Virus record (IMG/VR): IMGVR_UViG_3300036892_000014
Location: 19,882-83,881 of that record
DNA length: 64,000 nucleotides
Source: a virus
Direction: 5' to 3' (one strand)
Part shown: one piece after another, positions 1 through 64,000 of the stretch
Numbering within the stretch: the stretch's first letter is position 1
Layout of the letters: each line of letters starts with the position of its first letter
The notes under the pieces: model-generated
Database searches by the model: none
Told to the model about the DNA's origin: nothing
Seen by the model: only the letters and a program-made list of their open reading frames with translations
Position numbers and translations under genes: made by a program

Positions 1-1
1 C

Positions 2-331
2 GACGTTGGGGATGTATCCAAGATCAAAGATAAAGACGAAGCGGATAAAGTAATTCATCACCACCAAGATAATCCGGATGAACCCATCCCTGGCGGCGAA
101 TCTATTAATCATTTTGACCGCAGGATTGAACCGGAGTTGATGAAGGGCATCGGCACTTACTACAAAACGGGGTTGCCGTCGATCTTCTCCATTCATCACA
201 GTGTTCAGCACACAGCAGGAAAGATTTTTAATAATGACAAGGATTCCGCGTTGACTCATCCAGGTGGGGTAGTAGCAGTTTACAAAGATTCAAATGGCTT
301 TCGGGCCGTTCCGATTTTTAAACCGGAATAA
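2..331 (+). CDS. C-terminal part of a histidine-phosphatase-like protein (5' partial)
   Basis: The frame is open from the window edge, so the true start lies upstream and about 109 residues are visible. The segment with PIPGGESIN followed by HHSVQHTAG resembles the C-terminal half of phage histidine-phosphatase (phosphoglycerate-mutase-like) proteins, where a GGES segment precedes a second histidine in a T/S-H-S context. The N-terminal RHG catalytic motif would be outside the window and cannot be checked. It ends 15 nt before the next gene. The family call is tentative. Confidence 0.45.
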   Translation, partial: DVGDVSKIKDKDEADKVIHHHQDNPDEPIPGGESINHFDRRIEPELMKGIGTYYKTGLPSIFSIHHSVQHTAGKIFNNDKDSALTHPGGVVAVYKDSNGFRAVPIFKPE

Positions 332-346
332 TTTTAGGAGTCAGTC

Positions 347-652
347 ATGGCAAAGAAGCACCCGTTCAGTCATACTGTGGTTGAACACCACAAAGACGGA
401 AGTCACACCGTCCACCACATTCATGAGAAGCACGGTCATCAACACACCGCGCCTGTTCGTGAAGGCGATGTGAAGGGTGCGGCAGGCGGTCACGATGAGA
501 TGATGGATCACATGATGGATCACACCTCTGAGCCGAACCCGGGCGAGGCAGAAGCGGCAGCGGGTCCAGCAGGCGCAGCACCAGCGGCAGCAGCCCCGGC
601 AGCACCAGCGGCAGCACCGATGGGCGCGTCGTCAACCGGCGCAGGACAGTAA
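347..652 (+). CDS. His-rich, Ala/Pro-tailed small hypothetical protein
   Basis: 101 aa preceded by AGGAG at good spacing. Residues 1-60 are rich in His, Asp and Lys (HHKDGSHTVHHIHEKHGHQH; DEMMDHMMDH), which suggests metal binding. Residues 65-101 are almost only Ala, Pro and Gly. No enzyme motif is visible. Small His-rich proteins of this type occur near the terminase in uncultured tailed phages, but no function is assigned. The low-complexity tail is probably disordered. Confidence 0.6.
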   Translation: MAKKHPFSHTVVEHHKDGSHTVHHIHEKHGHQHTAPVREGDVKGAAGGHDEMMDHMMDHTSEPNPGEAEAAAGPAGAAPAAAAPAAPAAAPMGASSTGAGQ

Positions 653-663
653 CATCGGACATT

Positions 664-714
664 CCTCGGCCCATTACCGAGGCGCAGACTCGTGGGCGTG
701 CCTAACTCACGCCC
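664..714 (+). other. Two adjacent RNA hairpins between small genes
   Basis: CCTCGG (664-669) can pair with CCGAGG (677-682), and GGGCGTG (694-700) with CACGCCC (708-714). They fill the gap between the His-rich gene and the next ribosome binding site. No U-tract follows, so a factor-independent terminator is not supported; a processing or mRNA-stability element is possible. Confidence 0.4.
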
Positions 715-742
715 GCAGTCGCATTCTAGTTAGGAGAAAGAT

Positions 743-814
743 ATGCCTGTTAAGGGTCAGATTAATCCTGCGATTCGAGATCAGCGAACTATTTGGATGA
801 GTCTAAGGAAATGA
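743..814 (+). CDS. Possible 23-aa small protein
   Basis: A short frame with a strong site (AGGAGA, 5 nt before ATG). The product begins MPVKGQINPAIRD and ends TWMSLRK. Its TGA overlaps the ATG of the next short frame (ATGA). The ribosome binding site is the main evidence. It may be a leader or translational-coupling ORF. Confidence 0.35.
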   Translation: MPVKGQINPAIRDQRTIWMSLRK

Positions 815-921
815 GATTAGAACCAACAACCGAGGATTTTACGGTTGCTTCGAAATTATTGCAGGAGCACTTAAATGGCAAAGCACAATGCGTCCCTATA
901 CAGGGCGATGCATCAACTTAG
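811..921 (+). CDS. Possible 36-aa small protein overlapping the next gene
   Basis: Starts inside the stop of the 743-814 frame (ATGA) and overlaps the start of the 875-1063 gene by 47 nt in another frame. Starts MRLEPTTEDFTVASKLLQEH. Support is limited to the stop-start overlap. The site used by the following gene (GCAGGAGCAC) lies inside it. It could be spurious. Confidence 0.2.
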   Translation: MRLEPTTEDFTVASKLLQEHLNGKAQCVPIQGDAST

Positions 922-1063
922 AAAAGGAAATTTGCATAAGCATCTTGGTATTCCTGAAGGTAACTCTATTCCCGCTGAGAAATTAGAAGTCTCTCCGAAT
1001 GATAGTGAACACGTCAAGCATATGAAGAATTTTGCAAAAACCATGTCAGGATTTAAACACTAA
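875..1063 (+). CDS. Conserved small phage hypothetical protein
   Basis: 62 aa with AGGAG upstream. Basic, with motif-like segments SLYRAMHQLRKGNLHKHLG and IPAEKLE, resembling short proteins encoded just before terminase genes in metagenomic phages. Its stop overlaps the next ATG (TAATG), indicating coupled translation with the membrane protein that follows. Function unknown. Confidence 0.6.
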   Translation: MAKHNASLYRAMHQLRKGNLHKHLGIPEGNSIPAEKLEVSPNDSEHVKHMKNFAKTMSGFKH

Positions 1064-1290
1064 TGTGGAGTTTAATTAAGTCAACAGTCCTCGACAACGA
1101 TGGCACTGTAAATCCAGCGCACATCATCACTATAGCATTGACTGCGGCAATCATCGCCTGGGGTACTCACGTGGCAATTCACACGCACGCAATGCCTGAA
1201 CTAACCGGAGCAGCGGCTCTTCTAGGCGGGGGCGCAGCCGTGAACGTTGCGCACAAGGCTGAAGACATCGTCGCAAAGATCAAGGAGTAA
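1063..1290 (+). CDS. Small membrane protein, holin candidate
   Basis: 75 aa. A hydrophobic span at about residues 19-41 (HIITIALTAAIIAWGTHVAI) is followed by an Ala/Gly-rich stretch at 47-62 (TGAAALLGGGAAVNVA) and a charged C-terminus. The size, one or two membrane spans and charged tail fit small phage holins. The only recognised endolysin gene is far away on the other strand, so the call rests on topology alone. Confidence 0.45.
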   Translation: MWSLIKSTVLDNDGTVNPAHIITIALTAAIIAWGTHVAIHTHAMPELTGAAALLGGGAAVNVAHKAEDIVAKIKE

Positions 1291-1292
1291 CC

Positions 1293-1559
1293 ATGCCACA
1301 GCAAGACGATGGCGGTGTAGCAGCAAAGCTTGCAGAAGCCAAGGCTGCTTTGACGGGCGCATCGAATTCTAACGTATCACCAACGAAGTCACCTTACGCA
1401 CCGCCGCCGTCGTACGCAGCGCCGCACGCGATAAGGAAGGGTGGTGGCCCTAAGCCCCCAGCGCCTAAGCCAGGCGTATCGGGGGAAGTAGAGTCAGCCG
1501 CCGCAGGCCTAGCAGCAAAGCAAAAGAATGTTGACGACTACAAAGCCGCCAACCAATAA
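1293..1559 (+). CDS. Pro/Ala-rich small hypothetical protein
   Basis: 88 aa, starting 3 nt after the preceding stop. The middle (YAPPPSYAAPHAIRKGGGPK) is proline-rich and likely extended; the ends are helical, Ala/Lys-rich. No domain recognised. It lies directly before the terminase in the same transcription direction. Confidence 0.5.
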   Translation: MPQQDDGGVAAKLAEAKAALTGASNSNVSPTKSPYAPPPSYAAPHAIRKGGGPKPPAPKPGVSGEVESAAAGLAAKQKNVDDYKAANQ

Positions 1560-1571
1560 GTTGGAGGCTCA

Positions 1572-3848
1572 ATGCCTATTACAGGAATCGAAAAGGACCG
1601 CTTAAATTTTGTTGACGAGCGCGTTCGTACGCAGAAGGCTATATGGCCTGGAATCGTCGAGAAGTGGGATGCTGAAGCGAATGGAAAGCGCTACAAGTCC
1701 GAAGTCCTTTCGATGAAGGCGTTGTGGAACCTGTATGTGGGTGGCAATCCGGAACAGTTGACCGAGGAAGAAGAGGCTCGCGGTAAGAAGCCATTAAAGA
1801 AAAAAACCGGGTACGAAGTCATCCCGATCAAAGCGTTTGAGTTGCCTGGGCGATTTAACGAGAAGGGTCGCAAGCGCGACGACACCTTGATTCACACGGG
1901 TGTCAATGGCTATCTCCACTTCAATCAGTGGTTGATGGCTCGCGATCAGGCGCGTAAGGATTTGTTCTGGTTCGGAAAAGAAGTCTTCCACATGGACTTC
2001 GAGCCTGAAGTGCATCAAGTAACCTGCAATCAGTTCGTGCAGAAAGATTTTGATGGCGTTTGGGTAGAAGATTATGGCCAGAAAGAATTTAAAGTAGCTA
2101 TGGCAAGTCAGACTCGTATTCCTAGAGTGTGGGTGCAGGCTGACGAGTACGAAAAGAATTCCTTGCGAGACATCGGGTACTATATGCCCGACCCAATAGA
2201 AGCGGAGAAAGGTCCTAACCTTGCCCGCACTATGATTTTGTTGGACCCTCGTGGGTTCTTCAAGTCATACACAGACGCGCTAGATTGCGTCCAGTGGATT
2301 ATCAACTGCCCAGACATTCGTATCCTCATCATGAGCGGTACGTATAAGTTGACATTGCAGTTCCTTGCCAACGCAAAGGGTAAGTTCTATCTTCCACGTG
2401 GACTACGTCCGACTTACTTTCATTTACTGTTCCCAGAATATGTTATTCGAGGGGTTGACGGTGATTCGAAAGAGCCTTTGATTCTCGACCCGACACTGCG
2501 CCGACTAGAGTCCCAAGACCCGACGTTGGGAATCATGTCTATCGGATCGTCATTGTCCGGGTTCCACTGCGACGTGTTAAAGTTCGACGATATCGTCACA
2601 GACGAGAATTGCAACACGGATGAGACCAGAGAAGGACTGAAGGACAAGGCCGACGGCGCGGTCAACTTGCGCATGCCGTGGGGCTGGACGGATATCATCG
2701 GGACGCGCTACTTCCCAGATGACTATTACGGACTACTCTTGGACAAGTTCAAAGAAAGTCCAGAAGATTTTAACCTGAAGTTTTTTACCCGCGCTGCATG
2801 GGTAGTTAAGCCTGAGTTCAAAGACGTAGAAGAAAGAAGTTTGTTTGAACTGAAAGAGGATATGGTTGATCTGACCTTTCCACAGCATAAGTCATGGAAG
2901 AGTCTTCGTCAGGACTTGAAGAACGAGAAAAGTTTTCGCTGCCAGCAACTTAACCAACCTGTCTGGGGAAACGAGAACAGCGTCAAGTTTGATCGCGGCG
3001 TGTTGGAAGCGCACAGAGGTGTTAAACTATTGGCCGAAGTGGTCATGGCACCCGGAAAAGTTTACGGTGCTATTGACCTAGCGCGTGAGAACAAACAGTT
3101 CTCAGACTTCACGGCACTTGCTGTCGGAAAAGTCTATCAAGAAGGTTCGATCCCGATTCTTACACCAGAGCAAGCCGCAGCGTCAGTGCGGCTAGAAGGA
3201 AAGTGGATTCTGGTCGTCCTCGATGTGCAATTTGGGAAGTGGTCTCAGACGGAGATCGCGGCTAGGATTGCAAAGATGCATGACGTATGGCGTCCTTCGC
3301 AGTGGTACGGCGAGGATACCGGCGGCATTCAGCTATTGAAGGAAAAGATTGTAGACGTATCCAAAACGACGTACGGCCATTGGCCGTATATTGATTGGAG
3401 AACGCCGGATAATTCCGAGAATGCAAAGCGAGGCCGCATCAAAGGCCTTGAGATGCTTCTTACCACCGATAGACTGTTCTTTTTGACGGGCGGGTGGAAT
3501 TCGGAAGTGTTCGAACAACTTGAGAAATATAAAGGACAGAAGAGTACGCGCTTCTTTAAGGATGACGTACCTGATGTTCTATCTCAGTTGGCTAATAAAT
3601 ATATTCCGAGCATCATTCAGAAGTCGAAAAAAGAATTGATCGAGGAAGCTAGTCAGAGGGAAGCCCAGTATAGGGAGTATCTTCGTCGCGAGGTCAAGAG
3701 ACAGATTTACGGCGAGGATAACGGGGGCTTCGGCATGGCAGCACCCAGTCAATCATATTGGTACAATGAGCCTCCCCCACAGCAGCCGTCATCGCCAGTG
3801 AGTGAGATTGCACGAAAGTTGTTTGGCGGCAATGGGATGAGGGGATAA
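1572..3848 (+). CDS. Terminase large subunit
   Basis: 758 aa DNA-packaging motor, ATPase plus nuclease. An atypical Walker A-like segment lies at residues 225-232 (DPRGFFKS; the usual small residue before GK is replaced) and a Walker B-like segment at about 335-342 (VLKFDDIV). The C-terminal RNase H-like nuclease is marked by D502 in AIDLAR, D551 in VLDVQFGKW, E581-D582 in YGEDTGG and D664-D668 in DDVPD, the usual acidic set. The start has GGAGG nearby. It sits immediately before the portal gene, the standard order. The small terminase was not recognised and may be outside the window. Confidence 0.9.
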   Translation: MPITGIEKDRLNFVDERVRTQKAIWPGIVEKWDAEANGKRYKSEVLSMKALWNLYVGGNPEQLTEEEEARGKKPLKKKTGYEVIPIKAFELPGRFNEKGRKRDDTLIHTGVNGYLHFNQWLMARDQARKDLFWFGKEVFHMDFEPEVHQVTCNQFVQKDFDGVWVEDYGQKEFKVAMASQTRIPRVWVQADEYEKNSLRDIGYYMPDPIEAEKGPNLARTMILLDPRGFFKSYTDALDCVQWIINCPDIRILIMSGTYKLTLQFLANAKGKFYLPRGLRPTYFHLLFPEYVIRGVDGDSKEPLILDPTLRRLESQDPTLGIMSIGSSLSGFHCDVLKFDDIVTDENCNTDETREGLKDKADGAVNLRMPWGWTDIIGTRYFPDDYYGLLLDKFKESPEDFNLKFFTRAAWVVKPEFKDVEERSLFELKEDMVDLTFPQHKSWKSLRQDLKNEKSFRCQQLNQPVWGNENSVKFDRGVLEAHRGVKLLAEVVMAPGKVYGAIDLARENKQFSDFTALAVGKVYQEGSIPILTPEQAAASVRLEGKWILVVLDVQFGKWSQTEIAARIAKMHDVWRPSQWYGEDTGGIQLLKEKIVDVSKTTYGHWPYIDWRTPDNSENAKRGRIKGLEMLLTTDRLFFLTGGWNSEVFEQLEKYKGQKSTRFFKDDVPDVLSQLANKYIPSIIQKSKKELIEEASQREAQYREYLRREVKRQIYGEDNGGFGMAAPSQSYWYNEPPPQQPSSPVSEIARKLFGGNGMRG

Positions 3849-5963
3849 ATGTCGGAACCGCTAAATAATCAGGCAGCGTTGATACTTGGGAATCGCGAGG
3901 TTACCGCTGCGGATCAGATTACGTCAGAGAACATACACAAGGATAAGGATACTGGTACCTTCCTGTATGATGACCAAGCGGCTCTGAAGTTAGTTATTAA
4001 CGATGCGGCAATGGCGGACAACTACGCCAACGTCAATCAGTGGGCCAGCACTTGGACGCAGTCAGCGATTATTTTGCAGAGTCCAGCGAGCGCTTCGGCG
4101 TTCGACGGCGGCAACATAGCGCAGGCTAACGTTCCCAAGTTCACGTTATCGAACCACATAAGTGAGATAGTGCCGAAGATTATGGAAGGACTCTTTTATG
4201 AAGACCCTCCGTTTCTTCTTCGCCCGCGCCCGGGTACAAAACAGGAAATAGTCCGTTCAAAGACGGCACTGTTCTCTGCGCAATTGTGGGACATGCAGTT
4301 CAAGGTTGAGATGGAGCGTGGCCTTGAACAGATGGCGCTACTCGGCACCACAGTATTTAAGTGGGGCTACTTAGAGCGTCCCGTTAAATTGAAGCAGTTT
4401 CGCCGTAAGCAGGAACAGTTGCAACTTAATACATCTGTTCCAACTGACCCGATTAACACACCGGATTCTGACGCTTACGAAATGTTTATCCTCGACGAAG
4501 TGGAATCACGTCCGTGGATAAAGTACTGTGATATTCGTACTGTATTGGTTGAGCCAGGATGCCGTTACGGCGATATCCGTCGCGCAAAGTGGGTAGTATA
4601 TCGCGACTTTGCTACATATGATGATTTGAACACGCTGCGCAATGTTCCAGGCTACGATATCCCCGACGAGAAAACGTTGAGGGCGTTGTTCATGTCTGGT
4701 GCGACAACGGGTGCTGACAACATTACCATGACCATCCCAGAAGGGATGCGTGGTTATTTGCAGCAAGCGTTGCCACGTAGCTTCAGGAGTTCGACTGATG
4801 AGTTGCAGAACTCGTTGGAAATTCTTGAGCGCTGGGACAATGATAAGGTTATTGTCGCGCTTACCTTCAATGGTAAGCACATACTGATTCGTAACGAACT
4901 CAACCCGTACGGAAAGATTCCGTTCCTTTCGGCCAACTGGCGCAACCTGCCAGACAGTTTTTACGGACAAGGCCTAGGCCAGCTAATCGGAAGCGAGCAA
5001 ATCGTGGAGCAGGGAGTTACCAACCTTGCGCTCGATCTACTTGCTTATGGATTGCAGCCGACAGCCATTCGTAAGAAGGGCTTCAACGTTCCGACACAGA
5101 TGACCCGTTGGAAGCAAGGCGGAATCATCGACGTTGACGACGACGTTGACAAGGCTTTTAAGTTTATGACCATGCCTCCCGTACCGAGCGAGGCTTGGCA
5201 ATTCATTAACCAGGCAAAGCAGGATGCGGCTGGAACATCAGGTTCAAACGAAATCGTAGGCCAGGGCGGCACCGTCGGTGGTGGTCGCGGCACCGGAATG
5301 CGTTCGGGTACCGGAGCGGCAGCCGTTGTTCAGGCTAATGCTAGCCGACTTGACGGCCCGACCACACGCGTGATTGAGCAGGTTTTTGAACCGTGGCTTT
5401 ACCAGATGGATCAGTTGAATAATGAACTGCTTCCGACCAGTGTCCTCCGTCGTGTATTGGGCGAGGAAATGGGCAATGACTACTTGCAAGATCACATTGA
5501 ATTTCGCAATGCGAAGTTTCAGTATGAAGTTCTTGCAGGAGCGCATCTCGGGGCCAAGAAAGAAATGGCTCAGGCGTTGCCAGTCATCATTCAACTTTTG
5601 AATAACCCGACGTTCGTGAAGAACGTTAATGACGGGCACTATCAGTTCGACGCGGTTGCAATCTTCAAGGCGTTTACGGATGCGGCAGGTTGGAAGTTCT
5701 CTCAAGAATTCCTACGCCCGATGACACCAGAAGAAACACAACGCTATGAAGCGAATTCGCCAGCGGCACTTCAGCAGCAACAGTTGAAGGCGCAGCAGAA
5801 TCAGGCGCAGCAAAAGTTCCAACAGGAACAGCAATTAGAAGATCAAAAGCAACTCGGAAAGGCGGGAGCAGAAGTTCTTCGCGCAACAACTGAGCACAGC
5901 TTGTCTTCTGAAGATACGGGAGAACCGGGCAATCAAGGTTTCGGTTCGGAAGTTTCCGTTTAA
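3849..5963 (+). CDS. Portal (head-tail connector) protein
   Basis: 704 aa, starting directly after the terminase stop. It contains the portal-like core segment FLSANWRNLPDSFYGQGLG followed by a long helical region, and a Gln-rich, coiled-coil-prone C-terminus at about residues 635-685 (LQQQQLKAQQNQAQQKFQQ). Size, position between terminase and scaffold/capsid genes, and the sequence pattern all fit a podovirus-type portal. The ring-forming protein would occupy the capsid vertex and serve as the packaging channel. Confidence 0.82.
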   Translation: MSEPLNNQAALILGNREVTAADQITSENIHKDKDTGTFLYDDQAALKLVINDAAMADNYANVNQWASTWTQSAIILQSPASASAFDGGNIAQANVPKFTLSNHISEIVPKIMEGLFYEDPPFLLRPRPGTKQEIVRSKTALFSAQLWDMQFKVEMERGLEQMALLGTTVFKWGYLERPVKLKQFRRKQEQLQLNTSVPTDPINTPDSDAYEMFILDEVESRPWIKYCDIRTVLVEPGCRYGDIRRAKWVVYRDFATYDDLNTLRNVPGYDIPDEKTLRALFMSGATTGADNITMTIPEGMRGYLQQALPRSFRSSTDELQNSLEILERWDNDKVIVALTFNGKHILIRNELNPYGKIPFLSANWRNLPDSFYGQGLGQLIGSEQIVEQGVTNLALDLLAYGLQPTAIRKKGFNVPTQMTRWKQGGIIDVDDDVDKAFKFMTMPPVPSEAWQFINQAKQDAAGTSGSNEIVGQGGTVGGGRGTGMRSGTGAAAVVQANASRLDGPTTRVIEQVFEPWLYQMDQLNNELLPTSVLRRVLGEEMGNDYLQDHIEFRNAKFQYEVLAGAHLGAKKEMAQALPVIIQLLNNPTFVKNVNDGHYQFDAVAIFKAFTDAAGWKFSQEFLRPMTPEETQRYEANSPAALQQQQLKAQQNQAQQKFQQEQQLEDQKQLGKAGAEVLRATTEHSLSSEDTGEPGNQGFGSEVSV

Positions 5964-5978
5964 CCAATAAGGAATAGC

Positions 5979-6314
5979 ATGCCTACACCACTAATGTTTG
6001 ATGAACTAAATGCAACTGAGCGCGTTAATCTCGCGGGACTCCAACAGCATCCAGGATATGCAGTTCTGGAGAAGTTGATGATGTCCGCTTGCCGTCGCGC
6101 CACTGAATTAGTTATCGCATTGGACCCGACCGCGGAGGACTACGAGCGTAAGCTACGAGTCCTTCAAAGTCTTGCTCGCGAACGAAGTCAATTTTGTACG
6201 TTGGTCTTGAAGTCTGTAGCCTGGCAAGTTGATTATGAAGCCGAGTTACAGAAGAAAGAGAAGCCAACAGACAAGCCAGAACGTAATCCAATACTGAAGG
6301 GGATGCCACAATGA
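5979..6314 (+). CDS. Small helical hypothetical protein between portal and scaffold
   Basis: 111 aa with AAGGAA upstream. Predicted mostly helical from its heptad-like pattern (ERKLRVLQSLARERSQF) and a charged C-terminal tail rich in Lys, Glu and Pro. It overlaps the next gene by 4 nt. Position suggests a head-morphogenesis accessory role, but no family was recognised. Confidence 0.6.
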   Translation: MPTPLMFDELNATERVNLAGLQQHPGYAVLEKLMMSACRRATELVIALDPTAEDYERKLRVLQSLARERSQFCTLVLKSVAWQVDYEAELQKKEKPTDKPERNPILKGMPQ

Positions 6315-7531
6315 GTGATCTAGCACCTACGCCACAAAGCATTGATATGGCCATGATCCGCGGATGGGACGCGGCGACCATGAAGAGATATATGGCTGGC
6401 CCGTTACGTGCTACCATATTTGAAGTGATCTCGAACGCTGAGACTGCTAGGCAGGAACAAGCGGCTGCTGCACAGACGGAACTGGCGCAAGCCCCTCCTG
6501 TTGTCGGTGAGCCCGCAACTACGGATGTTGCCGAAGTAGAGCGTGTTCGCGCACAGCGTGTTGCCGAAGAAGCGCAGCGCGTTGAAGCACAGCGTCTCGA
6601 AGCAGAAGCTGTCGCTGCGCAAGTACCAAAAAAGATCGTTCTTGAATATCAAGTGACAGATGAGAGCGGGAACGCCATCGGGCGTCCGACTCATCTTGAA
6701 GCCACCAGCCATGAAGAAATGGTTGCGAAGGTTAAGGAAGCGCACATACAAGCAACGCGTGCGTTTAATCGCTTGAAGAGTCAGAAAGTACAATCCCTGA
6801 AAGAGGCAACCGCGTCAGGACAGATCGTGACGCCTCCCCAGGCTGCTCCGAGCATGTCCGATGAGGAAATGATCGCAGCCATTAAGGCACTAAAGTCAGA
6901 CGACCCGAAGGTCGCCTTGGAAGCTCACAGAAAGTTGCAAGCGGATGAACTAGCCAAGCAGAAGGCTGTATCCGATGCGGAACTCGCTAGAGTAAATGAA
7001 GATCGTCGCCAAGAAAAAGTCAGCCATGGTTTCTTGAACGATCACAAACACGATTTTAATCCGTGCGAAGCGAACATTAATCTGATTCGTGATTACTTCC
7101 AAGAAAATCAATTACCTTGGACACGCGATAATCTAGAAGTAGCTTTGCTCGCTAAGTCATCAGAGTTGGCTGGAGTTGTACAGCCAACAGCGCCTGTCGC
7201 CCCTAATCCGGTTCCGACAGCAACGCTACCCGCAGCAGCGGTAACAACTACAGTAGCGGTCCCGCCAGTGCAGGCGGCTCCGACTGCGACGGTCGCAGCA
7301 ATTCCTCCGGCAAATCCGGCAGTGATTGTTCCGAGACCGGGCGTTAACGCAGGAGTAGTTCCCGGTGAGACCTCAGGGTCGCGCCCGACAGGAACGACTT
7401 CGAGCGGCATAACGGTAGCAGAGATTACTTCATGGGATGCTAAGACGATGCGTGAGAAGATGCGTAATCCGCAGCTTCGAGCCCAAATACAGGCAGTCAT
7501 CGCAGCCAACCCCACGAATAAGTTTCGCTAA
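6311..7531 (+). CDS. Scaffold-like protein with duplicated terminal motif
   Basis: 406 aa, acidic, Ala/Gln/Glu-rich and helical at about residues 40-110 (repeated VEAQR/VAEEAQR), with a Pro/Ala/Val low-complexity linker at about 290-360. Position directly before the capsid gene and composition fit a scaffolding protein. The N-terminus (GWDAATMKRYM, PLRATIFEVI) and C-terminus (SWDAKTMREKM, QLRAQIQAVI) carry two copies of the same helical motif, about 35 residues each. Phage scaffolds often bind capsid protein through a terminal helical segment, so the copies may be docking motifs (inference). Confidence 0.6.
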   Translation: MSDLAPTPQSIDMAMIRGWDAATMKRYMAGPLRATIFEVISNAETARQEQAAAAQTELAQAPPVVGEPATTDVAEVERVRAQRVAEEAQRVEAQRLEAEAVAAQVPKKIVLEYQVTDESGNAIGRPTHLEATSHEEMVAKVKEAHIQATRAFNRLKSQKVQSLKEATASGQIVTPPQAAPSMSDEEMIAAIKALKSDDPKVALEAHRKLQADELAKQKAVSDAELARVNEDRRQEKVSHGFLNDHKHDFNPCEANINLIRDYFQENQLPWTRDNLEVALLAKSSELAGVVQPTAPVAPNPVPTATLPAAAVTTTVAVPPVQAAPTATVAAIPPANPAVIVPRPGVNAGVVPGETSGSRPTGTTSSGITVAEITSWDAKTMREKMRNPQLRAQIQAVIAANPTNKFR

Positions 7532-7578
7532 AGAGTCCCAGCGAAGTCTGAAGACTAAGGGGCACACGGAGGCTTGCT

Positions 7579-8820
7579 ATGGCAGGCTCACCGAATCCGT
7601 CAGCAGCAAATGTAGGAAATATACTGACGGCGCAAAGCATTATGTTTGATAAGGAACTCATCCCGAACTTGAAGGGAGAAACGGATGCGTTCATCGTAGC
7701 AGCAGAAAAGCGTGTACAGCCGAACGGCGTTGGTATCAACCGCCAGTTCTTCCAGTACAACACTTTGACTGGTGATACGACACAGGTAGGAGACGGAGTT
7801 GTTGGCTCACCGGAATTCGTCGGTCAGATCAGCGCCCCGGCTCAGTTGGGCGAATGGAACAACTACACGAACTTCAGTTCGTTCGTAATTGCTTCAGCGC
7901 TTGACGACCTAGTGGGTAATTCCGCAGTCGAACTAGCCTACCAGGCTGGTCAGAGCATTTCCGAGTTGTACAGCGCCGTAGCAGACAGTGCTGGTCTAGC
8001 CTCAGTGGACACACAGGTTAACCAGAGCGCTTTGCTAGCATCGCCTTACACATTGGACTTGGCAACTGTACGTGAATTGAAGCAGCAGCTTGTTTCAAAG
8101 AACGTACTGCCGAACCGCAATGGTAAGTTCGCAGGCGTTGTATCTTCTAACGTGTTGGGCGACATCTTCAACGCAACGACAGTGAACAACTCAATCGTTG
8201 ACTTGTGGAAGTACGCAAACATCGAGAAGTTCGACAAGATCGCTGGTGCAGACCAGAAGATGGACATCGAACTCCCGGGAACGAACATCGTGCTTCGTCA
8301 GACGCCGTTCGTAACCACGACCGCTAACTACGCTGGCTCAGGTAAGATTTCTTACCGTACCTACGTAATGGGACAGTATGCCTTGATCGGCATCTGGCAG
8401 CAAGTTGGTGGAGACACCGACTTGGGTGACGGAGACTGGCGCACAATCGACTGCAAGGTCGTAGAGAGCGCACCGGCATCAGCATTTGATCCGACGGGAA
8501 CAATCGGTGGATAAAGAGTACTGTCCACTTTAAATTTTCTCTGATTGACTTGAACGCTGAAAAGCCAACAAGGGGCAAGCCGAAAGGCAGCCTGAACGAC
8601 TAAGTGAGAAAACACCCTCTGACAAAAGGGTGATGCGATAGTCTGACCATACGGGAATCAAAACCGTATGAACCGAACAGAAATGATTCGGTACACTCTG
8701 GTGAGTGTTAACAAGAGCGGGTGCTCATATAAATTTCACCAAACAGTTTCATTGCCGCCAGCACGTGGGGCTAACACCCAGCGTATGCGCTACATTGACT
8801 CTGTCCCAGCAATTCAGTAA
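7579..8820 (+). CDS. Major capsid protein, gene split by a group I intron (exons 7579-8512 and 8747-8820)
   Basis: Exon 1 alone encodes 311 residues ending FDPTGTIGG and then meets a TAA formed only in the unspliced sequence. Joining 8512 to 8747 creates a Phe codon (T+TT) and continues SLPPARGANTQRMRYIDSV to a TAA at 8818-8820, giving a 335-aa protein. The sequence and position after a scaffold-like gene fit a phage major capsid protein, with typical segments such as DLATVRELKQQL and SYRTYVMGQYALIGIW. The HK97 fold is assumed for the class, not seen. The C-terminal 24 residues depend on splicing. Confidence 0.85.
8513..8746 (+). ncRNA. Group I self-splicing intron in the capsid gene
   Basis: 234 nt with no internal ORF. 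P1: exon end GGTGGAT (8506-8512) pairs with guide GTCCACT (8523-8529), giving the hallmark U-G wobble at the 5' splice site. P3: TTTTCTC (8535-8541) with GAGAAAA (8606-8612). P7: GACTA (8598-8602) with TAGTC (8639-8643), in typical R and S contexts (CTGAACGACTA; GCGATAGTCTGACC). P8: CACCCT (8613-8618) with AGGGTG (8627-8632). P9 helices: CATACGG/CCGTATG (8648-8654/8664-8670), CCGAA/TTCGG (8673-8677/8687-8691), ACACTC/GAGTGT (8693-8698/8703-8708). The terminal G at 8746 gives in-frame exon joining. Helix order matches the family. Confidence 0.92.
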
Positions 8821-8863
8821 TAAACCTCTTCCCACGGGCTTATAATCCGTGGTATACTAATCA

Positions 8864-8898
8864 GGGGCATGCCAGAAACATGCCCCAGATTCTCTTTT
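8864..8898 (+). terminator. Intrinsic terminator after the capsid gene
   Basis: An 8-bp perfect stem, GGGGCATG (8864-8871) with CATGCCCC (8879-8886), is followed by the T-rich run AGATTCTCTTTT. A second hairpin, CCACGG/CCGTGG (8832-8837/8847-8852), precedes it. It would limit read-through from the highly expressed capsid gene into the endonuclease gene. Confidence 0.65.
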
Positions 8899-8911
8899 CT
8901 GGAGAGTACAC

Positions 8912-9403
8912 ATGTTCTATGGATTTAAGTCAAGAAGTGCTAGACAAAAGTATTATAAGAAGTGGAATAAAAGAAACAAACATCGCACTAAGAAATATGC
9001 CAAGAAGTGGTATTTAAACAATCGGGATAGGATTCTCAAGAGAGAAAAATCAAGGAAAGTCCGAACCCGAAAGTACAAGACTCGAAGACTGTGGAGAAGC
9101 CGTAATCGACTTCGAGAACTATCATATGGTTTGAAAGCCAAGTACGACATGAGTCTTTCTGGGTATAGAAAGATGTTCAAACATCAGAAAGGAAGATGTG
9201 CGATTTGCGGGAAGAAAGAGTCTATGCGGGATTCAAACACCGGAAAGATTCGTCTTCTCTGTGTAGACCACAATCATAAAACTAAAAAGATTCGTAAACT
9301 CCTATGTTGGCACTGTAACCTTGGCATAGGTATTTTCAAGGACGACTGGAGGCTATTGCAAATAGCATCTAGATATTTGAAAACGAATAAAGGAACTCGG
9401 TAA
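8912..9403 (+). CDS. HNH (endonuclease VII-like) homing endonuclease, free-standing
   Basis: 163 aa with GGAGAG upstream. The N-terminal 75 residues are very basic (Lys/Arg/Tyr-rich, probably DNA-contacting). The C-terminal half has the recombination endonuclease VII-type zinc/HNH motif: C96-A-I-C99, D119-H120-N-H122, C132-W-H-C135, then LGIGIFKDD. The enzyme would cut DNA near the intron-containing capsid gene and promote copying of its neighbourhood. It begins 165 nt after the 3' splice site, outside the intron. Its stop overlaps the next start (TAATG). Confidence 0.85.
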   Translation: MFYGFKSRSARQKYYKKWNKRNKHRTKKYAKKWYLNNRDRILKREKSRKVRTRKYKTRRLWRSRNRLRELSYGLKAKYDMSLSGYRKMFKHQKGRCAICGKKESMRDSNTGKIRLLCVDHNHKTKKIRKLLCWHCNLGIGIFKDDWRLLQIASRYLKTNKGTR

Positions 9404-10056
9404 TGGCACAATCTCAAACGCCGCCGCTTCAGACGCTGACGAATCCCTGGGAAGGACGCAGTGACCTGAAAACCACAAGAGCCACAATAAAACAACTCTT
9501 AGCTGGTGGGACACCCTCGTGGGTCCGTTGGCCGAAGGACTATCGTAGCTTCGCCCAGGAATCGATTCTCGCCGACAAAGAAGTTAGTGATCGGATGACG
9601 TTGCGTTACAAAATGGAAGACCAGGAACTGCTTCTAAATGAAGAGGCACGGAAGGTTAATCCATGGCGTACTCGGAACTTCGTAGAGAAGATGAGGAACT
9701 CGGGCATCAGATGCTATACGATCTTCAATGGATTCCCTCCATCGACGGTCGCACTTTGGGCCTTCAGACCGGGAACAGACCATGTCGTACCCGTGTGTTA
9801 TTTGCAGACCCCGGCGATGTACGAATGGAGCGTGTTAAGGCTCGATAAACGTGGTCTACCAGCGGGAGAATCCTTTCGCGGATGGCGAACCGTTGTCGGG
9901 CAATTGATTGAGAAAGGGATTATTTCAGAGGCGCGAGCCAATGAAATTTTCGGACGACCGTGCGATGGCCCCGTTAGTCGCAGGTACAGAAGAAATATGT
10001 ACTGGCTCCGCAATCGGCGTGAACTAGTGGCAACTCCCGAAGAGATAGAACTGTAA
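9403..10056 (+). CDS. Hypothetical phage protein
   Basis: 217 aa. Basic, Trp/Arg-rich with segments such as GTPSWVRWPKDYRSFAQES and SRRYRRNMYWLRNR. No catalytic motif or membrane span. Start overlaps the endonuclease stop (TAATG), so translation is probably coupled. Position between capsid and adaptor-like genes suggests a virion or assembly role, but this is inference. Confidence 0.55.
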   Translation: MAQSQTPPLQTLTNPWEGRSDLKTTRATIKQLLAGGTPSWVRWPKDYRSFAQESILADKEVSDRMTLRYKMEDQELLLNEEARKVNPWRTRNFVEKMRNSGIRCYTIFNGFPPSTVALWAFRPGTDHVVPVCYLQTPAMYEWSVLRLDKRGLPAGESFRGWRTVVGQLIEKGIISEARANEIFGRPCDGPVSRRYRRNMYWLRNRRELVATPEEIEL

Positions 10057-10059
10057 AAC

Positions 10060-10103
10060 AGTAGTATCGTCCAGTGGACGTTAAACCATCGCCTAGGACT
10101 ACT
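10060..10103 (+). other. Nested hairpin upstream of the 10145 gene
   Basis: AGTAGT (10060-10065) can pair with ACTACT (10098-10103), enclosing a perfect CGTCC/GGACG hairpin (10068-10072/10076-10080). It begins at the stop of the preceding gene and ends 41 nt before the next start. No U-tract follows. It may be a leader structure or translation control element. Confidence 0.4.
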
Positions 10104-10144
10104 AGGACAAGCGCTGGGCTGTGCCCGATGCGCGAGGAAGTACA

Positions 10145-10672
10145 ATGACCGATCAAACACCGGGCGCAACCCCGCAGCCTGCATCATCCGATGCAGCTAC
10201 GTTGCAAATGCTTGTCCAGTTGCTACTGGCCGAACGCCAGGATGCGATGACGGACAGACAGGAAAAGATTCGCGCCATTCAAGAGCGCGAAAAGCAACGC
10301 CGTATCAATTCTGAACATACGCTGGCCGAGAAGAAGACCAGTCAGAAGTTCTGCACTCACAAGAAGAATCAGAAGGGCATTCGTGGTCCGCACGTGGACT
10401 ACGCTGTCTCGTTCCATACTTTTACCAGCGCTGAGAGCTACATACGTTGCTTGATTTGCGGTATGAAGTGGAAGAACAAGGACACCGATGAATACCTGGT
10501 TCGTCGCGGAGAGAAGGTGCCTAACCACACCGGAATGGGGTGGGCAGGCGCTTACAAGATGTTAAGTGAAAGCACCAACACGGCAACATCATCTGAAGTT
10601 CAGTTGACGACAAGTCCCGTTGTACATGCGGCACCGGACTTTGCGACCAACATACGCGCAGTCGAGATTTAA
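10145..10672 (+). CDS. Cys/His-containing hypothetical protein
   Basis: 175 aa from the ATG at 10145, chosen because GAGGAAG lies just upstream; an in-frame GTG at 10121 has no such site. Residues 20-65 form a charged helix (QDAMTDRQEKIRAIQEREKQ). This is followed by a possible metal site, FCTHKK then SYIRCLICGMKW. Segment YAVSFHTFTSAES lies between. Probably a small DNA- or protein-binding phage protein; family not named. Confidence 0.6.
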   Translation: MTDQTPGATPQPASSDAATLQMLVQLLLAERQDAMTDRQEKIRAIQEREKQRRINSEHTLAEKKTSQKFCTHKKNQKGIRGPHVDYAVSFHTFTSAESYIRCLICGMKWKNKDTDEYLVRRGEKVPNHTGMGWAGAYKMLSESTNTATSSEVQLTTSPVVHAAPDFATNIRAVEI

Positions 10673-10823
10673 CCTAAAGTATCCGGCACGGCGGATTATA
10701 CTCTCGGACTCCGATGCAATTCCGAGATTCCCCAGGAGATAACTCTGTACATTCATTTCTAATCATCACTAGACTACGGGTAGCGAACGGGTCTGGTGAC
10801 CCGCCGCCTTAGTCCTCTTAAAC
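10673..10823 (+). other. Non-coding stretch with hairpins
   Basis: No gene recognised. TCTCGG and CCGAGA form one hairpin near 10700-10735. GACTA (10772-10776) and TAGTC (10810-10814) enclose a strong CGGGTC-TGGT-GACCCG hairpin (10788-10803). Together with the degraded ORF that follows, it looks like the footprint of a decayed insertion. Confidence 0.4.
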
Positions 10824-10968
10824 ATGACTCACTCTACGAAGCCTCAAAACCTGATAGGAAAACGATTTGGAAAGTTACTTGTTCTCAAACAAACTGCGAG
10901 CAAAAATCGCGTTAGACGTTGATAAGTTTAAGGAGCATATCAAGAAGATTGCTTCTTACGTAGATTAA
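10824..10968 (+). pseudogene. Remnant of an IGKRFGKL-type phage endonuclease-like gene
   Basis: An ATG frame of 32 codons (10824-10922) includes NLIGKRFGKLLVLKQTASKN, matching the N-terminus typical of phage HNH/AP2-associated proteins (IGKRFGxLxV), but stops at once. A second frame (10921-10968) reads DKFKEHIKKIASYVD and looks like a C-terminal tail. The middle with the zinc/HNH core is missing and the two pieces are in different frames, consistent with internal deletion. The next gene's ATG (10973) has no clear Shine-Dalgarno site and may be coupled to the TAA at 10966. Confidence 0.55.
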
Positions 10969-10972
10969 AAAT

Positions 10973-12316
10973 ATGGCTAACTTCCCTAATTCACAAGCGA
11001 CATATACGTTGCAGAACATGCTCGACAAGGTGCTCCCTCTTGGAGATGTGCGCCCAGTCTTGAGTGAAATTGCCGGTTACCAACTTGAACCATTCATTAC
11101 GATCTGCACCGACGTTTATCGCGAAATCGTAGGTGTGCCGTTTCCTCACAAGTGGAATGAAATCCAGTGCCCGCAATTTTATACGAACAGCCTTCAACAA
11201 GATTATGTGCTTTTGAATCCAGACGGTACCAGTTTTTATAATCTAGAATGGTTGGAGCGCGGCATGGCTGTCGAGATGACATCAAACGTGCTCCCGAAGC
11301 CATGGGGCTATGTTGAGTGCGGTCGTCAACTTCCTGCGGTAACGGGCACCATCGAACAGTTTGCCGGATGGGAAAATCCCACCTTCGTCTGCAACACCTT
11401 TCCAAATTACATGTTATACTACGGAACCTGGGGCGCGAACAAGGCATCGGCATCGCAAGGAAATAACCCAGAGCCTGGAAGACCCATCTTCAATCCGCTA
11501 GGCGCGTCAGTCCTGGCCGCCACATACACTGCTGGCACAATCATTTTCACACTTAACTATGTTCCACAGGGTCTCATCGTTGGCGGTAACATGACCGTTG
11601 GTGCTGCGTTCCCGCGTACGTATAACAACACGTACGTCATTACTGCTATCCTAGGAAACAATATTACTGTAACGTCTGTGATAAATCCGGGCGTATATGA
11701 AGCAGGTGGAATCATATCGGTTCTCGGAAACGACAACACGCCATACTTGTTCAGTCTGTCCCAACTTCAGAATCCAATTTGCCAAATCAAAGACACAAAT
11801 GGAAACCTTCAGGTTGTGACACAGTACGGAGTCTGTGGACTCAATCAACCAGCATGGCCTGCATCGAATGCTGCGCCAGGAACCCAAACGAATGACGGGA
11901 CAGTCATATGGACGGTTGCCGATCCGAACGGCATGGGGGTTCGTATTCTTCCTGTTCCGAATCAAAGTGGGGTTGTGTTTCAGATTAATCTAGTCGGACA
12001 GATGCCAGCAATCCAGTTCACGGATTTGTCAGACACGATTGCACCGCTCCCAAATAAGTACGAGAGTTACTTCCGTCAGGGTGTCATCGCGCAGTGTTAC
12101 CGCTACAGCCCCGATCCGAAGATACGCGCAAAGTTTGATATAGAATTTAAGTTGTGGAAGTTGACGTTGAATGATCTTCGTGCTGCGGAAGATCGTGAAC
12201 TCGAAGAGAACCGTTTCGTTCCTGAGCAGTCTATTTGGTCACGTGGCGGTTCACGTGGTGGTACTTGGCGCGGAGCAGGATATCCGTTCAACTATCCGGG
12301 TGGTACGGGATACTAA
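10973..12316 (+). CDS. Virion protein, probable neck/tail adaptor with inserted domain
   Basis: 447 aa. The N-terminal 165 residues and C-terminal 110 residues are rich in aromatic and helical segments (YFRQGVIAQCYRYSPDPKIRA, then FELKLW-like and LRAAEDRELEEN). The middle (about 175-345) is beta-rich with a module ICQIKDTNGNLQVVT...QPAWP...TNDGTVIWTV, seen again in the 1431-aa tail protein. The C-terminus is Gly/Arg-rich. Position after capsid suggests a neck or tubular protein of a short tail. The role is inferred from order. Confidence 0.55.
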   Translation: MANFPNSQATYTLQNMLDKVLPLGDVRPVLSEIAGYQLEPFITICTDVYREIVGVPFPHKWNEIQCPQFYTNSLQQDYVLLNPDGTSFYNLEWLERGMAVEMTSNVLPKPWGYVECGRQLPAVTGTIEQFAGWENPTFVCNTFPNYMLYYGTWGANKASASQGNNPEPGRPIFNPLGASVLAATYTAGTIIFTLNYVPQGLIVGGNMTVGAAFPRTYNNTYVITAILGNNITVTSVINPGVYEAGGIISVLGNDNTPYLFSLSQLQNPICQIKDTNGNLQVVTQYGVCGLNQPAWPASNAAPGTQTNDGTVIWTVADPNGMGVRILPVPNQSGVVFQINLVGQMPAIQFTDLSDTIAPLPNKYESYFRQGVIAQCYRYSPDPKIRAKFDIEFKLWKLTLNDLRAAEDRELEENRFVPEQSIWSRGGSRGGTWRGAGYPFNYPGGTGY

Positions 12317-12486
12317 TGGACATTAAGAATGTAGGCGCGGCAACGCCGGTAAACACATTAGACACGATGCCAAAACCGTTGACTGCGCACGAGCTAGTAG
12401 AACCGCCGATAGCGAACACCACACCACCGGATTTATTTAAGGCAGCGAGTTATAAGACGGCTCGCAAGACTCGTCAGCAAGGATAA
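12316..12486 (+). CDS. 56-aa hypothetical protein
   Basis: Starts at the ATG overlapping the preceding TAA (TAATG) and begins MDIKNVGAATPVNTLDTM. Pro/Thr-rich, with a basic C-terminus (YKTARKTRQQG). It is 2 nt from the next gene, so it lies in one translation unit with virion genes. No domain recognised. Confidence 0.55.
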   Translation: MDIKNVGAATPVNTLDTMPKPLTAHELVEPPIANTTPPDLFKAASYKTARKTRQQG

Positions 12487-12488
12487 AG

Positions 12489-13562
12489 ATGGCACCAGCA
12501 TTTGTACAAGCAGTCGGATCAACCCAACTTAATCCTGCTTCGCCGACCGTATCATTCGGTTCAAATGTGTCTGCGGGTAACGCGATCATTGTGTATGGTG
12601 GTTCTTATCTCTCTGGAACTACAATAAGTTCTGTAACCGATAACCTGGGTAATTTATACACTGAGATTCCAAATGGGTCAGGAATACATGCAAATATCAC
12701 GTGGAGCATCTGGGCGACGTTCAGTATCACAGGCGGCGCTTGTACGGTAACCGTAAACTACGGCAGTGGTAGCAGCAACGCAAGAATCGCAATTGCAGAA
12801 TATTCTGGTGTATCATCGTTCGATCAAACAAGTAACGAACAGGGACTTGCGTCAAGTGGGCCAACTGCGATCTCTTCGGGGAACGTCACCACAACATCAG
12901 CATCGGAGATGCTAGTCGGAATCGGTTTTATTAATAATGACGGGGCTGTTTTCACGCCAGGTACTGGGTTTTCTTTAGACCTGAATAACGTCGATACTAC
13001 CTTGAGTACGTTACTCTTTATCGAAGATATGGCGGTATCATCGATAGGAAGTTATGCAGCAACAGGGAGTTTCACCGGCTCATTTTTCGGTTGGAGCTTA
13101 GCACTTGTAACTCTTGTTGGAGCCGCCGTAATACCTCCAACAGGATCGTTTAATCTTCAAGGTAATGCGGGAGTCCCATTCGCCAGCGTATCGTTGACGG
13201 GGACTGCTACTGCAACAGTGACAGCGGATGCGAACGGCACGTACACGTTCGAGAACCAAACGACGGGCACGTATACGATCACGCCGACCTTGGCAACTTA
13301 CACATTCACACCTACCACGCATAGCGAGACAATCACAACCGCCGACATCTACGGCATTAACTTCACGGCGGTGAATGCGTCGGCAGCCACGTCCGTTATC
13401 GATTCACGTCCCGCTCCGAATTCAACCGTGGACATTGAAGATACGCAATTTTATATTCCTGCTAACCCACCGTCCCATCTACTACCCGTGGATTCGAGAG
13501 CAGCGGGCGCACCAGTTGATTCGAGGATAAGCATTCCAGAGAATTCAAGGACAGAGGCATAA
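12489..13562 (+). CDS. Beta-rich decoration/adhesion-like protein
   Basis: 357 aa. Residues 1-215 are a beta-sandwich-like phage surface domain (FVQAVGSTQLNPASPTVSFG; IAEYSGVSSFDQT). Residues about 220-300 resemble a carboxypeptidase-regulatory/Ig-like fold (GVPFASVSLTG, TYTFENQTTGTYTITP). The C-terminus has repeated short motifs DSRPAP, DSRAAG, DSRISI, ENSRTEA. Surface-exposed virion role is inferred; domain names are by pattern only. Confidence 0.55.
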   Translation: MAPAFVQAVGSTQLNPASPTVSFGSNVSAGNAIIVYGGSYLSGTTISSVTDNLGNLYTEIPNGSGIHANITWSIWATFSITGGACTVTVNYGSGSSNARIAIAEYSGVSSFDQTSNEQGLASSGPTAISSGNVTTTSASEMLVGIGFINNDGAVFTPGTGFSLDLNNVDTTLSTLLFIEDMAVSSIGSYAATGSFTGSFFGWSLALVTLVGAAVIPPTGSFNLQGNAGVPFASVSLTGTATATVTADANGTYTFENQTTGTYTITPTLATYTFTPTTHSETITTADIYGINFTAVNASAATSVIDSRPAPNSTVDIEDTQFYIPANPPSHLLPVDSRAAGAPVDSRISIPENSRTEA

Positions 13563-13563
13563 C

Positions 13564-14253
13564 ATGGCTACCGAAGCAGAACTTTCGCAACAGATAGTGG
13601 CGCTACACAAGCGCCTACTGAAGATGGAACAGGAACACACCTCGCGCAGGGGTCTGCCTGGTGAGAGGGGCGAGGCTGGTGCGCCTTCTTTTATTCCCGG
13701 GCCGCAGGGAGTACAGGGAATTCCCGGCCAATCTATTCGCGGTGAAAAAGGCGATTCAGTGCGCGGAGAAAAAGGTGAGCCAGGAATTTCTAATACACCG
13801 GGACCCCCTGGGGCGAACGGGGCAGACGGAAGAGATGGCATCGATGGAAAGAACGGTGTAGATGGAAAATCCGGCAGAGACGGAAAGAACGGAGCGGACG
13901 GGAAAAACGGCGTAGATGGAAAAGATGGTACCGATGGAAAGAACGGTGTAGACGGAAAGCCGGGCATAGACGGTAAGAACGGAGTAGACGGGAAAGATAG
14001 CATCGACGGAAAAGACGGTATCAATGGAAAGAATGGCATCGACGGAAACCCCGGCACAAATGGGAAGAACGGTCTTGACGGCAAAGATGGTGTCAACGGT
14101 AAAGATGGTGTCGATGGCAAAGACGGCATCGGAACACCAGGCCCCCGTGGACCAGCTGGAGACATTTCTGCTGCCCTGTCCAACTGCGAAAAGTATGTAC
14201 AGACAGAGTTAGCTGCTTTCAGAAAAGAAATTCTTAGTCTTTTAGCCAAGTGA
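13564..14253 (+). CDS. Collagen-like repeat protein
   Basis: 229 aa. After a 35-residue helical start (probable trimerisation segment), Gly-X-Y triplets run from about residue 29 to 200. They include classical GPPGANG/GERGEAG triplets and a long block alternating GKD/GKN and GVD/GID. The C-terminal 30 residues are again helical (CEKYVQTELAAFRKEILSLL). Phage collagen-like proteins form trimeric fibres or stabilisers. DNA is correspondingly repetitive, so copy number may vary among relatives. Confidence 0.88.
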   Translation: MATEAELSQQIVALHKRLLKMEQEHTSRRGLPGERGEAGAPSFIPGPQGVQGIPGQSIRGEKGDSVRGEKGEPGISNTPGPPGANGADGRDGIDGKNGVDGKSGRDGKNGADGKNGVDGKDGTDGKNGVDGKPGIDGKNGVDGKDSIDGKDGINGKNGIDGNPGTNGKNGLDGKDGVNGKDGVDGKDGIGTPGPRGPAGDISAALSNCEKYVQTELAAFRKEILSLLAK

Positions 14254-14370
14254 AAACAACTTCGATTCCTATCTTTTTCATGTTCTCAGCGAAGAGATAC
14301 TGCTCCCGTCGTATCCCGTCATTCAAACTTTTGACTTCTTCTAGTAGAAGCTCTAGGGAAACAAATTCTC

Positions 14371-14398
14371 TTGACAATCGCTAGAATCTGAGTACAAT
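14371..14398 (+). promoter_or_regulatory. Promoter for the Cro/CI-like gene
   Basis: TTGACA (14371-14376), 16-nt spacer, TACAAT (14393-14398), near-consensus sigma70. A perfect palindrome ACAGCTGT (14403-14410) overlaps the expected start of transcription, and CTTCT-AGT-AGAAG (14338-14350) lies upstream; both are operator candidates. The rest of the 172-nt gap from 14254 shows no credible gene. Confidence 0.75.
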
Positions 14399-14425
14399 GT
14401 GTACAGCTGTTGGAGGTAGCTCACC

Positions 14426-14764
14426 ATGGCAACTGCTATGTCGACTCGTACCGATGAACTTCGAGCATTCAAGAAAGAGGTCGGCACCATTGACGTGAAG
14501 GTTGATGCGGAATTTCAGAGAGCACTGCGGACGGCTCAGGAGCTGCTGGAGATGTCGGATCAGGAGATTGGCGACGCGCTTTCGGTGAGCCACCCCACCG
14601 TGAATCGTTGGATAAACGGCACGAACCTTCCTTACAACGCGATGAGGAAAGTGGTGTTGAGTTGGATTTATGAAAAACTGGCCGCGAAGGTGCGGACAAT
14701 TGAGGGATTCAGGCCCCATTCAATGACCGCACAACTCTCGAATATAGCCCCTAGAATCTTTTAG
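14426..14764 (+). CDS. HTH (XRE/Cro-CI-like) transcriptional regulator
   Basis: 112 aa with GGAGGT upstream and its own promoter. Residues about 36-68 form a lambda-repressor-type helix-turn-helix (TAQELLEMSDQEIGDALSVS, then HPTVNRWINGTNLP). The C-terminal 40 residues have no protease or dimerisation domain that could be recognised. It lies alone between virion genes, and its 3' end overlaps a convergent small gene. Likely role: control of lysogeny or late expression. Confidence 0.8.
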   Translation: MATAMSTRTDELRAFKKEVGTIDVKVDAEFQRALRTAQELLEMSDQEIGDALSVSHPTVNRWINGTNLPYNAMRKVVLSWIYEKLAAKVRTIEGFRPHSMTAQLSNIAPRIF

Positions 14765-14869
14765 CCTTCTTCGAGTCGGTTCGAAGCCAAATACACGCAA
14801 AGCCCTGTGAATGTGTCCAGCGCTTTTTCCTAGTTGTTTTGCAATGCACATGCAGTTTACATAGTTCAT
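14720..14869 (-). CDS. Small convergent HTH-like regulator (49 aa)
   Basis: Minus-strand ATG at 14869, preceded by GGAGGA at 7-nt spacing and by a consensus promoter. Product starts MNYVNCMCIAKQLGKSAGHI, then HRALRVFGFEPTRRRLKDSR, a helix-turn-helix-like and basic pattern. Its last 45 nt overlap the 3' end of the Cro/CI-like gene tail to tail. A short DNA-binding protein such as a Cro or excisionase is plausible; no family was matched. The promoter and ribosome site make it credible despite its size. Confidence 0.6.
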   Translation of the reverse strand: MNYVNCMCIAKQLGKSAGHIHRALRVFGFEPTRRRLKDSRGYIRELCGH

Positions 14870-14889
14870 TTTGTAGTCCTCCACTCTGT

Positions 14890-14918
14890 ATAGTATCACA
14901 GTTGGAGGTGATTGTCAA
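14890..14918 (-). promoter_or_regulatory. Leftward promoter for the convergent regulator
   Basis: On the minus strand TTGACA (14913-14918), 17-nt spacer, TACTAT (14890-14895). It reads toward, and would produce RNA antisense to, the Cro/CI-like gene. Same CTTGACAA form as the other early promoters. The plus strand here also holds the ribosome site AAGGA for the gene at 14931. Confidence 0.75.
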
Positions 14919-14930
14919 GGACTAATTTTC

Positions 14931-17930
14931 ATGGCAACAGCACCCCCGAATTCAAGCAAGCCGACGACAGCAATTCCCGTTGCGGGAGACTACAACGTAA
15001 CTGCACCCGTTCTTATTGACGGGCAGGCTACTGCGCTGCAAGTCGATGTAAACGGTAACCTGAAGACGACGAGCACTGGCGGCGGCGGTGGAAATGTAAA
15101 TCTTACGGGTATCAACGGCACCGCTCCGTCACTGACGAATCCCCTCGCTGTAGAACTGAGCGACGGCACGAATCCGCTAGGCGTGTCGGGCAATCCTCTT
15201 TATGTTACAGGCACTATTAGTGCGTCGAACCCAAGCGTTGGTGCGACAGGTGTGGCTGCTCCGACATCTGCGACTGAGATAGGTATTATTGTTGCCGGTG
15301 ATCTCGAAGGTGTGAGTTCTTCCAACCCTCTTCCGGTAAGCGGTACGGTAGCAGTTTCAAACTTCCCAGCGACGCAACCAGTCAGCGGAACGGTAACCGC
15401 CGTACAACCTACTGGAGCAAATCTTCACGTTGACGTGGATAACTCTGTTGCTGTTACCGGAACTTTCTTCCAGGCAACACAGCCTGTAAGTGGAACCGTA
15501 GCAGTTTCAAACTTCCCGGGAACACAACCTGTTTCAGGTACAGTCGTTGCAGAGATAGAAGGTCATGCAGGCGCGACACTGGACAGTGCTGCGGGCACTC
15601 CGAACGCTCAAGCGGTTACCGTTCAAGGTAACGCTAGCGGCGTCCCTGTTCCGGTAAGTGGAAGCGTAACGGTAACGCAAGCAACGGGCGCAAATCTTCA
15701 CGTTGATGTGGACAATTTCCCGGCAACGCAACCAGTCAGTGGAACGGTAGCCGTTTCGAACTTCCCAGCAACACAGCCTGTTAGCGGAACTGTCGTTGCA
15801 GAAATTGAAGGTCACGCTGGAGCAACATTGGACAGTGCTGCGGGTACCCCGAACGCTCAAGCAGTTACGATTCAAGGTAATGCGAGCGGTGTACCTGTTC
15901 CGATATCAGGAACTGTTACGGCCACGGTCGCAAGCACGACGATCACAGGCAACGTTACGGTTGTTCAACCTACGGGAACCAATCTTCATACAGTTGTTGA
16001 TTCGGGAACCATCACGGCTGTCACAGCGATCACGAACGCTCTACCTGCGGGTACGAACACCATCGGGAAGGTGGACATCCTCGGCAACGCGGGCGCGATT
16101 CTAGACGGGACAGCGGGAACACCATCGGTTGGCGTCTTGACCGTTCAAGGTGTTTCAGGCGGAACAGCGCAGCCAGTTTCAGGAACGGTAGTCGCAGAAA
16201 TCGAAGGTCACGCAGGAGCGACACTCGATAGCGCTGCGGGTACTCCGAACACACAGGCCGTAACGATTCAGGGTAATGCAAGCGGAGTCCCGGTTCCTAT
16301 TTCTGGTAGCGTGACAGCTACGGTAGCCAGCACCACGATCACAGGCAATGTAACAGTCGTACAGCCGACGGGTTCGAACCTTCACGTAGACATTGACAAC
16401 ACGGTTCCCGTAACCTTGGCATCAACGACGATCACCGGTACGGTCGCGGTAGACGGCGCACTCACGAATAATAACGCAGCACCAACCGCGACGCTTCAAG
16501 GAATTCTTGGAGCAATCGCGGAAACTGCGTACAGCACGGTTACTTATACGACAGGCGATATGGTTTTGCCTGTTACAGATTTGCACGGCGCACTCAACTT
16601 TGATCTACAAGCCTACGCGGGAACCGCGCTAGGTGCAGGTTCCAACTACGGAACATCACCGGGCGCTGTAAACGTCATGGGTGTAAACGCCTTCATTACG
16701 AACACACCAGCGTTTACGCTTGCTAGCACCACGATCACAGGTACGGTAGCCGTTGACGGGGCACTGACGAATAACAATGCTGCGCCTACCGCAACGCTTC
16801 AGGGCGTCCTAGCCGCGATTGCGGAAACTGCGTACAGCACAGTCACCTACACGACGGGAGATATGGTTCTTCCGGTCACCGACTTGCATGGCGCTCTAAA
16901 TCAAGACCTCCAAGCTGTTGCAGGTGTAGCACTCGGCGCAACGGCTGTAACCACTTATGGCGGCACCCCTGCTGCCGTGAACGTTCCTGCGGTGAACGCG
17001 GCGATTACGAACACGCCTGCGGTTACTCTGACGAGTACGACGATTACGGGAACGTCTACGATTGCGGGAAACAAGACGAACAACAACGCAGTCCCTGGCG
17101 CTACGAATCTCGGCGTGTTGCCAGCTATCGCTGCGACGGTGTATACGACCAACACTTATACCAACGCCGACCAAGTTGCGCTCGTAACGGATTTGAACGG
17201 CGCTATCAATACTGATTTACAGGCTGTTGCTGGAAATGCCGTTGTTACGGCCACGACCGGCGTTCAGTTGGTGGGTATCGAAGGTCACGGCGGCGCAGCA
17301 CTCGACGCGGTTACGACCGCAGCCACAGCCCCAGTGAACGGTCTCGCCGTACTTGACGTGTACACAGCAACCGTGCCCGTCTTGACCACGGGTCAGTCTC
17401 TCGCATTGCAAGCCGACACAACTGGCGGACAGTACGTAAACCAAGAAGGTCGCAAGGCAACGTTTGCGTGCCAAATAATTTCTGGTACCGCAGTTTCAGG
17501 CGGTAACTTTGTTTTAGTTGGATCGGCCACTAAGGTCATTCGTATCACGCGTGTAGTATTTTCTGGTTATGCAACGGCTGCTGGGTCTACTTCTGTTGGC
17601 TGCCAAATCTCCACGCCGTATACGGGTGGAACGTCATCTACAACCGGTACCCAAATTGGACCATTCGATAGTGCTAGTGCTGCGGCCACCGCCACGAGAT
17701 TAGTATACACCGTAGCTCCCACTGGCGGGGGATCACCGCAGTCATATCCGATTACTTTTAATTACACTTTCGCGGCAGTTGCAACGGGGAACATCTATAC
17801 TTGGGATTTTGGTAACCGCGCCGCGGGTTGTCCGGTCTTGCGCGGTACGTCGCAGATTTTTGCATTGTTTATTTCTGTTGCGCCAGCAACTTGCACGTAT
17901 ACTTGCGAATTCGAATGGACAGAGGAATAA
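14931..17930 (+). CDS. Large repetitive surface/fibre protein
   Basis: 999 aa, Thr/Val/Ala/Gly-rich and beta-prone. Residues about 135-430 carry many copies of VSNFPATQPVSGTV-like strands and three copies of EIEGHAGATLDSAAGTPN. Residues about 495-770 hold three tandem units of about 100 residues (TTITGTVAVDGALTNNNAAP; ETAYSTVTYTTGDMVLPVTD). The C-terminal 170 residues (from GRKATFACQI to FEWTEE) form a domain shared with the next gene. This composition fits a trimeric beta-structured fibre. Receptor or decoration function is inferred. Confidence 0.65.
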   Translation: MATAPPNSSKPTTAIPVAGDYNVTAPVLIDGQATALQVDVNGNLKTTSTGGGGGNVNLTGINGTAPSLTNPLAVELSDGTNPLGVSGNPLYVTGTISASNPSVGATGVAAPTSATEIGIIVAGDLEGVSSSNPLPVSGTVAVSNFPATQPVSGTVTAVQPTGANLHVDVDNSVAVTGTFFQATQPVSGTVAVSNFPGTQPVSGTVVAEIEGHAGATLDSAAGTPNAQAVTVQGNASGVPVPVSGSVTVTQATGANLHVDVDNFPATQPVSGTVAVSNFPATQPVSGTVVAEIEGHAGATLDSAAGTPNAQAVTIQGNASGVPVPISGTVTATVASTTITGNVTVVQPTGTNLHTVVDSGTITAVTAITNALPAGTNTIGKVDILGNAGAILDGTAGTPSVGVLTVQGVSGGTAQPVSGTVVAEIEGHAGATLDSAAGTPNTQAVTIQGNASGVPVPISGSVTATVASTTITGNVTVVQPTGSNLHVDIDNTVPVTLASTTITGTVAVDGALTNNNAAPTATLQGILGAIAETAYSTVTYTTGDMVLPVTDLHGALNFDLQAYAGTALGAGSNYGTSPGAVNVMGVNAFITNTPAFTLASTTITGTVAVDGALTNNNAAPTATLQGVLAAIAETAYSTVTYTTGDMVLPVTDLHGALNQDLQAVAGVALGATAVTTYGGTPAAVNVPAVNAAITNTPAVTLTSTTITGTSTIAGNKTNNNAVPGATNLGVLPAIAATVYTTNTYTNADQVALVTDLNGAINTDLQAVAGNAVVTATTGVQLVGIEGHGGAALDAVTTAATAPVNGLAVLDVYTATVPVLTTGQSLALQADTTGGQYVNQEGRKATFACQIISGTAVSGGNFVLVGSATKVIRITRVVFSGYATAAGSTSVGCQISTPYTGGTSSTTGTQIGPFDSASAAATATRLVYTVAPTGGGSPQSYPITFNYTFAAVATGNIYTWDFGNRAAGCPVLRGTSQIFALFISVAPATCTYTCEFEWTEE
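15346..17225 (+). repeat. Intragenic repeats within the fibre-like gene
   Basis: DNA repeats underlie the protein repeats. Copies coding for EIEGHAGATLDSAAGTPN lie near 15550, 15795 and 16195. The approx. 300-bp units coding for TTITGTVAVDGALTNNN begin near 16425, 16730 and, more diverged, 17035. Adjacent copies remain similar at the nucleotide level, so recombination could change copy number. Confidence 0.75.
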
Positions 17931-17931
17931 A

Positions 17932-18885
17932 ATGGCAATTATATCGGAAAATATTCAATCCTACATTCTTAAAGGTGACGGCGTAAGTACGGTAGGTACC
18001 ATCAATCTTGGATACGGTCCCCCGTTCGCCACCTTCGTGCAGGCGATTCAGCAGAACGGCAGTGTAGATGTTTCCTCTAACGTGTCGTCCATCGTTCTAA
18101 CTGGCAGCACCATAACTGTCAATTTCGTTGCAACATTTTCTTACACTGTTGTGATATTTATAAATACCGTACCTGAGACACTTGTTGTTTCTGGCAGCGT
18201 AGCCGCTACAGGGTCTTCGGGCGGGGTTATGGATACCGTTATAACACCTGCCACTGCTCCGACGAATGCTTTGGCGACTCTAGGGGTTTACTATTCTACC
18301 CCTCCCGTTCTAACTACGGGTCAATCTGTGGTGGATCAGACAGACACCACGGGCTCGCACTATGTGAACGTTGAAGGCAGAAAGGCTACGTATCGTGCGG
18401 CTACATTCAGTTACCAACCGACAGGCAGCGGAACCCAACCTATGTTATCGATTAGGGGTTCCGCGACAAAAACAATTCGTGTCACGCGACTTCAGTTTTC
18501 AATCGGATATACTACGGGACTTATCGGTGGAACGTTACTCATACTCCAGAGATTTAGTGTACTATCTGGCGGAACGCCTACCGCCCTTACCGCGGGTTCG
18601 AATGATATCAATAATCCTGCGGCTACTGCACTGGTGCAGACTTGGTCACCGCTGGCTACGACGGCCACGACGGTTGGCGGGCAACTTCAGATTCAGAAAT
18701 ATAACCTCGCTACCGAAGCCGTAGGCGCAGGCGACAACACGATGCCGCCGTATGAGTGGCAGTTCGGAGATCACTCTGCACAGAGCATTGTTCTGCGTGG
18801 CACGAGCGATTACTTCGGACTGATGATGCTCAGTGTTCCTACAGCGCCCCTAGTTAATTTTACGATTGAGTGGACAGAAGAATGA
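17932..18885 (+). CDS. Surface protein sharing the fibre protein's C-terminal domain
   Basis: 317 aa. The ATG at 17932 was chosen for AGAGGAA upstream. Residues 1-95 form a short beta-rich start (MAIISENIQSYILKGDGVST). From about residue 110 it parallels the preceding protein: PVLTTGQS, GRKATYRAATF, GSATKTIRVTRLQFS, EWQFGDHSAQSIVLRGTS and terminal IEWTEE. It is evidently a paralogue by domain duplication. Both genes end alike and lie side by side, so they probably occupy related sites on the virion. Confidence 0.65.
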   Translation: MAIISENIQSYILKGDGVSTVGTINLGYGPPFATFVQAIQQNGSVDVSSNVSSIVLTGSTITVNFVATFSYTVVIFINTVPETLVVSGSVAATGSSGGVMDTVITPATAPTNALATLGVYYSTPPVLTTGQSVVDQTDTTGSHYVNVEGRKATYRAATFSYQPTGSGTQPMLSIRGSATKTIRVTRLQFSIGYTTGLIGGTLLILQRFSVLSGGTPTALTAGSNDINNPAATALVQTWSPLATTATTVGGQLQIQKYNLATEAVGAGDNTMPPYEWQFGDHSAQSIVLRGTSDYFGLMMLSVPTAPLVNFTIEWTEE

Positions 18886-19304
18886 TGAAACTAACTACAG
18901 TCAGCGAATCAGATCGGGAATTGATCCAGTCATTTATAGATGCAGACACTCTGTCGCGTCCGTCAACCCCCGACTTCTGGTTCACGAGGGACGACGCTCT
19001 TCTTTCTTTTGCAGTAGAGGACAACCTGGGCGTTGTTTTGTTTGCACGATTCGACCAACCCGTGGACGGCCAGGTTCGTTTCCACACCTTGTTTATGCCG
19101 GAAGACGGAACCAGTCGCAAGCGTGTTGCAATCGTTTTGATTAAGGGTTTTCAATCTGTTATCGATAAGATTAAAGAGTCATGCAGTAGCGTGATCTTTG
19201 AAAGTATTAGTGCCGACCTGACTCACTTCATGGTTGGGCACTTCAGTTTTGTCCCGGTAGACGGGACTAAGGATTACGTTTTGTACTTCGGAGCACAGCA
19301 ATGA
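18882..19304 (+). CDS. GNAT-like hypothetical protein
   Basis: 140 aa from the ATG that overlaps the previous stop. The pattern of strands and helices (FARFDQPVDGQVRFHTLFMP, then VAIVLIKGFQSVIDKIKES, and VGHFSFVPVDGTKDYVLYF) recalls acetyltransferase-fold proteins often found among phage tail genes. The acetyl-CoA-binding Q/RxxGxG/A loop is not evident, so catalysis is doubtful. Confidence 0.45.
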   Translation: MMKLTTVSESDRELIQSFIDADTLSRPSTPDFWFTRDDALLSFAVEDNLGVVLFARFDQPVDGQVRFHTLFMPEDGTSRKRVAIVLIKGFQSVIDKIKESCSSVIFESISADLTHFMVGHFSFVPVDGTKDYVLYFGAQQ

Positions 19305-21421
19305 CGATTCAATTGACACCAGGCCAACAGGCTCTTGTCCCGGGATTTGGTACTCCCCCGGCAACGACAGGCGCTCCCGCCGAACAGACGGATGATAACA
19401 CGGCAGGAGCAGCGGCGCTCCAACCTGCGCCCGTGAATGGCGGCGCAACTATCGGACAGCGCATGGTCGCGAAGGGAAGTCCCAAATTGGACGCCTTCAC
19501 TGCTGGCTTAAATGCTATAGCTCAAACCAATCCGGCTCCAGCCGCCCCAGGCGCGTGGGCAAAGAATCTAGTCGCTGCTGTTCCACATTTGCTTGGTAAT
19601 GCAAGCTCGGCATTCGGTGATGCAGCCGCTGCGGGTGAGGGCCTTCGCCCTGGACAGGGCTGGCTGGCAGGAGCCGAGAAGACGGCGTCAGCGCACAGCG
19701 AACGTGTGGGTAAAGAGAAACAGCAACAGTTCGCGAACAGCCAAGAAGCCCAGAAGACTGCGGCACAGGTAGCATACAACCAAGCTGAGACGATGCAAAT
19801 TTCACGTAATATCCAGAGGCAAGATGCGGAGGCTCGCACGTCATCCGCTAACATAGGAAAGGCTGCCATTGATGCAGGAAGGGCGACTCACGATACAAAA
19901 GACAACATTCCAGATTCTGCGTTTCAGGACATGGTAAAGAAGAATCCAGATTACATGCAAACGCACTATGCGCAGATCACTGCGTACGAGCCCATGATCG
20001 GTCCAGATGGTAAGCAGATGATTGACCCGAAGACCAAACAACCAATCGAGAATCCTACTTGGTCAGTTCAGGAGCGTGCCCCGAAAGCGAATACGACGGC
20101 TCCAGTGACGATGACCAAGGCAGTTCACGATGACTGGGTAGCTGCTGGGATGAAAAACGTCCCCGACGTTGGCGTAGAGGTTCCGTACGACTCATTTCAT
20201 GATCTAGCTGGCACGGCGCATACTGTAGCAAATACGGTTCACCTAGCTAATCAAGACCGTAATGAGCAGCTAACGGATGAACAGATTCAGCAGAATCATG
20301 ACCTCTTTGCAAAGCCAGCCGTGGCAAACGCGATAGCTGCGGACCCGGCGCATGGTGCTATCGGCGGAATTCAGAAGTCATTGGACATTGCCAAACAGCA
20401 CGATCAGGCTTTGACTGCTCAGCTTGCGCTTGCACAAAAGAAGGGCGACACAGCAGCGGTCCAGAAGTTGCAAAGCACGCTTGCGGACGTGAAGCAACAA
20501 GAGGCCGATATAAACAAGGCTTATAGTACTTTTACGGCGAAAGACAAGCAAGACTATGCGAAAGACCTTGAGAAAGAGCGTGTAGACAACGCTGATATTC
20601 GTCAGAAGAATGCTGCGGCAGACAAAGACCAGGCGGATGCGCTAAAGACAAAGAATGATGCAGCGATGGAAGGCACGCTGAATCCCGCCGGGGCTAATGA
20701 CCTAACGGGTGAAACGTACTTGAATGCGCTGCCAGTTGGTCCGCGGAATGTGATAAAAGCAATCGCAGAGGGTCGTGAGACTCGCTCGTCTCGTCAGTTA
20801 CAAGACAAGAATGGCAACCCGTCGCCCCTAGCGATATCGTTACATCGTGCATATCCAGACCTCGACATTACAAATCTGACCGCCTATTCAAAACTTCGCG
20901 AGAAGTTTGAGACAGGTAAGGAATCAATTGCCCTGAACGGTGGTGGTACTGCATTGAAGCACTTGAGTGAACTACAGCAGTTAAACACGAATAAATCTCG
21001 TATCCCGGGCACTGATGATTACAACGCTTACAACAACAAACTAGACACACTTGCGGGTGAGTTGCTCACTTTCTACGGCACACCTCTAACCAATGAAAAC
21101 ATAGCGGGAATAAAGAAGACCCTCGGGGCCACTTTCAACAGGGACTCAGCTATCAAAACCCAGATAGGTTCTATGGGCGACAAACTTGTGAGCTATGAAC
21201 AGACTTGGAAGAATGGTCAACCCCGCCCTTCGTACACTCCACCGATGCCGAGCATTGACCCAGAAGCCAAGGCTGCGCTGATTCGTTTGGACCCACAGTT
21301 TGCGAAGGCGCATCCGTCTCTTTCAACCGTCAACATGAAGGCACCGGACGGCACAATCCAACCTGTTTCAGCCGATCAAGTCGATCACTTTAAGTCTCTA
21401 GGAGCCACGGTAGATAAGTAA
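19301..21421 (+). CDS. Probable internal virion (ejection) protein
   Basis: 706 aa. An Ala/Pro-rich N-terminus, a long Gln/Ala/Lys-rich helical middle (residues about 130-450, AQKKGDTAAVQKLQSTLADV), and a C-terminal region with ALKHLSELQQLN, YNNKLDTLAGEL and SYEQTWKNGQPRP. This pattern is typical of helical proteins stored in podovirus heads and ejected with DNA. It overlaps the gigantic next gene by 1 nt. Assignment rests on composition and position, not on a catalytic motif. Confidence 0.5.
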   Translation: MTIQLTPGQQALVPGFGTPPATTGAPAEQTDDNTAGAAALQPAPVNGGATIGQRMVAKGSPKLDAFTAGLNAIAQTNPAPAAPGAWAKNLVAAVPHLLGNASSAFGDAAAAGEGLRPGQGWLAGAEKTASAHSERVGKEKQQQFANSQEAQKTAAQVAYNQAETMQISRNIQRQDAEARTSSANIGKAAIDAGRATHDTKDNIPDSAFQDMVKKNPDYMQTHYAQITAYEPMIGPDGKQMIDPKTKQPIENPTWSVQERAPKANTTAPVTMTKAVHDDWVAAGMKNVPDVGVEVPYDSFHDLAGTAHTVANTVHLANQDRNEQLTDEQIQQNHDLFAKPAVANAIAADPAHGAIGGIQKSLDIAKQHDQALTAQLALAQKKGDTAAVQKLQSTLADVKQQEADINKAYSTFTAKDKQDYAKDLEKERVDNADIRQKNAAADKDQADALKTKNDAAMEGTLNPAGANDLTGETYLNALPVGPRNVIKAIAEGRETRSSRQLQDKNGNPSPLAISLHRAYPDLDITNLTAYSKLREKFETGKESIALNGGGTALKHLSELQQLNTNKSRIPGTDDYNAYNNKLDTLAGELLTFYGTPLTNENIAGIKKTLGATFNRDSAIKTQIGSMGDKLVSYEQTWKNGQPRPSYTPPMPSIDPEAKAALIRLDPQFAKAHPSLSTVNMKAPDGTIQPVSADQVDHFKSLGATVDK

Positions 21422-24400
21422 TGGCACAAGACTGGTTCGCACAGAACGCTCCGACCGCAACGGCAACCGCACCTGCGCCGCAGGCACAACCAGCGGCTCC
21501 AGCGCCTGCGCAAGCTGCGTCGGCACCAGCGGGCGGTGATTGGTTTACGAAGAATGCTCCGAAGCCGCAAGCAGCCCAGGCTAATGTAGAAGGTGCTCCG
21601 ACGCACATTCTTGAAGGCGGTGTCATTAAGCGTTTCGGGGAACGTCTCGGGCAGAGTCTCGGAATGCCGACGAACCAGGCAGAACTTCAGGCTGCGGCAC
21701 CGACAACGGGCGATTACGCTGAACTAGCAACAGGCACCAAGCCGCTGATTGACGCTGGCAAGATGCTGTACAATTATGGCAAGACGGCTCTTCAAGGCGC
21801 ACACGAGGCGGGTCAGGAAATCGGAGAAGCCGGAACGAACATCGCCGAAGGCGGCCCAGTCGGCGCAAACATCGGCAAGGCTGCGGGCGGCGTTCTACAT
21901 GGCGCATTGTCCGCTGTGCCATTCGTTGGCGCTCCGTTAGAGCAGGCCGGGGTAGACGTTCACGCCGGAAATTATGCCGGAACTATCGGCGGAATGCTTG
22001 GTGTGTTGGCACAGATCGAGGGACCGCATGCCGTTGACGAAGTTCTTCAATCACGAGCAGTGAAGTTGGCAGAGACAAATCACGCGTCTGCGGAAGCACA
22101 ACACAATATTCGTGTCAAGGAACTCGATACTCATCTAAACCAGGCGCAGGCGGCCTCCGCGGCAGCCGATCAAGCTGTGGCAGCCGAACAAGCCGGAACA
22201 GGAACCAGACAGCAAACCATTGACGCCAAGAATTACGCCAGCGAGGCGGCAGCCCAGGCTAAGAAGTCTCAGCAGGCCCTGGCCGAAGCTACCGTAGCAA
22301 AGAATACAGCGGCGTATGAGCGCGATAAGGTTGTGCGCAAAACAGTGGATGATGTGCAGAAGTCTAAGCCCGTCGTAGATCAGAAGCAGACGAAGGCACA
22401 AGCAGGGGCACTCGAAGACTCAATGAAGAGCGCACCTCCGGCAGCAAATGGTCCCGCTGCATATACAGTAGATGACGCTAAGATCGCCCGCGGTTACGAA
22501 GAACAAGAACACGCGAAGAAGCCAGTTACAACAATTCAGGGACGTGCCGAAGCACTTCAGAATATCTCGGACAGAATTGATGACCGAGTCGGTGAGTACG
22601 TTCAGGACTACGCGAACGAACCTATCTCCACAAATGTTAATATGGATGTACGCGGCGAACTCGCCAAGAGCCCGAAGGCAGACTTCGTTGAAAAGGGCAT
22701 GGCGGAATTGGAGAACTGGAATCTGACTGACCCGAGTATGGCAGAGGCTCAGAAGCTGGTTACGGATTTGAACGCGGAGAATCGTGCCACTCTTAAGAAG
22801 AACTTCTGGGATGTTGCGACTGCGCTCAAGGTCGATCCAGCCTTTGCAGCACGTCAGGCTGCACTGGATTCGCTGCGCAAGGGCATAGACGGAACGCTCG
22901 TGGATCACGGTGTCGATGGCGTGCGTCAACTTCGCAATGACCAAGCATCTATCATTCGCGTGAAGAGTGCCGTCGAGAAGCAAGCACTGAACGGCGATCA
23001 AGTTGTACGTGGTAGCGGCCAAGCTGGTAGATTGCGTAATTTCGCAGCTAGGAGCGCTGACAAGGTAGGGGCAGTCGGGGGCGGTATCAGTGGTGGAGTC
23101 GCTGGTGCTGCTTATGGCCCTGCTGCTAGCGTATATGGTATAATATCCGGCGCACGCATGGGCGAAGAACTTGGAAGGTGGGTCGGGAAGAAAATTCAGC
23201 CTGGTGATGTGACCAGAGATGCGCTCATAGAACGTAGTAACAAGACGACGGGCGCGGGCCGTGCGATTACAGATATCAAGGACAATAATGCAAGGCCGAG
23301 TAATCCCCCAGGCTTTCCAACGCCGCCTGCACCGACGGACGCATTATCGCAGCGCGACATACTTCAAATTCAACGTGAGCAGTCACCACTTCACGGCGAG
23401 CTAGCGACACACTTAAACAAGTCAGTTAACGATCCGAAGGCGTCATATGCTGCGTTAGAGAAGCAGTTCATGGACGATTATGAAGATAAGGTACGCAACG
23501 GTGTCAAGATTGAACCCGCCGACAAGCAACTATTCGGTAAGATAAACCAGCAAGACCTTTCCGACAATCAGGCTGTACAGAAGATGCAGCAAGAGCAAGC
23601 GGAGAAGGTAGCCGCCGGGCAGAAGCTTCTACCGACAGCAACCTTACCCGAGAATGCCGAGCCTGCGATGCAGATGCGCGGCAGAATGCAGAAGGGCATG
23701 AACACGCAGAACGCCCTCGTTCACGATATGGCGCACGCCGTGGTAGCTGATGAGATCATGGGCGACAAGCTTCCGAGCCTAGGTATTAACTCTCACCTAC
23801 ACCCAGAGAATGCAGGCACGAGCGCCGTCGCAACCGCGGCATTCGACTGGAGCAAGTTTGTAGACGAAGACGGCAATATGGACCCGAAGAAATTCGCACC
23901 AGCGATTGACGATCTTGCGACGGTCTTCGTATCGGGTGGCATTGCAAACGATTTGTTCCACGATATCCCGTTCACTGAGAACCATCACCTAGGAGCGGAC
24001 CTACATATTCTTCGCCGTTTGATGAATGCAATCGATATAGACAAGCCTACGCAGCAAGCTATTGTCACGCGTGCGGGCCAGAGAGCAGCAGAAATCCTAA
24101 GCCGTCCTGGTGTGGAAGACGTACTCCACGAACATGCGGCAGTCCGTGAGCCGGGGCTTGATTCACATATGCACGTTAGCCCAGAGAGAATGCAGCAAAT
24201 AATTCAAGACGTAAAGGGTGGAGACAATGAAGTCGGAAATGAGCCTGCAAGCGGCAATGGAAAGCCTAATCGGAACCCTGAACAAGGAGCCGAAGAACGA
24301 AGAGGAAAAGGAGCAGCAGAAGGCGCTAAAGCTGCAACTAAAGACGATGTGGGTAAAGTCGTCGGCAAAGAACGCGAAGGAAGCGCAGAAGGAACTGGAA

Positions 24401-27363
24401 AAGAAACAGGAAGCAAGCAAGCCGAAGGAATCAAGCCAGTCAACCCCTCGCTCGAAGAAAAGCCCGAGCTAACGCACCGCAAGACTCCGCAAGGTGGGGA
24501 AGTTAGCCTAGACAGCGAACAGAATGGGTTGATAAAGAACCGTGGCTGGTTGACGTATGCCAACGAGGGCGACACCGCGCACGTACGAGTATCCGACATG
24601 GACCAAGCGTTCCGTGGTCAGGGACACGGACAGAAGATGTATGAGCGTGCTGCGGACGAGGCTCGTGCAAATGGCTCGAAGGTTCTAGCCAGCGACGTGC
24701 CCGACCAGATGTCTACGGATGCTGTCCGCGTCTGGGACAAGCTATCTGAGAAGCACCCAGGCGAGATCGAGAAGACGCCGACGGGATACCGTTGGAACCT
24801 AGAAGCGAAGCCTGAGATCAAGCCAGAGAATCCTGCGCTAAGCGATTATCAAGTTCCAACTAGAAAACATTTAAGTACACCAGATGAGGCGTCGAACCCT
24901 GGTGCAACAGTAAAAACCATGCAGCACGAGTTGGGTCACTACATGGTCGGGCACAATGAGGGCTTAGAAGCGAAGGGGATATTGAGGCACACTCATCCAG
25001 ATGTGCCGAGCGGCACAAATGCGGCGGTATCGTGGGACACATCTATTCTCGACCAAAACACGGGTCGAGTTAAGCCGGAAAAGGTTCCAAGCGTGGTTCG
25101 AATGGCGATGGGCGGGATTGCTCAAGATGAAATCTTAGGCATTCCGAGAGCCGAGAATCGTAACTTCAATACCAAATTCTCAATTGGTGACGGGCGTCTT
25201 GCTAGGAAAATTCTCCACGACGCGGGCTACACACCCGAACAGATTGAACCGATGTTGCATCAGGCTATAGATGATGCAAAAGCGCACTTGACAAAGCCTG
25301 CGGTTTCTGATATTCTCAGGGAGAATGCAGGTACGAGAGAGAATGGTCTTTCGAACCAGTATCATTACAGCCCAGAACGCCTAAAGGCGATGGGAGACGA
25401 GGCAGCAAGGAGGATAGCAAATGAGCCTAACAACGGAGCAGCTATTACAGAAGGTGGCAGAGGACGTGCAGAAAATGTCGCCGGAAGAGAAGGCGAGGCT
25501 CAGGGAGCAGTTGGACAAGGAGTTCCTAAAGAAGGGATAAAGCCAGAGAATCCTGCGCTATCCAATGAAGATTTACAACGTGGCTTGAAAGAGACTACCA
25601 CAGGCAACCCCGACCACGATCAGATGATTCGAAACGCTGGCGGAATTCCTGCGGGCAACATGGGCGGCAAGCTGCCACTGTATCACGACCCGACATCTGG
25701 TTCAACGCTCGCCACAGAAGCGCACAACATGAGTGAGGCAGAGGTTCGCAGAAATTTACACGAATCTAGAGCAGCGTTTGCGCCGCAGAATGCCGTCGCA
25801 GAACAAGCGAAGTCTGGCGGCTTCAGTTTCAACCCGAAGGACGGTAGCGTCCCGAAGGACGGATACATGGTTGAGACCCATCTCGACCGCGGCAAGGACC
25901 TAGGTCACCCTCCGACAACGGACGACATCAAACAGTTTATCGCAGACAATAAGGACGTTCTGGACAAGAATCCGAACCTCCACGTCGGCGGTTGGGGTAA
26001 CACGCTAGGAATCTCAGAACGTATCGCTGACCAAGATGCTGCAATCAAGGCAGGCACAGACAGGAATCAGAAGGCTATCTTCGACGTGAAGAGCGGCAAG
26101 GACATCCAGACAGGCGGTACGGGCGCAGTGCCGATCAAACCCGCGAACCCAGCGCTTTCGAAGGCTCAGTACCCAGAAAATCCAGAGGGATTTGAGAATA
26201 TCCACCCCGACTTGTTGAAGAGCATGGAGCCGGACGAGAAGGAATTCGTAAAGGGTGACAAGCGTAAGCAGACTGCAATCGAAAAGTCTTACAATGACAT
26301 CAAGCCTACCATCGATGAAACCAAGGCAGCCATGCAAGCGGGTGGTGCTCTGGGCGGTTGGTGGCAGAGATTCATGGACACGTTCAAGGCACTCGGCGAG
26401 CCCACAGAGGCCGCGAAGATCGAGCAACTCGGCCCAGAGCATGCGGAGGCTTTGAAGGCTTGGCACTCAGCGGTATCGGGTAACAAATCAGTCTCGGACG
26501 CTAATAGAACTGCATGGGGCACCTACGCCGACTGGCTAGACCAGGGTCGCCCGAAGGATCGCGAATCAATTAACAAGATCGTTGCGGCGAATGGGAAGCC
26601 AAAAGGCAATGCTGCAATATCAGATACCATCAAGAACGGTAAGGTCATCAACAAGGGATTGGATACGACGAAGCTGCACAGCTTAATCAACTCTCCGCAG
26701 ATGCGCGACGTGAATCCTGAGCCGTTTCACGGCGGTATATTCAATCCGAACAACCCGAGTCCAATAGCGGGTGTGTCGAACGGTGCTAGGAAGATTCCGT
26801 CAATGGGCGCTACCGTAGCTGGCGAGGGAAACCTGAATCGCTTGGTGCTCGACGCTCACATGCTCGACTTTTACGGCGAGAACGGTTGGACGGATAATAA
26901 GTACATTGCGCATTCTATTCACCTTCGTCAGGCTGCCGAGGAACTAGGCTTGAAGGCTGGAGAAGGGCAAGAGCAGATATGGGGCACTGTTCTAGGTATT
27001 AAGAAGTTGTTACGTGAGGGTGTGCCTACTAGCGACATACCGCACGAGCTAACAAATGATGTTGTAAATTCTATCGGAAAGGACTATGCTGATATCATCA
27101 GGGAAGACCCAGAGCTGAATACGATATTTGAACAGCTCAAGAAGCATGGGATCGACCCGGGAGGCACACGTGCTCAATCAAGACTCGCAGAAATTACCAA
27201 CAAGCCAGCAGTTAAAGAAACGGGAGCTAATCAAGACCTTCTTACAAATGTTGCTGAAAGAATCAAAGGAAGGCTCAAGAACCTCCCAGAAGCCGACGAC
27301 TCCAGCTTCAACTTTGGAGCAAACGTAAAGTCGAAGGCAGGACTCGCTGCGCTCAGGCATTAA
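21421..27363 (+). CDS. Giant multidomain polyvalent-type virion protein with metallopeptidase domains
   Basis: 1980 aa, the largest gene. N-terminus has a doubled DWFxxNAP motif, then Gly-rich and coiled-coil regions. Two related domains follow. The first (about 760-930) has HDMAH at 768-772. The second (about 1160-1340) has the zinc-peptidase motif HELGH at 1169-1173. Both end with EN...ARK/RR-like and SPER segments. Between them (about 1020-1130) lies a GNAT-like stretch (AFRGQGHGQKMYERAADEAR). The C-terminus includes KDGYMVETHLDRG and LNRLVLDAHMLDFYG segments seen in phage polyvalent proteins. Probably packaged and injected to act early in the host. Confidence 0.65.
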   Translation: MAQDWFAQNAPTATATAPAPQAQPAAPAPAQAASAPAGGDWFTKNAPKPQAAQANVEGAPTHILEGGVIKRFGERLGQSLGMPTNQAELQAAAPTTGDYAELATGTKPLIDAGKMLYNYGKTALQGAHEAGQEIGEAGTNIAEGGPVGANIGKAAGGVLHGALSAVPFVGAPLEQAGVDVHAGNYAGTIGGMLGVLAQIEGPHAVDEVLQSRAVKLAETNHASAEAQHNIRVKELDTHLNQAQAASAAADQAVAAEQAGTGTRQQTIDAKNYASEAAAQAKKSQQALAEATVAKNTAAYERDKVVRKTVDDVQKSKPVVDQKQTKAQAGALEDSMKSAPPAANGPAAYTVDDAKIARGYEEQEHAKKPVTTIQGRAEALQNISDRIDDRVGEYVQDYANEPISTNVNMDVRGELAKSPKADFVEKGMAELENWNLTDPSMAEAQKLVTDLNAENRATLKKNFWDVATALKVDPAFAARQAALDSLRKGIDGTLVDHGVDGVRQLRNDQASIIRVKSAVEKQALNGDQVVRGSGQAGRLRNFAARSADKVGAVGGGISGGVAGAAYGPAASVYGIISGARMGEELGRWVGKKIQPGDVTRDALIERSNKTTGAGRAITDIKDNNARPSNPPGFPTPPAPTDALSQRDILQIQREQSPLHGELATHLNKSVNDPKASYAALEKQFMDDYEDKVRNGVKIEPADKQLFGKINQQDLSDNQAVQKMQQEQAEKVAAGQKLLPTATLPENAEPAMQMRGRMQKGMNTQNALVHDMAHAVVADEIMGDKLPSLGINSHLHPENAGTSAVATAAFDWSKFVDEDGNMDPKKFAPAIDDLATVFVSGGIANDLFHDIPFTENHHLGADLHILRRLMNAIDIDKPTQQAIVTRAGQRAAEILSRPGVEDVLHEHAAVREPGLDSHMHVSPERMQQIIQDVKGGDNEVGNEPASGNGKPNRNPEQGAEERRGKGAAEGAKAATKDDVGKVVGKEREGSAEGTGKETGSKQAEGIKPVNPSLEEKPELTHRKTPQGGEVSLDSEQNGLIKNRGWLTYANEGDTAHVRVSDMDQAFRGQGHGQKMYERAADEARANGSKVLASDVPDQMSTDAVRVWDKLSEKHPGEIEKTPTGYRWNLEAKPEIKPENPALSDYQVPTRKHLSTPDEASNPGATVKTMQHELGHYMVGHNEGLEAKGILRHTHPDVPSGTNAAVSWDTSILDQNTGRVKPEKVPSVVRMAMGGIAQDEILGIPRAENRNFNTKFSIGDGRLARKILHDAGYTPEQIEPMLHQAIDDAKAHLTKPAVSDILRENAGTRENGLSNQYHYSPERLKAMGDEAARRIANEPNNGAAITEGGRGRAENVAGREGEAQGAVGQGVPKEGIKPENPALSNEDLQRGLKETTTGNPDHDQMIRNAGGIPAGNMGGKLPLYHDPTSGSTLATEAHNMSEAEVRRNLHESRAAFAPQNAVAEQAKSGGFSFNPKDGSVPKDGYMVETHLDRGKDLGHPPTTDDIKQFIADNKDVLDKNPNLHVGGWGNTLGISERIADQDAAIKAGTDRNQKAIFDVKSGKDIQTGGTGAVPIKPANPALSKAQYPENPEGFENIHPDLLKSMEPDEKEFVKGDKRKQTAIEKSYNDIKPTIDETKAAMQAGGALGGWWQRFMDTFKALGEPTEAAKIEQLGPEHAEALKAWHSAVSGNKSVSDANRTAWGTYADWLDQGRPKDRESINKIVAANGKPKGNAAISDTIKNGKVINKGLDTTKLHSLINSPQMRDVNPEPFHGGIFNPNNPSPIAGVSNGARKIPSMGATVAGEGNLNRLVLDAHMLDFYGENGWTDNKYIAHSIHLRQAAEELGLKAGEGQEQIWGTVLGIKKLLREGVPTSDIPHELTNDVVNSIGKDYADIIREDPELNTIFEQLKKHGIDPGGTRAQSRLAEITNKPAVKETGANQDLLTNVAERIKGRLKNLPEADDSSFNFGANVKSKAGLAALRH

Positions 27364-27422
27364 AACTTAAATCTTCTTCAGGGCGTCCGTAGTTCGGGCG
27401 CTCGTTGTATTTTCGGAGCACT
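27364..27422 (+). other. Short gap with hairpin
   Basis: 59 nt. GCGTCCG and CGGGCGC can form an imperfect hairpin around TAGTT, ahead of the GGAG used by the next gene. No U-tract follows; a weak terminator or processing site is possible. Confidence 0.3.
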
Positions 27423-28202
27423 ATGTACAGCACAAAGATAATTCTGGAAATTCAGGACAAAATCGGAGAGTACGTCGTCATCGAGAAGGATTCTCATGAC
27501 TATGACGGTCCAGTCGATCTGTGCTGCGGACCATCTGGCTCGGAAGAAAACATAGCGAATCAGCAAGCAGGACTCGGCAGCGCCCTGACTGGTTATCTGA
27601 ATTCGAGCTTCGCCAACCAGCAAGATGTCTTGTCTAATTTGAATTCACAGCTTAACCCAATCCTGGCGCAGGGGCCATCACAGGCTGGATTCTCCCCGAC
27701 CGAAACTGCACAACTAAATACACAGAATATTAACTCTAATGCAGCGGCAGCATCTAATGCAGAACGCAGCGTTGATTCTAAGTTGGCAGGACAGGGCGGG
27801 GGGCAGAACGGAGTTTCTAGTGGCATCAAGAATCAGATCGACGCCAGTCTAGCGTCTACGGCTGCGGGCAATACGGCAGCAGGCCAGACACAGATCGGGC
27901 TCGCTAGTGAAGCGCAAGGGAACGCGAACTGGAAGACTGCGGCTGCGGGCTTGAACGCTCTTGGGCAGCAGTATGGAAGTTCGGCACAGACCTTCGGTGG
28001 ACAAGCTGATACAGCAGAAGCTAATGCATTCGGTTCAGCTAACCAGATTCAAACACAGAAGAATCAAGAGCAGGCGGACATTGCTGGCGCAGTTACAAGT
28101 TTGCCAGGTATGATTGCCCCAGGGGCGGGCATGCTGTCAGCAGGTATATCAGCGTTGAGCCCGAATGCCGATACCGGATTCTTAGACGCTATTGCCGGTT
28201 AG
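27423..28202 (+). CDS. Ala/Gln/Asn-rich virion-associated hypothetical protein
   Basis: 259 aa from the ATG at 27423, close behind GGAG. A short N-terminal segment (MYSTKIILEIQDKIGEYVVI, then CCGPSGSEENIANQQ) is followed by a long Ala/Gln/Asn/Gly-rich helical region and a hydrophobic Gly/Ala-rich patch near residue 230 (LPGMIAPGAGMLSAGISAL). The composition suits a small ejected or membrane-active virion protein. No family recognised. Confidence 0.5.
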   Translation: MYSTKIILEIQDKIGEYVVIEKDSHDYDGPVDLCCGPSGSEENIANQQAGLGSALTGYLNSSFANQQDVLSNLNSQLNPILAQGPSQAGFSPTETAQLNTQNINSNAAAASNAERSVDSKLAGQGGGQNGVSSGIKNQIDASLASTAAGNTAAGQTQIGLASEAQGNANWKTAAAGLNALGQQYGSSAQTFGGQADTAEANAFGSANQIQTQKNQEQADIAGAVTSLPGMIAPGAGMLSAGISALSPNADTGFLDAIAG

Positions 28203-28214
28203 CAAGGAAGCTAA

Positions 28215-29162
28215 ATGAGTTTACTAAATAATTTATCAACGAGTGTAGCATTTTCCAAGCCATTTCTTGCGGGCGTATCTCTCTTCGCATGGAACAACTC
28301 GGAACCTGCGTGCAGCGTCCAGCAGTTGGTACGCAATATAATTCTAGGTGCCCCGTATATATGGCCATGGAATCGCTCAAATTTTCCACTGACTATCACA
28401 ACCGCCAACCAAGATTATCCAGTCTCTATTCCAAATTTCGGATTCTTAGAGAAGGGTTCGCTTCAAGACAGCACAGGAAAATTCTATCAAATTCCGACCG
28501 TGTATAATACAACTGGGTTGGCTGTAAGTACGACCAAGGCCCGTCCTATGACGATATCGATAGAAACAAATGATGGGAATGGGAATCTCTTACTGCGTTT
28601 CAGTGCCGTACCCGACCAAAGTTATACCGTAAATCTTGTCTATCTGAGGGCATCTGCGCCCGAGGGCATCGGTGTTCAGCCAAATGGAATCGCCAGTGCA
28701 GCAGCCGCATCACAGGGGAATACGGCCTATACAGGTTCATTTAACCCCGCGGCGCTTCCTGCGTTGTCATACACAGTCATATCTGGATTTGTCAACGCGG
28801 GGAACAACGGAACATTTGTGATCGTCTCCTGCTCAGCTACAACACTAGTCGTAGCCAATGAGAATGGTGTTGTGGAAACGCCGCTTACCACGGCAAGTGC
28901 ATTTCCAAATGCATGGGCTCCGATTCCAGATCAATTCTCGGATATCTTCAACCCACTGTTTTTGGCAGAAATGGCTGCACCCTATGACCCGCAATTATCC
29001 GCGGAGTACCGTAAGCGTGGTATGGCGGCATTGATCGCACGTCAGGATGGGTTGCTAGCAACGGCGAAAAATGTATTCGCTGAAACGTCGCAAGACAAGG
29101 AAGCTGAGAAGCAGCGTGAAGCGCTTGAAGTAACTCAGGCCGTTCAGGCTCGCGGAGTTTAA
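28215..29162 (+). CDS. Tail/structural protein with FVNAGNNGTF module
   Basis: 315 aa. The N-terminal 150 residues are a tail-associated beta domain (IILGAPYIWPWNRSNFPLT; DYPVSIPNFGFLEKGS). Residues about 165-235 contain SYTVISGFVNAGNNGTFVIV followed by SATTLVVANENG, a module also found in the tail spike gene at 35605. The C-terminal 80 residues are helical (YRKRGMAALIARQDGLLATA). It ends directly before the next ATG. Location within the tail gene set supports a structural role. Confidence 0.55.
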   Translation: MSLLNNLSTSVAFSKPFLAGVSLFAWNNSEPACSVQQLVRNIILGAPYIWPWNRSNFPLTITTANQDYPVSIPNFGFLEKGSLQDSTGKFYQIPTVYNTTGLAVSTTKARPMTISIETNDGNGNLLLRFSAVPDQSYTVNLVYLRASAPEGIGVQPNGIASAAAASQGNTAYTGSFNPAALPALSYTVISGFVNAGNNGTFVIVSCSATTLVVANENGVVETPLTTASAFPNAWAPIPDQFSDIFNPLFLAEMAAPYDPQLSAEYRKRGMAALIARQDGLLATAKNVFAETSQDKEAEKQREALEVTQAVQARGV

Positions 29163-32100
29163 ATGGGACAGCAACTATTTGGAAAGGAAGGGGCGCAAAC
29201 AGGGAAGGGGCCGAAGTGGACTCCTCTGCTTGCGGACAGACTCTTCACAGGTTTGTTCACGAATCGTGCGCCGCTCGGGGACACTGCGGATTCGTTTGCT
29301 GCGAAGCTTTACTATGGCGGACGCAAAGATACATTGTGGGATGACGGAACCGGAGACTATTCTAAGAACGTAGAACTCACAAATAAGTTGACGCTGCAAC
29401 GACGTTTCGGACTTTCTGAATTTTCTAGTTTCTTGTATCCGACACCTCCTAATCGAGCATATAGGTTCGAACTATCTACCGGAGATATTCAGGTAATCAT
29501 TGATACTCCGTCTGGTGTGTATTGGGATCAGCAAGACGGTAATGTCGTATTATTGTATTCAAAGGTTGGCGCACCGATCACAGCGGATGCCCTTTTCGCG
29601 GGGTTGCCGGGGAATCCTGCGGTAGCAGTCGTTTCCGCTGCGAATGATTTTGAGAACGGGCAGAGGGTTTACCTCAGCGGCACTATAAACGGAAGCGGTG
29701 AACTAAACGGGTGGCAGACGGTACTTATCGCAAACCCAGTAACCGGGCAGTTTCAGTTCGATTTTCCTGTTACAGGCGATATAGAATATTTTAATGGGAC
29801 GCCCGATGTGGGTTTTGTTAGCACGTCAGGGCCTGCTTATTTTCAGTCTGTGGGCGATATTCTTTATATCGGAGATGGGCCCAACCTTTACGCCTATACC
29901 CCGTTGAACACGAACGTTTCCGGCATAGGAAATAATCAAATTTGGCTATGGGGTATCCAACCTCCAACGAACCAACCACTTTTGACAGTTACGCCATCTG
30001 GTAGCGCTGCTGTTGCATGGCAGGCGGATACCGCATTTACGACCATGGGTCTAGTTATCGACGCGGGCGCGGGTGGTACAGGTGATATCTTTCAATTAGT
30101 CAATGTGAACGCTGCATTGACAAATTCTACACAGTTCGCGACGACGGGAAACGGTCAGCCAGCATGGAACCAAATTCCGGGCGGGACAACTACAGATAAC
30201 ACCATCACATGGACGAACAAGGGACCTATCGTCGCCTGGACTCCGGACACTGCGTACAACAATGCGACTCTCGGTGGAACTTTGGCGCAACCTTGTATTA
30301 TTTACGATCCAGGTTGTTCCGCATGCTATATTTCAACCAGTTCATCGGTGGGAACCAGCAGCCAAAATAAACCAAAATTCACTGGGGCATTTGGCCAAAA
30401 GATTTTAGATGGAACGGACTTTAGCGGTGTCTTCTGGTTCTGCCTGGGCTCGCCGAAGATTATGGGAATCTGGCAGCCAAGTACGGCATATCCTGCGCTC
30501 GGTTCTGTTCATGATAACGACTCAGTCTCGGGTATTTCCGAACCCGTTGGCCCTGTTGCTGCGGGCATCGGCGGCGCAACGCCTCAGCAAATTTTCTGGC
30601 AGACATCAGCGGGCGGAACATCGGGCACGGGTGGCACGGGTCCGTTTCAAATGGGGACGGCGGTGGGCACGCTTACGACTGACAACAATAACATTCAGTG
30701 GCTGGCGTTAGGAAGCCCGACATGGACAGCCGGTCGCACCATCTTGGGCTACACGACCTTCGGCGCAGTCTTCACTGCGATCAAGGACTCTAACGGAAAC
30801 TTCCAGGTCGCGCTGACTTCAGGAACGGCGGGAACGGTGCAGCCGGTATGGCTGACGGAATACGGTCAGGTCACGACCGAGACAGGCGGAACGCTTGTCC
30901 AGTGGGTTAACGTTGGTCCTAGCATGAACTGGGTAGCGTCTACAATCTTCTACCTACCAGTCGGGGGCTTTGCTCCTCCAACGGGTGCAGGCGCAGGAAC
31001 GGATAACCCGTACCCCGGTTCAATCGTAGTTGATACGAACGGGAACCTACAAGCGGTAATAGCTTCTGGCGTCAGTGCAGGCTCTCACCCAGTTTGGGCA
31101 ACCATCTTAAACAATTCAACAACGGATGGTACAATCACATGGCGAATGGTCGGAACACAGTCTGTGGAAAGTCTTTCTTGGCTTACATCGCATACCTGGG
31201 CAGTAAGTTACAAGGCACGTTCGACTGACGATTATTACTCAACCAAATTGACCACGACGAGCGCAACAGGTGTTAGCACGACTGCGCTACCGATTCCACC
31301 AGGACGTAAGCAACCGCTACCAGCAATCACAGGTTCAGGGACGGGAGATATTTCATCTGCATCTCCAGTTACAACACTGACAGGAGCAAATGCAGGAGCA
31401 GTCGTACAACTTCAAATTCTAGGCAGCACGAACCCAGCCGTTGACACGATTGTAATCTGGCGCGATGCGGATGGCGGCGGTCTCGATAATATGTTTGAGT
31501 TAACCGAAATTCCGAACGTACCGCCAATTAACGGTGTAGCACAATTCGCTTATTTCAATGACTACTTGCCAGATATTCCGACGACAGTCAGTGGAGTATT
31601 GTTGCCCGGATTGGACAATCTAAGTCCAGCTCCGATTGACGATGTGAACGATCCGCCTCCTGCGGGCTATCTCCCGATGGCGTTCTACTATGAGCGCATC
31701 TGGGGGTCGGTAGGAAATACCGCTTACATTTCTGGCGGCCCAGACACCTTGGTGGGTAATCCGAATTCTTGCTTTAATCCGTCGGACAATTTCTCATTCT
31801 CAAGTCAAATTACGAGAATTCAACCGAATCCGTCTGTGATGCTTTGCTTCACTACGTCCGATATAGACGGTGTTTATGGCGGCCCGCAGACTGCGTCATT
31901 TTACCCGGGCAATGTATCACCTGGTATCGGGTTACGCTCATTCAATGCATTGGACACGTACGGTGGGGAAGTTTACTTCTTCAGTTCTGGAAGGCAGTTC
32001 ATGACACTGTCTCCGAATCTAAGCGTTGCTGAACTAGGATTTCCGGTTCAAAATGTTCTAGCAAATATTGACCCGACTAATGCATATGTTGCGGTTCTGC

Positions 32101-33458
32101 AAGCAGAGGGAGATAACTCAATCTACGTGGGTACTGGCTTGAGTCCTTCTGCCGTTGGAATCGGAACGATTACGCCGGGAACAGATGCGCTAAAGGCTGC
32201 CCTAGGAATTGCGGCAACTTACGCGTTACTAGCAGCCGCAGGCATCACGAATTCGGGTGCCACATTAATCACAGGCGGAAATATCGGCTCATTCCCGACC
32301 ACGAGCATCACGGGATTCGTCGGAAGCAACTTCACTCCACCTGCGACAACGGACAATACAGATGCTGCGGCAGCCCAGACGGCAGCATTAAGTGTATACA
32401 ATTTGTATTCTGGGTTGACGTTCGTATCGTTGAGCGCGTCATCCGCTGATTTGTCTGTTCTAGGTAACGGAGCTACGGCTTCGACTTATAATGCAGGAAA
32501 TTACTCAGCGGGAACGAGTATGGATATTCCTACAAGCATCACGCTAGACGCTCAAGGCAACCCAAACGCAGTCTTTGTATTCAAGGCTGGTAGCACGTTG
32601 GTTCTAGAGAGCGGGGCATCAATCATCTTAGCCAATGGCGCTCAAGCTGAAAACGTTGTGTGGCTCGTGGGCAGTTCAGCCACGACTGTAGGCACCGTAG
32701 GCGTATTCAATGGAAACATTCTAGCTAACACGAGCATCAGTCTCGGCGGTGGAACCTTGAACGGTCGTGCTCTAGCAGGCATCGTAACCAGTTCGGGGGC
32801 AATCACTATCGCGACAGCTACAAATATCACGGTTCCGAGTATCGCTACGGTATTGACTCCTGGTGGAGGAACCGGAACAGGTTGGTACAGATTAAATCCT
32901 CGCCAGATGCCCGAGCAGACTGCGGTATGGTCTCCGTTTGCTGCGCCGGTCACGGGTTGCAAGATGCTTCAGACGATTGAAATATCCACTGGCGTGCATA
33001 AACTTCTAGTCGGCAGTACATTAGTCAATGAGCCAATTGGGGAGCGCAACACATCAATATTCACCGATCTAGGCGCATCTTATCCTTCATACTTCACAAT
33101 CGGTTCTCTAGTGTTGTGTCCGCCGTCGCAGATTGCCGTTCTCGGTTTCATTGAGGGTGATTATGCTGCGCTAGGCGATCATCCACAGGTCAGTGTTCTT
33201 TTGAATGAAGTCTCGGGGGATTTCACGAACGTGCCATTTACAGGAATCTATGATTCTCCATCGGTCTACGGAGACAGTGGAACCATAATTCCTACAAGCT
33301 ATTATCCGCTGCGCTATGAATTTAGCGGCATCTTAGATGATAACACCGAACCTAGGGTAGCTCGTCACTTGATGATGCAGTTTGATTTTGGCGTCCAGCC
33401 CGTAGGTTCAGAACTTTGGGATTTCACTTTGTATGGGCATGTCATGCAGGAAAAGTAA
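29163..33458 (+). CDS. Large tail protein with an inserted ice-binding-type (DUF3494) domain
   Basis: 1431 aa. Residues 1-250 and about 690-1010 plus 1230-1431 resemble a phage tail/baseplate scaffold (YYGGRKDTLWDDGTGDYSKN; GWYRLNPRQMPEQTAVWSPF). Residues about 260-680 hold several repeats of the form NGNxQV ... QPVW ... GTxVQW. Residues about 1013-1225 show the DUF3494 ice-binding pattern: TYALLAAAGITNSGATLITG, NTDAAAAQTAALSVYNLYSG, AVFVFKAGSTLVLESGASII, VVWLVGSSAT, FNGNILANTSISLG and LNGRALA. The domain sits in a loop of the tail protein and may act in adhesion. Confidence 0.72.
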   Translation: MGQQLFGKEGAQTGKGPKWTPLLADRLFTGLFTNRAPLGDTADSFAAKLYYGGRKDTLWDDGTGDYSKNVELTNKLTLQRRFGLSEFSSFLYPTPPNRAYRFELSTGDIQVIIDTPSGVYWDQQDGNVVLLYSKVGAPITADALFAGLPGNPAVAVVSAANDFENGQRVYLSGTINGSGELNGWQTVLIANPVTGQFQFDFPVTGDIEYFNGTPDVGFVSTSGPAYFQSVGDILYIGDGPNLYAYTPLNTNVSGIGNNQIWLWGIQPPTNQPLLTVTPSGSAAVAWQADTAFTTMGLVIDAGAGGTGDIFQLVNVNAALTNSTQFATTGNGQPAWNQIPGGTTTDNTITWTNKGPIVAWTPDTAYNNATLGGTLAQPCIIYDPGCSACYISTSSSVGTSSQNKPKFTGAFGQKILDGTDFSGVFWFCLGSPKIMGIWQPSTAYPALGSVHDNDSVSGISEPVGPVAAGIGGATPQQIFWQTSAGGTSGTGGTGPFQMGTAVGTLTTDNNNIQWLALGSPTWTAGRTILGYTTFGAVFTAIKDSNGNFQVALTSGTAGTVQPVWLTEYGQVTTETGGTLVQWVNVGPSMNWVASTIFYLPVGGFAPPTGAGAGTDNPYPGSIVVDTNGNLQAVIASGVSAGSHPVWATILNNSTTDGTITWRMVGTQSVESLSWLTSHTWAVSYKARSTDDYYSTKLTTTSATGVSTTALPIPPGRKQPLPAITGSGTGDISSASPVTTLTGANAGAVVQLQILGSTNPAVDTIVIWRDADGGGLDNMFELTEIPNVPPINGVAQFAYFNDYLPDIPTTVSGVLLPGLDNLSPAPIDDVNDPPPAGYLPMAFYYERIWGSVGNTAYISGGPDTLVGNPNSCFNPSDNFSFSSQITRIQPNPSVMLCFTTSDIDGVYGGPQTASFYPGNVSPGIGLRSFNALDTYGGEVYFFSSGRQFMTLSPNLSVAELGFPVQNVLANIDPTNAYVAVLQAEGDNSIYVGTGLSPSAVGIGTITPGTDALKAALGIAATYALLAAAGITNSGATLITGGNIGSFPTTSITGFVGSNFTPPATTDNTDAAAAQTAALSVYNLYSGLTFVSLSASSADLSVLGNGATASTYNAGNYSAGTSMDIPTSITLDAQGNPNAVFVFKAGSTLVLESGASIILANGAQAENVVWLVGSSATTVGTVGVFNGNILANTSISLGGGTLNGRALAGIVTSSGAITIATATNITVPSIATVLTPGGGTGTGWYRLNPRQMPEQTAVWSPFAAPVTGCKMLQTIEISTGVHKLLVGSTLVNEPIGERNTSIFTDLGASYPSYFTIGSLVLCPPSQIAVLGFIEGDYAALGDHPQVSVLLNEVSGDFTNVPFTGIYDSPSVYGDSGTIIPTSYYPLRYEFSGILDDNTEPRVARHLMMQFDFGVQPVGSELWDFTLYGHVMQEK

Positions 33459-34757
33459 ATGACAAAGAATTCAAAACAACCACCCGATAACTATGGATTG
33501 GACCCGAAGAGATGGGAACCCGTAGAGACGAAGGTCATTCAGCCGTTTGCTTCACAGACGACTGCGCAAATTCCCCCTCCTGCGAATGACGTTCGTCCAG
33601 ACAATCTAAGAAGCAGCTTGCCATTGGCGCTAGGACTACAGTCTGATTTGGTTGCCACTCAGGCTGCTGGAGGGCCGGTAACCCGCTTGATGCCGCCCAG
33701 ACCGTCCGGTGTTTCGCCGGTGAACGCTGCGACAGCTAGCACCAGCAAGCCGTTAACGCAGGCCGCGGTTGCGGGTGTCGTGGATACAATTCTACCGGGC
33801 TCTGTTTCTAAGGTCGGTGACCCAAATTTTTATTTCGTTCGTACGAGTCTAGGAAACGGAACGAGCAAGGGCGTTGCGGACAGCCAAGCTAACAACCGTT
33901 ATGCAAGGACGGCAACGCATTCTAGTAACTTACCCTTGACCAATCCGCTCACCAGCACAGACGCTGGAACGAGTGCTACGGTTACGATTGCGCCCTACCT
34001 CTTACAGACGCCGGACACTTCTCTGAATTTTGACGGAGGCCAGGTTAGTTACTTAGGCGGAACGATTGTAGGACTTTCTTATGGTACGCTTTATTATATC
34101 TGGCAGACGCAATTACCTGAACTACCTGTGTTCTCTGGCGGCGCAACGAACTACTTCTCGTCTCTAGCCAAGGCGGCGACACTAGCCCCGGGCACGACCG
34201 AGAATTCGTCTACCAATCTTTTTGTTGGCTCGATCACAACTGCGACAATGGGCGGCGGCCCTACTGTCGGGAATGGGGATGGCGGTTCAGCGTCCAACCA
34301 GACAGGGTTGACTGCAAACTTCGGGCCGACAACTCAGATTAATCCGTATTACACCCCTAATTATAACGCCTATGTTGGTGTAACAAATTCGGGCGGACAG
34401 ACAACTATATCGAGTGCTAGCCTTCACCCGCAATCAGCCTGTGTTTGGAATGGCTTTGTTAACCCAGTGGTCGCAGTCCCATCGTCCATAACATTGAATG
34501 TAACCAGTGTGTTTACGCTTACGGGAGCCACAGGCAATGCGCAATTAGAATATTCAACTAACGCGGGAACCAGCTTCAACGTCATATACAGTGCTACAGC
34601 CAACAGAGCGACGACGACAGATCGAGTGTCTATTCCCCCAAGTACTCCGTTTGGAAATATTTACATATTGGCCCAGGCCGCGGCAACCGGGGCACTTGGG
34701 CCGGGGGATTCAGTGTTTCAACAATTAACTGCTATAAGTCTGACGGTTGTATATTAA
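33459..34757 (+). CDS. Tail-associated hypothetical protein
   Basis: 432 aa, starting right after the preceding stop. The first 130 residues are Pro/Ala-rich and extended; the rest is beta-rich (SYLGGTIVGLSYGTLYYIWQ, then SIPPSTPFGNIYILAQ). No catalytic motif. Closely packed among tail genes; probably a fibre or tail-surface component. Family not recognised. Confidence 0.5.
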   Translation: MTKNSKQPPDNYGLDPKRWEPVETKVIQPFASQTTAQIPPPANDVRPDNLRSSLPLALGLQSDLVATQAAGGPVTRLMPPRPSGVSPVNAATASTSKPLTQAAVAGVVDTILPGSVSKVGDPNFYFVRTSLGNGTSKGVADSQANNRYARTATHSSNLPLTNPLTSTDAGTSATVTIAPYLLQTPDTSLNFDGGQVSYLGGTIVGLSYGTLYYIWQTQLPELPVFSGGATNYFSSLAKAATLAPGTTENSSTNLFVGSITTATMGGGPTVGNGDGGSASNQTGLTANFGPTTQINPYYTPNYNAYVGVTNSGGQTTISSASLHPQSACVWNGFVNPVVAVPSSITLNVTSVFTLTGATGNAQLEYSTNAGTSFNVIYSATANRATTTDRVSIPPSTPFGNIYILAQAAATGALGPGDSVFQQLTAISLTVVY

Positions 34758-34765
34758 GAGGAAGC

Positions 34766-35044
34766 ATGCGTTCGAAAACAATCACAGTAAATAATAACGC
34801 GATCTCGGTAGCGCATGAGGTTACTACCAGAGACGATCATCAGACAGTGATAAAATTGTCTGCTCGCCATGCTGCGAGCAAGACTACAGTCGAGCATAGG
34901 TTCACAATTGGTAGCGTTGAGGGATTGCCAGCGGGATATGGGGCGGAACAATTGCAGAAGGATTTCGATGCTGCCAGACAGAAACTCGCAGAGCTTTGTG
35001 AGTCGAGGGCACGTGGAAAGAAACTAGCCAAGGAGTTAGTCTAA
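34766..35044 (+). CDS. 92-aa hypothetical protein
   Basis: Preceded by AGAGGAAGC. A beta-rich N-terminal half (ITVNNNAISVAHEVTTRDD) and a helical, basic C-terminus (LQKDFDAARQKLAELCESRA). Its TAA overlaps the next ATG (TAATG), coupling it to the JAMM-type gene. Could be an accessory or chaperone for tail assembly (inference). Confidence 0.55.
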   Translation: MRSKTITVNNNAISVAHEVTTRDDHQTVIKLSARHAASKTTVEHRFTIGSVEGLPAGYGAEQLQKDFDAARQKLAELCESRARGKKLAKELV

Positions 35045-35595
35045 TGCCTCAAGATATCGACGGGGTACCACATGTAATCATGCCTGTTCTTCACCCATCA
35101 GGTGACGTTGACAGAATCGCCGTGCCTGCGGACACGCCGCTAGCCGACGTGCATAGCGCTTTAAGCGACTACTATCACCAAGCACAACCAGACGCTCAAG
35201 GGAGTGTTGAGAATAATCCCGTCTTTAAGAATGCCGCGGCTCAAGCCGTGGCTGCGATGCACGCCAGTGAAATGCGAGGACGTGGTGGTCACGAAGCAGG
35301 CTTCTCGATGAGCCGCACAGGTCAGGCGAGCAAGGTTGATATACAGCCCGACGAGGAAGCATCCGGCAAGGGTCATATGACGCAGACCTTTCCCGCGAAT
35401 ACGATAGGAAGCTTACATACGCATGATTCTGGTCACAAGGATATTCCGAGCCAAGGCGATGTGAACGCAGCGAAGCAGGCCAAGACAACCATTTATGTGG
35501 CGTCAAGAACCGGACTCCACGCAGTTGACCCAGGCGGAAATGTTACACAAGTTTTTAAGAGTCCGACCTGGGCGACAGACAAAATTTCGAAGTGA
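35044..35595 (+). CDS. JAMM/JAB-type metallopeptidase-like protein
   Basis: 183 aa. Residues 125-139 give H125-T-H127 followed eight residues later by S136-Q-G-D139, the H-x-H-x(7-10)-S-x-x-D zinc-binding signature of JAMM domains (GSLHTHDSGHKDIPSQGD). E78 or a nearby Glu could be the general acid. Related folds occur in phage tail-tip peptidases and in DUF4329-type domains. Location between tail genes suggests cleavage of a tail or cell-wall peptide. Substrate unknown. Confidence 0.6.
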   Translation: MPQDIDGVPHVIMPVLHPSGDVDRIAVPADTPLADVHSALSDYYHQAQPDAQGSVENNPVFKNAAAQAVAAMHASEMRGRGGHEAGFSMSRTGQASKVDIQPDEEASGKGHMTQTFPANTIGSLHTHDSGHKDIPSQGDVNAAKQAKTTIYVASRTGLHAVDPGGNVTQVFKSPTWATDKISK

Positions 35596-35604
35596 GGAAA
35601 TAAT

Positions 35605-37992
35605 ATGCCAGCAGTGCCAGCATTCGTATTGACAGGTACATTCAGTTCGTTGACTTCGACGGATACAGGTTATGTGACAATTGAACTTCAGAACTTTCGT
35701 CCGTTCATTCCGCGCTCAGGCGGTTACGTAATCGAGCCCACGAATGTATCTACCGCGCCTCCTGCGGCGACTTTCTCGGTAACGGTATACGGCAATGATG
35801 TTATAACTCCTGGGAATACATTTTACTTGATAACTGTGTTCGACGCGAACGGGCGACCAGTATCTTCGGGTAAGTATTTCTTGGCAGGAACGAGCGGCGA
35901 TCTTTCAACTTTGCTTCCTGCTGGGGTAACTCCTGCGCCGACTCCGAGTCCTGCGCTCGTCGGTGCGGGCGAAGTTCTTATTGGGCCTGTTACGGGCACT
36001 GGTGCGCCCACTTTCCGAAATTTACAGATCACTGATCTTCCTACGACTGGGAATTACGATTTCAACGGAACCTTCACGGGAAATACTGGCTTCTCAGGTT
36101 CTCTGACATTCCCAGGAGATGCAACCATTATAATGGGCGGAGCCAGCGATCCTTACGCTGGATTAATTTCCGCGGCTATCACGGCTCTGCCTTCGAGTGG
36201 GGGTGTTATCGACGCCCGCTCTAGCAACGTGGCCAGCATCCCGCAAGGCTCTGTCGATCCTGGCTCAAAGTCGGTCACGATCTTGCTCGGCCCATGGACA
36301 TACACCTTCACGCAAGTCAAGGTTCGCTCTGGTCTTAGAATTTATGGTTCAGACGAACAAAGAACGCTCGTGCAGGCTTCTTTGACGGCCAGCGGTTCCT
36401 TGTTTACAGGCCCTGCGCCAACGGAAGTCGCAGCCTTCTCCGTAGCCTTTCAAGACTTTTCTGTTATCGGTCCTGGCGGGAATACACAGACGCCTGCTAC
36501 GCCTAACTATCTAGACGCATTTCATTTTGATGCATCCAACGTTCTCTCTGCAAACTATCCGAATGCTAATCTACTCAACTGCGTCTGGAACCGAATATCC
36601 GTCAACGGATTCGGTGGAAGTGCTTGGAAGTTTCTTGGCGCTCAAACCGCAGGGAACGCTGGGGCACACCAGTTTCTTTCATTCTACGACTGCGCAGGTA
36701 TTGCAAACATTGGTCCTGGTTCTGGCGCCATATCTGGATTCACTTTGACTTCAGTGGCTGTGACAGGAGTGACGACAACCTACAACGGCACCATCACGGG
36801 CGGGGCTGCGAATGCTTATGCAGGATTCCAGTTCACTGTGGCAGGATTTGTGAATGCTGGAAACAACGTAACCTTTACCGTCACGTCATCGACAGCTACG
36901 ACGTTGGTTACCACGACTACGACCCAGGTCAATGAGACTCATGCGGCTACCTCAACCGGCATCGGTATGAGCCCAGTTTTGATGATCGTAGGCTCTAACT
37001 TCCAGCACTTCTGGTGGAATTCTCAAATTAACGGATACCTTGAGAACGCGGCGACGGACAGCACTAATGGTTCTATCCCGTTGGTCTATATCGGAAACTC
37101 TGGCTCGATTGGCAGTGAGGGAAACCCATTCATCATCGGATTCAAAGGACTGACCGTCCAGGGCAGACAGAATGCCGTTCAACTGGACGGTTGCACGGAC
37201 GTAACCTTCAATAAAATTCACATGGAGCGTAACTTCGTCTGCTTCGATGTTTCTTATGCTGCTGGCGTGCCAGGGATCGTGCCATCTGGTGGAACGAACT
37301 CTTTTAACTCCGGACTCACCGTAGACGCGTCATCCTTCGATACGGATACTGCGGTTAACTCAGGCAGCGGCGCAATCATCGCAGTAAATACCACGAAGCT
37401 GTACGGGATGACGCTACAAAACTCTGTTTACAACTCTCCGCTATTTGGGCAGACGGGGGCAGGAAGTCCAGACCACTGGCTACTGCTGAACTCTACACCA
37501 GCGGTTCCGGTGAGCTTACTGAACAACATCGATGTAAACGCAGCATCCGATGCCTCTTTCTCATCAGCCGTGATGCTGTACCCGAATGCGCCAACGACTG
37601 CGATACGTGGGGGCACGGCGAACGGTACGAACTACACGACCACATCAACCAGTCTCACTCCAGTGGACGCAACGAATCTTAAGTATGTGATCGGAATCCC
37701 GCTGGGTTGGAAACTATTAGTACAGGTTTCAGGCTCATCCCAGTCCGATACCGCCGCAACCACGGATCAGATTGCTATCGTTGACGGCGTGACCACGGTC
37801 GCAAGCACAATCGTAAACTACACCGCTGGTGCTGGGGGAGCATTCTCTCTAAGCGCGTTGATAACGGGGAACGAGGCTCCTCATACGATTGAACTACAGT
37901 TTGCAACCGGCAACGCTGGAGATAAGCTTGAAATTGTGAACCAGCCAACGGGTTGGGTAAACATGACCTTCTTGCTCACCCCGTCTAACTAA
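35605..37992 (+). CDS. Tail spike/fibre with beta-helix region
   Basis: 795 aa with GAGGAAA upstream. N-terminus (TGYVTIELQNFRPFIPRSGG) resembles a virion-attachment domain. Residues about 180-600 have the pectate-lyase-like beta-helix look (GGVIDARSSNVASIPQG, RIYGSDEQRTLVQA, NAVQLDGCTDVTFNKIHMER). An inserted GFVNAGNNVTFTVTSSTATT module lies near 415-435. A C-terminal beta-sandwich (GWKLLVQVSG to GWVNMTF) probably trimerises or binds receptor. It is the last + strand gene; its stop overlaps the end of the convergent - strand gene by 4 nt. Confidence 0.72.
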   Translation: MPAVPAFVLTGTFSSLTSTDTGYVTIELQNFRPFIPRSGGYVIEPTNVSTAPPAATFSVTVYGNDVITPGNTFYLITVFDANGRPVSSGKYFLAGTSGDLSTLLPAGVTPAPTPSPALVGAGEVLIGPVTGTGAPTFRNLQITDLPTTGNYDFNGTFTGNTGFSGSLTFPGDATIIMGGASDPYAGLISAAITALPSSGGVIDARSSNVASIPQGSVDPGSKSVTILLGPWTYTFTQVKVRSGLRIYGSDEQRTLVQASLTASGSLFTGPAPTEVAAFSVAFQDFSVIGPGGNTQTPATPNYLDAFHFDASNVLSANYPNANLLNCVWNRISVNGFGGSAWKFLGAQTAGNAGAHQFLSFYDCAGIANIGPGSGAISGFTLTSVAVTGVTTTYNGTITGGAANAYAGFQFTVAGFVNAGNNVTFTVTSSTATTLVTTTTTQVNETHAATSTGIGMSPVLMIVGSNFQHFWWNSQINGYLENAATDSTNGSIPLVYIGNSGSIGSEGNPFIIGFKGLTVQGRQNAVQLDGCTDVTFNKIHMERNFVCFDVSYAAGVPGIVPSGGTNSFNSGLTVDASSFDTDTAVNSGSGAIIAVNTTKLYGMTLQNSVYNSPLFGQTGAGSPDHWLLLNSTPAVPVSLLNNIDVNAASDASFSSAVMLYPNAPTTAIRGGTANGTNYTTTSTSLTPVDATNLKYVIGIPLGWKLLVQVSGSSQSDTAATTDQIAIVDGVTTVASTIVNYTAGAGGAFSLSALITGNEAPHTIELQFATGNAGDKLEIVNQPTGWVNMTFLLTPSN

Positions 37993-38189
37993 AATTCACC
38001 AATCGCCCCGGTCGGGCGTTGGGCGGTCGAACGACTCGCGGGCAGAATCCTGCAAGCGGAACCCTTATTTGCGCGGTTCGCTACCTCTATCTCGGCGACC
38101 CGCTTAGAGGGAACTTGCTTCCAAAGGTACCACGTGCCATGATCCAGGTATTCGATGGCGTAGGGTTCTGTGAATTTTGTGATCGTCAT
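37989..38189 (-). CDS. 66-aa hypothetical protein
   Basis: ATG at 38189 with AGGAGATACGCC upstream; its ATG overlaps the preceding stop (ATGA). Starts MTITKFTEPYAIEYLDHGTW. It converges with the tail spike and overlaps it by 4 nt. A GC-rich hairpin (CGCCC at 38004-38008 with GGGCG at 38014-38018) lies in its last codons and could act as a shared terminator between the converging units. Confidence 0.6.
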   Translation of the reverse strand: MTITKFTEPYAIEYLDHGTWYLWKQVPSKRVAEIEVANRANKGSACRILPASRSTAQRPTGAIGEF

Positions 38190-38404
38190 GGCGTATCTCC
38201 TGAGTGTACAACCCCAGCCAGACGGTCGGTGTAGTAGTCTTCGTCCTCGACCGCCGTGACTTCGATGATATCGGAGCACGGGTACTTAGGGTGAATAGTA
38301 TCCTGCTTAACCAAGGTGCGTGCGGTCTGTTCGCCGTTCTTAGCACGATCCAACTTGGATAGTAGCGTCAAAAGATTGCGTCTTGTTAGATAAACTTTTT
38401 GCAT
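38186..38404 (-). CDS. Conserved 72-aa phage hypothetical protein
   Basis: AGGAGG upstream. The segment MQKVYLTRRNLLTLLSKLDR followed by TLVKQDTIHPKYP and VEDEDYYTDR resembles a small protein repeatedly seen in early regions of environmental tailed phages. Charged and soluble; function unknown. ATGA overlap with the next gene. Confidence 0.65.
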   Translation of the reverse strand: MQKVYLTRRNLLTLLSKLDRAKNGEQTARTLVKQDTIHPKYPCSDIIEVTAVEDEDYYTDRLAGVVHSGDTP

Positions 38405-38449
38405 TGGTTCCTCCTGTTATCGAGGGTCATCTGACACAGCCGCTTCTGG

Positions 38450-39445
38450 TCAGGAGAAGCCGACAGCATTCCCGCTCTCGTTCGTCTTCTGCTTCGGATG
38501 AACCTTCATCGTCTTGAGTCGCTGAATGACTTCCTCGTAAGGCTGATCCAGGCACGTCACGGCGATCACGAGTTCCTTCACGTGAGAAATGCTCAGCTTC
38601 TCTGTGTCCTTGATGGCCTTCTCGAAAGGGAATGTGGTATCCCCGTGAAGGATATGAGTCAAATACTGGCGGCGCATCCCCTCCGCGGGCATGTCGATCT
38701 TGATGACTTCATCGAATCGGCTCGGGCGGTTGACGATTCTAGCGCCAAGTTCCTCGGGGTAGTTGGTCGTCGCCAGTGAGACGATGTTCTCTGTCTGGTT
38801 CTCGCCGTCGAGCAGCGCGAGTAGTTCATGCTCGCCAGAGTTACGGATGATTTCGTCGATGTCTTCAAAGATGATGATAATGGGGCGGTCGGGCTCGATA
38901 CTTCGAAACTGGCGCAAGGCCGCCTTGATGAAACCAGGCTGCTTCACAATGAACACGATCCCGCCCATCTTGACGAGCTGGTTCATTAACAGAATCAGAG
39001 TGACCGTCTTGCCGCTACCTGGAGGCCCCCAGAGCAGAATCCCGCGCTTGTAAATGACTTCACGCTTTACGTACTCTTCTCTACGAGTCCAGAACTTCTT
39101 GATGCCTTCGATGACTCGTTTAGAGTTCGAATCATGAAGATCGACTAGGTTATCCGTGACGATGTTCTTCAAGACGAAGACGATACTTCCCTCCTGATCC
39201 TGGGAGATTTCGTACACCGCGGGCGGTAGAATCGGGACCGTCATGCTCGCCGCGGAGAATGTTTCATCCGGTCGAACGATCCACTGTGCAACATCCGTGG
39301 AAAGCTTCTCTATTTTTTCAAGCTTCTCTATTTTTTCAAGCTTCTTTTTTCCTGTAACGGCCTCAAACAAATCTCCCACGCTGAATTTTCGCTTGAACTT
39401 CGGTGGTCGCCCAGGCTTATTCAACTGTTTCTGTAGGTCATCCAT
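38450..39445 (-). CDS. AAA+ ATPase
   Basis: 331 aa with GGGAGG upstream. The AAA+ core has Walker A GPPGSGKT (residues 140-147), Walker B IIIIFEDIDE (about 188-197), a sensor-1-like ATTN segment and NRPSRFDE, typical of the FtsH/Cdc48/BCS1-like clade. The N-terminal 120 residues have no transmembrane span and include a repeated, charged KLEKIEKLEKIEK stretch. It would remodel or unfold a protein substrate; the target is unknown. Confidence 0.82.
   Translation of the reverse strand: MDDLQKQLNKPGRPPKFKRKFSVGDLFEAVTGKKKLEKIEKLEKIEKLSTDVAQWIVRPDETFSAASMTVPILPPAVYEISQDQEGSIVFVLKNIVTDNLVDLHDSNSKRVIEGIKKFWTRREEYVKREVIYKRGILLWGPPGSGKTVTLILLMNQLVKMGGIVFIVKQPGFIKAALRQFRSIEPDRPIIIIFEDIDEIIRNSGEHELLALLDGENQTENIVSLATTNYPEELGARIVNRPSRFDEVIKIDMPAEGMRRQYLTHILHGDTTFPFEKAIKDTEKLSISHVKELVIAVTCLDQPYEEVIQRLKTMKVHPKQKTNESGNAVGFS
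39301..39345 (-). repeat. 18-bp in-frame tandem repeat in the AAA+ gene
   Basis: AAGCTTCTCTATTTTTTC occurs exactly twice (39301-39318, 39319-39336) and begins a third time (39337). It encodes repeated LEKIEK units. Length is a multiple of three, so slippage would keep the frame. Confidence 0.9.
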
Positions 39446-39549
39446 GATTGCCTCCCTGTTTTGCTCTCTTTAGAATCCACAAGCACGCGTCGCAACGTCC
39501 CATCCAATACATCCTAGCCAATGCTGTCTTACTCGACTTCAAGAAGTAC

Positions 39550-39822
39550 CTAGCTAGTCGAAGTTGTAATCTGACAGTCTGTGCAGTTTGCATTTAGGTC
39601 CAGTAGAAAAGATAAAATTTTTGCCATCGAGACCGGGCGCAGGAAAGCTATGCTGTCTATGCTGTCTATGCTGTCTAGTTGACGAAACTGATATTCCTTG
39701 CTATATTCGTCGTACCCGATCTCGCCGATCTTGCAGTACTCTTGCTTGTGGAGCACCGTCCCCATAGTATAAGACGTGGTGTTACTTACGTTGTAGCCTT
39801 TTTCTGTTTTGACAAAGTTCAT
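39550..39822 (-). CDS. 90-aa hypothetical protein
   Basis: The ATG at 39822 was chosen for AGGAGAAAAC just upstream. Starts MNFVKTEKGYNVSNTTSYTM. Contains an in-frame SIDSIDSI repeat from a nine-base tandem repeat. No membrane span; C-terminus has CTDC, too little for a metal site. Function unknown. The 104-nt gap before the ATPase shows no gene. Confidence 0.5.
   Translation of the reverse strand: MNFVKTEKGYNVSNTTSYTMGTVLHKQEYCKIGEIGYDEYSKEYQFRQLDSIDSIDSIAFLRPVSMAKILSFLLDLNANCTDCQITTSTS
39650..39676 (-). repeat. 9-bp tandem repeat, three copies
   Basis: ATGCTGTCT is repeated three times in a row at 39650-39676, encoding the SIDSIDS run. Confidence 0.92.
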
Positions 39823-39830
39823 GTTTTCTC

Positions 39831-40508
39831 CTATTCCAAAACGCACGGCACGCAGAATCCGCCGTTCGCGTGATTGTACAACTCGCCACAAATGCCGCAC
39901 GGTCTCATATCCGTTAAATTGTCCCAACGCTTGCCAGGCAGTGGTTCTAGGTCGCCTTGCATCTGCTCGCTGAGACTCGGGCCGGATGGCTCGCTCGCGG
40001 TGCGTGCCAGCTCGGCCCTCGCGGCTATAGCCAGCTCACAGTCGTGTTGTGCGTGCACGCCAATCTTTCCGCAGTGCTCGCAAACATACTCAGGATCATC
40101 AACGCGCAGCGGGCCGGTGCGTGCTAGTTCGGCTTTCAGCTCATCAGAACACCCTTTCAGCAAATCCCCTATTGTGTAGTTGGGCAAAACATCATATTCC
40201 TTTGCCTCTTTATGCCACTTCGCCGCCAGCCCCTCCAGCCTCTTGTGCAGGTCAGTCATCGAACTTCCACTCCGCTTTCTCGTGCGTACGTGCGAGTAAT
40301 ATTCACCGGTCGTAGGACTAATCTGCATCTTATCGGCTTCTACCTCTAACCCATCCTCAAGTAGTTTTTTTACTTGTCGGAAAAGTTTTTCCTTGAAAAG
40401 GGTGCGGTCTCGATGAAAAACAAGATATTCGTTAGTCCATCGTCCGCCCCCTCGATCTTGCTCGTGCTGGCTCATCCGGTCCCGCAACCGTTCGTTCGGT
40501 ACGCTCAT
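39831..40508 (-). CDS. Cys-rich, zinc-binding-type hypothetical protein
   Basis: 225 aa. Two CxxC-type sites are visible: CEHCGKIGVHAQHDC (about residues 143-157) and CGICGELYNHANGGFCVPC (about 204-222), both suited to zinc. The N-terminal part is helical and basic (EKLFRQVKKLLEDGLEVEAD). Likely a nucleic-acid- or protein-binding early protein. ATG overlaps the preceding stop by 4 nt. Confidence 0.6.
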   Translation of the reverse strand: MSVPNERLRDRMSQHEQDRGGGRWTNEYLVFHRDRTLFKEKLFRQVKKLLEDGLEVEADKMQISPTTGEYYSHVRTRKRSGSSMTDLHKRLEGLAAKWHKEAKEYDVLPNYTIGDLLKGCSDELKAELARTGPLRVDDPEYVCEHCGKIGVHAQHDCELAIAARAELARTASEPSGPSLSEQMQGDLEPLPGKRWDNLTDMRPCGICGELYNHANGGFCVPCVLE

Positions 40509-40699
40509 CGGCCCCTCCGCGTGTAGTCAACTCGCTTGTGACATTTTTGATTTTCGTGTAACCAAAGTGCCCCAGCATCGACGTACGGCTTACCGCAATA
40601 TCTGCACCATTGTTGGCATTGAGTGATTTTTTCGTTATGAGTGAGTAGGTGCCACGGCTTGCGCCCTTGGTTCGGTACGTGGCTGGCGGCGATGTTCAT
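40505..40699 (-). CDS. Small zinc-finger-like protein
   Basis: 64 aa. CRYCGKPYVDAGALWLHENQ followed by KCHKR resembles a C2H2-type finger (Cys-x2-Cys, His then His/Cys). First gene after a consensus promoter, so expected to be expressed early. No site matching GGAGG lies directly before the ATG (ATATAACATCATG), so initiation may be weak. DNA/RNA-binding role is inferred. Confidence 0.6.
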   Translation of the reverse strand: MNIAASHVPNQGRKPWHLLTHNEKITQCQQWCRYCGKPYVDAGALWLHENQKCHKRVDYTRRGR

Positions 40700-40723
40700 G
40701 ATGTTATATCCCTCAGTGAGAAC

Positions 40724-40752
40724 ATTGTCTCAATTTTCCGATTCCTTGTCAA
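40724..40752 (-). promoter_or_regulatory. Leftward sigma70-type promoter
   Basis: Minus strand TTGACA (40747-40752), 17-nt spacer, GACAAT (40724-40729). Drives the zinc-finger gene at 40699 and followers. Confidence 0.7.
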
Positions 40753-40765
40753 GAAAAATCGACAC

Positions 40766-41119
40766 CTATTTTCCAGTTGGGCTGCCTTCCTTCTCAATGG
40801 CGAGATCATAAATTTTCAGGATGCGTGAGTGCCCACGCCAGCCTATATTGAGACCAATGATATCTCGCGTATGGTACAATTCTTTGGCCGCATCCTCCAG
40901 GGCGATGAGAGCTGACCTACAATAAGGCGATGAGTACAAGGCCCCAAATGAGTACAAGGCCCCAAATGCACACCAACAAGTAGCCTCTGGATCATTGCAC
41001 TGCTCCATTCTCATTCCATGCAACGACCACCACGATCTCTTCGCCCATGCCATCCGACACCAATGGCGTCGTTTGGTGATCTTCGCTCGTGCTGCCTTCA
41101 AAATTTCTAGCTTTGTCAT
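40766..41119 (-). CDS. DUF6197-like hypothetical protein
   Basis: 117 aa. The pattern WCAFGAL ... ALIALEDAAKEL ... NIGWRGHSRILKIYDLAIEK resembles the DUF6197 family of actinobacterial and phage proteins, in which a CA..GAL motif precedes a helix and a D.A. C-terminus. An 18-bp tandem duplication has doubled FGALYS. Function of the family is unknown. Confidence 0.55.
   Translation of the reverse strand: MTKLEILKAARAKITKRRHWCRMAWAKRSWWSLHGMRMEQCNDPEATCWCAFGALYSFGALYSSPYCRSALIALEDAAKELYHTRDIIGLNIGWRGHSRILKIYDLAIEKEGSPTGK
40931..40966 (-). repeat. 18-bp exact tandem duplication
   Basis: TGAGTACAAGGCCCCAAA is present twice head to tail (40931-40948, 40949-40966), in-frame within the DUF6197-like gene; probably recent. 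Confidence 0.92.
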
Positions 41120-41352
41120 CCCTTGACTCCTTGAACGATTCTGCGTTTTACTTCTTTAAATGCACGGCAATGACGGCAAATGCGATTGGTAGGGAGTAGG
41201 GCGCGCTGCCAGCAGGGATAAGAACTATCCTTGAACTCTGAACTGGTGCAAGATTCCTTAGCAAGAATCTCACCTAATTCAGCATTGCTCAATTCTTCTA
41301 CTTGCCTTTGTTGCAGGTGAAAGAAAGTCGATTCATGTATGTACGTGGTCAT
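41116..41352 (-). CDS. 78-aa hypothetical protein with CxxC
   Basis: The ATG at 41352 lies 7 nt after GGAGGT; an upstream in-frame ATG overlaps that ribosome site and is rejected. Starts MTTYIHESTFFHLQQRQVEE; includes CWQRALLPTNRICRHCRAF, suggesting a small metal site. First gene after a promoter. Confidence 0.6.
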   Translation of the reverse strand: MTTYIHESTFFHLQQRQVEELSNAELGEILAKESCTSSEFKDSSYPCWQRALLPTNRICRHCRAFKEVKRRIVQGVKG

Positions 41353-41381
41353 GGGTGTTACCTCCATACTTCACATTATAC

Positions 41382-41410
41382 ATTATCGGATAATTACCGG
41401 AAAATGTCAA
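41382..41410 (-). promoter_or_regulatory. Leftward sigma70-type promoter
   Basis: Minus strand TTGACA (41405-41410), 17-nt spacer, GATAAT (41382-41387); an alternative TATAAT lies a few bases further on. Confidence 0.7.
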
Positions 41411-41498
41411 GAACAATTTAGTACAGGCCCATTTCCCCTTGCCAAAGAGCACGCCTTGTGCCATACTTCCTTTCGCGGAACAAGCTCGTGCTTCCCGC

Positions 41499-41846
41499 TC
41501 ACCTCCGGCCCGGGGGATGCCATGAACGTCCTCCGGCGCCGGATACCCCTCCCATCGCAGCGTAGCAGGCTCGCAGATACTGCAGTTCCGCCCCGCTAGC
41601 TCTCTCCATACGCTTGCGCTGATAATCCAGGACCGCGTAGCATTGCGGACGCGAAGCGGGACGATACCGCAGATCGAAATTGGTAAACCGGAAACCGAAA
41701 CTGCGGGCCGGTGGTTCATTCGCAGCAGGCGGCTCCTGCGATTCCAGCGCGTCTCTCCAACCGTGGAGATAGTAAATCAATTGGCCTGCATCGAATATTA
41801 GGCGCTTCTCTGCTGCTTGCTTTGCTCGCTTAATTTCGTCGGTCAT
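41499..41846 (-). CDS. 115-aa hypothetical protein
   Basis: The ATG at 41846 was chosen for GGAGGG just upstream. Helical, basic (MTDEIKRAKQAAEKRLIFDA; YAVLDYQRKRMERASGAELQ). Its GC-rich 3' end is followed by about 90 nt without a gene before the promoter at 41410. No domain recognised. Confidence 0.5.
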   Translation of the reverse strand: MTDEIKRAKQAAEKRLIFDAGQLIYYLHGWRDALESQEPPAANEPPARSFGFRFTNFDLRYRPASRPQCYAVLDYQRKRMERASGAELQYLRACYAAMGGVSGAGGRSWHPPGRR

Positions 41847-42036
41847 CTTTCCCTCCGTAGTCGTTCCAGTGCGGACAGCCGTCCTTCGACTTCGCGCACA
41901 TTTCATAGCACTTGTAATCGTGTCCGCACTGACCGTGGCAGTCCGACTTGTGTCGAGCGTCGCGGAGGTAGATTATCCCCAAAACCCCAATAAGTCCGAG
42001 TATAAAGATCAAGATCATCTTCTCCATATTCTCCAT
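41830..42036 (-). CDS. Small membrane protein with Cys-rich tail
   Basis: 68 aa, AGGAGGG upstream. One N-terminal membrane span (MILIFILGLIGVLGIIYL), then a soluble tail with five Cys (DCHGQCGHDYKCYEMCAK). The tail may bind metal or form disulfides outside the membrane. Overlaps the next gene by 17 nt. Possible superinfection or lysis accessory; unproven. Confidence 0.6.
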   Translation of the reverse strand: MENMEKMILIFILGLIGVLGIIYLRDARHKSDCHGQCGHDYKCYEMCAKSKDGCPHWNDYGGKDDRRN

Positions 42037-42054
42037 AAATCCCTCCTAGAAGCT

Positions 42055-42288
42055 TTAGAACTTCCACCAAGGCTTCTTGAGTCTCGATGGAGTAATCATC
42101 AAAGTGATTAACTGATACAGCCCGAGCAGGGAGTCTATCGTCATGTTGACGCGGAGAACGCCGTCCTTGATGAAGGCGAAGTCTTCAACCTTTGTCTCGG
42201 GTGCGGGCGTGATGCCGAATTCCACGATCAATGACCCATCCTTGACGACCACGTCTACCGTGGCACCGCAGCTAAGTTGTGCCTTCAT
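42055..42288 (-). CDS. 77-aa hypothetical protein
   Basis: Soluble, beta-prone (CGATVDVVVKDGSLIVEFGI) with a basic C-terminus (SRLKKPWWKF). Overlaps the preceding gene by 4 nt (ATGA). No motif recognised. Confidence 0.55.
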   Translation of the reverse strand: MKAQLSCGATVDVVVKDGSLIVEFGITPAPETKVEDFAFIKDGVLRVNMTIDSLLGLYQLITLMITPSRLKKPWWKF

Positions 42289-42623
42289 GATCGTTCCTTC
42301 AACCCCAAGACACGGAGCAAATCTTTGCGCATATCCTTTATCTTACGCTCTAACCACGCGGACTCAGCCATGTCGGCAGCATGCGCGATATCCTGCGCTA
42401 AATCCTTATCCATATTTAATTCTTCCGCGGCCTCAATAAAACCAGAGTTAGTGTGTTCGAATCCCTGAACAGCGCAGATCGGACAGAAGTCATACCCGAT
42501 CCCATACTCGATCCTAGTACCACGTTCGAAAAAGTCCGTGCACCGAATGTTGCCGCCCGGGAAAATTTCCCACCGCTTGTCCTTCAACTTGCCGAGCGCT
42601 TCTAGAAATTGTTCGTAGGTCAT
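42285..42623 (-). CDS. 112-aa hypothetical protein
   Basis: Contains FCPICAVQGFEH, a possible zinc knuckle with Cys and His, and helical charged C-terminus (WLERKIKDMRKDLLRVLGLK). Overlaps the integrase stop by 4 nt, so it is in the integrase transcription unit. Function unknown. Confidence 0.55.
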   Translation of the reverse strand: MTYEQFLEALGKLKDKRWEIFPGGNIRCTDFFERGTRIEYGIGYDFCPICAVQGFEHTNSGFIEAAEELNMDKDLAQDIAHAADMAESAWLERKIKDMRKDLLRVLGLKERS

Positions 42624-43510
42624 GACGCCTCCAGTTGGAACCCGAGTCCCGCCTGCTCCGCGAAAGCCTTGCGCTTCTGAATCTCTTCGCCAACCATGGT
42701 GTAGCGATCAGAGATTGTACTATCCGCGTGTCCAGCCCAGTAGTGAACCACTGGCTCTGGTATCCCAAGCATTCGCAGGTGGGTGACACGGAACCTGCGC
42801 AGGCTATGGAATCCACCGATTATACCATACTTCACTAACGCTTGTCTATAGAAACTTTCAGACTTCGAAAAGATCACCCCGCCGCCGAAGAGGTGCTTCT
42901 GTACGAAGGCACACAACGTAGAGTGCATATCCACTTCCCGAACACCCGCCGGGGTCTTCGGGCTGTCCTCTCCCCGCTGGCGAGATACTAAGACTTTACA
43001 CCCATCGAAGTGATTTGCCACGTCCGACCGGCTGTTCGAGATATCCAGTGCCTCATTCACACGGAGGCCGGTCCCAGCCAATAAGGCGATCAAACAGGCG
43101 GTTTCAGTGTCCGAAGCCTCTAGAGCCAGTTTGATGGCTCCTGCGACCGCTGTAGCGTTTGCTATGGGTCTTCGCTGATTCTCTACGACCGGCAAGTCAA
43201 TAAAGTCTGAATTCCACGTCCTAGGGTACATCTGGTTCCCGTTTTCGTCTACCGCCGATGCGATAATCTGTTTTAAGATATTGATAACAAGGGAGATAGT
43301 TGCCGCCGAAAGCCTCTTTTCAGACAGTGAAGCGATCAGAGACTTAACTGCCCCATTATCAATGACTTCAACTTTCTTCTTCCCGAGCACTGGAACTAAG
43401 TGCTTATTTATCATCATCTTATACGTGTACGCCGTGCTTGAGCGGATCGGGTTCCGCTTGCGGTTCGTGCTCTGTTTGAGAAACGTGTCGGCCTGTTCCT
43501 TGAATGTCAT
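42620..43510 (-). CDS. Tyrosine recombinase (phage integrase)
   Basis: 296 aa. Catalytic residues are all visible: R150 in TGLRVNEAL, a probable K185 in SPKTPAG, H235-x-x-R238 in FHSLRRFR, H261 in WAGHADST and Y270 in SDRYTMV. The N-terminal 100 residues form the core-binding SAM-like domain. It would integrate the phage into, and excise it from, the host chromosome. It has its own promoter and was likely controlled with the regulators at 14.4-14.9 kb. No attP core could be identified by eye. Confidence 0.9.
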   Translation of the reverse strand: MTFKEQADTFLKQSTNRKRNPIRSSTAYTYKMMINKHLVPVLGKKKVEVIDNGAVKSLIASLSEKRLSAATISLVINILKQIIASAVDENGNQMYPRTWNSDFIDLPVVENQRRPIANATAVAGAIKLALEASDTETACLIALLAGTGLRVNEALDISNSRSDVANHFDGCKVLVSRQRGEDSPKTPAGVREVDMHSTLCAFVQKHLFGGGVIFSKSESFYRQALVKYGIIGGFHSLRRFRVTHLRMLGIPEPVVHYWAGHADSTISDRYTMVGEEIQKRKAFAEQAGLGFQLEAS

Positions 43511-43530
43511 GTTTTCAACCTCTGGACTTA

Positions 43531-43559
43531 ATACTAACTTAAGCGCAGGGATTTGTCAA
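43531..43559 (-). promoter_or_regulatory. Integrase promoter
   Basis: Minus strand TTGACA (43554-43559), 17-nt spacer, TAGTAT (43531-43536), ending 21 nt upstream of the integrase ATG. It overlaps the 3' end of the small gene at 43539-43700. Confidence 0.75.
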
Positions 43560-43700
43560 GTCTTTTCTTTTCTTCATCGCCAGAATCAGGTCGTCCGCGC
43601 ACTTTCTGCACCCGCCGAGCCCGTTCAAGAAGATGATAATGCGCCGACCGTGGGCACGGCAGTACACGGGCGGCTTCTTGCTAACCCACTCGGCCTTCAC
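43539..43700 (-). CDS. 53-aa zinc-binding-type small protein
   Basis: GTG start inside the preceding stop (GTGA). Starts (M)KAEWVSKKPPVYCRAHGRR and has a C-x2-H ... C-x2-C arrangement (CRAH; CRKC) typical of small zinc proteins. Its 3' end contains the integrase promoter. Coupled translation and spaced Cys/His support reality. Confidence 0.55.
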   Translation of the reverse strand: MKAEWVSKKPPVYCRAHGRRIIIFLNGLGGCRKCADDLILAMKKRKDLTNPCA

Positions 43701-44029
43701 TTCACCGCCCAAGCGAGCAGCGCCGCCTTGTTGAGGCCGCTGAACCGCATGCAGCCCACTAAGAAGTCGCCCTCGTAGAAGTAAGCGTTCCAGCCGAACT
43801 TTCCCCAGCCCGTTACAGGGAGTCCGAAAAGTCTTTCTTCGATGACGTTGGAATAAGCGAAACGAACGTACTGCCCTAAGAGTTCTCTCGGCTGTCCACT
43901 TAGGATCACCCGCTTCAATTCCCTCCGACGAACGCGGCGGTACACCCTACCGTCATCAGTCAATTGGGAGAGATAGAGCCACCCGAGTTTAAACGTCTTG
44001 CCGCCTTCGGCTGTGATATATTCGCTCAT
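43697..44029 (-). CDS. 110-aa hypothetical protein
   Basis: Basic N-terminal half (YRRVRRRELKRVI), then aromatic-rich (GWGKFGWNAYFYEGDF). Starts within the stop of the preceding gene (ATGA). No motif recognised; a nucleic-acid-binding role is conceivable from charge only. Confidence 0.55.
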   Translation of the reverse strand: MSEYITAEGGKTFKLGWLYLSQLTDDGRVYRRVRRRELKRVILSGQPRELLGQYVRFAYSNVIEERLFGLPVTGWGKFGWNAYFYEGDFLVGCMRFSGLNKAALLAWAVK

Positions 44030-44184
44030 GTTGTTTTCCTTTCGAGCGGGTCAACCCAAACCCCAGGCTTCCTCGCTTCGATGATTCGTTTCGTGTACTC
44101 ACGCACCGACTCGCGTTCCTCGGCGGTCAGTGCGTTCTGCTCGGCCCGCTTGATGTTTGCGTTAATCCAGAAGTAATTCTCCAT
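44026..44184 (-). CDS. 52-aa hypothetical protein
   Basis: ATG at 44184 abuts the preceding stop, and its TGA overlaps the next ATG. Starts MENYFWINANIKRAEQNALT, continues as one charged amphipathic helix, and ends VWVDPLERKTT. Packed with no spare bases between neighbours, which supports a real gene. Confidence 0.55.
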   Translation of the reverse strand: MENYFWINANIKRAEQNALTAEERESVREYTKRIIEARKPGVWVDPLERKTT

Positions 44185-44436
44185 TCAATCCTCTGAGACA
44201 ATTAAGAAGCCGTCTTTGACCATCGTGTTTCTTGTACGTACGAACGCGTAAAAATGTTGTCCCCAAGGAGACCCCTGCGGGTACGGAACGTACTTCTCTC
44301 GTAGTTCGCTATAGAATTTACCCAGTGCCTCACTCGCTGTTAGTTCTGCCTTAAGGGTCGCTGACTTCACGGCTTCTAGTCCCGCTAGCTCTGTGAGTTC
44401 TTCGCACGTTAACTTCGCAACCTTGATGATGTTCAT
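44185..44436 (-). CDS. 83-aa hypothetical protein
   Basis: ATG at 44436, preceded by GGTGG and overlapping the preceding stop (ATGA). Helical first half (LTCEELTELAGLEAVKSATL), then KYVPYPQGSPWGQHFYAFVR. No family recognised. Confidence 0.55.
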   Translation of the reverse strand: MNIIKVAKLTCEELTELAGLEAVKSATLKAELTASEALGKFYSELREKYVPYPQGSPWGQHFYAFVRTRNTMVKDGFLIVSED

Positions 44437-44618
44437 TCGCCCACCTTTTGGATATGCCGAATTTCTTCGAAAGGAACGAACACCGCTTTGTCTCTGTATT
44501 CCGTCGTGTACCCGCCCATCTTGCGAAGTCTCTCTAACGCGATGGCTAGCGTTGTCGCACCTGTATGATACTCTTCCCTGTTGTAATCGCCTGACCTCGA
44601 TTGAATGTAAATTTTCAT
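44433..44618 (-). CDS. 61-aa hypothetical protein
   Basis: ATG at 44618 overlaps the preceding stop (AATGA) behind GGGGTG. Starts MKIYIQSRSGDYNREEYHTG; likely small alpha/beta fold. Function unknown. Confidence 0.5.
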   Translation of the reverse strand: MKIYIQSRSGDYNREEYHTGATTLAIALERLRKMGGYTTEYRDKAVFVPFEEIRHIQKVGE

Positions 44619-45025
44619 TTTGCACCCCACATCGGAAGATAATCACATATGAATATGGTCTGTTCCTTGGTCGCGTAGAATGCAACCGCTGTCGCATACT
44701 CTCCCGACCCATACTCGGGATTATTATCGTAAAAGGTTACGGGGTTGAGTTTCTTCTTGAACGCTAAGCACTTCACGTGAAACAGTTCGGCTGTGTCACG
44801 CGCCTGAAGAATGATCGTGGTCACCGGAACGAAGTCCGCCCTGTACATGAGAATCTTGGACGCATTCTCCGAGTTGAAGACTTCGTCCGCGTGACGCAGC
44901 TTCGACGCCACGTGGCACGCCTGAGCAATCTGCCGCCCGGGCGGTTGCAGGACGACTCGGGACTGACCCTGAATCGTTCCTGCAACAATCACATAGATGC
45001 GTCGTTCTTTGGTTTCTTCGATCAT
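44615..45025 (-). CDS. PTH2-like (peptidyl-tRNA hydrolase fold) protein
   Basis: 136 aa. The segment GRQIAQACHVASKLRHADEV, followed by VTTIILQARDTAELFHVKCL and ending FICDYLPMW, recalls the PTH2 family: GK/R-x-AxQ-x-xHA helix, a beta strand with x-xDxxEL, and a C-terminal G..LPLW. Bacterial phages occasionally carry such proteins. If active it would release peptides from tRNA; substitution of the family's conserved residues cannot be judged by eye. Confidence 0.45.
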   Translation of the reverse strand: MIEETKERRIYVIVAGTIQGQSRVVLQPPGRQIAQACHVASKLRHADEVFNSENASKILMYRADFVPVTTIILQARDTAELFHVKCLAFKKKLNPVTFYDNNPEYGSGEYATAVAFYATKEQTIFICDYLPMWGAK

Positions 45026-46248
45026 TCGATAACCTTTGTCACACGGTACTCATAACCAACGCCTAGGAATTTCATCTGACGCAACGCCTCGTCGTTAGCC
45101 TTACGTACGTCGGTATAGAGAACGGTATAGAGATTCTTCCCATCGACGTTTTGGTTCCTAGAACGCCTCCACTTGGGATGACCTTGGGATTTGTATTCGA
45201 TGATGTACTTCTCTAATTTTGCTTCCGTTGTCAACGGCCCAGCGTATAGCTTATGTTGTCCTTCGCCGATGTATTCCCAAACGGTGATCTTGCGGGCGCG
45301 TGAAGTGCTGCGGCTGGATTGGACGGACTTCCCAGTATCACGCCACGACTTGCTGCGGAAGACGCCGCCTGCGGCGTTCCCGAGGTCTTCAGGCTTATAC
45401 CCTTGGGCCGTCAACTTTTCCTGAACATGTCCGATGTGAACAAACTTCAACTCTTTGCCAGCTTCGATGGCGGCGGCCTTAGCGATGCCGAACACCTTCG
45501 AGTGAGCCTTGACTGCACGGGCGATCCCCTTTTCCTTCAGCGCCACACCGACAGGCTTCTGTTCGGCGAACGGGATAACATTGCTGACGATGGACGCGGC
45601 GAGAGGCTTCAAGTCTTTCGTTCCGAATCCGCCGACTCGACCATCGTCTTTCTTGATTAAATACCCAGAGTATTTAGATGTTGGGCCGTATACTTCAGTC
45701 ACAGTGCCAGGTCCATTCCAACCGTATCCGTAAGTGATCTCAACGCGGTCGCCGACCTTGTATTCAGGTTTGGGCTGTTGAGGATCAATCGTGACGGTAG
45801 GCGTGGCTGGAACGAGTTCGAGGACGAACGAAGGATAGCCATAACTCATGTAGCAGACCGTAACCTGAATGTCCTTTTCCAGACTACGTTTCGTGGACGT
45901 GACAACACCCGTCTTGCCGACACTCTTGTCCATTTGTGGCACCCAAGCGTTCTTCCAACCGTCTTCATGGGTCTTGGCTTTGCGAAGAATCTTGACTCGG
46001 TCGCCGACCTTGTATTGTGGGATAGGTGGTGAGATTAGAGGTTCGAGAACAAATGTGGGATAACCATAATTGCCCGCGCCGTCAACTGAAAGCTGAACGT
46101 TCTTTTCATTCGCGTCGTACCGCGTGACCGTGCCGATCTTTCCCACGGCATCATCCATATCGGATTCCCATGAGTTCTTCCAACCGTTTTCATGGGTTAC
46201 AGCCTTGCGAAGAATTTTAACTTTGTCGCCTTTTTCGAATGTCGTCAT
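45022..46248 (-). CDS. KOW/SH3-like repeat protein (MIB/HERC2-like modules)
   Basis: 408 aa with GGAGGC upstream. Two closely related N-terminal units of about 75 residues (GDKVKILRKA, GWKNSW, VGKIGTVT, YGYPTFVLE; and GDRVKILRKA, GWKNAW, VGKTGVVT, YGYPSFVLE) and a third, KOW-like unit (KVGDRVEITYGYGWNGPGTV). The C-terminal 200 residues are basic (SRSTSRARKITVWEYIGEGQ). Modules of this type bind proteins or nucleic acid. No enzyme motif; may modulate host machinery (inference). Confidence 0.6.
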   Translation of the reverse strand: MTTFEKGDKVKILRKAVTHENGWKNSWESDMDDAVGKIGTVTRYDANEKNVQLSVDGAGNYGYPTFVLEPLISPPIPQYKVGDRVKILRKAKTHEDGWKNAWVPQMDKSVGKTGVVTSTKRSLEKDIQVTVCYMSYGYPSFVLELVPATPTVTIDPQQPKPEYKVGDRVEITYGYGWNGPGTVTEVYGPTSKYSGYLIKKDDGRVGGFGTKDLKPLAASIVSNVIPFAEQKPVGVALKEKGIARAVKAHSKVFGIAKAAAIEAGKELKFVHIGHVQEKLTAQGYKPEDLGNAAGGVFRSKSWRDTGKSVQSSRSTSRARKITVWEYIGEGQHKLYAGPLTTEAKLEKYIIEYKSQGHPKWRRSRNQNVDGKNLYTVLYTDVRKANDEALRQMKFLGVGYEYRVTKVIE

Positions 46249-46649
46249 AGTAGCCTCCTAGATTTTCTTTCTTCGTTTAACTTGTATCCTTCTTGAATCC
46301 TCAACCGAAGCTGATATGTTGCAAACCAATCCACTTCTGCGCCCTTGGTAACCACCACCGCTTTTAGCCCCTCACTCGCCTTGTGATCGATTTGACCCGC
46401 CATCCGTCCTTGCGAAAAGCAGATCACGAGTTCTTCAGATCGTGTACGGTACTCGTTTTGAATCTCTTTGTCGATCATCTTTTCTTCCGTCGTCTTCTCA
46501 TTGTCTGGTTTGGCGAAGATGCCAGGGGTCACATAGCAGTCCCGGTATTTCTTGCAAGAGGGACACTGCGCGTACTCGTGAGCATGAAAAGGAAACTCCG
46601 TGGGAAGATTTAATTTTCGCTTGACGCGGCACTCTTCACAAAAGATCAT
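46245..46649 (-). CDS. Zinc-ribbon-like hypothetical protein
   Basis: 134 aa. Starts CEEC (residues 4-7) and has CPSCKKYRDC (about 29-38), a four-to-five Cys arrangement like a zinc ribbon, followed by charged helices (KTTEEKMIDKEIQNEYRTRS). Overlaps its neighbours by 1-4 nt. Likely nucleic-acid or protein binding; unknown target. Confidence 0.55.
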   Translation of the reverse strand: MIFCEECRVKRKLNLPTEFPFHAHEYAQCPSCKKYRDCYVTPGIFAKPDNEKTTEEKMIDKEIQNEYRTRSEELVICFSQGRMAGQIDHKASEGLKAVVVTKGAEVDWFATYQLRLRIQEGYKLNEERKSRRLL

Positions 46650-47104
46650 TACCAGAGCCCCTTGAAACCACCTTTATCGGCGATTCGAATCATGCAATCT
46701 TGAAATTTCTGACCGTGTTTATCCTCACCTTCATCGATACCATTGATACTGTCGTATTGATGGCAATCCTCATGGATTAAACTCATCTCCGCTTGTTCTT
46801 CGGTTGTGTTATAGTGCGGGTCGATTTGAATATGCCACAAACCGTCGCTGTCGTGATGAATGAATGCACTGTCCTGGTCTTTGCTCAGGTCGGCGAGTTC
46901 TATCCTGGTCAAGTACGTCGGTAGACCGCCGTAAAAGAAGGCGTCATTAAACGTTCGGTTCGCATCACTCAACTTTCCGACTGTCGGTTTTAAGTCCGCC
47001 GCATCGGCTGCTGACGAAACAACAGACGGCGCACCGCAGCCCATAAAGTAGGCTGCGATGCCCGCCAGGGTGACCGTGACGATGATCTTCTGCCAAGTTT
47101 TCAT
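46649..47104 (-). CDS. SprT-like metallopeptidase-type lipoprotein
   Basis: 151 aa. Signal peptide with lipobox at C23 (GIAAYFMGCGAP), so probably a membrane-anchored lipoprotein. HEDCH (residues 112-116) gives the HExxH zinc motif, and H131 in KHGQKFQDCM fits the third ligand of SprT-like domains (H-G-x-x-F). First gene of a unit behind a strong promoter. A phage-encoded exported lipoprotein expressed from an early unit could alter the envelope (superinfection exclusion or lysogenic conversion); this is inference. Confidence 0.65.
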   Translation of the reverse strand: MKTWQKIIVTVTLAGIAAYFMGCGAPSVVSSAADAADLKPTVGKLSDANRTFNDAFFYGGLPTYLTRIELADLSKDQDSAFIHHDSDGLWHIQIDPHYNTTEEQAEMSLIHEDCHQYDSINGIDEGEDKHGQKFQDCMIRIADKGGFKGLW

Positions 47105-47121
47105 AATTGCCTCACTTCGGA

Positions 47122-47150
47122 AGTGTACCCCAGTTTTGGTCGTTTGTCAA
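47122..47150 (-). promoter_or_regulatory. Promoter of the SprT-like lipoprotein unit
   Basis: Minus strand TTGACA (47145-47150), 17-nt spacer, TACACT (47122-47127). The mobile element's target duplication begins 4 bp upstream of the -35 box. Confidence 0.75.
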
Positions 47151-47174
47151 GTGTTATTTTGGGGAATTATATAC

Positions 47175-47333
47175 TTAACTTCCCGCAACTTTCTTTGCTT
47201 CCAGCAAAACATCCATTAGTTTTTCACGGGCCTCTTCAAGTTCTAGAATAGATGCTTCGTCGCCCTCGTCATTGTTACGTTGAATCGCGCCCTCATATCG
47301 GCACAAAATTTTCATCAATTCTTCTCTGGTCAT
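47175..47333 (-). CDS. 52-aa helical passenger protein of the element
   Basis: ATG at 47333 within the preceding stop (AAATGA). Starts MTREELMKILCRYEGAIQRN; wholly helical and acidic, ending EAKKVAGS. Its TAA lies inside the left terminal inverted repeat, so gene and element end together. Function unknown. Confidence 0.6.
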   Translation of the reverse strand: MTREELMKILCRYEGAIQRNNDEGDEASILELEEAREKLMDVLLEAKKVAGS

Positions 47334-47575
47334 TTGATCCTCTTAACAGGCAATAGACAACCCATATCTTTAATCCATGCAACGATTTCCGTGTCTTCTA
47401 GTGCTTGTCTGATTATTTGGCGATCTAACTCTCTGCCGTCCGGTCCGGTTAATTCATCTGCGTGGACAACTATACTGCCGAGTTTGACCGCGAGATTTAA
47501 AGTAAGAATTTTCGTGTTTGCAAGTGCATGTCCTACAGTTTCATCTGGTTTTGGCTTGCGTGCGCCTTTTCTCAT
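47330..47575 (-). CDS. 81-aa passenger protein of the element
   Basis: AAGGAG upstream. Starts MRKGARKPKPDETVGHALAN, with a helical C-terminal half (LDRQIIRQALEDTEIVAWIK). Coupled to the 52-aa gene by a 4-nt overlap. Possibly a two-gene cargo; toxin-antitoxin organisation is possible but there is no motif to support it. Confidence 0.55.
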   Translation of the reverse strand: MRKGARKPKPDETVGHALANTKILTLNLAVKLGSIVVHADELTGPDGRELDRQIIRQALEDTEIVAWIKDMGCLLPVKRIK

Positions 47576-47591
47576 CGTAATCTCCTTGCTT

Positions 47592-47711
47592 TCAGCAGAA
47601 GGAAGTTAAGTATATAATTCCCTTATTTTGCGAGGACCCATTCATCGCCGCAAAACGCAGCGAAGACATTGATCCCGAGTGATCCCGGGAGATTCCTAAG
47701 TATTGTTTCAT
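47592..47711 (-). pseudogene. Truncated start of a vWA-like gene
   Basis: 39 codons: MKQYLGISRDHSGSMSSLRF then a quick stop inside the right inverted repeat. The DHSGSMSS segment is a MIDAS-type (DxSxS) motif at the N-terminus of phage von Willebrand A-like proteins, which are normally a few hundred residues. Removing the element and one target copy still gives a stop within three codons, so the gene was probably already truncated before insertion. Confidence 0.55.
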
Positions 47712-47947
47712 GATCCCCTCTTCTTTCTGGTTTCTTTGCGAACCCTCTGAAGGAACGTGATAACCTTGTCGAGCGAACTTACGCGAACCGGAACGCTCCA
47801 ACTTATATTATTCATGTGTCCGCGAAAAACTTCCCCGTCTACAACCACTACCCCGTCGGATATGTTCCAATCAATATTGACAACATCCTGGTCTTTGACC
47901 GTACCTACAGTGCTGATCGATGTTTGACAAATTTTTCCTGATTTCAT
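47708..47947 (-). CDS. 79-aa hypothetical protein
   Basis: GAGGGAAC upstream, ATGA overlap with the vWA remnant. Beta-prone (VVNIDWNISDGVVVVDGEVF) with a basic C-terminus. No domain recognised. Confidence 0.55.
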   Translation of the reverse strand: MKSGKICQTSISTVGTVKDQDVVNIDWNISDGVVVVDGEVFRGHMNNISWSVPVRVSSLDKVITFLQRVRKETRKKRGS

Positions 47948-47953
47948 GTTCCC

Positions 47954-48166
47954 TCACTTTGTGTTAACAGATTTAAATAGCGAGCCCGCAACATAACTTA
48001 AGCAGAACGTCTTCCAAAACGTCATCGTTGTGACGCCGAAAAGAAACTGAAGAATGCCCGGCGCGATCAAATAGTTGATCGCCCACATAAGCGGATACGC
48101 AAAGATCAATGTAAAGAACGCTATCGACGCGAACATGCCGATACCAGCCAAAATTGCTTTAATCAT
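47954..48166 (-). CDS. 70-aa membrane protein
   Basis: ATG at 48166 behind AGGAAG. Two membrane spans (ILAGIGMFASIAFFTLIFAY; INYLIAPGILQFLFGVTTM) with a third weak hydrophobic segment. Small early membrane proteins of this type are common in tailed phages; superinfection or lysis roles possible. Confidence 0.6.
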   Translation of the reverse strand: MIKAILAGIGMFASIAFFTLIFAYPLMWAINYLIAPGILQFLFGVTTMTFWKTFCLSYVAGSLFKSVNTK

Positions 48167-48288
48167 TTCTTCCTCTCTTCTGCACAGCCTACACAGTAGG
48201 TGTACATGCCGATCTTGACCCTTGGGTCTTCGGCCTTCAAGACTACTCTGCATTTCCCGAAGTTTGCGCAAACACTCGTTTGGCTCAT
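48163..48288 (-). CDS. 41-aa Cys-rich small protein
   Basis: Stop and start overlaps on both sides (ATGA). Starts MSQTSVCANFGKCRVVLKAE and ends YCVGCAEERKK: four Cys in C-x5-C ... C-x2-C spacing suggest a zinc-binding mini-protein. Real by context although very short. Confidence 0.55.
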   Translation of the reverse strand: MSQTSVCANFGKCRVVLKAEDPRVKIGMYTYCVGCAEERKK

Positions 48289-48449
48289 GGCTTCGCCCCG
48301 GTCTGCTTCTCTCGCTCCAGTCTGGCTTCCTCTTGGGTCTCGAATGGTCCGACGCGTTCGATGCAGCCTGTCTTGTTCACGAACACAGTGAACCAGCCCG
48401 TGCCTGTGCCGCGTCCCGTGACGTATTGAAACTCGCCTGTCGTAGTCAT
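48285..48449 (-). CDS. 54-aa hypothetical protein
   Basis: GGAGG upstream of ATG at 48449. Starts MTTTGEFQYVTGRGTGTGWF and ends with a charged helix (EEARLEREKQTG). Overlaps both neighbours by 4 nt. Confidence 0.55.
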   Translation of the reverse strand: MTTTGEFQYVTGRGTGTGWFTVFVNKTGCIERVGPFETQEEARLEREKQTGAKP

Positions 48450-48547
48450 TTTTTCCTCCGTAGTCGAATTGCGAAAAGAGTCAGAAGCGCCGCAAGATCA
48501 GACAGTAGCAGCGCGAAGCATGCCTTGTAGAAGTCGAGTATCGTCAC
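48446..48547 (-). CDS. 33-aa membrane peptide
   Basis: GTG start in the ligase stop (GTGA) behind AGAGGG. One membrane span with basic end: TILDFYKACFALLLSDLAAL then LTLFAIRLRRKK. Topology and coupling support it; role unknown. Confidence 0.45.
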   Translation of the reverse strand: MTILDFYKACFALLLSDLAALLTLFAIRLRRKK

Positions 48548-49440
48548 ATATCCCTCTCATCTCGGAACCCCAGAAAACCGGGGAATCTCGGTGCGACCTT
48601 ACTGCCCGTCGGAAAATATTTATACTTGACTATCTTCCCTACAAGTTTCTCTCGATCTCGCCAGAGTCGTGCACGATCTGACGCAGTGAAGCCGCCACCG
48701 ATTTGAAACTCAACGCCGTCGTAGATTCCACCGAGCCCGTGCACGTCGAAGCCGCCCAGAGTGCCCTTGCCAACGAGTCCAGCCTTCGCGCTAGAGCGCT
48801 CAGTTCGACCGAGAGCGTTTGTCTTTTTCTCGTTCGTATTCTCTTGCTCTTCATAGAAGCCATCGATCACCGCCTCTCCGTTTAGGAAACGTTTCAGTTT
48901 AAGAAGAAAGCCCTCATTCACCGTCGAGCGGCCAGTTTTATACGGGCCGTTTATCATGCGAACCATGACACCTTCATGCCCCTGTCCTAGTGCGTCGGCC
49001 TCAAACTTGAGAAGTTCTTCTTCATTGTTTATCAAAGTATGTCCTAGCACATACCACCCGTCAGGTTTTCCTTGAAGGCTCAGGGTTGCTTCTGCTAGAC
49101 GGTCAGAGAATGTTCGAAATGGATTTTTGTGGTATTTATCGAACACATAGAACCTAATACCGGTGGCGTCTTTGTCGTCTGACATCACGATGCTGGTCGT
49201 ATTCCTGTAGCAATCCTTATGCGCTGGGTCGCCGTAGATCAATTCTCCGTCAAGACTTTCGGGCAGTCCCTTGAACATTTCTTGCACTTGACGGTTCGGA
49301 ATCTCTTTGAGCGAACGGCTGAGCAGTCGCCCGCCCTGTACAGTTGCTCTAATCCCGTCGAGCTTGATCGAGACGAGTACGGGAAACTTCAGCGTCGAGG
49401 TGTCCTCGATGGATGACGCGAGCATCGGACGAAATGTCAT
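48544..49440 (-). CDS. ATP-dependent DNA ligase
   Basis: 298 aa from the ATG at 49440, chosen because it overlaps the preceding stop (ATGA); a longer upstream frame reads through the neighbour. Motif I is K26-L-D-G (VSIKLDGIRA), where Lys would be adenylylated. Further family motifs: LDGELIY, FYVFDKY, GHEGVMVRM and LKLKRF. The C-terminal OB domain is around residues 205-295. It would seal nicks in replication and recombination, as in T7-type phages. Confidence 0.88.
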   Translation of the reverse strand: MTFRPMLASSIEDTSTLKFPVLVSIKLDGIRATVQGGRLLSRSLKEIPNRQVQEMFKGLPESLDGELIYGDPAHKDCYRNTTSIVMSDDKDATGIRFYVFDKYHKNPFRTFSDRLAEATLSLQGKPDGWYVLGHTLINNEEELLKFEADALGQGHEGVMVRMINGPYKTGRSTVNEGFLLKLKRFLNGEAVIDGFYEEQENTNEKKTNALGRTERSSAKAGLVGKGTLGGFDVHGLGGIYDGVEFQIGGGFTASDRARLWRDREKLVGKIVKYKYFPTGSKVAPRFPGFLGFRDERDM

Positions 49441-49565
49441 GGTTTGCCTGCTTTCTTTGCTTCGGTCTTGCGAAGCTGTTCGTACGTTACATCTAAGACG
49501 CGGCGTAAGGTTGAATTCGTCCTGGGCGTCGCACGGCGGTCGGGGTTCGGGTTCTTTGGACCCAT
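49437..49565 (-). CDS. 42-aa basic hypothetical protein
   Basis: ATG at 49565 overlaps the preceding TAA. Starts MGPKNPNPDRRATPRTNSTL and ends with Lys-rich helix (RKTEAKKAGKP). ATGA overlap with the ligase gene. Short but tightly packed. Confidence 0.45.
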   Translation of the reverse strand: MGPKNPNPDRRATPRTNSTLRRVLDVTYEQLRKTEAKKAGKP

Positions 49566-49732
49566 TACTTGATCCCATCTATTAGAAAATAAGTTACAAA
49601 ACCTAATGTCAGTACCGCGAAGGGAAACAGCACCCAAGTTGTGATAGCGCTTGCGATGTATAAAATTCCGACGATGCCGATGATAGTCGCCACCATGAAG
49701 ATGATCGCGAGAATTACACGGAGGCCGTTCAT
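49565..49732 (-). CDS. 55-aa membrane protein
   Basis: ATG at 49732 overlaps the preceding stop (ATGA). Almost wholly hydrophobic: VILAIIFMVATIIGIVGILY and WVLFPFAVLTLGFVTYFLI, two spans. Function unknown. Confidence 0.55.
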   Translation of the reverse strand: MNGLRVILAIIFMVATIIGIVGILYIASAITTWVLFPFAVLTLGFVTYFLIDGIK

Positions 49733-50052
49733 CGGGCGTACGGCCAAAGTGGGATGAGTTCTTCCCCAAGCTTTGCTTCATAAAGATGCAGGTTGTCGCC
49801 CGAAACGGCGCGAGCCTGCTTCATGTCAGAAACCCAAACGGCTCGTTGATTGTCGCCGCGACCGAGTGATCCACCATAAAAGCGGGGCTCACGGTGACGG
49901 GAGATGATGACGTTTTCGATCTCATACCCGTCGGCCAATCGAACGATGTCCTGGTTATCTGGGACCATAATATCGTTGTCGCGTTCGACTTCATTACGGA
50001 CTTTTAAGAAATTTGCTAAGTACGCTCGGGCTGCGTTATCATGTTCACTCAT
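49729..50052 (-). CDS. 107-aa hypothetical protein
   Basis: AGGAGGAACGCA upstream and a promoter 31-59 nt before the ATG. Soluble, charged (MSEHDNAARAYLANFLKVRN; GRGDNQRAVWVSDMKQARAV). First gene of the ligase unit. No motif recognised. Confidence 0.55.
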   Translation of the reverse strand: MSEHDNAARAYLANFLKVRNEVERDNDIMVPDNQDIVRLADGYEIENVIISRHREPRFYGGSLGRGDNQRAVWVSDMKQARAVSGDNLHLYEAKLGEELIPLWPYAR

Positions 50053-50082
50053 TGCGTTCCTCCTGATATTGCTTACGGTTTT

Positions 50083-50111
50083 AGAATACCACCCTAGAAT
50101 CTCGTTGTCAA
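50083..50111 (-). promoter_or_regulatory. Promoter of the ligase unit
   Basis: Minus strand TTGACA (50106-50111), 17-nt spacer, TATTCT (50083-50088). Confidence 0.72.
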
Positions 50112-50183
50112 GCCATCTTTCTTGCAGATAAAGGTATGGCGTCTACCTGGGTGTTGATTATTCATCTTTCAGCCTCAGACCAG

Positions 50184-50212
50184 AGGATACCAAATTCCTC
50201 TGGCCTTGTCAA
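50184..50212 (-). promoter_or_regulatory. Second promoter upstream of the ligase unit
   Basis: Minus strand TTGACA (50207-50212), 17-nt spacer, TATCCT (50184-50189). It lies 101 nt upstream of the other. The region between holds only a doubtful 23-codon ORF (50094-50165). Confidence 0.68.
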
Positions 50213-50219
50213 GTGTTAT

Positions 50220-51533
50220 TTAATTGCTCTGAAGCGCCTGTTCGGTCGGGAACAGGACGTAGAACGACACCGTGCCATTCTGGTCATCCGAGTAGCGATG
50301 ATCTAAAAGGGTTCGGCTAACGTTGCGTTCGTTCAGATATTCGGCGATATAGCCCGAGTCCGACGAACCGACGATTCGCAAGCGAGTGCCAGGAATCTGC
50401 TGGATGCGTAGAATTGCGCCGTCCACGATTCGCTTGCACACGTTCTTGCGGTCGATCTGGCAAGTACCAATCAGCACGGGTTCGGGCTGACTAGTTGCCG
50501 TGATGACTTCTTTCGGTTCCGGCTGTTCGATCTTGACCGTTATCTGTACCGGCGTAGGGGTAGCAACTGGGGGCATAATAACTGGGACAGGCGCAACAAC
50601 CGCGACCCTGTCCTCACCCAAGCAATCCTCTAACGTGACTCCAGCTTTACTCACATAACTATTTTTTATGAAAATCTTGCAGTACGTCAATCGGTTCGGT
50701 GCCTTGCGTGCGGCTTCCAGGTCGGCGCAATTCTTGTCGATCTTGGAACCTGAGATAGAGAGCCCGAATGCTGCGCCCTGTCCGCCTGCGCCGTACGTCA
50801 GTGCGCAGTTCACGGTCGGTTGTGCCGCGTAAGCCATGGCGGTCTCCACGGGAATTTTCGTGGCTGCCACGTTCGTGTTCGACTCGTAGATTGAATTATT
50901 TGCTCCGACACCGTTGCCGCTAGCACTCGACTGAGTCGATTGGGTCTGGTTGCCGCCCTTTGCGCTCGAATTCCCGCCTGCTCCACCCGAACCACCTTGG
51001 GCAGAAGCCGAGGTCGGTCCAGATGATACGTTGTTCGTATTCGTGTTCTGCGAGTTTCCCGAGTTCGTCAGCTTGTTGGCTAACGTATTGGTGACCGTCG
51101 AGTTGCCCGACCCCGAGACGTTCCCGCCAGTTGCGTTGCCGCCTTGCGAAGTCGAGGACGACTTGCTGCTCCCGCCCGTCGCCGTAGATGAACTGTTGGA
51201 AGTTGCCGCCGACGCGGACGACGCGTTGCTCGCGGAGTTTTGCGACTGTGTCTGCTGTTGATTTTGCTGCTGGGTCTGGGTAGTAGGCGGCGTAGTTGGG
51301 GGTGGCGTTGGAGGCGTAGGCGGTTTTGGAACCTCGCACTCGTACAAAGTACCCGGAGTCCCCTGTCCTGCTACTCCCAGAAACAGTTGACCGTCCCCAT
51401 CCCCGTAGGTGCCCGTCGTTCCTGCTGGCACTGCTACGCGAGACGCCAACGGGTCGGAACAATTCCAAGCCTTCGCTGATCCAGCCAGCGAAAGTAAAGC
51501 TGCTGCTAAGAGTAATGCCTTTAGTATTTTCAT
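50220..51533 (-). CDS. Secreted low-complexity protein with C-terminal OmpA-like segment
   Basis: 437 aa. Signal peptide (LKALLLAAALLSLAGSAKA). A Pro/Thr linker then Gln/Asn/Ser/Gly-rich low complexity at about residues 75-215. A Cys-containing domain (NCALTYGAGGQGAAFGLSIS, YCKIFIKNSY, EDCLG) follows. The last 90 residues (GTRLRIVGSSDSGYIAEYLN) resemble part of an OmpA-like fold. Two Cys pairs suggest disulfides. An exported protein of this size in an early region may modify the envelope; role unproven. Confidence 0.6.
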   Translation of the reverse strand: MKILKALLLAAALLSLAGSAKAWNCSDPLASRVAVPAGTTGTYGDGDGQLFLGVAGQGTPGTLYECEVPKPPTPPTPPPTTPPTTQTQQQNQQQTQSQNSASNASSASAATSNSSSTATGGSSKSSSTSQGGNATGGNVSGSGNSTVTNTLANKLTNSGNSQNTNTNNVSSGPTSASAQGGSGGAGGNSSAKGGNQTQSTQSSASGNGVGANNSIYESNTNVAATKIPVETAMAYAAQPTVNCALTYGAGGQGAAFGLSISGSKIDKNCADLEAARKAPNRLTYCKIFIKNSYVSKAGVTLEDCLGEDRVAVVAPVPVIMPPVATPTPVQITVKIEQPEPKEVITATSQPEPVLIGTCQIDRKNVCKRIVDGAILRIQQIPGTRLRIVGSSDSGYIAEYLNERNVSRTLLDHRYSDDQNGTVSFYVLFPTEQALQSN

Positions 51534-51570
51534 TCATAACTTCCTTTCGGTGGCGGGGTTGCCGCCCAAT

Positions 51571-51756
51571 CTAACTAAACTTTCCTTCGATGCTGCGTCC
51601 GCCGACCCAAGATTCCCACTTGAAGGGGCCTTGCTGTATCCTCACGACATCACCAATAACTCGAATAACTTTCGCCTTAAAGTAGCTAGGCAGAATAAAC
51701 GACACTCGCCAAACCAAAACAATGTCTCCCGGTTGTAAGGTGCTAGCGTTGAACAT
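51571..51756 (-). CDS. 61-aa hypothetical protein
   Basis: AGGAGG upstream. SH3-like beta pattern: LQPGDIVLVWRVSFILPSYF then KAKVIRVIGDVVRIQQG. No family recognised. Confidence 0.55.
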   Translation of the reverse strand: MFNASTLQPGDIVLVWRVSFILPSYFKAKVIRVIGDVVRIQQGPFKWESWVGGRSIEGKFS

Positions 51757-51764
51757 GTTTCCTC

Positions 51765-51956
51765 CTATCGAAGATAGGACAACGGTTTACCCCTCATCAC
51801 GGTGCCGTCAAAGATCGTACTGAGAACGATAGCCCATGTGGCGTCCGATGGCGACATAGTCTTGCTTCGCGCCATGCGGCGTAGACGGTTGGACAACTGC
51901 GTGTTCGACAAAGCGCCTGGGTTAATCGAGGTAGGCTGCTTCGCCACTGGTTTCAC
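51765..51956 (-). CDS. Possible 63-aa hypothetical protein (GTG start)
   Basis: The frame opens further upstream, but the GTG at 51956 is the best start seen; AGGAGGG lies 22 nt upstream of it, too far, and directly precedes an ATG whose frame stops after five codons (possible sequence error or frameshift). Starts (M)KPVAKQPTSINPGALSNTQL, with helical basic middle (LSNRLRRMARSKTMSPSD). Moderate support only. Confidence 0.4.
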   Translation of the reverse strand: MKPVAKQPTSINPGALSNTQLSNRLRRMARSKTMSPSDATWAIVLSTIFDGTVMRGKPLSYLR

Positions 51957-51990
51957 TTCTTTCGTTTCATCCGTGTTCCCTCCTAAATTA

Positions 51991-52056
51991 TCTCCGAAGC
52001 CCCGAGACGCAGCATCGGTTGCCCTTTAGCTGCGTAGTCTAGGGCAGCCTCGGAGA
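51991..52056 (-). other. Intergenic RNA structure
   Basis: Nested pairs: TGCCCT (52020-52025) with AGGGCA (52041-52046), inside CCGAG (52002-52006) with CTCGG (52049-52053); alternatively TCTCCGA (51991-51997) with TCGGAGA (52050-52056). It lies between the stop of the 66-aa gene and the next ribosome site. Could be an attenuator or processing site. Confidence 0.4.
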
Positions 52057-52239
52057 ATCTTGTAAACGCCCGTCAAAGATGCACGGGCGAAATTTTCCAT
52101 CAGGACATTTCCACATCCACTTGTCCTCTTGATCGAAGTACACTGCTTTATGCTTGCACGCGTAACACTTTCCACAGCGCGAACAAATGTAAATCAGTTC
52201 GCCCTGCTTGCCGACTAAGCGACAGAGATGCGTGTCCAT
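52039..52239 (-). CDS. 66-aa zinc-binding-type protein
   Basis: GAGGGG upstream. Three CxxC-like pairs: CSRCGKCYACKHK and WKCPDGKFRPC, suitable for zinc. Overlaps the preceding gene by 25 nt in another frame. Function unknown. Confidence 0.55.
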   Translation of the reverse strand: MDTHLCRLVGKQGELIYICSRCGKCYACKHKAVYFDQEDKWMWKCPDGKFRPCIFDGRLQDSPRLP

Positions 52240-52382
52240 CCTTGCCCCTCAACCCACATCTGTTTGCCGCGAGCCGTGTTGCGCTCGTGCTTCACCTTGC
52301 GCCATGCCTCTGCCGCCGTTTCGTTCTTGCGGTCGCGGTGTCGCTTCGATGTGCCGGTCCCATACAAGTTCTGATTAGCCAT
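52215..52382 (-). CDS. 55-aa basic hypothetical protein
   Basis: GGAGGGAACC upstream of the ATG at 52382. Starts MANQNLYGTGTSKRHRDRKN; rich in Arg/Lys, probably nucleic-acid-binding. Good ribosome site and packing with neighbours support it. Confidence 0.55.
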   Translation of the reverse strand: MANQNLYGTGTSKRHRDRKNETAAEAWRKVKHERNTARGKQMWVEGQGWTRISVA

Positions 52383-52554
52383 GGTTCCCTCCCGTGTTCA
52401 TGCAGTCAGGATTCTCCTGCATCTGACGAATCAGGTTCTCCTGTTGATCGATCACGTGCGCGTTGTACACTGCCAGCTCCATGAAGCCCAGCACTCCGAG
52501 TGCTAGAACGATCACGGCCTCGAATAAGAAACGCGTGAAATCTTTCGGCGACAT
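52375..52554 (-). CDS. 59-aa membrane protein
   Basis: ATG at 52554, 2 nt after the preceding stop. One membrane span (FLFEAVIVLALGVLGFMELA) then a helical tail (HVIDQQENLIRQMQENPDC). Holin-like or spanin-like topology, but no lysis gene is adjacent. Confidence 0.5.
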   Translation of the reverse strand: MSPKDFTRFLFEAVIVLALGVLGFMELAVYNAHVIDQQENLIRQMQENPDCMNTGGNHG

Positions 52555-52556
52555 GG

Positions 52557-52973
52557 TTATTCTCCTAGGAATCCGAGTAAGGTGAGTGCCCGGACCGCCA
52601 ACCCATAATGACGTGTGAAGTGGTTTGGGTTCCTGGCGCTGCCTAAAAATTTTAAATGTATAGAAGTATCGTACGAATCGGTAGAAGGAAACGGCTTCTT
52701 ATCCGAAACTATTGCCGCGCCCGCGTTGCCCGCTTTCATGCCGATGGCGGCGCGAACCTTCGCCGTAGTCTCGTCTTTAAGACGAGTGTCGTCACCATCG
52801 GGACCACGGAGCGCGGTCAGGATATCCCACAGTGCGCGACCACCGGACGTGTTTTCGGAACCTGCATCTTCACCAATATGATTATCTTCATTCAAGACTT
52901 CGACAATCTGCTCGATCAGTTTCTTCGCCCGTACTCGACTTCTCTTTAATTTCAGTGCGTCACTCTTTGTCAT
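52557..52973 (-). CDS. 138-aa hypothetical protein behind the structured leader
   Basis: ATG at 52973 with AGGAGGAACT upstream. Helical N-terminus (LKLKRSRVRAKKLIEQIVEV) and a C-terminal region with SARNPNHFTRHYGLAVRALT. It is the first gene after the promoter at 53138 and the structured RNA at 53004-53102. No family recognised. Confidence 0.6.
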   Translation of the reverse strand: MTKSDALKLKRSRVRAKKLIEQIVEVLNEDNHIGEDAGSENTSGGRALWDILTALRGPDGDDTRLKDETTAKVRAAIGMKAGNAGAAIVSDKKPFPSTDSYDTSIHLKFLGSARNPNHFTRHYGLAVRALTLLGFLGE

Positions 52974-53003
52974 AGTTCCTCCTAAAATCATCTAAATTTG
53001 TAA

Positions 53004-53102
53004 GGGCGGTGTACCCGTCGGTACTTCTCATGCTATCCCGCTCTGGCAGATGGCTACATGTCTTCGGCCAGCCGTTCGTGCCGTCGTTGCTAAGGACCGC
53101 CC
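53004..53102 (-). ncRNA. Candidate 99-nt structured leader or small RNA
   Basis: On the minus strand, GGGCGGT (53096-53102) pairs with ACCGCCC (53004-53010), closing a 99-nt domain that starts where the promoter at 53110-53138 should begin transcription. Inside are a GTACC-GACG-GGTAC hairpin near the 3' side and a possible TGGC/GCCA pairing. No ORF fills it. It ends 31 nt before the next ATG. No T-loop, so not a tRNA. Not recognised as a known class. Confidence 0.5.
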
Positions 53103-53109
53103 ATCACGG

Positions 53110-53138
53110 ATAGTATCAAATTTCCTTCGGCTTGTCAA
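53110..53138 (-). promoter_or_regulatory. Promoter of the leader RNA unit
   Basis: Minus strand TTGACA (53133-53138), 17-nt spacer, TACTAT (53110-53115). It overlaps the 3' end of the helicase gene. Confidence 0.75.
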
Positions 53139-54684
53139 GCATTTTCTCAGAATTGTTTTGCTTGGCTACGAAACTTCTGATCTGGCGTTCCCCTAGGGAG
53201 TCCGCCAATACGAGGTGCTTATAGACCGCTCGACTCTTCTGACCGATACGGTGAATCCTGTCTTCGGCTTGGATGATGCCGCCTCTTTGCCAACTGCGCT
53301 CAACGAAGATCATAAGCGATGCGGCGGTCATTGTCAAGCCCTCGCTTGCGGAGTCTTGAGTGCAGACCAGAACCTTGAAGATCGGTTCTTTCTGGAACCT
53401 GTCCACGATAGGCACGCGTTTCTCTGGCGCGATGTCGCCCGTAACGAGCAGGGCACGATCCTTGAAGTGCTCAAAGATTTTCCCAGCCACGTCCTTGTGG
53501 TACGCCATGACGACTATCTTATCGCGCTCTTCCATGTCGTCTTCGATGATCTCGATGGCAGGCTTGACCAGTGCCAGCCCTGTCTCGTGGAGCATCTGGG
53601 AGAATCCCTCGAACGCGGGCATCTTGTCGTATGCGTCTGGATTATTTTTTGCGTACGCCTCGAACGTCTCTAACTCTTTCTGGATTTTCTTTTTCATCCT
53701 CCCCGGCTCGATGACCACGACGCGGCGATCTTTCTCAGGCAAATCCTTCAGCACGTCGCACTTCAACCTGCGCACGAGAAAACGGCTACGCATGATCTGC
53801 TGGAGTTCACCTAAGTTGTCAGCACCATCCCATATCCAACCCACGCGTTCGTTCTTGTGCGTCTCAAAGCTGTACTGCATGATCTCTTGAAGCTGGCAGT
53901 AGCGCTTCGCGTAGTTGTACCAGTCCAAGCCTAGACCGCTTGGGTCTAAAGCCTGCAAAAGCGGCCATAACTCCTTCGGTTTGCCGTTAAGGCTTGGAGT
54001 TCCAGTCAAAAATAGCTTGCGGTCTGCGGGTATGGCAGAGCAGCGGTCGATGATCTCTTTCTTAGCGTTCCGCTGAATACCACCTAGGACTTCTCGGGTG
54101 CGGTTCGTCTTCTTGTTCTTCAGGCGGTGGGCCTCGTCAACGATCATCAAGTCCCAATTGATTCGGCGAAGCGGCCAGCGGTATGTTTTCAGAATCTCAT
54201 AATTAATTATCACAACATCTGTCATAGGGAAAACGTCCTTCGTTCCGTTGACAATGCCGATAGAGAGTTCTTTAGTGTCCCAGCCCCTCCACTCCCTCGA
54301 CCAATTCAATTTGAGCGCAGCGGGCGAGACAATCAAAATGCGACGAATTTCAGGAAGGTAGTTTGATAGGCCGATGGCTTGGATGGTCTTGCCCGTTCCA
54401 GGCTCGTCGCCGATCAGGGTAAGCAAGTGCGCAGCAGCGTAAGCGATGCCAGCACGTTGGTATGGTAGGAAGTTTCGATCAGGTGGGTGTGGAACGACGA
54501 TGTTTGAATCAGTGGCGTGCGAATCGAGGACGGTCTTGGCTCGTTGGTACTCTAGAAGTGCGAGGGGTGATATATCTGAACCACGGTATGCTTCTAAGGC
54601 TAGAGGATTCGGAGTCCTCTGGATCACACCACTAGCGTCTGAGATTTCAAAGCACGCTAGCTGCATTGACCAAGTTATTCGCAT
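53116..54684 (-). CDS. SNF2-type superfamily 2 helicase
   Basis: 522 aa. Walker A GDEPGTGKT at residues 92-100, DEAH at 183-186, FLTGTPSLNG (motif III), and C-terminal motifs such as VLVCTQDSASEGLTM and QAEDRIHRIGQKSRA (motif VI). The QxxGxxF-like region and layout fit SNF2/Rad54-type translocases that remodel protein-DNA complexes. ATG overlaps the preceding stop. Probable role in replication or recombination. Confidence 0.88.
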   Translation of the reverse strand: MRITWSMQLACFEISDASGVIQRTPNPLALEAYRGSDISPLALLEYQRAKTVLDSHATDSNIVVPHPPDRNFLPYQRAGIAYAAAHLLTLIGDEPGTGKTIQAIGLSNYLPEIRRILIVSPAALKLNWSREWRGWDTKELSIGIVNGTKDVFPMTDVVIINYEILKTYRWPLRRINWDLMIVDEAHRLKNKKTNRTREVLGGIQRNAKKEIIDRCSAIPADRKLFLTGTPSLNGKPKELWPLLQALDPSGLGLDWYNYAKRYCQLQEIMQYSFETHKNERVGWIWDGADNLGELQQIMRSRFLVRRLKCDVLKDLPEKDRRVVVIEPGRMKKKIQKELETFEAYAKNNPDAYDKMPAFEGFSQMLHETGLALVKPAIEIIEDDMEERDKIVVMAYHKDVAGKIFEHFKDRALLVTGDIAPEKRVPIVDRFQKEPIFKVLVCTQDSASEGLTMTAASLMIFVERSWQRGGIIQAEDRIHRIGQKSRAVYKHLVLADSLGERQIRSFVAKQNNSEKMLDKPKEI

Positions 54685-54863
54685 TCGCTCCCGAGTCTTT
54701 CTCCCTCTACGAGTTCATCATACAACTTTATCATGCGGCTCCAAGCTTCTTTGTGCGCGACAGAGGGCTGCGTTGGGTCTTCCTTCACTAAGATGTAACC
54801 GTCGGGTGTTGTAATGGTCCGAGTTCCGTTAGTACGATTAATCTCACAGATAAGGTGCTTCAT
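54675..54863 (-). CDS. 62-aa hypothetical protein
   Basis: Starts MKHLICEINRTNGTRTITTP; charged with an acidic C-terminus. Overlaps both neighbours by 4-10 nt within the helicase unit. No motif. Confidence 0.5.
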   Translation of the reverse strand: MKHLICEINRTNGTRTITTPDGYILVKEDPTQPSVAHKEAWSRMIKLYDELVEGERLGSECE

Positions 54864-55159
54864 ATTTGAGGTTCCTGTTTGTGAAATTCTCGCTGATTGT
54901 CGATCAACGTTTGATCCAGCAGTTCGCGCTGCTGACTCATAAATTCCAAATAGGTTGCGGTTTGCACGGTCAGAGCATTATAGCGGGCGTTCGTTGCAAG
55001 TAAGTCTTGTTCAGCAGCGGCTAGTTTCTTTCGATAGTACGCGATGCCACTGACCAGTATGTCCAGGTGTTCGCGCACCTGCGGATGGGCTTTTTGCAGC
55101 CAGGTTTTTAAAAATCCCTCGCTGTATCCGTAATCGAGTTCTTCTTCATTTAAACTCAT
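54860..55159 (-). CDS. 99-aa coiled-coil hypothetical protein
   Basis: AGGAGGAAAG upstream. Almost entirely helical with heptads (YYRKKLAAAEQDLLATNARY; LEFMSQQRELLDQTLIDNQR). Could be an assembly or regulatory partner; not identified. Confidence 0.55.
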   Translation of the reverse strand: MSLNEEELDYGYSEGFLKTWLQKAHPQVREHLDILVSGIAYYRKKLAAAEQDLLATNARYNALTVQTATYLEFMSQQRELLDQTLIDNQREFHKQEPQI

Positions 55160-55553
55160 CTTTCCTCCTGATTACTGAGTCGAGAATCTTTCCCCATTCG
55201 ATTTGGTTTCTATCCACTTCAGCATTGGGCGCTGCCTTGGCACTCTTGTCGTAATCTGTTTCATCTACGGCGATACCACGAGTCCAAAGAAATGTCACAT
55301 CGGCCCAAGTTAAGCGGAGTTTGTTATAATCTCTGATCGGTTGCGAGAGCAGCTTCGATTGGAAAACGGCTAATGTTTCCTTATCATCTTGGTAGTGCTC
55401 GTCGAGGTGGGGCTCCTTCAGCCTTGCAAGTCCGGTCTCCGTCCAAGACACAATTTCGGTCTTGCAACCCGTGCGCGGGCACTTCCATCTAAATCTAGGT
55501 CCGAAGTCTCCCTCACCTCTAGGCGGCTCTCCTAGAAAACCATGGCTGCTCAT
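55146..55553 (-). CDS. 135-aa hypothetical protein
   Basis: WKCPRTGCKTEIVSW near residue 25 with HLDEHYQDD resembles a C2H2-like zinc site. The rest is helical and charged. Overlaps the endolysin gene stop by 4 nt. Function unknown. Confidence 0.55.
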   Translation of the reverse strand: MSSHGFLGEPPRGEGDFGPRFRWKCPRTGCKTEIVSWTETGLARLKEPHLDEHYQDDKETLAVFQSKLLSQPIRDYNKLRLTWADVTFLWTRGIAVDETDYDKSAKAAPNAEVDRNQIEWGKILDSVIRRKDEFK

Positions 55554-56095
55554 TGATAGGTATCACCTACAAGCGACGACGGGAAAGGGAAGTCCACTCG
55601 CGCATTCCAGCCGTCTAGAAACCTAGCATCTGATGGATTCAGTGATACCACCTTAGCGTAAAAATCTTTCCATTCGGCGCGATACTGAGCCGTCACGGCG
55701 ATTGGGTCTTTCGAGTTTAATTCGGCAATGGTGACCAGTCCCAGCACGCCGTCAGCTTCGACGCCGAGCACCGTCTGGATGCCCTTGACGGCGGTGGGGA
55801 TGTTTCGGTTGACCGACCAGCTTAAAATCAAAGCAGCAATCTGATCGTCTGCGATGCGGTCGCCGTTGATGTGGTGCCAGTACTGATTGTCGTATAAGTC
55901 CTTCGCATAATTGATCGCCAGACTAAATGGCATGTCGGTCCAGAAGTCCGCAGGCATGACCGTCGAGAAGTTCTTACTGGTAATGCCGAACCTAGTCAAA
56001 CCAGCGCCGTCACCTAGGTTCACAATCTTGCCCGGCGTGCGATGATCGTCTTCTTGGTATAGAAGCCATTCTACTATGCTTTCGAACGAGGCCAT
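55550..56095 (-). CDS. GH108-like muramidase (endolysin)
   Basis: 181 aa. N-terminal glycosyl-hydrolase-108 pattern with the likely catalytic Glu15 (LLYQEDDHRTPGKIV), then GDGAGLTRFGITSKNF and LYDNQYWHHIN. C-terminal half (TAVKGIQTVLGVEADGVLG) resembles the peptidoglycan-binding PG_binding_3 region. It would cut the glycan backbone of the cell wall at lysis. No signal peptide, so a holin is needed. The EGG usually seen is E-D-D here, a mild deviation. Confidence 0.75.
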   Translation of the reverse strand: MASFESIVEWLLYQEDDHRTPGKIVNLGDGAGLTRFGITSKNFSTVMPADFWTDMPFSLAINYAKDLYDNQYWHHINGDRIADDQIAALILSWSVNRNIPTAVKGIQTVLGVEADGVLGLVTIAELNSKDPIAVTAQYRAEWKDFYAKVVSLNPSDARFLDGWNARVDFPFPSSLVGDTYQ

Positions 56096-56410
56096 GATTT
56101 TCCTCCGTTTAATTTCCTTGAAATGTGATAGTAGTGCTCTCGCGCTTTAATTTCTTTAGAAGAGAATGGTCTCCCAGAATTGTGCTTCCGAATTACAGAC
56201 TGAAACGCTACTAAGTTCTTGGCTTGCCTGCTTTTAATCTTCAGAAACGGTAAAATAAGTTTTAAAACCTTAACCGCTCGATTCGTCTCTGCAACCCAAA
56301 GCCAAGCCATTTTGCGGTTTGACTGTCGAGGCTTCTTAGGCTCTCACAACGGAAATACACCCTTCGCCATCCACCAAACCTGCAAGATACGCGGTATCAC
56401 TTATTTTCAT
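56074..56410 (-). pseudogene. Frameshifted LAGLIDADG homing endonuclease
   Basis: The ATG at 56410 overlaps the preceding stop (ATGA) and begins MKISDTAYLAGLVDGEGCIS, an intact LAGLIDADG-type first motif, then stops at a TAA at residue 25. One nucleotide removed there restores a continuous frame reading KKPRQSNRKMAWLWVAETNR and on to a stop at 56074, typical of single-motif enzymes. Most likely an inactivated homing endonuclease; programmed frameshifting is less likely. Its 3' end overlaps the endolysin start by 22 nt. Confidence 0.75.
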
Positions 56411-57012
56411 CCGTCCCACCCCTCTGGTAACAACTTTTTCTTTGGCCCTCTTGCTTGATATTTGTCTGGTTTTGCTAGAAAGTGATCGAATTCGATTGGC
56501 ATGTAATCGGTATACTCGACGGCGAATAACCTCTGCCATGGGTTTGCTAAGTGGCCTTCGCGAGTAGCTTGTTTAAATTGATCTGCTTCGGCCTCAGGAT
56601 CGTCGCTACCAAATCCGTGCCAGACATTATGAAGATGGCCATGTATGTTTACGTTCGTGCCTTCGGGCAGTGCGCCCTTCCACGGGTGATGCGTCAACCA
56701 TGCGCCACGATATATCATGGCATCGCAGGCGAAGCTAAAACCGTGCTCCATATACCACTGGCAAGACTTCTGATCGTGATTGCCGCGTATCAGCACATGG
56801 ATTATGCCCGCGTCGCGCCACTTCTTAGCGGTCGCCACGTACAATTCAGGCTTGCCTATACCAAAATCACCTAGGTCCAATAGCAAGTCGCCCGCCTTCA
56901 GGATACGCATGACGTTGTCGTCTATGCGCTCGGTGAAGTCGTCGGGGCGATCACACCAAGTTTTTATCTTGGCATGATTCATGTGGCAATCCGAGATCAA
57001 ATAGGTTCGCAT
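56407..57012 (-). CDS. Calcineurin-like metallophosphoesterase
   Basis: 201 aa. All family motifs present: D8-x-H10 (LISDCHMNH), GD (DLGDFG about 47-52), GNHD at 77-80, H108/H109 in LTHHPW, GHLH at 125-128. Binuclear metal phosphatase/diesterase of the phage type. Could hydrolyse nucleotides or remove end phosphates in DNA metabolism. Lies after the ejected-protein and endolysin genes in the early operon. Confidence 0.88.
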   Translation of the reverse strand: MRTYLISDCHMNHAKIKTWCDRPDDFTERIDDNVMRILKAGDLLLDLGDFGIGKPELYVATAKKWRDAGIIHVLIRGNHDQKSCQWYMEHGFSFACDAMIYRGAWLTHHPWKGALPEGTNVNIHGHLHNVWHGFGSDDPEAEADQFKQATREGHLANPWQRLFAVEYTDYMPIEFDHFLAKPDKYQARGPKKKLLPEGWDG

Positions 57013-57021
57013 ATTAACACT

Positions 57022-57453
57022 CTATTTCTTTTTCTTTCTGTCAAGTTTTTCTTTCTTTCGTTGCGCGGCGCGAACTTTTTCGAATACACGAGTGAAGGGC
57101 GACAACGCATGGTTCAAGAAGTCGCCCACGCGTTCGTGCGCTTCCCCGAGTTCATTATGCGACATGAAGAACATGTAGTCTGAAGACTCCTCAGAGAATG
57201 AAGGCTTCTTCTTGTACCGCACGTTCAAGTCAACCAGTGACGCCTCATAAAGTTCATGGAGCAGAGTCGCCAAGGCTTCGGTCCACCCGTCTTCGACGCC
57301 GACGAAGATTTTCGTCTGGCCCTGATCGTCTGGCAACAGTTCCACCGATCCACTGGCCGTATTAGGCGCTACGAATAATTGCACCCAGCGCAGGCCCAGT
57401 CGAAACCTCCCAACCGGGACAGGCTTACTCATATCCATATTGACGTTTTTCAT
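57022..57453 (-). CDS. 143-aa hypothetical protein with HELYE segment
   Basis: Contains LATLLHELYEASLVDLNVRY: HExxx-like but the second His of HExxH is Glu, so zinc peptidase activity is not supported. The C-terminus is extremely basic (RKKEKLDRKKKK). Overlaps the preceding gene by 1 nt. Confidence 0.55.
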   Translation of the reverse strand: MKNVNMDMSKPVPVGRFRLGLRWVQLFVAPNTASGSVELLPDDQGQTKIFVGVEDGWTEALATLLHELYEASLVDLNVRYKKKPSFSEESSDYMFFMSHNELGEAHERVGDFLNHALSPFTRVFEKVRAAQRKKEKLDRKKKK

Positions 57454-57635
57454 TAGCCCTCGCTTTTCATGTCTAGTACCCTATCTGCCCATGCTCTGCG
57501 GGCTGCGTCTGTTTCTCGAAATGGCGGAAAAGTATTCCAGAAAGCTACGTGGGTAAAGTGCTGTTTAAGGTCTTTCTCGTAACGCAGGCCATCCCCGCCT
57601 ATGATTATAGCCGTCATCGTCTTTATTTGACCCAT
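57453..57635 (-). CDS. 60-aa hypothetical protein
   Basis: The ATG at 57635 was chosen because an upstream in-frame ATG (57668) would lie before the expected transcription start of the promoter at 57687. Starts MGQIKTMTAIIIGGDGLRYE. Start remains uncertain (ATG at 57617 is also possible). Confidence 0.5.
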   Translation of the reverse strand: MGQIKTMTAIIIGGDGLRYEKDLKQHFTHVAFWNTFPPFRETDAARRAWADRVLDMKSEG

Positions 57636-57658
57636 TAATGGCACCCATCCGAAGCCTG

Positions 57659-57687
57659 ATAGTCTCATATTTCTGTAAATTTGTCAA
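57659..57687 (-). promoter_or_regulatory. Leftward sigma70-type promoter
   Basis: Minus strand TTGACA (57682-57687), 17-nt spacer, GACTAT (57659-57664). Confidence 0.7.
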
Positions 57688-57708
57688 GTTTAAAACGGTA
57701 GATCATCC

Positions 57709-58086
57709 TCAATGCCTCAACGCTTTGGCACGTTTATTGAAGTGCGGCTTGATGCGCTTGCCCTTGAACGCGGCGGCACCGACAACACCCTTTGCCGTGT
57801 TCTGCGATGCAATTCTCTCGGGAACTGTGCGCTCATTTGGCCCACGATCAACGACAGTTGTGAACGTAACCGTACAGTTGACGGTTGTACGGTGACGAGC
57901 CTTGCAAACTTGGCACTTTATCATCTTGCCAAGTTCTGGGTGACGGCCAGAAAACGAGCGCTGTTTGATGGCTGCCAGCGCATTCTCTGCCGCTACGATG
58001 CCCTCGATACTCGGCTTCACCGATTCATAGGTGATAGGCTCTTGTATATCGGACACGCTTTCGACTATGTCTTGCGGATCGATCAC
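57709..58086 (-). CDS. 125-aa hypothetical protein with CxxC
   Basis: GTG start inside the preceding stop (GTGA). CQVCKARH near residue 60 may bind metal. Basic C-terminus (FKGKRIKPHFNKRAKALRH). Function unknown. Confidence 0.5.
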   Translation of the reverse strand: MIDPQDIVESVSDIQEPITYESVKPSIEGIVAAENALAAIKQRSFSGRHPELGKMIKCQVCKARHRTTVNCTVTFTTVVDRGPNERTVPERIASQNTAKGVVGAAAFKGKRIKPHFNKRAKALRH

Positions 58087-58223
58087 TCGGGCACCTCTTC
58101 AACGTTTTCAACAATCCAGTCAGCACACGCTTGATCTATAGCTATATTCGTAGCCTCTTCCGCAGATTCCGCCTCGACTTGAATTTGGTCGTATGCTCTG
58201 AGTTCGACGTTATAAGTTTTCAT
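58083..58223 (-). CDS. 46-aa acidic small protein
   Basis: Starts MKTYNVELRAYDQIQVEAES and continues AEEATNIAIDQACADWIVEN, a beta-alpha pattern common in small phage proteins (VEAESAEEA). Overlaps both neighbours by 4 nt. Confidence 0.55.
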   Translation of the reverse strand: MKTYNVELRAYDQIQVEAESAEEATNIAIDQACADWIVENVEEVPE

Positions 58224-58423
58224 CGAAGAAAAACCTTCATGCGCTGAACTGCGGCGGAAAGTGTATTTCTCGCTTCGATATGATCGAGGTCTCTGCCGTA
58301 TCTATCTCGAAATAGGTCCTTGAACATACTTGCTGGTGCCTCACTGCAAATCTTTTCCAGCACAGGTATGGCCTTCTTCAATGCGCGTCTTGCTTTCCAA
58401 CGGATGTAAAATTCTTTTATCAT
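58220..58423 (-). CDS. 67-aa hypothetical protein
   Basis: GAGGAG precedes the ATG at 58423, chosen over an upstream in-frame start. Basic and helical (YIRWKARRALKKAIPVLEKI; LSAAVQRMKVFLR). Unknown. Confidence 0.55.
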   Translation of the reverse strand: MIKEFYIRWKARRALKKAIPVLEKICSEAPASMFKDLFRDRYGRDLDHIEARNTLSAAVQRMKVFLR

Positions 58424-58458
58424 ATTGATCTCCTCGTATTCGTTATGTGGCCCACTCA

Positions 58459-59082
58459 TTAAACAGAGCGTCCAAAATCGTAGCGTCGGCCTGTGTGCGT
58501 CTTCGCGTCGTCCACGGGTTCTAACCTAAGCTTCATCGGAAATTCGCACGCCGGGTCCAATACCCATAGCGCCCAGGCGATCTCGAATGCCTCAAGATTA
58601 TAATTTACAACCAACAACCTTAAACGTTCCTTCAGCGTAAGCATCTCGTATTCGTCGATACGGTTCGAGGCGGCTTGAGTACTGTTTCCAATAGCGCCCA
58701 CGAGGCGTTCGATGTGCCCTTGTTCGATAGTCGGCGATCTCGGTGTCTTCTTTGCTGTGGCGTTCGCTAGGCGCTTACCCTTTGATCCAATGGTGATGAT
58801 GATGTCATCCCCGTAAATTTCCATCTTCTTGTTGACGGTGACCTTGCCCGTGCGTTTGCACATCACACAACTACGTACCCGCTTCTCCTGGCCTGCGCAG
58901 AGCGGGCAATCCTCTTCAATGCTTGCGGTCTTGTATCCTTTAACGACAAACTGTGCCGAGCCCTGCGTTATCAGCTTGGCGGCTTCCACGGTCGTGATGT
59001 ACTTCCTGCATCTGCACCCCACTGGCGACAGTGGGTTATCCCTCTGGAAACACGTGTGCTCCAGAATTTTCTTAGTGTCCAT
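58459..59082 (-). CDS. Zinc-finger hypothetical protein
   Basis: 207 aa. CPLCAGQEKRVRSCVMCKRTGKV (about residues 59-81) is a DnaJ-like double CxxC knuckle, with additional Cys near the N-terminus (GCRCRK). The C-terminal half has no recognised domain. Likely nucleic-acid-related. AAGGGAGATAT precedes the ATG. Confidence 0.6.
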   Translation of the reverse strand: MDTKKILEHTCFQRDNPLSPVGCRCRKYITTVEAAKLITQGSAQFVVKGYKTASIEEDCPLCAGQEKRVRSCVMCKRTGKVTVNKKMEIYGDDIIITIGSKGKRLANATAKKTPRSPTIEQGHIERLVGAIGNSTQAASNRIDEYEMLTLKERLRLLVVNYNLEAFEIAWALWVLDPACEFPMKLRLEPVDDAKTHTGRRYDFGRSV

Positions 59083-59097
59083 ATCTCCCTTCGAGAC

Positions 59098-59529
59098 TTA
59101 CAGTGCCTCACTAGATGCCCCAATACCGTCGCCCTTTCTAGGGCGTCCTCTGGGCCTGTGAGAGGGTTTGAAAGAATTCTTCATAGCCTTGTTCACCCGG
59201 TATGTTAGGCACTCTACCGCATTAGTAGTCATTTTCAACTCTTCCGCAACAGAAGCTATTGTCGCCCCAACTCGGTAATATAGATGTATAAACCTAACCA
59301 TTCGAGAAGCGAGTTTACGTTGTTCTGGATCGGACATTGCTTTCGGAAAACGAATACGGATAAATTGCGCAACCTTTTCATCATCGAGCGCCCACACGGG
59401 TACTCTCCTCATTCTAGCGGTGTGCTGCGTTGCTCCAGCGGTCTTGATAATGCCGTGACCACCTCGAACAAAGCTGTCGTTCCCGTCTAATTGAGTTCGT
59501 AGACTCGAAAATGAACCGCCTTTCTCCAA
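59098..59529 (-). CDS. HTH protein with C-terminal AT-hook
   Basis: 143 aa with TTG start 9 nt behind AGGAG. Residues about 70-118 form an HTH of sigma-region-4 type (RVGATIASVAEELKMTTNAV, then ECLTYRVNKAMKN). Residues 125-133, RPRGRPRKG, are a textbook AT-hook that contacts AT-rich minor groove. Candidate transcription regulator switching early to late expression; target unknown. Confidence 0.65.
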   Translation of the reverse strand: MEKGGSFSSLRTQLDGNDSFVRGGHGIIKTAGATQHTARMRRVPVWALDDEKVAQFIRIRFPKAMSDPEQRKLASRMVRFIHLYYRVGATIASVAEELKMTTNAVECLTYRVNKAMKNSFKPSHRPRGRPRKGDGIGASSEAL

Positions 59530-59532
59530 ATT

Positions 59533-59799
59533 TTAGTCTCCTAGAAATTCTTTCTTAAGTCGTTTTTGCTCCTCGATTGGAAGTTCTTTCAACTTCGCAA
59601 TCGTCAACCTACGGTTTCCTAGAAAGGTGAGGAACCTAGTAGCCGATAGTTTTGCCGGACTCATTCTATGTTCGTCAATCGCAGTAATCATTTCATCTTC
59701 TGCATCTTGAAGACCGATAGCACGGTTCCCCCCAGCTTCTCGTCCGTGGAATTCATTTACATCCTCGATATCATTCACTGCGAATATGCTAAGTTTCAT
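59533..59799 (-). CDS. 88-aa hypothetical protein
   Basis: Starts MKLSIFAVNDIEDVNEFHGR; charged, helical C-terminus (LPIEEQKRLKKEFLGD). Overlaps the preceding gene by 11 nt. No motif. Confidence 0.5.
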   Translation of the reverse strand: MKLSIFAVNDIEDVNEFHGREAGGNRAIGLQDAEDEMITAIDEHRMSPAKLSATRFLTFLGNRRLTIAKLKELPIEEQKRLKKEFLGD

Positions 59800-59989
59800 C
59801 GGGAGTCTCCAATTCTTTCATTAGATTTTTAAGTCTCGCTTCTCGTTGTTGACTTTCTGAAAATCTTCGCTCGCCGCCGGGTTCCGGGGAATCAACCTCT
59901 TTAAGTCTACCATCACGTAAACCGAAATAGGACGACCAATTAAGCGACATATTATCATAATCATCTAAGCTAGGTTTTCTACCACTCAT
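59789..59989 (-). CDS. 66-aa hypothetical protein
   Basis: Starts MSGRKPSLDDYDNMSLNWSS; charged and mostly helical toward the end (QREARLKNLMKELETPDE). ATGA overlap with the nuclease gene. No motif. Confidence 0.5.
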   Translation of the reverse strand: MSGRKPSLDDYDNMSLNWSSYFGLRDGRLKEVDSPEPGGERRFSESQQREARLKNLMKELETPDET

Positions 59990-61188
59990 ACTTCCTCTTC
60001 TCGAAACAAGTCATCGAATGACTGTTCGTCTGATTTGATAAAGTTCTGGTTCCTGTAAGCCTCTTCCTTCAGCACGAATGCCCTAAAGTAAGAGTCGTTG
60101 CGGTCGTCGTGCGGGTAACGAATTCCGAACGTATTCGGCCACTGATTATTCTTAGATGCGTTCACGATAGATACGATCTGTCGTGCCGCTATTTGGCCCG
60201 CTTCGGCTGCCGACTGTTCGCTGACAAGGCCCGCATTGAATTGCAAACGCTGCTTGGTCAGGCTCGTCAACGGTGTGAAGGTGCCGTTCTGCTTGAGCCA
60301 GTTCAGGGCGCGTTCCTTCGCTACATCCGTCTGATCCAACTTGTCTCCTTTCTTACCTTGCGCTCGATCCATTTCTTCGAGCATGAAGTCGTTGTAGACT
60401 ACCCATGCGTGGTCGCCGTCCACCTTGGCGATGACGGCCTCTTGCCCCGCCTTAAAGTTTTCTGTAGCTTCCAGCAGCGTCACAGAATAGCCCTTTTTAT
60501 AACCTAATCCCTTCTTAACAAACCAGAGGAAGGCAACTGTTCTGATTCCTGAGAGCCATGAATACCGACGGAGTTGCGTGTCATATGCCGCCATTCCCAT
60601 CTGTTCTGGGAAATCGAGTGCGCTAGTCTTGATGTCAACGATAAGCGGCAAGAAGGGTTCTGACTTCGATTCCCACTCAGTTCGTGGCAGAAGCGGGTGA
60701 TTAGGCGTTTCAATATAGCAGACAATGTCCAACCTGCCCGCGTCTTCAATTTCCCCATAGTTTGGGTCGCCTTCAAACACGACTTTGGAATATTCTCTTT
60801 GAAAAACACTGTTTCCCCCTAGCGGGATGGGAAGACTGGGCTGCCTCACGCGATAAAGACGAACCATATCTTTTCCCACTATCTCGCAGTTTGCCCAATC
60901 CTTCTCAACGTCAGTGTATGTCATATCGCCGTTCTCTTTGTGGGCCGCCCAACGGCGCACGAAGTCCTCGACGATATCGATCTGACTGTTGCGTTCATGG
61001 TATGCCTGAATGCTCTCCTCGATTGCTTTTCCGAAGCAGAATCTAGCTTTGTTATCCCGTTCGCGCCATCCTAAAACCTTTTGAAGGTAATAGGCATAAG
61101 GACTTTTATCGAAGAGCATCCCGGCACTATAACTGTGCTTCCGATGCGGAAAACCACGGCTATTCACATAAAGGAATGGTGCTGTCAT
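59986..61188 (-). CDS. PD-(D/E)XK nuclease superfamily protein
   Basis: 400 aa from the ATG at 61188 behind AGGGGG. Catalytic core: E58 in KAIEESIQAY, D154 in AGRLDIVCY, D185-x-K187 in LIVDIKTSA, and later Q in QLRRYSWL. This is the Cas4/RecB-like nuclease arrangement. Adjacent to a UvrD-type helicase, so the pair may process DNA ends in recombination. No Fe-S Cys cluster is seen. Confidence 0.8.
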   Translation of the reverse strand: MTAPFLYVNSRGFPHRKHSYSAGMLFDKSPYAYYLQKVLGWRERDNKARFCFGKAIEESIQAYHERNSQIDIVEDFVRRWAAHKENGDMTYTDVEKDWANCEIVGKDMVRLYRVRQPSLPIPLGGNSVFQREYSKVVFEGDPNYGEIEDAGRLDIVCYIETPNHPLLPRTEWESKSEPFLPLIVDIKTSALDFPEQMGMAAYDTQLRRYSWLSGIRTVAFLWFVKKGLGYKKGYSVTLLEATENFKAGQEAVIAKVDGDHAWVVYNDFMLEEMDRAQGKKGDKLDQTDVAKERALNWLKQNGTFTPLTSLTKQRLQFNAGLVSEQSAAEAGQIAARQIVSIVNASKNNQWPNTFGIRYPHDDRNDSYFRAFVLKEEAYRNQNFIKSDEQSFDDLFREEEV

Positions 61189-61189
61189 T

Positions 61190-62776
61190 TCAAACCCCCT
61201 GAAAATCATATTGGTACTCCACGATCTGCGAAAAATACTTCTCTGGTATGAACATGCTTCGAGAACCTGACCAAGATAGCTGAAGCGTCTCAGCAGCCCG
61301 CGAACACGCCACGAAAAAGATTCGACGCTCCTCTGTTAGCTCCCCGTTTTTATGGGGCATCATGCCCTGTTCGCATCCGATCACATAAACATGTTTAGCT
61401 TCTCTTCCTTTGTATTGATGTACTGTCGCCAGCATCAAGTCCTTTTCCTTTCGAGACTTTCTGCCATACGTCAACTTTCGGATGTAGTTGAGAAATTCGG
61501 CCACGTTCCCGCCCCGTGTGGCAGCAATCTTCACCACGTTGTTCAGGTTCTCGATTGGGTCAGAGTTCATCACATCGCCCGAGTTTCGGTAGCGGTTGAA
61601 CAGGTTATGATCCACAATGATATTCCGTAGCGAGGTTTGCGCATTATTGAACTGGCTCACGTCCTTCGCTAGGGTCAAGAGTGCCTTGACTTCGTTCTGC
61701 TCGAAGAAATCTTTCTTCCCTAGGTTACGATACTTGATGCCCTTCGATGCAGCGATGCGCTGCACGTTGAAGAGCAGGCGGTTCGTCCTGGCTATGATGA
61801 CCGAGTTCTCGGGGTCTTTCGACGCTTGTTCGAGGACTTTACGCACCTCGGTGTCGTCATCTGGATACTTGATGAATATCGGATCGACGCCTTCTGGGTT
61901 CACCGTCATCATGTGACTGGCGAGCCCATTATCTACCGGGAGAATTTCTCTATAGAACTGAACAAGTCTTCCAGTGCTGCGGTAATTCTGTCCGAGATAT
62001 AGCGTTCTCGCTCCTGGGAAGATTCTAGAGAAGTTTGAAAGATTGCCCGGCTGTGCACTACGCCATTCATATATAAGCTGATTTTCGTCACCAACAACGA
62101 GGATGTTGTCTTTGTAGAGAAGCTGAAGGAGTCGAAACTGGGTAATGTCGGTATCTTGGCATTCATCCACCGAAATATAGCTGCGTTGATTTCTTGCTTG
62201 TACGTCATCATAAGTCTCCAGTACTTTCACTGCTTCTTGCATCAGGGAATCGAAGTCTAGCCAGCCCTGCTCACGGCAGCGCTGCTCATAATCCGCGTAT
62301 GCCAATGCTAGGTAATATTCCATCCCGACGGATTCCTGAAGGGCTTGGCCGGGCGTAATGTTAGTGCGCTTCCATTCAGAAATTTTTCCTTGCAACGTTC
62401 TGAAGCTTGGAATTTGCGGGTACAACTTGACCAGGTCAAAAAGCAACTGGTAATCCTCGCCGCGAACGGGAATGATCGTGTCGGTCATCTGGAACGGCAC
62501 AAACTTGCGCTCTCGCTTCAATAACTCCAAGGCAAACGAGTGAAACGTGCGGAAGACGGACTCCGCATTGATAATGCCGATCCTGCGCACCATCTCTTCG
62601 GCGGCGGCACTGGTGAAGGTCAGATTCAGAATGTCGCGCTGCGGGATTCCGCGGATCAACATCTGAATGTGGCGCTCTAGTAGCACCGTGGTCTTGCCTG
62701 AACCCGGGCCTGCAACCACGACCCAAGTACCGTCTATGGTCTGGATGACTTCCTTCTGAGATGGGTTAAAGTCCAT
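61190..62776 (-). CDS. UvrD/Rep-type superfamily 1 helicase
   Basis: 528 aa. Walker A AGPGSGKT at residues 22-29; motif Ia LNLTFTSAAAEEM; motif II SVDECQDTD; motif III GDENQLIYEWR; motif IV LGQNYRSTG; motif V TVHQYKGREAKHVYV; motif VI FFVACSRAAETL. 3'-5' translocation is expected for the family. Followed by the nuclease gene after 1 nt, so the two are co-translated. Confidence 0.9.
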   Translation of the reverse strand: MDFNPSQKEVIQTIDGTWVVVAGPGSGKTTVLLERHIQMLIRGIPQRDILNLTFTSAAAEEMVRRIGIINAESVFRTFHSFALELLKRERKFVPFQMTDTIIPVRGEDYQLLFDLVKLYPQIPSFRTLQGKISEWKRTNITPGQALQESVGMEYYLALAYADYEQRCREQGWLDFDSLMQEAVKVLETYDDVQARNQRSYISVDECQDTDITQFRLLQLLYKDNILVVGDENQLIYEWRSAQPGNLSNFSRIFPGARTLYLGQNYRSTGRLVQFYREILPVDNGLASHMMTVNPEGVDPIFIKYPDDDTEVRKVLEQASKDPENSVIIARTNRLLFNVQRIAASKGIKYRNLGKKDFFEQNEVKALLTLAKDVSQFNNAQTSLRNIIVDHNLFNRYRNSGDVMNSDPIENLNNVVKIAATRGGNVAEFLNYIRKLTYGRKSRKEKDLMLATVHQYKGREAKHVYVIGCEQGMMPHKNGELTEERRIFFVACSRAAETLQLSWSGSRSMFIPEKYFSQIVEYQYDFQGV

Positions 62777-62825
62777 AAGGTGTCTTATGTGAGTCGTTAA
62801 GTAGGTTACGGTACCAGATACGGTA

Positions 62826-64000
62826 CTAAATCCCGACAGTATCCTCTATGTATTTGATGGCTACCTTCGCGCCTTCGTTCGTGATCTTGGTTTCGAGCGT
62901 CGTGAGATATTTCTCCCACTGCTCGACGGTCAACTCCGAGAGATTCGCAACGTCTGGGAACATGATGTTTGCTAGATCACGCATCTTGTCTGCGTTTCCC
63001 TTGCCTTCCTTCGGCGCGAATCCGTTCGGCTCTAGATGATCGTTGACAATCTTGAAGAGACGCTGACGGAATGGCTTGACTAATTCAGATGATAGGCGCG
63101 GTTTTGCTGGCGCGGTAGCCTTAGCCACCAAGAATTGGTCAACTTGTGCGCTGACGACAGCAGGCGGGACGGTTTGGGTGACGCTTGCGATTGTACCTTT
63201 TGGAACCTCATGCCACCCCGTAGTATGATCTGGAATGCTTTCAAAAGCGGCTTGTTTTTGCGCCTCGGTCGGCGACGATGACTGTGCGGTCGAAGGCGGT
63301 TCGGACGGACCCATGTTCACTTTCGCCTTGTTCGGGCCACGGGGCTTGCGGACTGCTTTCTTAGTTTCACTGGTTTGGGGCGTTTCAACGACTGCTGAAA
63401 CAGGCTTATTCAGTGAAGCGATAGCATCGGCGCGAAGCTTGGCCATGCGTGCTTCGAATTCAGCTTGCTGAGTCGGTGGCGTAGAGCCGATCTCGTTCGT
63501 GATCTTATCATACAACTTTTGAAACTCTTCTTTCATCTTTTGCTGGTCATCAAGACCTGAGATATCGGGTGTGATATCTTTGCCCGGCGCACTCGACGCG
63601 GCTACAGTCGGCTGCGGTGCAGCCATGGAGATAAACTCGGACACAGTCGGGTGGGCAATGATCTTCACCGTCCTACCTTGATGAACTTCGGATTCGTCCA
63701 GCACTCCAGCGCCGACGAATTGCAGTGTGACGCGACGAAGGGCACGCGTGTTCGCTGTCATAATGGCGTCATCTAGTTGCGTACCAGACATCCCTTCGAT
63801 CCACTTTGAGCCTGTGGAAATTTCCTGGCGACCTGTCTTCTTGGACACGGCGGTCGCGGTAAACACGATGCTTCCACCGATCATCTGACTCGTCAGCGAG
63901 GTCACATCGATCTGAAGATTGTTGCGCACGTTCTCGGTCGCTCCACGTTTGGCGTAGGCAACCAGACGGGCTGGACCCTCGCCGTCATCGATGCGGGTCA
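62826..64000 (-). CDS. Putative recombination/DNA-binding protein (5' partial)
   Basis: The frame is open to the right window edge, so the N-terminus is missing. The segment GTQLDDAIMTANTRALRRVT, then VGAGVLDESEV resembles a motif (xAIxxAETxAxxRxxL..xGLGxLDE) seen in phage recombination-associated proteins, which is a weak match. The middle 200 residues are Pro/Ser/Thr/Ala-rich, and the C-terminal 100 residues are helical. It directly precedes the helicase-nuclease pair. Function tentative. Confidence 0.45.
   Translation of the reverse strand, partial: TRIDDGEGPARLVAYAKRGATENVRNNLQIDVTSLTSQMIGGSIVFTATAVSKKTGRQEISTGSKWIEGMSGTQLDDAIMTANTRALRRVTLQFVGAGVLDESEVHQGRTVKIIAHPTVSEFISMAAPQPTVAASSAPGKDITPDISGLDDQQKMKEEFQKLYDKITNEIGSTPPTQQAEFEARMAKLRADAIASLNKPVSAVVETPQTSETKKAVRKPRGPNKAKVNMGPSEPPSTAQSSSPTEAQKQAAFESIPDHTTGWHEVPKGTIASVTQTVPPAVVSAQVDQFLVAKATAPAKPRLSSELVKPFRQRLFKIVNDHLEPNGFAPKEGKGNADKMRDLANIMFPDVANLSELTVEQWEKYLTTLETKITNEGAKVAIKYIEDTVGI

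Follow-up and report, generated by a model that had tools for sequence, protein, structure and literature searches.

Does the major capsid protein (MCP) gene of this uncultured soil phage end where its reading frame meets a stop codon, or does it continue beyond an intron? The locus was analyzed in a window of 64,000 nt, which corresponds to positions 19882-83881 of a virus record of 83,881 bases (a metagenomic contig). The genes in the window are arranged in the order terminase-portal-MCP, and the product of the first MCP exon shows similarity with the PHROG major head protein family phrog_1357 (E = 3.3e-6). The MCP-like ORF (7579-8514) runs into a TAA codon at 8512-8514, so that, as the sequence-only reading had pointed out, the unspliced gene stops at once. 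Elsewhere in the window, the virion gene region contains a gene for a protein with collagen-like Gly-x-y repeats (13564-14253), and a long ORF of repetitive sequence (14931-17930), in which PVSGTVAVSNFPATQ blocks recur, likely encodes a tail or fibre protein.

To define the gene, 60 MCP relatives were obtained in a scan of IMG/VR. Many of these have no interruption at the site, with identities of about 60-93%, and the intronless relatives contain the sequence GTIGG-WCSYKFHQTV-SLPPARG...DSVPAIQ. All 16 intronless homologues compared end in DSVPAIQ or in a closely similar sequence, which refutes the possibility that homologous capsid proteins end at TGTIGG; residues W312, Y315 and F317-V321 are invariant in these 16 sequences. 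When combinations of 5' and 3' ends that keep the frame open were scanned against an intronless homologue, the join T8512/A8513...G8719/G8720 ranked first. The spliced MCP comprises 344 aa, of which 329 (95.6%) are identical to those of the intronless homologue L001 without a gap, and an intron with the same boundary (GTGGAT/AAAG...AGCG/GGTGCT) was found in the relative L027. A structural model was of no use here, as AlphaFold gave a pLDDT of only 28 for the intronless MCP.

These data change the 3' boundary that had been proposed earlier. Splicing to 8747, with an intron of 234 nt and a restored C-terminus of 24 residues, would remove nine conserved residues, and the 8746/8747 join touches the invariant stretch. 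Since WCSYKFHQTV is encoded just upstream of 8746/8747, the true join is T8512/GG8720, the intron is 207 nt long, and exon 2 supplies 33 residues (WCSYKFHQTVSLPPARGANTQRMRYIDSVPAIQ). The predicted C-terminus ending in DSVPAIQ was restored as expected and matches the intronless homologues. It should be noted that junction calling gave a small bonus to introns preceded by T and terminated by G; therefore, the T/G rule is not independent evidence, with the exception of the joins fixed by intronless alleles, including that of the window. The coordinates of all features are given in Table 1.

Table 1. Features of the MCP locus in the window and intron positions in the MCP gene of the lineage
Feature	Position	Strand	Description and basis
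Exon 1, MCP gene	7579..8512	+	Codons 1-311 and the initial base of the Trp312 codon
Group I intron	8513..8719	+	207 nt, without its own ORF; junction 8512/8719, identity with L001, covariance model match
Exon 2, MCP gene	8720..8820	+	33 residues WCSYKFHQTV...DSVPAIQ, then TAA; contiguous in intronless relatives
P1	8506..8529	+	Pairing of GGUGGAU in the exon (8506-8512) and GUCCACU in the internal guide (8523-8529); 7 pairs, wobble U8512.G8523
P3	8535..8612	+	8535-8541/8606-8612; compensatory changes in all 7 pairs, 99.6% of cells paired
P4	8549-8552/8569-8572	+	Covariation
P5	8556-8557/8564-8565	+	Covariation
P6	8573-8576/8590-8593 and 8579-8581/8586-8588	+	Covariation
P7, guanosine site	8596..8644	+	GACUA 8598-8602/UAGUC 8639-8643, A8596-U8644 across bulge C8597
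P8	8613..8632	+	8613-8618/8627-8632; compensatory changes; loop columns misaligned in some rows
P9	8648-8654/8664-8670	+	96% paired, both-side changes in 6/7 pairs
P9.1	8672-8692	+	Folding, presence in most relatives
P9.2	8693-8708	+	Folding, presence in most relatives
Putative free-standing Endo VII-motif (DHHRN-type) endonuclease gene	8912..9403	+	Pfam, PHROG, motif
Intron sites in MCP genes of the lineage	residues 22, 29, 31, 206, 274, 290, 309, 312 (window), 315, 317, 318, 321, 329, 337, 340		

As for the RNA structure, 37 small MCP introns were aligned and the P3-P9 structure was drawn on the window sequence. Core pairing was found in 95.7% of the cells (77.0% in shuffled sequences and 36-43% in slid controls), with changes on both sides in 33 of the 39 core pairs. 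In the P4-P6 region, 98-100% of the cells were paired and 11 of 13 pairs had changed on both sides. P7 was paired in 100% of the cells and forms a pseudoknot with P3; at the pair that spans its bulge, 18 introns have A-U and 19 have G-C (A[C]GACUA/UAGUCU and G[A]GACUA/UAGUCC, respectively), and the variants GACUA/UAGUC, GACUG/CAGUC and GAGCA/UGCUC occur among the introns. The P1 helix was assessed by permuting the exons: introns form on average 4.67 pairs with their own sites, compared with a mean of 3.13 and a maximum of 3.72 in 500 permutations. The folded strand differs from shuffled sequences with z = -4.3. The covariance model R1, from which P7 was left out, matches the window at 8533-8671 with 143 bits, the window sequence being included in the model. 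Every core pair is intact in the window intron, its last base is G8719, and its exact removal restores the reading frame. Group I introns of subgroup IA have P7.1/P7.2 pairings between P7 and P3; the window intron does not belong to IA, because it has only three bases between GACUA and the 3' strand of P3.

The earlier prediction of a small, ORF-less group I intron in a major capsid gene thus holds, and P1, including its U.G wobble next to the splice junction, as well as P3, P7, P8 and P9 lie where they had been drawn, with P4, P5, P6, P9.1 and P9.2 in addition. The recommended search with the Rfam model RF00028 turned out differently: the window intron was not matched and was not scored at all. 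In the control, the T4 introns td (40.3 bits) and nrdB (35.7 bits) also fell below the 50-bit cut-off, and only one T4 intron exceeded it; therefore, the negative Rfam result for the window intron says little. Below the cut-off, RF00028 matched larger introns at site 94 in the MCP gene of relatives (E = 9e-9, 1e-5 and 7e-5).

Two readings compete with a functional intron at this locus. The MCP gene could simply end at 8514 after TIGG, the P1 hairpin with the T-rich tract being a terminator and the rest intergenic. The frame indeed stops there, and the hairpin at 8506-8529 was listed as terminator-like; however, each of the 16 intronless homologues passes W312 and FHQTV and continues up to the DSVPAIQ-type end, the 101 nt downstream encode exactly the tail of the homologues, and a better-placed terminator-like stem is located at 8864-8886. 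We give this explanation practically no credence. It is also very improbable, if slightly less so, that the intron is decayed or inactive and that the phage is defective or its capsid protein truncated. The metagenomic origin of the sequence and the blindness of Rfam to the window intron would be compatible with decay, but the core pairs, the terminal G and P1 are all intact, and the MCP frame and the 95.6% identity are preserved on both sides. On the basis of sequence comparison, the region 8513-8719 is almost certainly a genuine compact, HEG-less group I intron.

The boundaries, the core and the intronless alleles are read directly from the sequences; the splicing chemistry and its efficiency are predictions. 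Exogenous guanosine would bind the G-C pair of P7 and attack after U8512, which is held by P1 as U.G; exon 1 would then attack after G8719, and the ligated late MCP mRNA would yield the full capsid protein of 344 residues.

The MCP genes of the lineage were further compared by spliced alignment of the relatives combined with R1. The observed distribution comprises 46 introns of the R1 family at 15 MCP sites, with up to four introns per gene (four each in L051 and L053). Spliced alignment also suggested introns at residues 5, 8 and 326, as well as one at 206 in L056, where the contig begins; these were left out as artefacts or as incomplete. Large intron copies at sites 22, 31 and 206 contain ORFs that were judged by eye to be HNH-like. 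In addition, positions 93-94 and 121 are occupied by another type of intron, which contains LAGLIDADG ORFs and has GACUG/CAGUC as its P7. These introns (residues 93-121, boundaries approximate) were detected in L042, L046, L051, L053, L054, L057 and L058, and R1 misses them. Inteins are disfavoured as an explanation of the large inserts at 93-121: most of the inserts have a length not divisible by three, and three inserts match RF00028. The final 36 codons contain nine of the 18 sites (93 and 94 counted apart); if sites were placed uniformly, this would have a p of about 3e-5, the sites not being independent events.

All 24 places found by R1 in 17 records (1.43 Mb) are in the MCP gene, although the model was built from MCP introns and may miss other subtypes; its matches on the MCP introns are by construction. 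Two of the R1 places, at the two ends of the contig G007, seem to be parts of a single intron in a circular genome, and the intron of the MCP gene is the single R1 intron in the window. The lineage also contains introns of 164-174 nt (L035:4837-5000, L053:2858-3025, L028:5093-5261, L008:4829-4999 and L011:5093-5266), which keep the full P3-P9 core without P9.1 and P9.2. The Azoarcus intron, at about 205 nt, is among the smallest natural ones, and these introns are smaller.

Two observations concern the surroundings of the gene and the lineage as a whole. A promoter-like sequence, TTGACA-17-TTAAGAT, is located just past the MCP stop codon in about 30 relatives, with an inverted repeat (GGGTTGCAACC) in the spacer; the window has a variant (TTCCCA...TATACT) at this place (8829-8858). 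A search for lineage matches in host genomes gave one match, L183 (CABMCB010000059.1), a phage contig of the lineage with an MCP 88% identical that was binned in an "uncultured archaeon" genome; this is probably a stray virus contig and was not taken as evidence of the host.

When the sites were mapped on a tree of the 46 introns, 23 changes of site label were counted (at least 14 are needed; 27-34 in shuffles). Introns that share a site are mostly related to one another, as expected from homing or descent. However, introns of different sites are united in several starred clades, namely 290 with 318 (100/99), 29 with 337 (99/97), 22 with 31 (98/97) and 315/317/321/329/340/274 (96/99), and therefore some movement from one site to another has also taken place. 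Grouping by genome gave no clear signal (20 changes; shuffled mean 22.3, minimum 18). We infer that the MCP gene is a hot spot, with related introns moving to the same site elsewhere and to new sites within the gene; both reverse splicing and loose endonuclease targeting would fit the site jumps.

A core-pattern scan of IMG/VR followed by R1 revealed at least 123 distinct introns in contigs outside the lineage. When 99 stretches of upstream exon were compared with PHROG, major head families matched 16, 9 and 3 of them (these may overlap), ribonucleotide reductase and a tRNA ligase matched one each, and among the matches listed the other named ones are mostly endonucleases. The downstream exon stretches agree with the upstream ones, with three P22 coat proteins among the matches listed. 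Capsid enrichment outside the lineage may be biased, as the scan pattern was derived from MCP introns. Among 50,697 phage records, there was a single match, MW202674.1 (Caudoviricetes ctn9Y15; positions 15378-18497, L184 in our set), in which a P22-type coat gene is split by an intron with an R1 score of 87 bits. Its annotation contains two P22 coat fragments and a "hypothetical protein" inside the group I intron, and the coat gene is contiguous in the intronless near-twin MW202520.1. The hexamer GTGGAT precedes both this intron and that of the window, the host genes being unrelated. The family appears to settle preferentially in capsid genes, including unrelated ones.

How the introns spread can be considered from two sides. 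The gene that follows the MCP gene, starting 192 nt past the intron, encodes a protein similar to Pfam Endonuclease_7 (6e-17, residues 75-157 of 163) and PHROG endonuclease VII (6e-25), with a C-terminal motif CAIC...DHNH...R...CWHCN (CX2C - DHxH - R - CX2C - N) like that of F-CphI. This candidate is a possible homing helper: in collaborative homing, as for F-CphI and psbA, it would cut intronless MCP alleles and the intron would be carried along. The proximity of the two elements and the C-terminal position of the motif, which is the arrangement described for the homing clade of F-CphI as opposed to the resolvase clade, are in line with this scheme, as is the presence of the nuclease at six of the eight loci that have introns at 312/315 and enough flank (counted after the fact). 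However, across 47 loci the nuclease is equally common beside intronless and intron-bearing MCP C-termini (9/25 and 9/22, respectively; Fisher p = 0.77), and its association with C-terminal introns was rejected as not significant. Collaborative homing is a tenable but doubtful scheme. We hold an equally tentative view of reverse splicing, in which free intron RNA would enter abundant MCP mRNA at 4-7 guide-matching bases, followed by reverse transcription and recombination. The site-mixing clades, the number of site-label changes and GTGGAT before both the window and P22-coat introns favor this pathway. On the other hand, intron-encoded nucleases of relaxed specificity could equally place introns ectopically, the one shared hexamer may reflect coincidence or guide drift, and a 2014 review noted that reverse splicing as a route of spread had no direct experimental support (PMC3984707). 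The most far-reaching proposal, that introns dedicated to capsid genes and as small as 164 nt have spread over at least 15 positions of one phage gene and between capsid genes that are unrelated, with the guide directing their reverse splicing into the abundant late capsid mRNA, seems to us rather unlikely, more so than either route taken by itself.

Comparison with known systems places the window intron among several precedents. In the Cluster J mycobacteriophage LittleE, splicing of a capsid intron was demonstrated by RT-PCR and protein sequencing (PMC3706429). That intron is likewise group I-like, lies in the major capsid gene, and has U before it and G at its end; however, it is 819 bp long, contains a homing endonuclease and occupies one site in an unrelated phage, whereas the window intron is HEG-less and comes from a lineage in which at least 15 sites are occupied. 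Small group I introns averaging about 206 nt, thus close in size to that of the window, are present in Jug phages, where metatranscriptomes support 37 of the 76 predicted (PMC12363816); the hosts named for them are terL, nrdD and DNA polymerase genes, whereas the matches in our 17 records are confined to the MCP gene. Cyanophage S-PM2 has a psbA intron and the free-standing F-CphI (PMC6083498). It resembles our locus in that an intron adjoins a free-standing Endo VII-motif endonuclease gene, but the host gene differs, and the nuclease described here is known from sequence and lacks an association over the loci compared. The intron of MW202674.1 belongs to the same family by its R1 score and has the same 5' exon hexamer; it differs in size (about 268 nt) and in its unrelated capsid gene.

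A single intron in a capsid gene has precedents (PMC3706429), and what is new is a multi-site, capsid-centred intron family. Rfam-based annotation misses introns of this family, and in contigs of this kind a capsid gene may wrongly be annotated as truncated or as split. With at least 15 occupied positions, close intronless alleles and some copies with HNH or LAGLIDADG ORFs, the MCP genes of this lineage represent an unusually dense data set on intron spread.

Follow-up and report, generated by a model that had tools for sequence, protein, structure and literature searches.

A probable IS1595-type mobile insertion cassette in an uncultivated tailed phage and the family of elements that shares its ends

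The window, a stretch of 64,000 nucleotides from the genome of an uncultivated tailed phage, very probably contains a mobile insertion cassette, that is, a non-autonomous element of the IS1595 family (ISXO2-like) which has inserted into phage DNA. The sequences provide five kinds of evidence: matching ends, an exact 8-bp duplication, a recurring family, a transposase in the autonomous relatives, and cargo that differs between elements.

The element measures 461 bp including both arms, and its G+C content is 42.5%, compared with 51% for the window. It is bounded by inverted arms (GGGAATTATATACTTAACTTCC) that are 100% complementary over 22 bp and lie 417 nt apart, and TTATTTTG abuts both arms exactly. 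The perfect inverted repeats and the exact 8-bp direct repeat had been named in the original prediction and are present without a mismatch. It had also given 461 bp of cargo; this is the length of the whole element, and 417 bp of cargo lie between the arms. Both of the small genes placed there (81 aa and 52 aa) are found, on the minus strand. The features of the region are as follows.

47122..47150, minus strand: promoter-like site, context outside the element; TTGACA-17-TACACT, consensus match only, 10/12
47154..47161, no strand: left copy of the 8-bp target duplication, TTATTTTG; exact match to 47623-47630
47162..47183, plus strand: left terminal inverted repeat, 22 bp; found without mismatch in 8 other viral contigs
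47175..47333, minus strand: passenger ORF 2 (P0002), 52 aa, no known family
47330..47575, minus strand: passenger ORF 1 (P0001), 81 aa, from a family of small phage proteins in which KLGSIVVH is invariant; eight other viral contigs encode relatives
47582..47587, minus strand: ribosome-binding-like AAGGAG ahead of passenger ORF 1, read from the sequence
47601..47622, minus strand: right terminal inverted repeat, 22 bp; inverted partner of the left end
47623..47630, no strand: right copy of the 8-bp target duplication, TTATTTTG; exact match to the left copy

The two arms are the sole inverted pair reported within a 2-kb region. Shuffling the window 20 times produced perfect inverted repeats of at most 16 bp, with arms no more than 1.5 kb apart. 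When up to three mismatches are allowed, the motif of the 22-bp end is found in the window at these two places only, and in none of 100 shuffles. The whole 83.9-kb record also holds two copies of the motif, so the element is single copy there. No nucleotide match to the element region was found among 50,697 phage records, and a search for an RNA element in Rfam gave no match.

Elements with the same ends can be found in other viruses. A scan of IMG/VR located the exact 22-bp end in 8 other viral contigs. The original prediction had proposed looking for the end as inverted pairs in other genomes, and this is how it occurs: in each of the 8 contigs the end faces an inverted copy, and the exact 8-bp duplication around the pair is particular to that contig (GTTTTTCC, AAAAAAAA, CTTTATTT, AAATAAAA, TTCTCTTG, CATTTTAT, AATTTTTT and GAAGTGAG), and the elements are 170-778 bp long. 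A relaxed end pattern matches at least 119 stretches. Among the matches listed, an exact 8-bp duplication at offset 0 flanks 67 of the 96 nearest convergent end pairs. The 14 other offsets tested on the same 96 pairs give 0 or 1 duplications, and none reaches 9 bp. After duplicate contigs are removed, at least 64 distinct elements with exact 8-bp duplications remain. Judged by these sequences, the window segment is a true insertion.

Could the 22-bp repeats instead be conserved regulatory or replication sites of the phage that face each other by chance? The repeat does contain -10-like TATA stretches in both directions, as read from the sequence. However, the record holds two copies only, the duplications are precise and differ at unrelated loci of unrelated contigs, and longer elements have a transposase between the same ends. 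Such sites have next to no probability as an explanation, and the duplication statistics (67/96 pairs at offset 0, among the matches listed) led to their rejection.

The duplications of the inserted elements are rich in A+T (83%, against 44% in the flanks), and their positions 2 and 7 are nearly always A or T. The ends fall into two subtypes, with T or C at position 20, and the left end agrees with the right end in 25/25 full elements. The family also includes MITE-like relatives of 163-170 bp (L134 and L007). Beside the cassette of L006, a second, diverged end pair (L006:3207-3409) is flanked by a repeat of 10 bases rather than 8, TTTTGGTTTG.

The family can be named by its transposase. Among the matches listed, 31 of 64 distinct elements, 0.9-2.4 kb in length, contain a whole or partial IS1595-family (ISXO2-like) transposase; it is absent from the other 33, which measure 163-1301 bp. 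The transposase of the longer elements matches DDE_Tnp_IS1595 (1.7e-41) and Zn_ribbon_IS1595 in Pfam, and transpos_IS1595 (2.3e-57) in NCBIfam. The suggestion that IS elements with matching ends be sought was thus borne out. Two autonomous elements from metagenome-assembled bacterial genomes (L137 and L140) have the transposase inside, exact 8-bp duplications, and ends one mismatch from those of the window. This mismatch falls at position 16, which ranks first or second in variability among the positions of the end.

Other families make 8-bp duplications and have ends starting with GG. One of them is ISL3; PMC6305408 tabulates an ISL3 copy whose ends start with GG and which has an 8-bp repeat. 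A cassette of such a family is very improbable here, since every transposase found between these ends belongs to the IS1595 family and 5 of 6 bacterial genomes with the end hold the IS1595 clade at 61-100% identity.

An IS1595-family transposase was found neither in the window element nor in the rest of its record, which may be incomplete. For this reason we infer that the IS1595 cassette was moved in trans by a transposase copy elsewhere in the cell. That it is a transposed passenger element mobilised in this way had been proposed from the start, and the paired ends, the 8-bp duplications and the IS1595 relatives support the proposal. Among 32 passenger-bearing records searched, one (G029) has a full-length relative of the clade, at 63%. 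Another (G013) has a transposase relative at 37%, and a third (G012) has a transposase remnant only, inside the element itself. The end subtype at position 20 did not cluster on the transposase tree beyond chance, and therefore no single clade is named as the mobiliser of the window element.

The two passenger genes are closely packed. The stop codon of one and the start codon of the other share ATGA, and the stop codon of P0002 (TAA, minus strand) is supplied by the left terminal inverted repeat. Both genes run in the direction of both flanking genes. Searches of Pfam, NCBIfam and PHROG with P0001 and P0002 gave no match, nor did tblastn of P0002 against the phage collection. The structure model of P0001 is a three-helix protein of moderate confidence (mean pLDDT 76), with no significant match in the viral fold library. 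The eight relatives of P0001 are encoded by other viral contigs, with no such 22-bp ends in the stretch examined. Because these relatives sit outside any such element, the cassette has probably captured an ordinary phage gene. The relatives (L152-L159) form an unnamed family of small phage proteins in which W, M, P and R are conserved in addition to KLGSIVVH.

A cassette of this kind might also arise by decay. An autonomous IS1595 element could have lost its transposase gene by deletion, and the ORFs would then be old internal sequence rather than meaningful passengers. The family includes decayed copies with a partial transposase, L024 (947 bp) and L111 (1174 bp). The window element, however, contains no transposase remnant, conserved relatives of its 81-aa ORF occur in eight other viral contigs, and its two ORFs overlap in operon fashion and point the same way as both flanking genes. 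We regard decay as unlikely, with a small share of the probability.

The class of the element follows from what it contains. Its ends are one mismatch from those of autonomous IS1595 members and its duplication is 8 bp long, but it has no transposase of its own, and so it is filed as an IS1595 derivative cassette and not as an autonomous member. It has passenger genes between IS ends and no transposase, as in a mobile insertion cassette (MIC). A MITE, by comparison, is short, has no coding capacity and usually exists in many similar copies; this element has two ORFs and is single copy in its record. The "MITE-like passenger" of the original prediction is correct in lacking a transposase, but the genes inside make "mobile insertion cassette" the better name.

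The sister cassettes differ in their cargo, and DNA methyltransferases make up 15 kinds among the 31 viral passenger-only elements examined, or about half. They are distributed as follows.

N6_N4_Mtase: L005, L009, L022, L040, L064, L070, L071, L077
Dam: L003 (fragment), L006, L078 (just under Pfam's cut-off), L101
MT-A70: L004
D12: L113 and its near-copy L122
C5 enzyme: L115

Among 19 cargo ORFs with a minimum length of 120 aa, 12 are methyltransferases at E <= 1e-8 (11 of 19 by a stricter count, as the L003 fragment, shorter than 120 aa, is among the 12), compared with 1 of 95 flanking ORFs of 120-400 aa. The Fisher p-value is about 1e-10, for a table of the 25 top families that reaches down to about 1e-8 and leaves weaker control matches uncounted, and for contigs that may share ancestry. 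A single library was used for cargo and flanking ORFs, and the sample was picked by its ends and not by its cargo.

Some cargo is of other kinds. The segment L064:11961-12588 carries a match to the Mom family (2.3e-18) and adjoins a second cassette, with an N6/N4 methylase, on the same contig. The segment L084:2157-3334 is flanked by terminal inverted repeats and has no IS1595 transposase; its single ORF is TnpB-like (OrfB_IS605 and a Cas12f1-like TNB domain). This is a predicted RNA-guided-nuclease-type gene as cargo of another transposon family.

ORF length was the sole criterion for calling cassette genes. The main cargo gene begins 14-54 nt from one end in 22 of 26 cassettes, and it stops near or inside the other. 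The stop codon lies inside the inverted repeat in 9 of the 26, so that the proteins end in KLSI* or GS*, for example. Of 13 cassettes whose two flanking genes share a direction, 12 have their cargo in that direction as well (p = 0.003). Since the cargo is mostly co-directional with the neighbouring phage genes, it is probably expressed by read-through.

Two pairs of contigs bear on the mobility of the sisters. L113 and L122 share a 1069-bp methyltransferase cassette without transposase, 91% identical from end to end, and the two sites have different duplications (AATCTGAA and AAATTAAA) and flanks without similarity. In the second pair, L097 aligns continuously with the two L115 flanks once these are joined, and provides a homologous empty site at about 68% identity. 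The L115 cassette (L115:2249-2959), with its C5-methylase-like gene, lies inside another gene, and by eye the interrupted gene looks like a cytosine methylase. A systematic search over the loci for sequences crossing the joined junction, from which L115 was left out (its left end has 6 mismatches), found no empty sites.

The window element is located between two co-directional genes. The phage encodes an SU10-type portal protein (window 3849-5963, 8.5e-17), which places it near phages with that portal. The promoter-like site begins 4 nt beyond the left duplication and is directed away from the element. It runs from 47150 to 47122, facing and upstream of an SprT-like gene (46649-47104). The insertion is upstream of an intact -35/-10 pair, which the element leaves unbroken. 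A strong promoter 4 bp away, and with it a possible effect of the element on expression, had been predicted; the site and its 4-nt spacing are as described. It has 10/12 consensus matches, and the count of three such sites in the 1.1-kb region, against 1.5 expected in shuffles, is a weak signal. An empty site in related phages, the other check proposed at the outset, did not turn up for this copy: DNA-ligase relatives have no synteny at the site, no relatives were found through the SprT-like protein, and the joined 20-base junction has no exact match in viral contigs.

The family is found in viruses and in a few bacteria. The pattern GGGANTTATATACTTNACTTCC occurs in 47 stretches of the viral set (a count only, with no per-base rate). 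A bacterial and archaeal set of 84,980 species (257 billion bases) has it in 14 contigs, from 7 genomes. The exact end of the window element is in none of those 14 contigs. As the transposase clade is present in the 5 of 6 bacterial genomes mentioned above, phages are not its only carriers. Searches of the isolated-phage and plasmid collections found no member of the clade at 60% identity or above, and the relatives there lie below 60%. The copy in Pelagerythrobacter marinus measures 1822 bp and has the duplication TTCAATAG. With a phage lysozyme gene about 3.4 kb to one side and ordinary metabolic genes on the other, it looks as if it lies at a prophage edge. One Methylophilaceae MAG has the end GGGACTTATATACTTAACTTCC on eight contigs (L132-L136, L138, L139 and L142), in MITE-like elements of about 163-186 bp; there is no strong transposase match in the sequence of this MAG examined.

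These observations can be combined into a mechanism. An IS1595-family transposase from the host chromosome, a prophage or a co-infecting phage would act on the 22-bp ends. It would join the cassette to an A+T-rich 8-bp target in phage DNA, and gap repair at the target would create the 8-bp duplication. The cargo occupies nearly all of the space between the ends, and its stop codon is often supplied by the inverted repeat. On the simplest reading, cassette methyltransferases would protect the phage against host restriction.

Passenger genes are known in the IS1595 family, which includes 'transporter IS' members (Siguier, Gagnevin, Chandler 2009, cited in PMC3129680). The autonomous relatives of the window element encode the transposase of that family, and 8-bp duplications and passenger genes are common to both. 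Unlike the family at large, the window copy has no transposase, and the relatives sampled come mostly from uncultivated phages, with DNA methyltransferases as frequent cargo. The first MIC to be described was MIC231, of IS231 in Bacillus cereus (De Palmenaer 2004, cited in PMC3129680). MICs resemble the window element in having passenger genes between IS ends, no transposase, and possible activation by a cognate transposase; MIC231 differs in deriving from IS231 (IS4 family) in bacterial genomes, whereas the window element belongs to IS1595 and its carriers are phages. The window element is like MITEs in being short and transposase-less, with inverted ends and a target duplication, but unlike them carries genes and is single copy. 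DNA transposons have likewise colonised the genome of Pandoravirus salinus (PMC4495683). That virus is a eukaryotic giant virus with other elements, which are not known to be gene-carrying phage cassettes. Both IS1595 elements and passenger cassettes are known kinds. No description of phage-borne IS1595 cassettes, or of a phage-centred population with DNA-modification cargo, was found in the open-access literature searched, although there may be prior notice elsewhere.

A broader proposal is that a phage-adapted IS1595 lineage and its cassettes form a gene-exchange system among uncultivated tailed phages. Such a system would pick up resident phage genes between 22-bp ends, and would preferentially spread DNA-modification (anti-restriction) genes into A+T-rich sites in an expressible direction. 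We consider the case for and against this proposal to be evenly balanced.

Insertion sequences are generally regarded as scarce in phage genomes, and illegitimate recombination is the usual explanation for single genes added to phages ('morons'). A recurrent family of cassettes, each with defined ends, would offer phages a concrete and testable way of gaining single genes. Because these elements are recognised by a 22-bp end and an 8-bp duplication, their insertions can be counted in any viral metagenome. The genes acquired in this way include methyltransferases that could shield phages from restriction.
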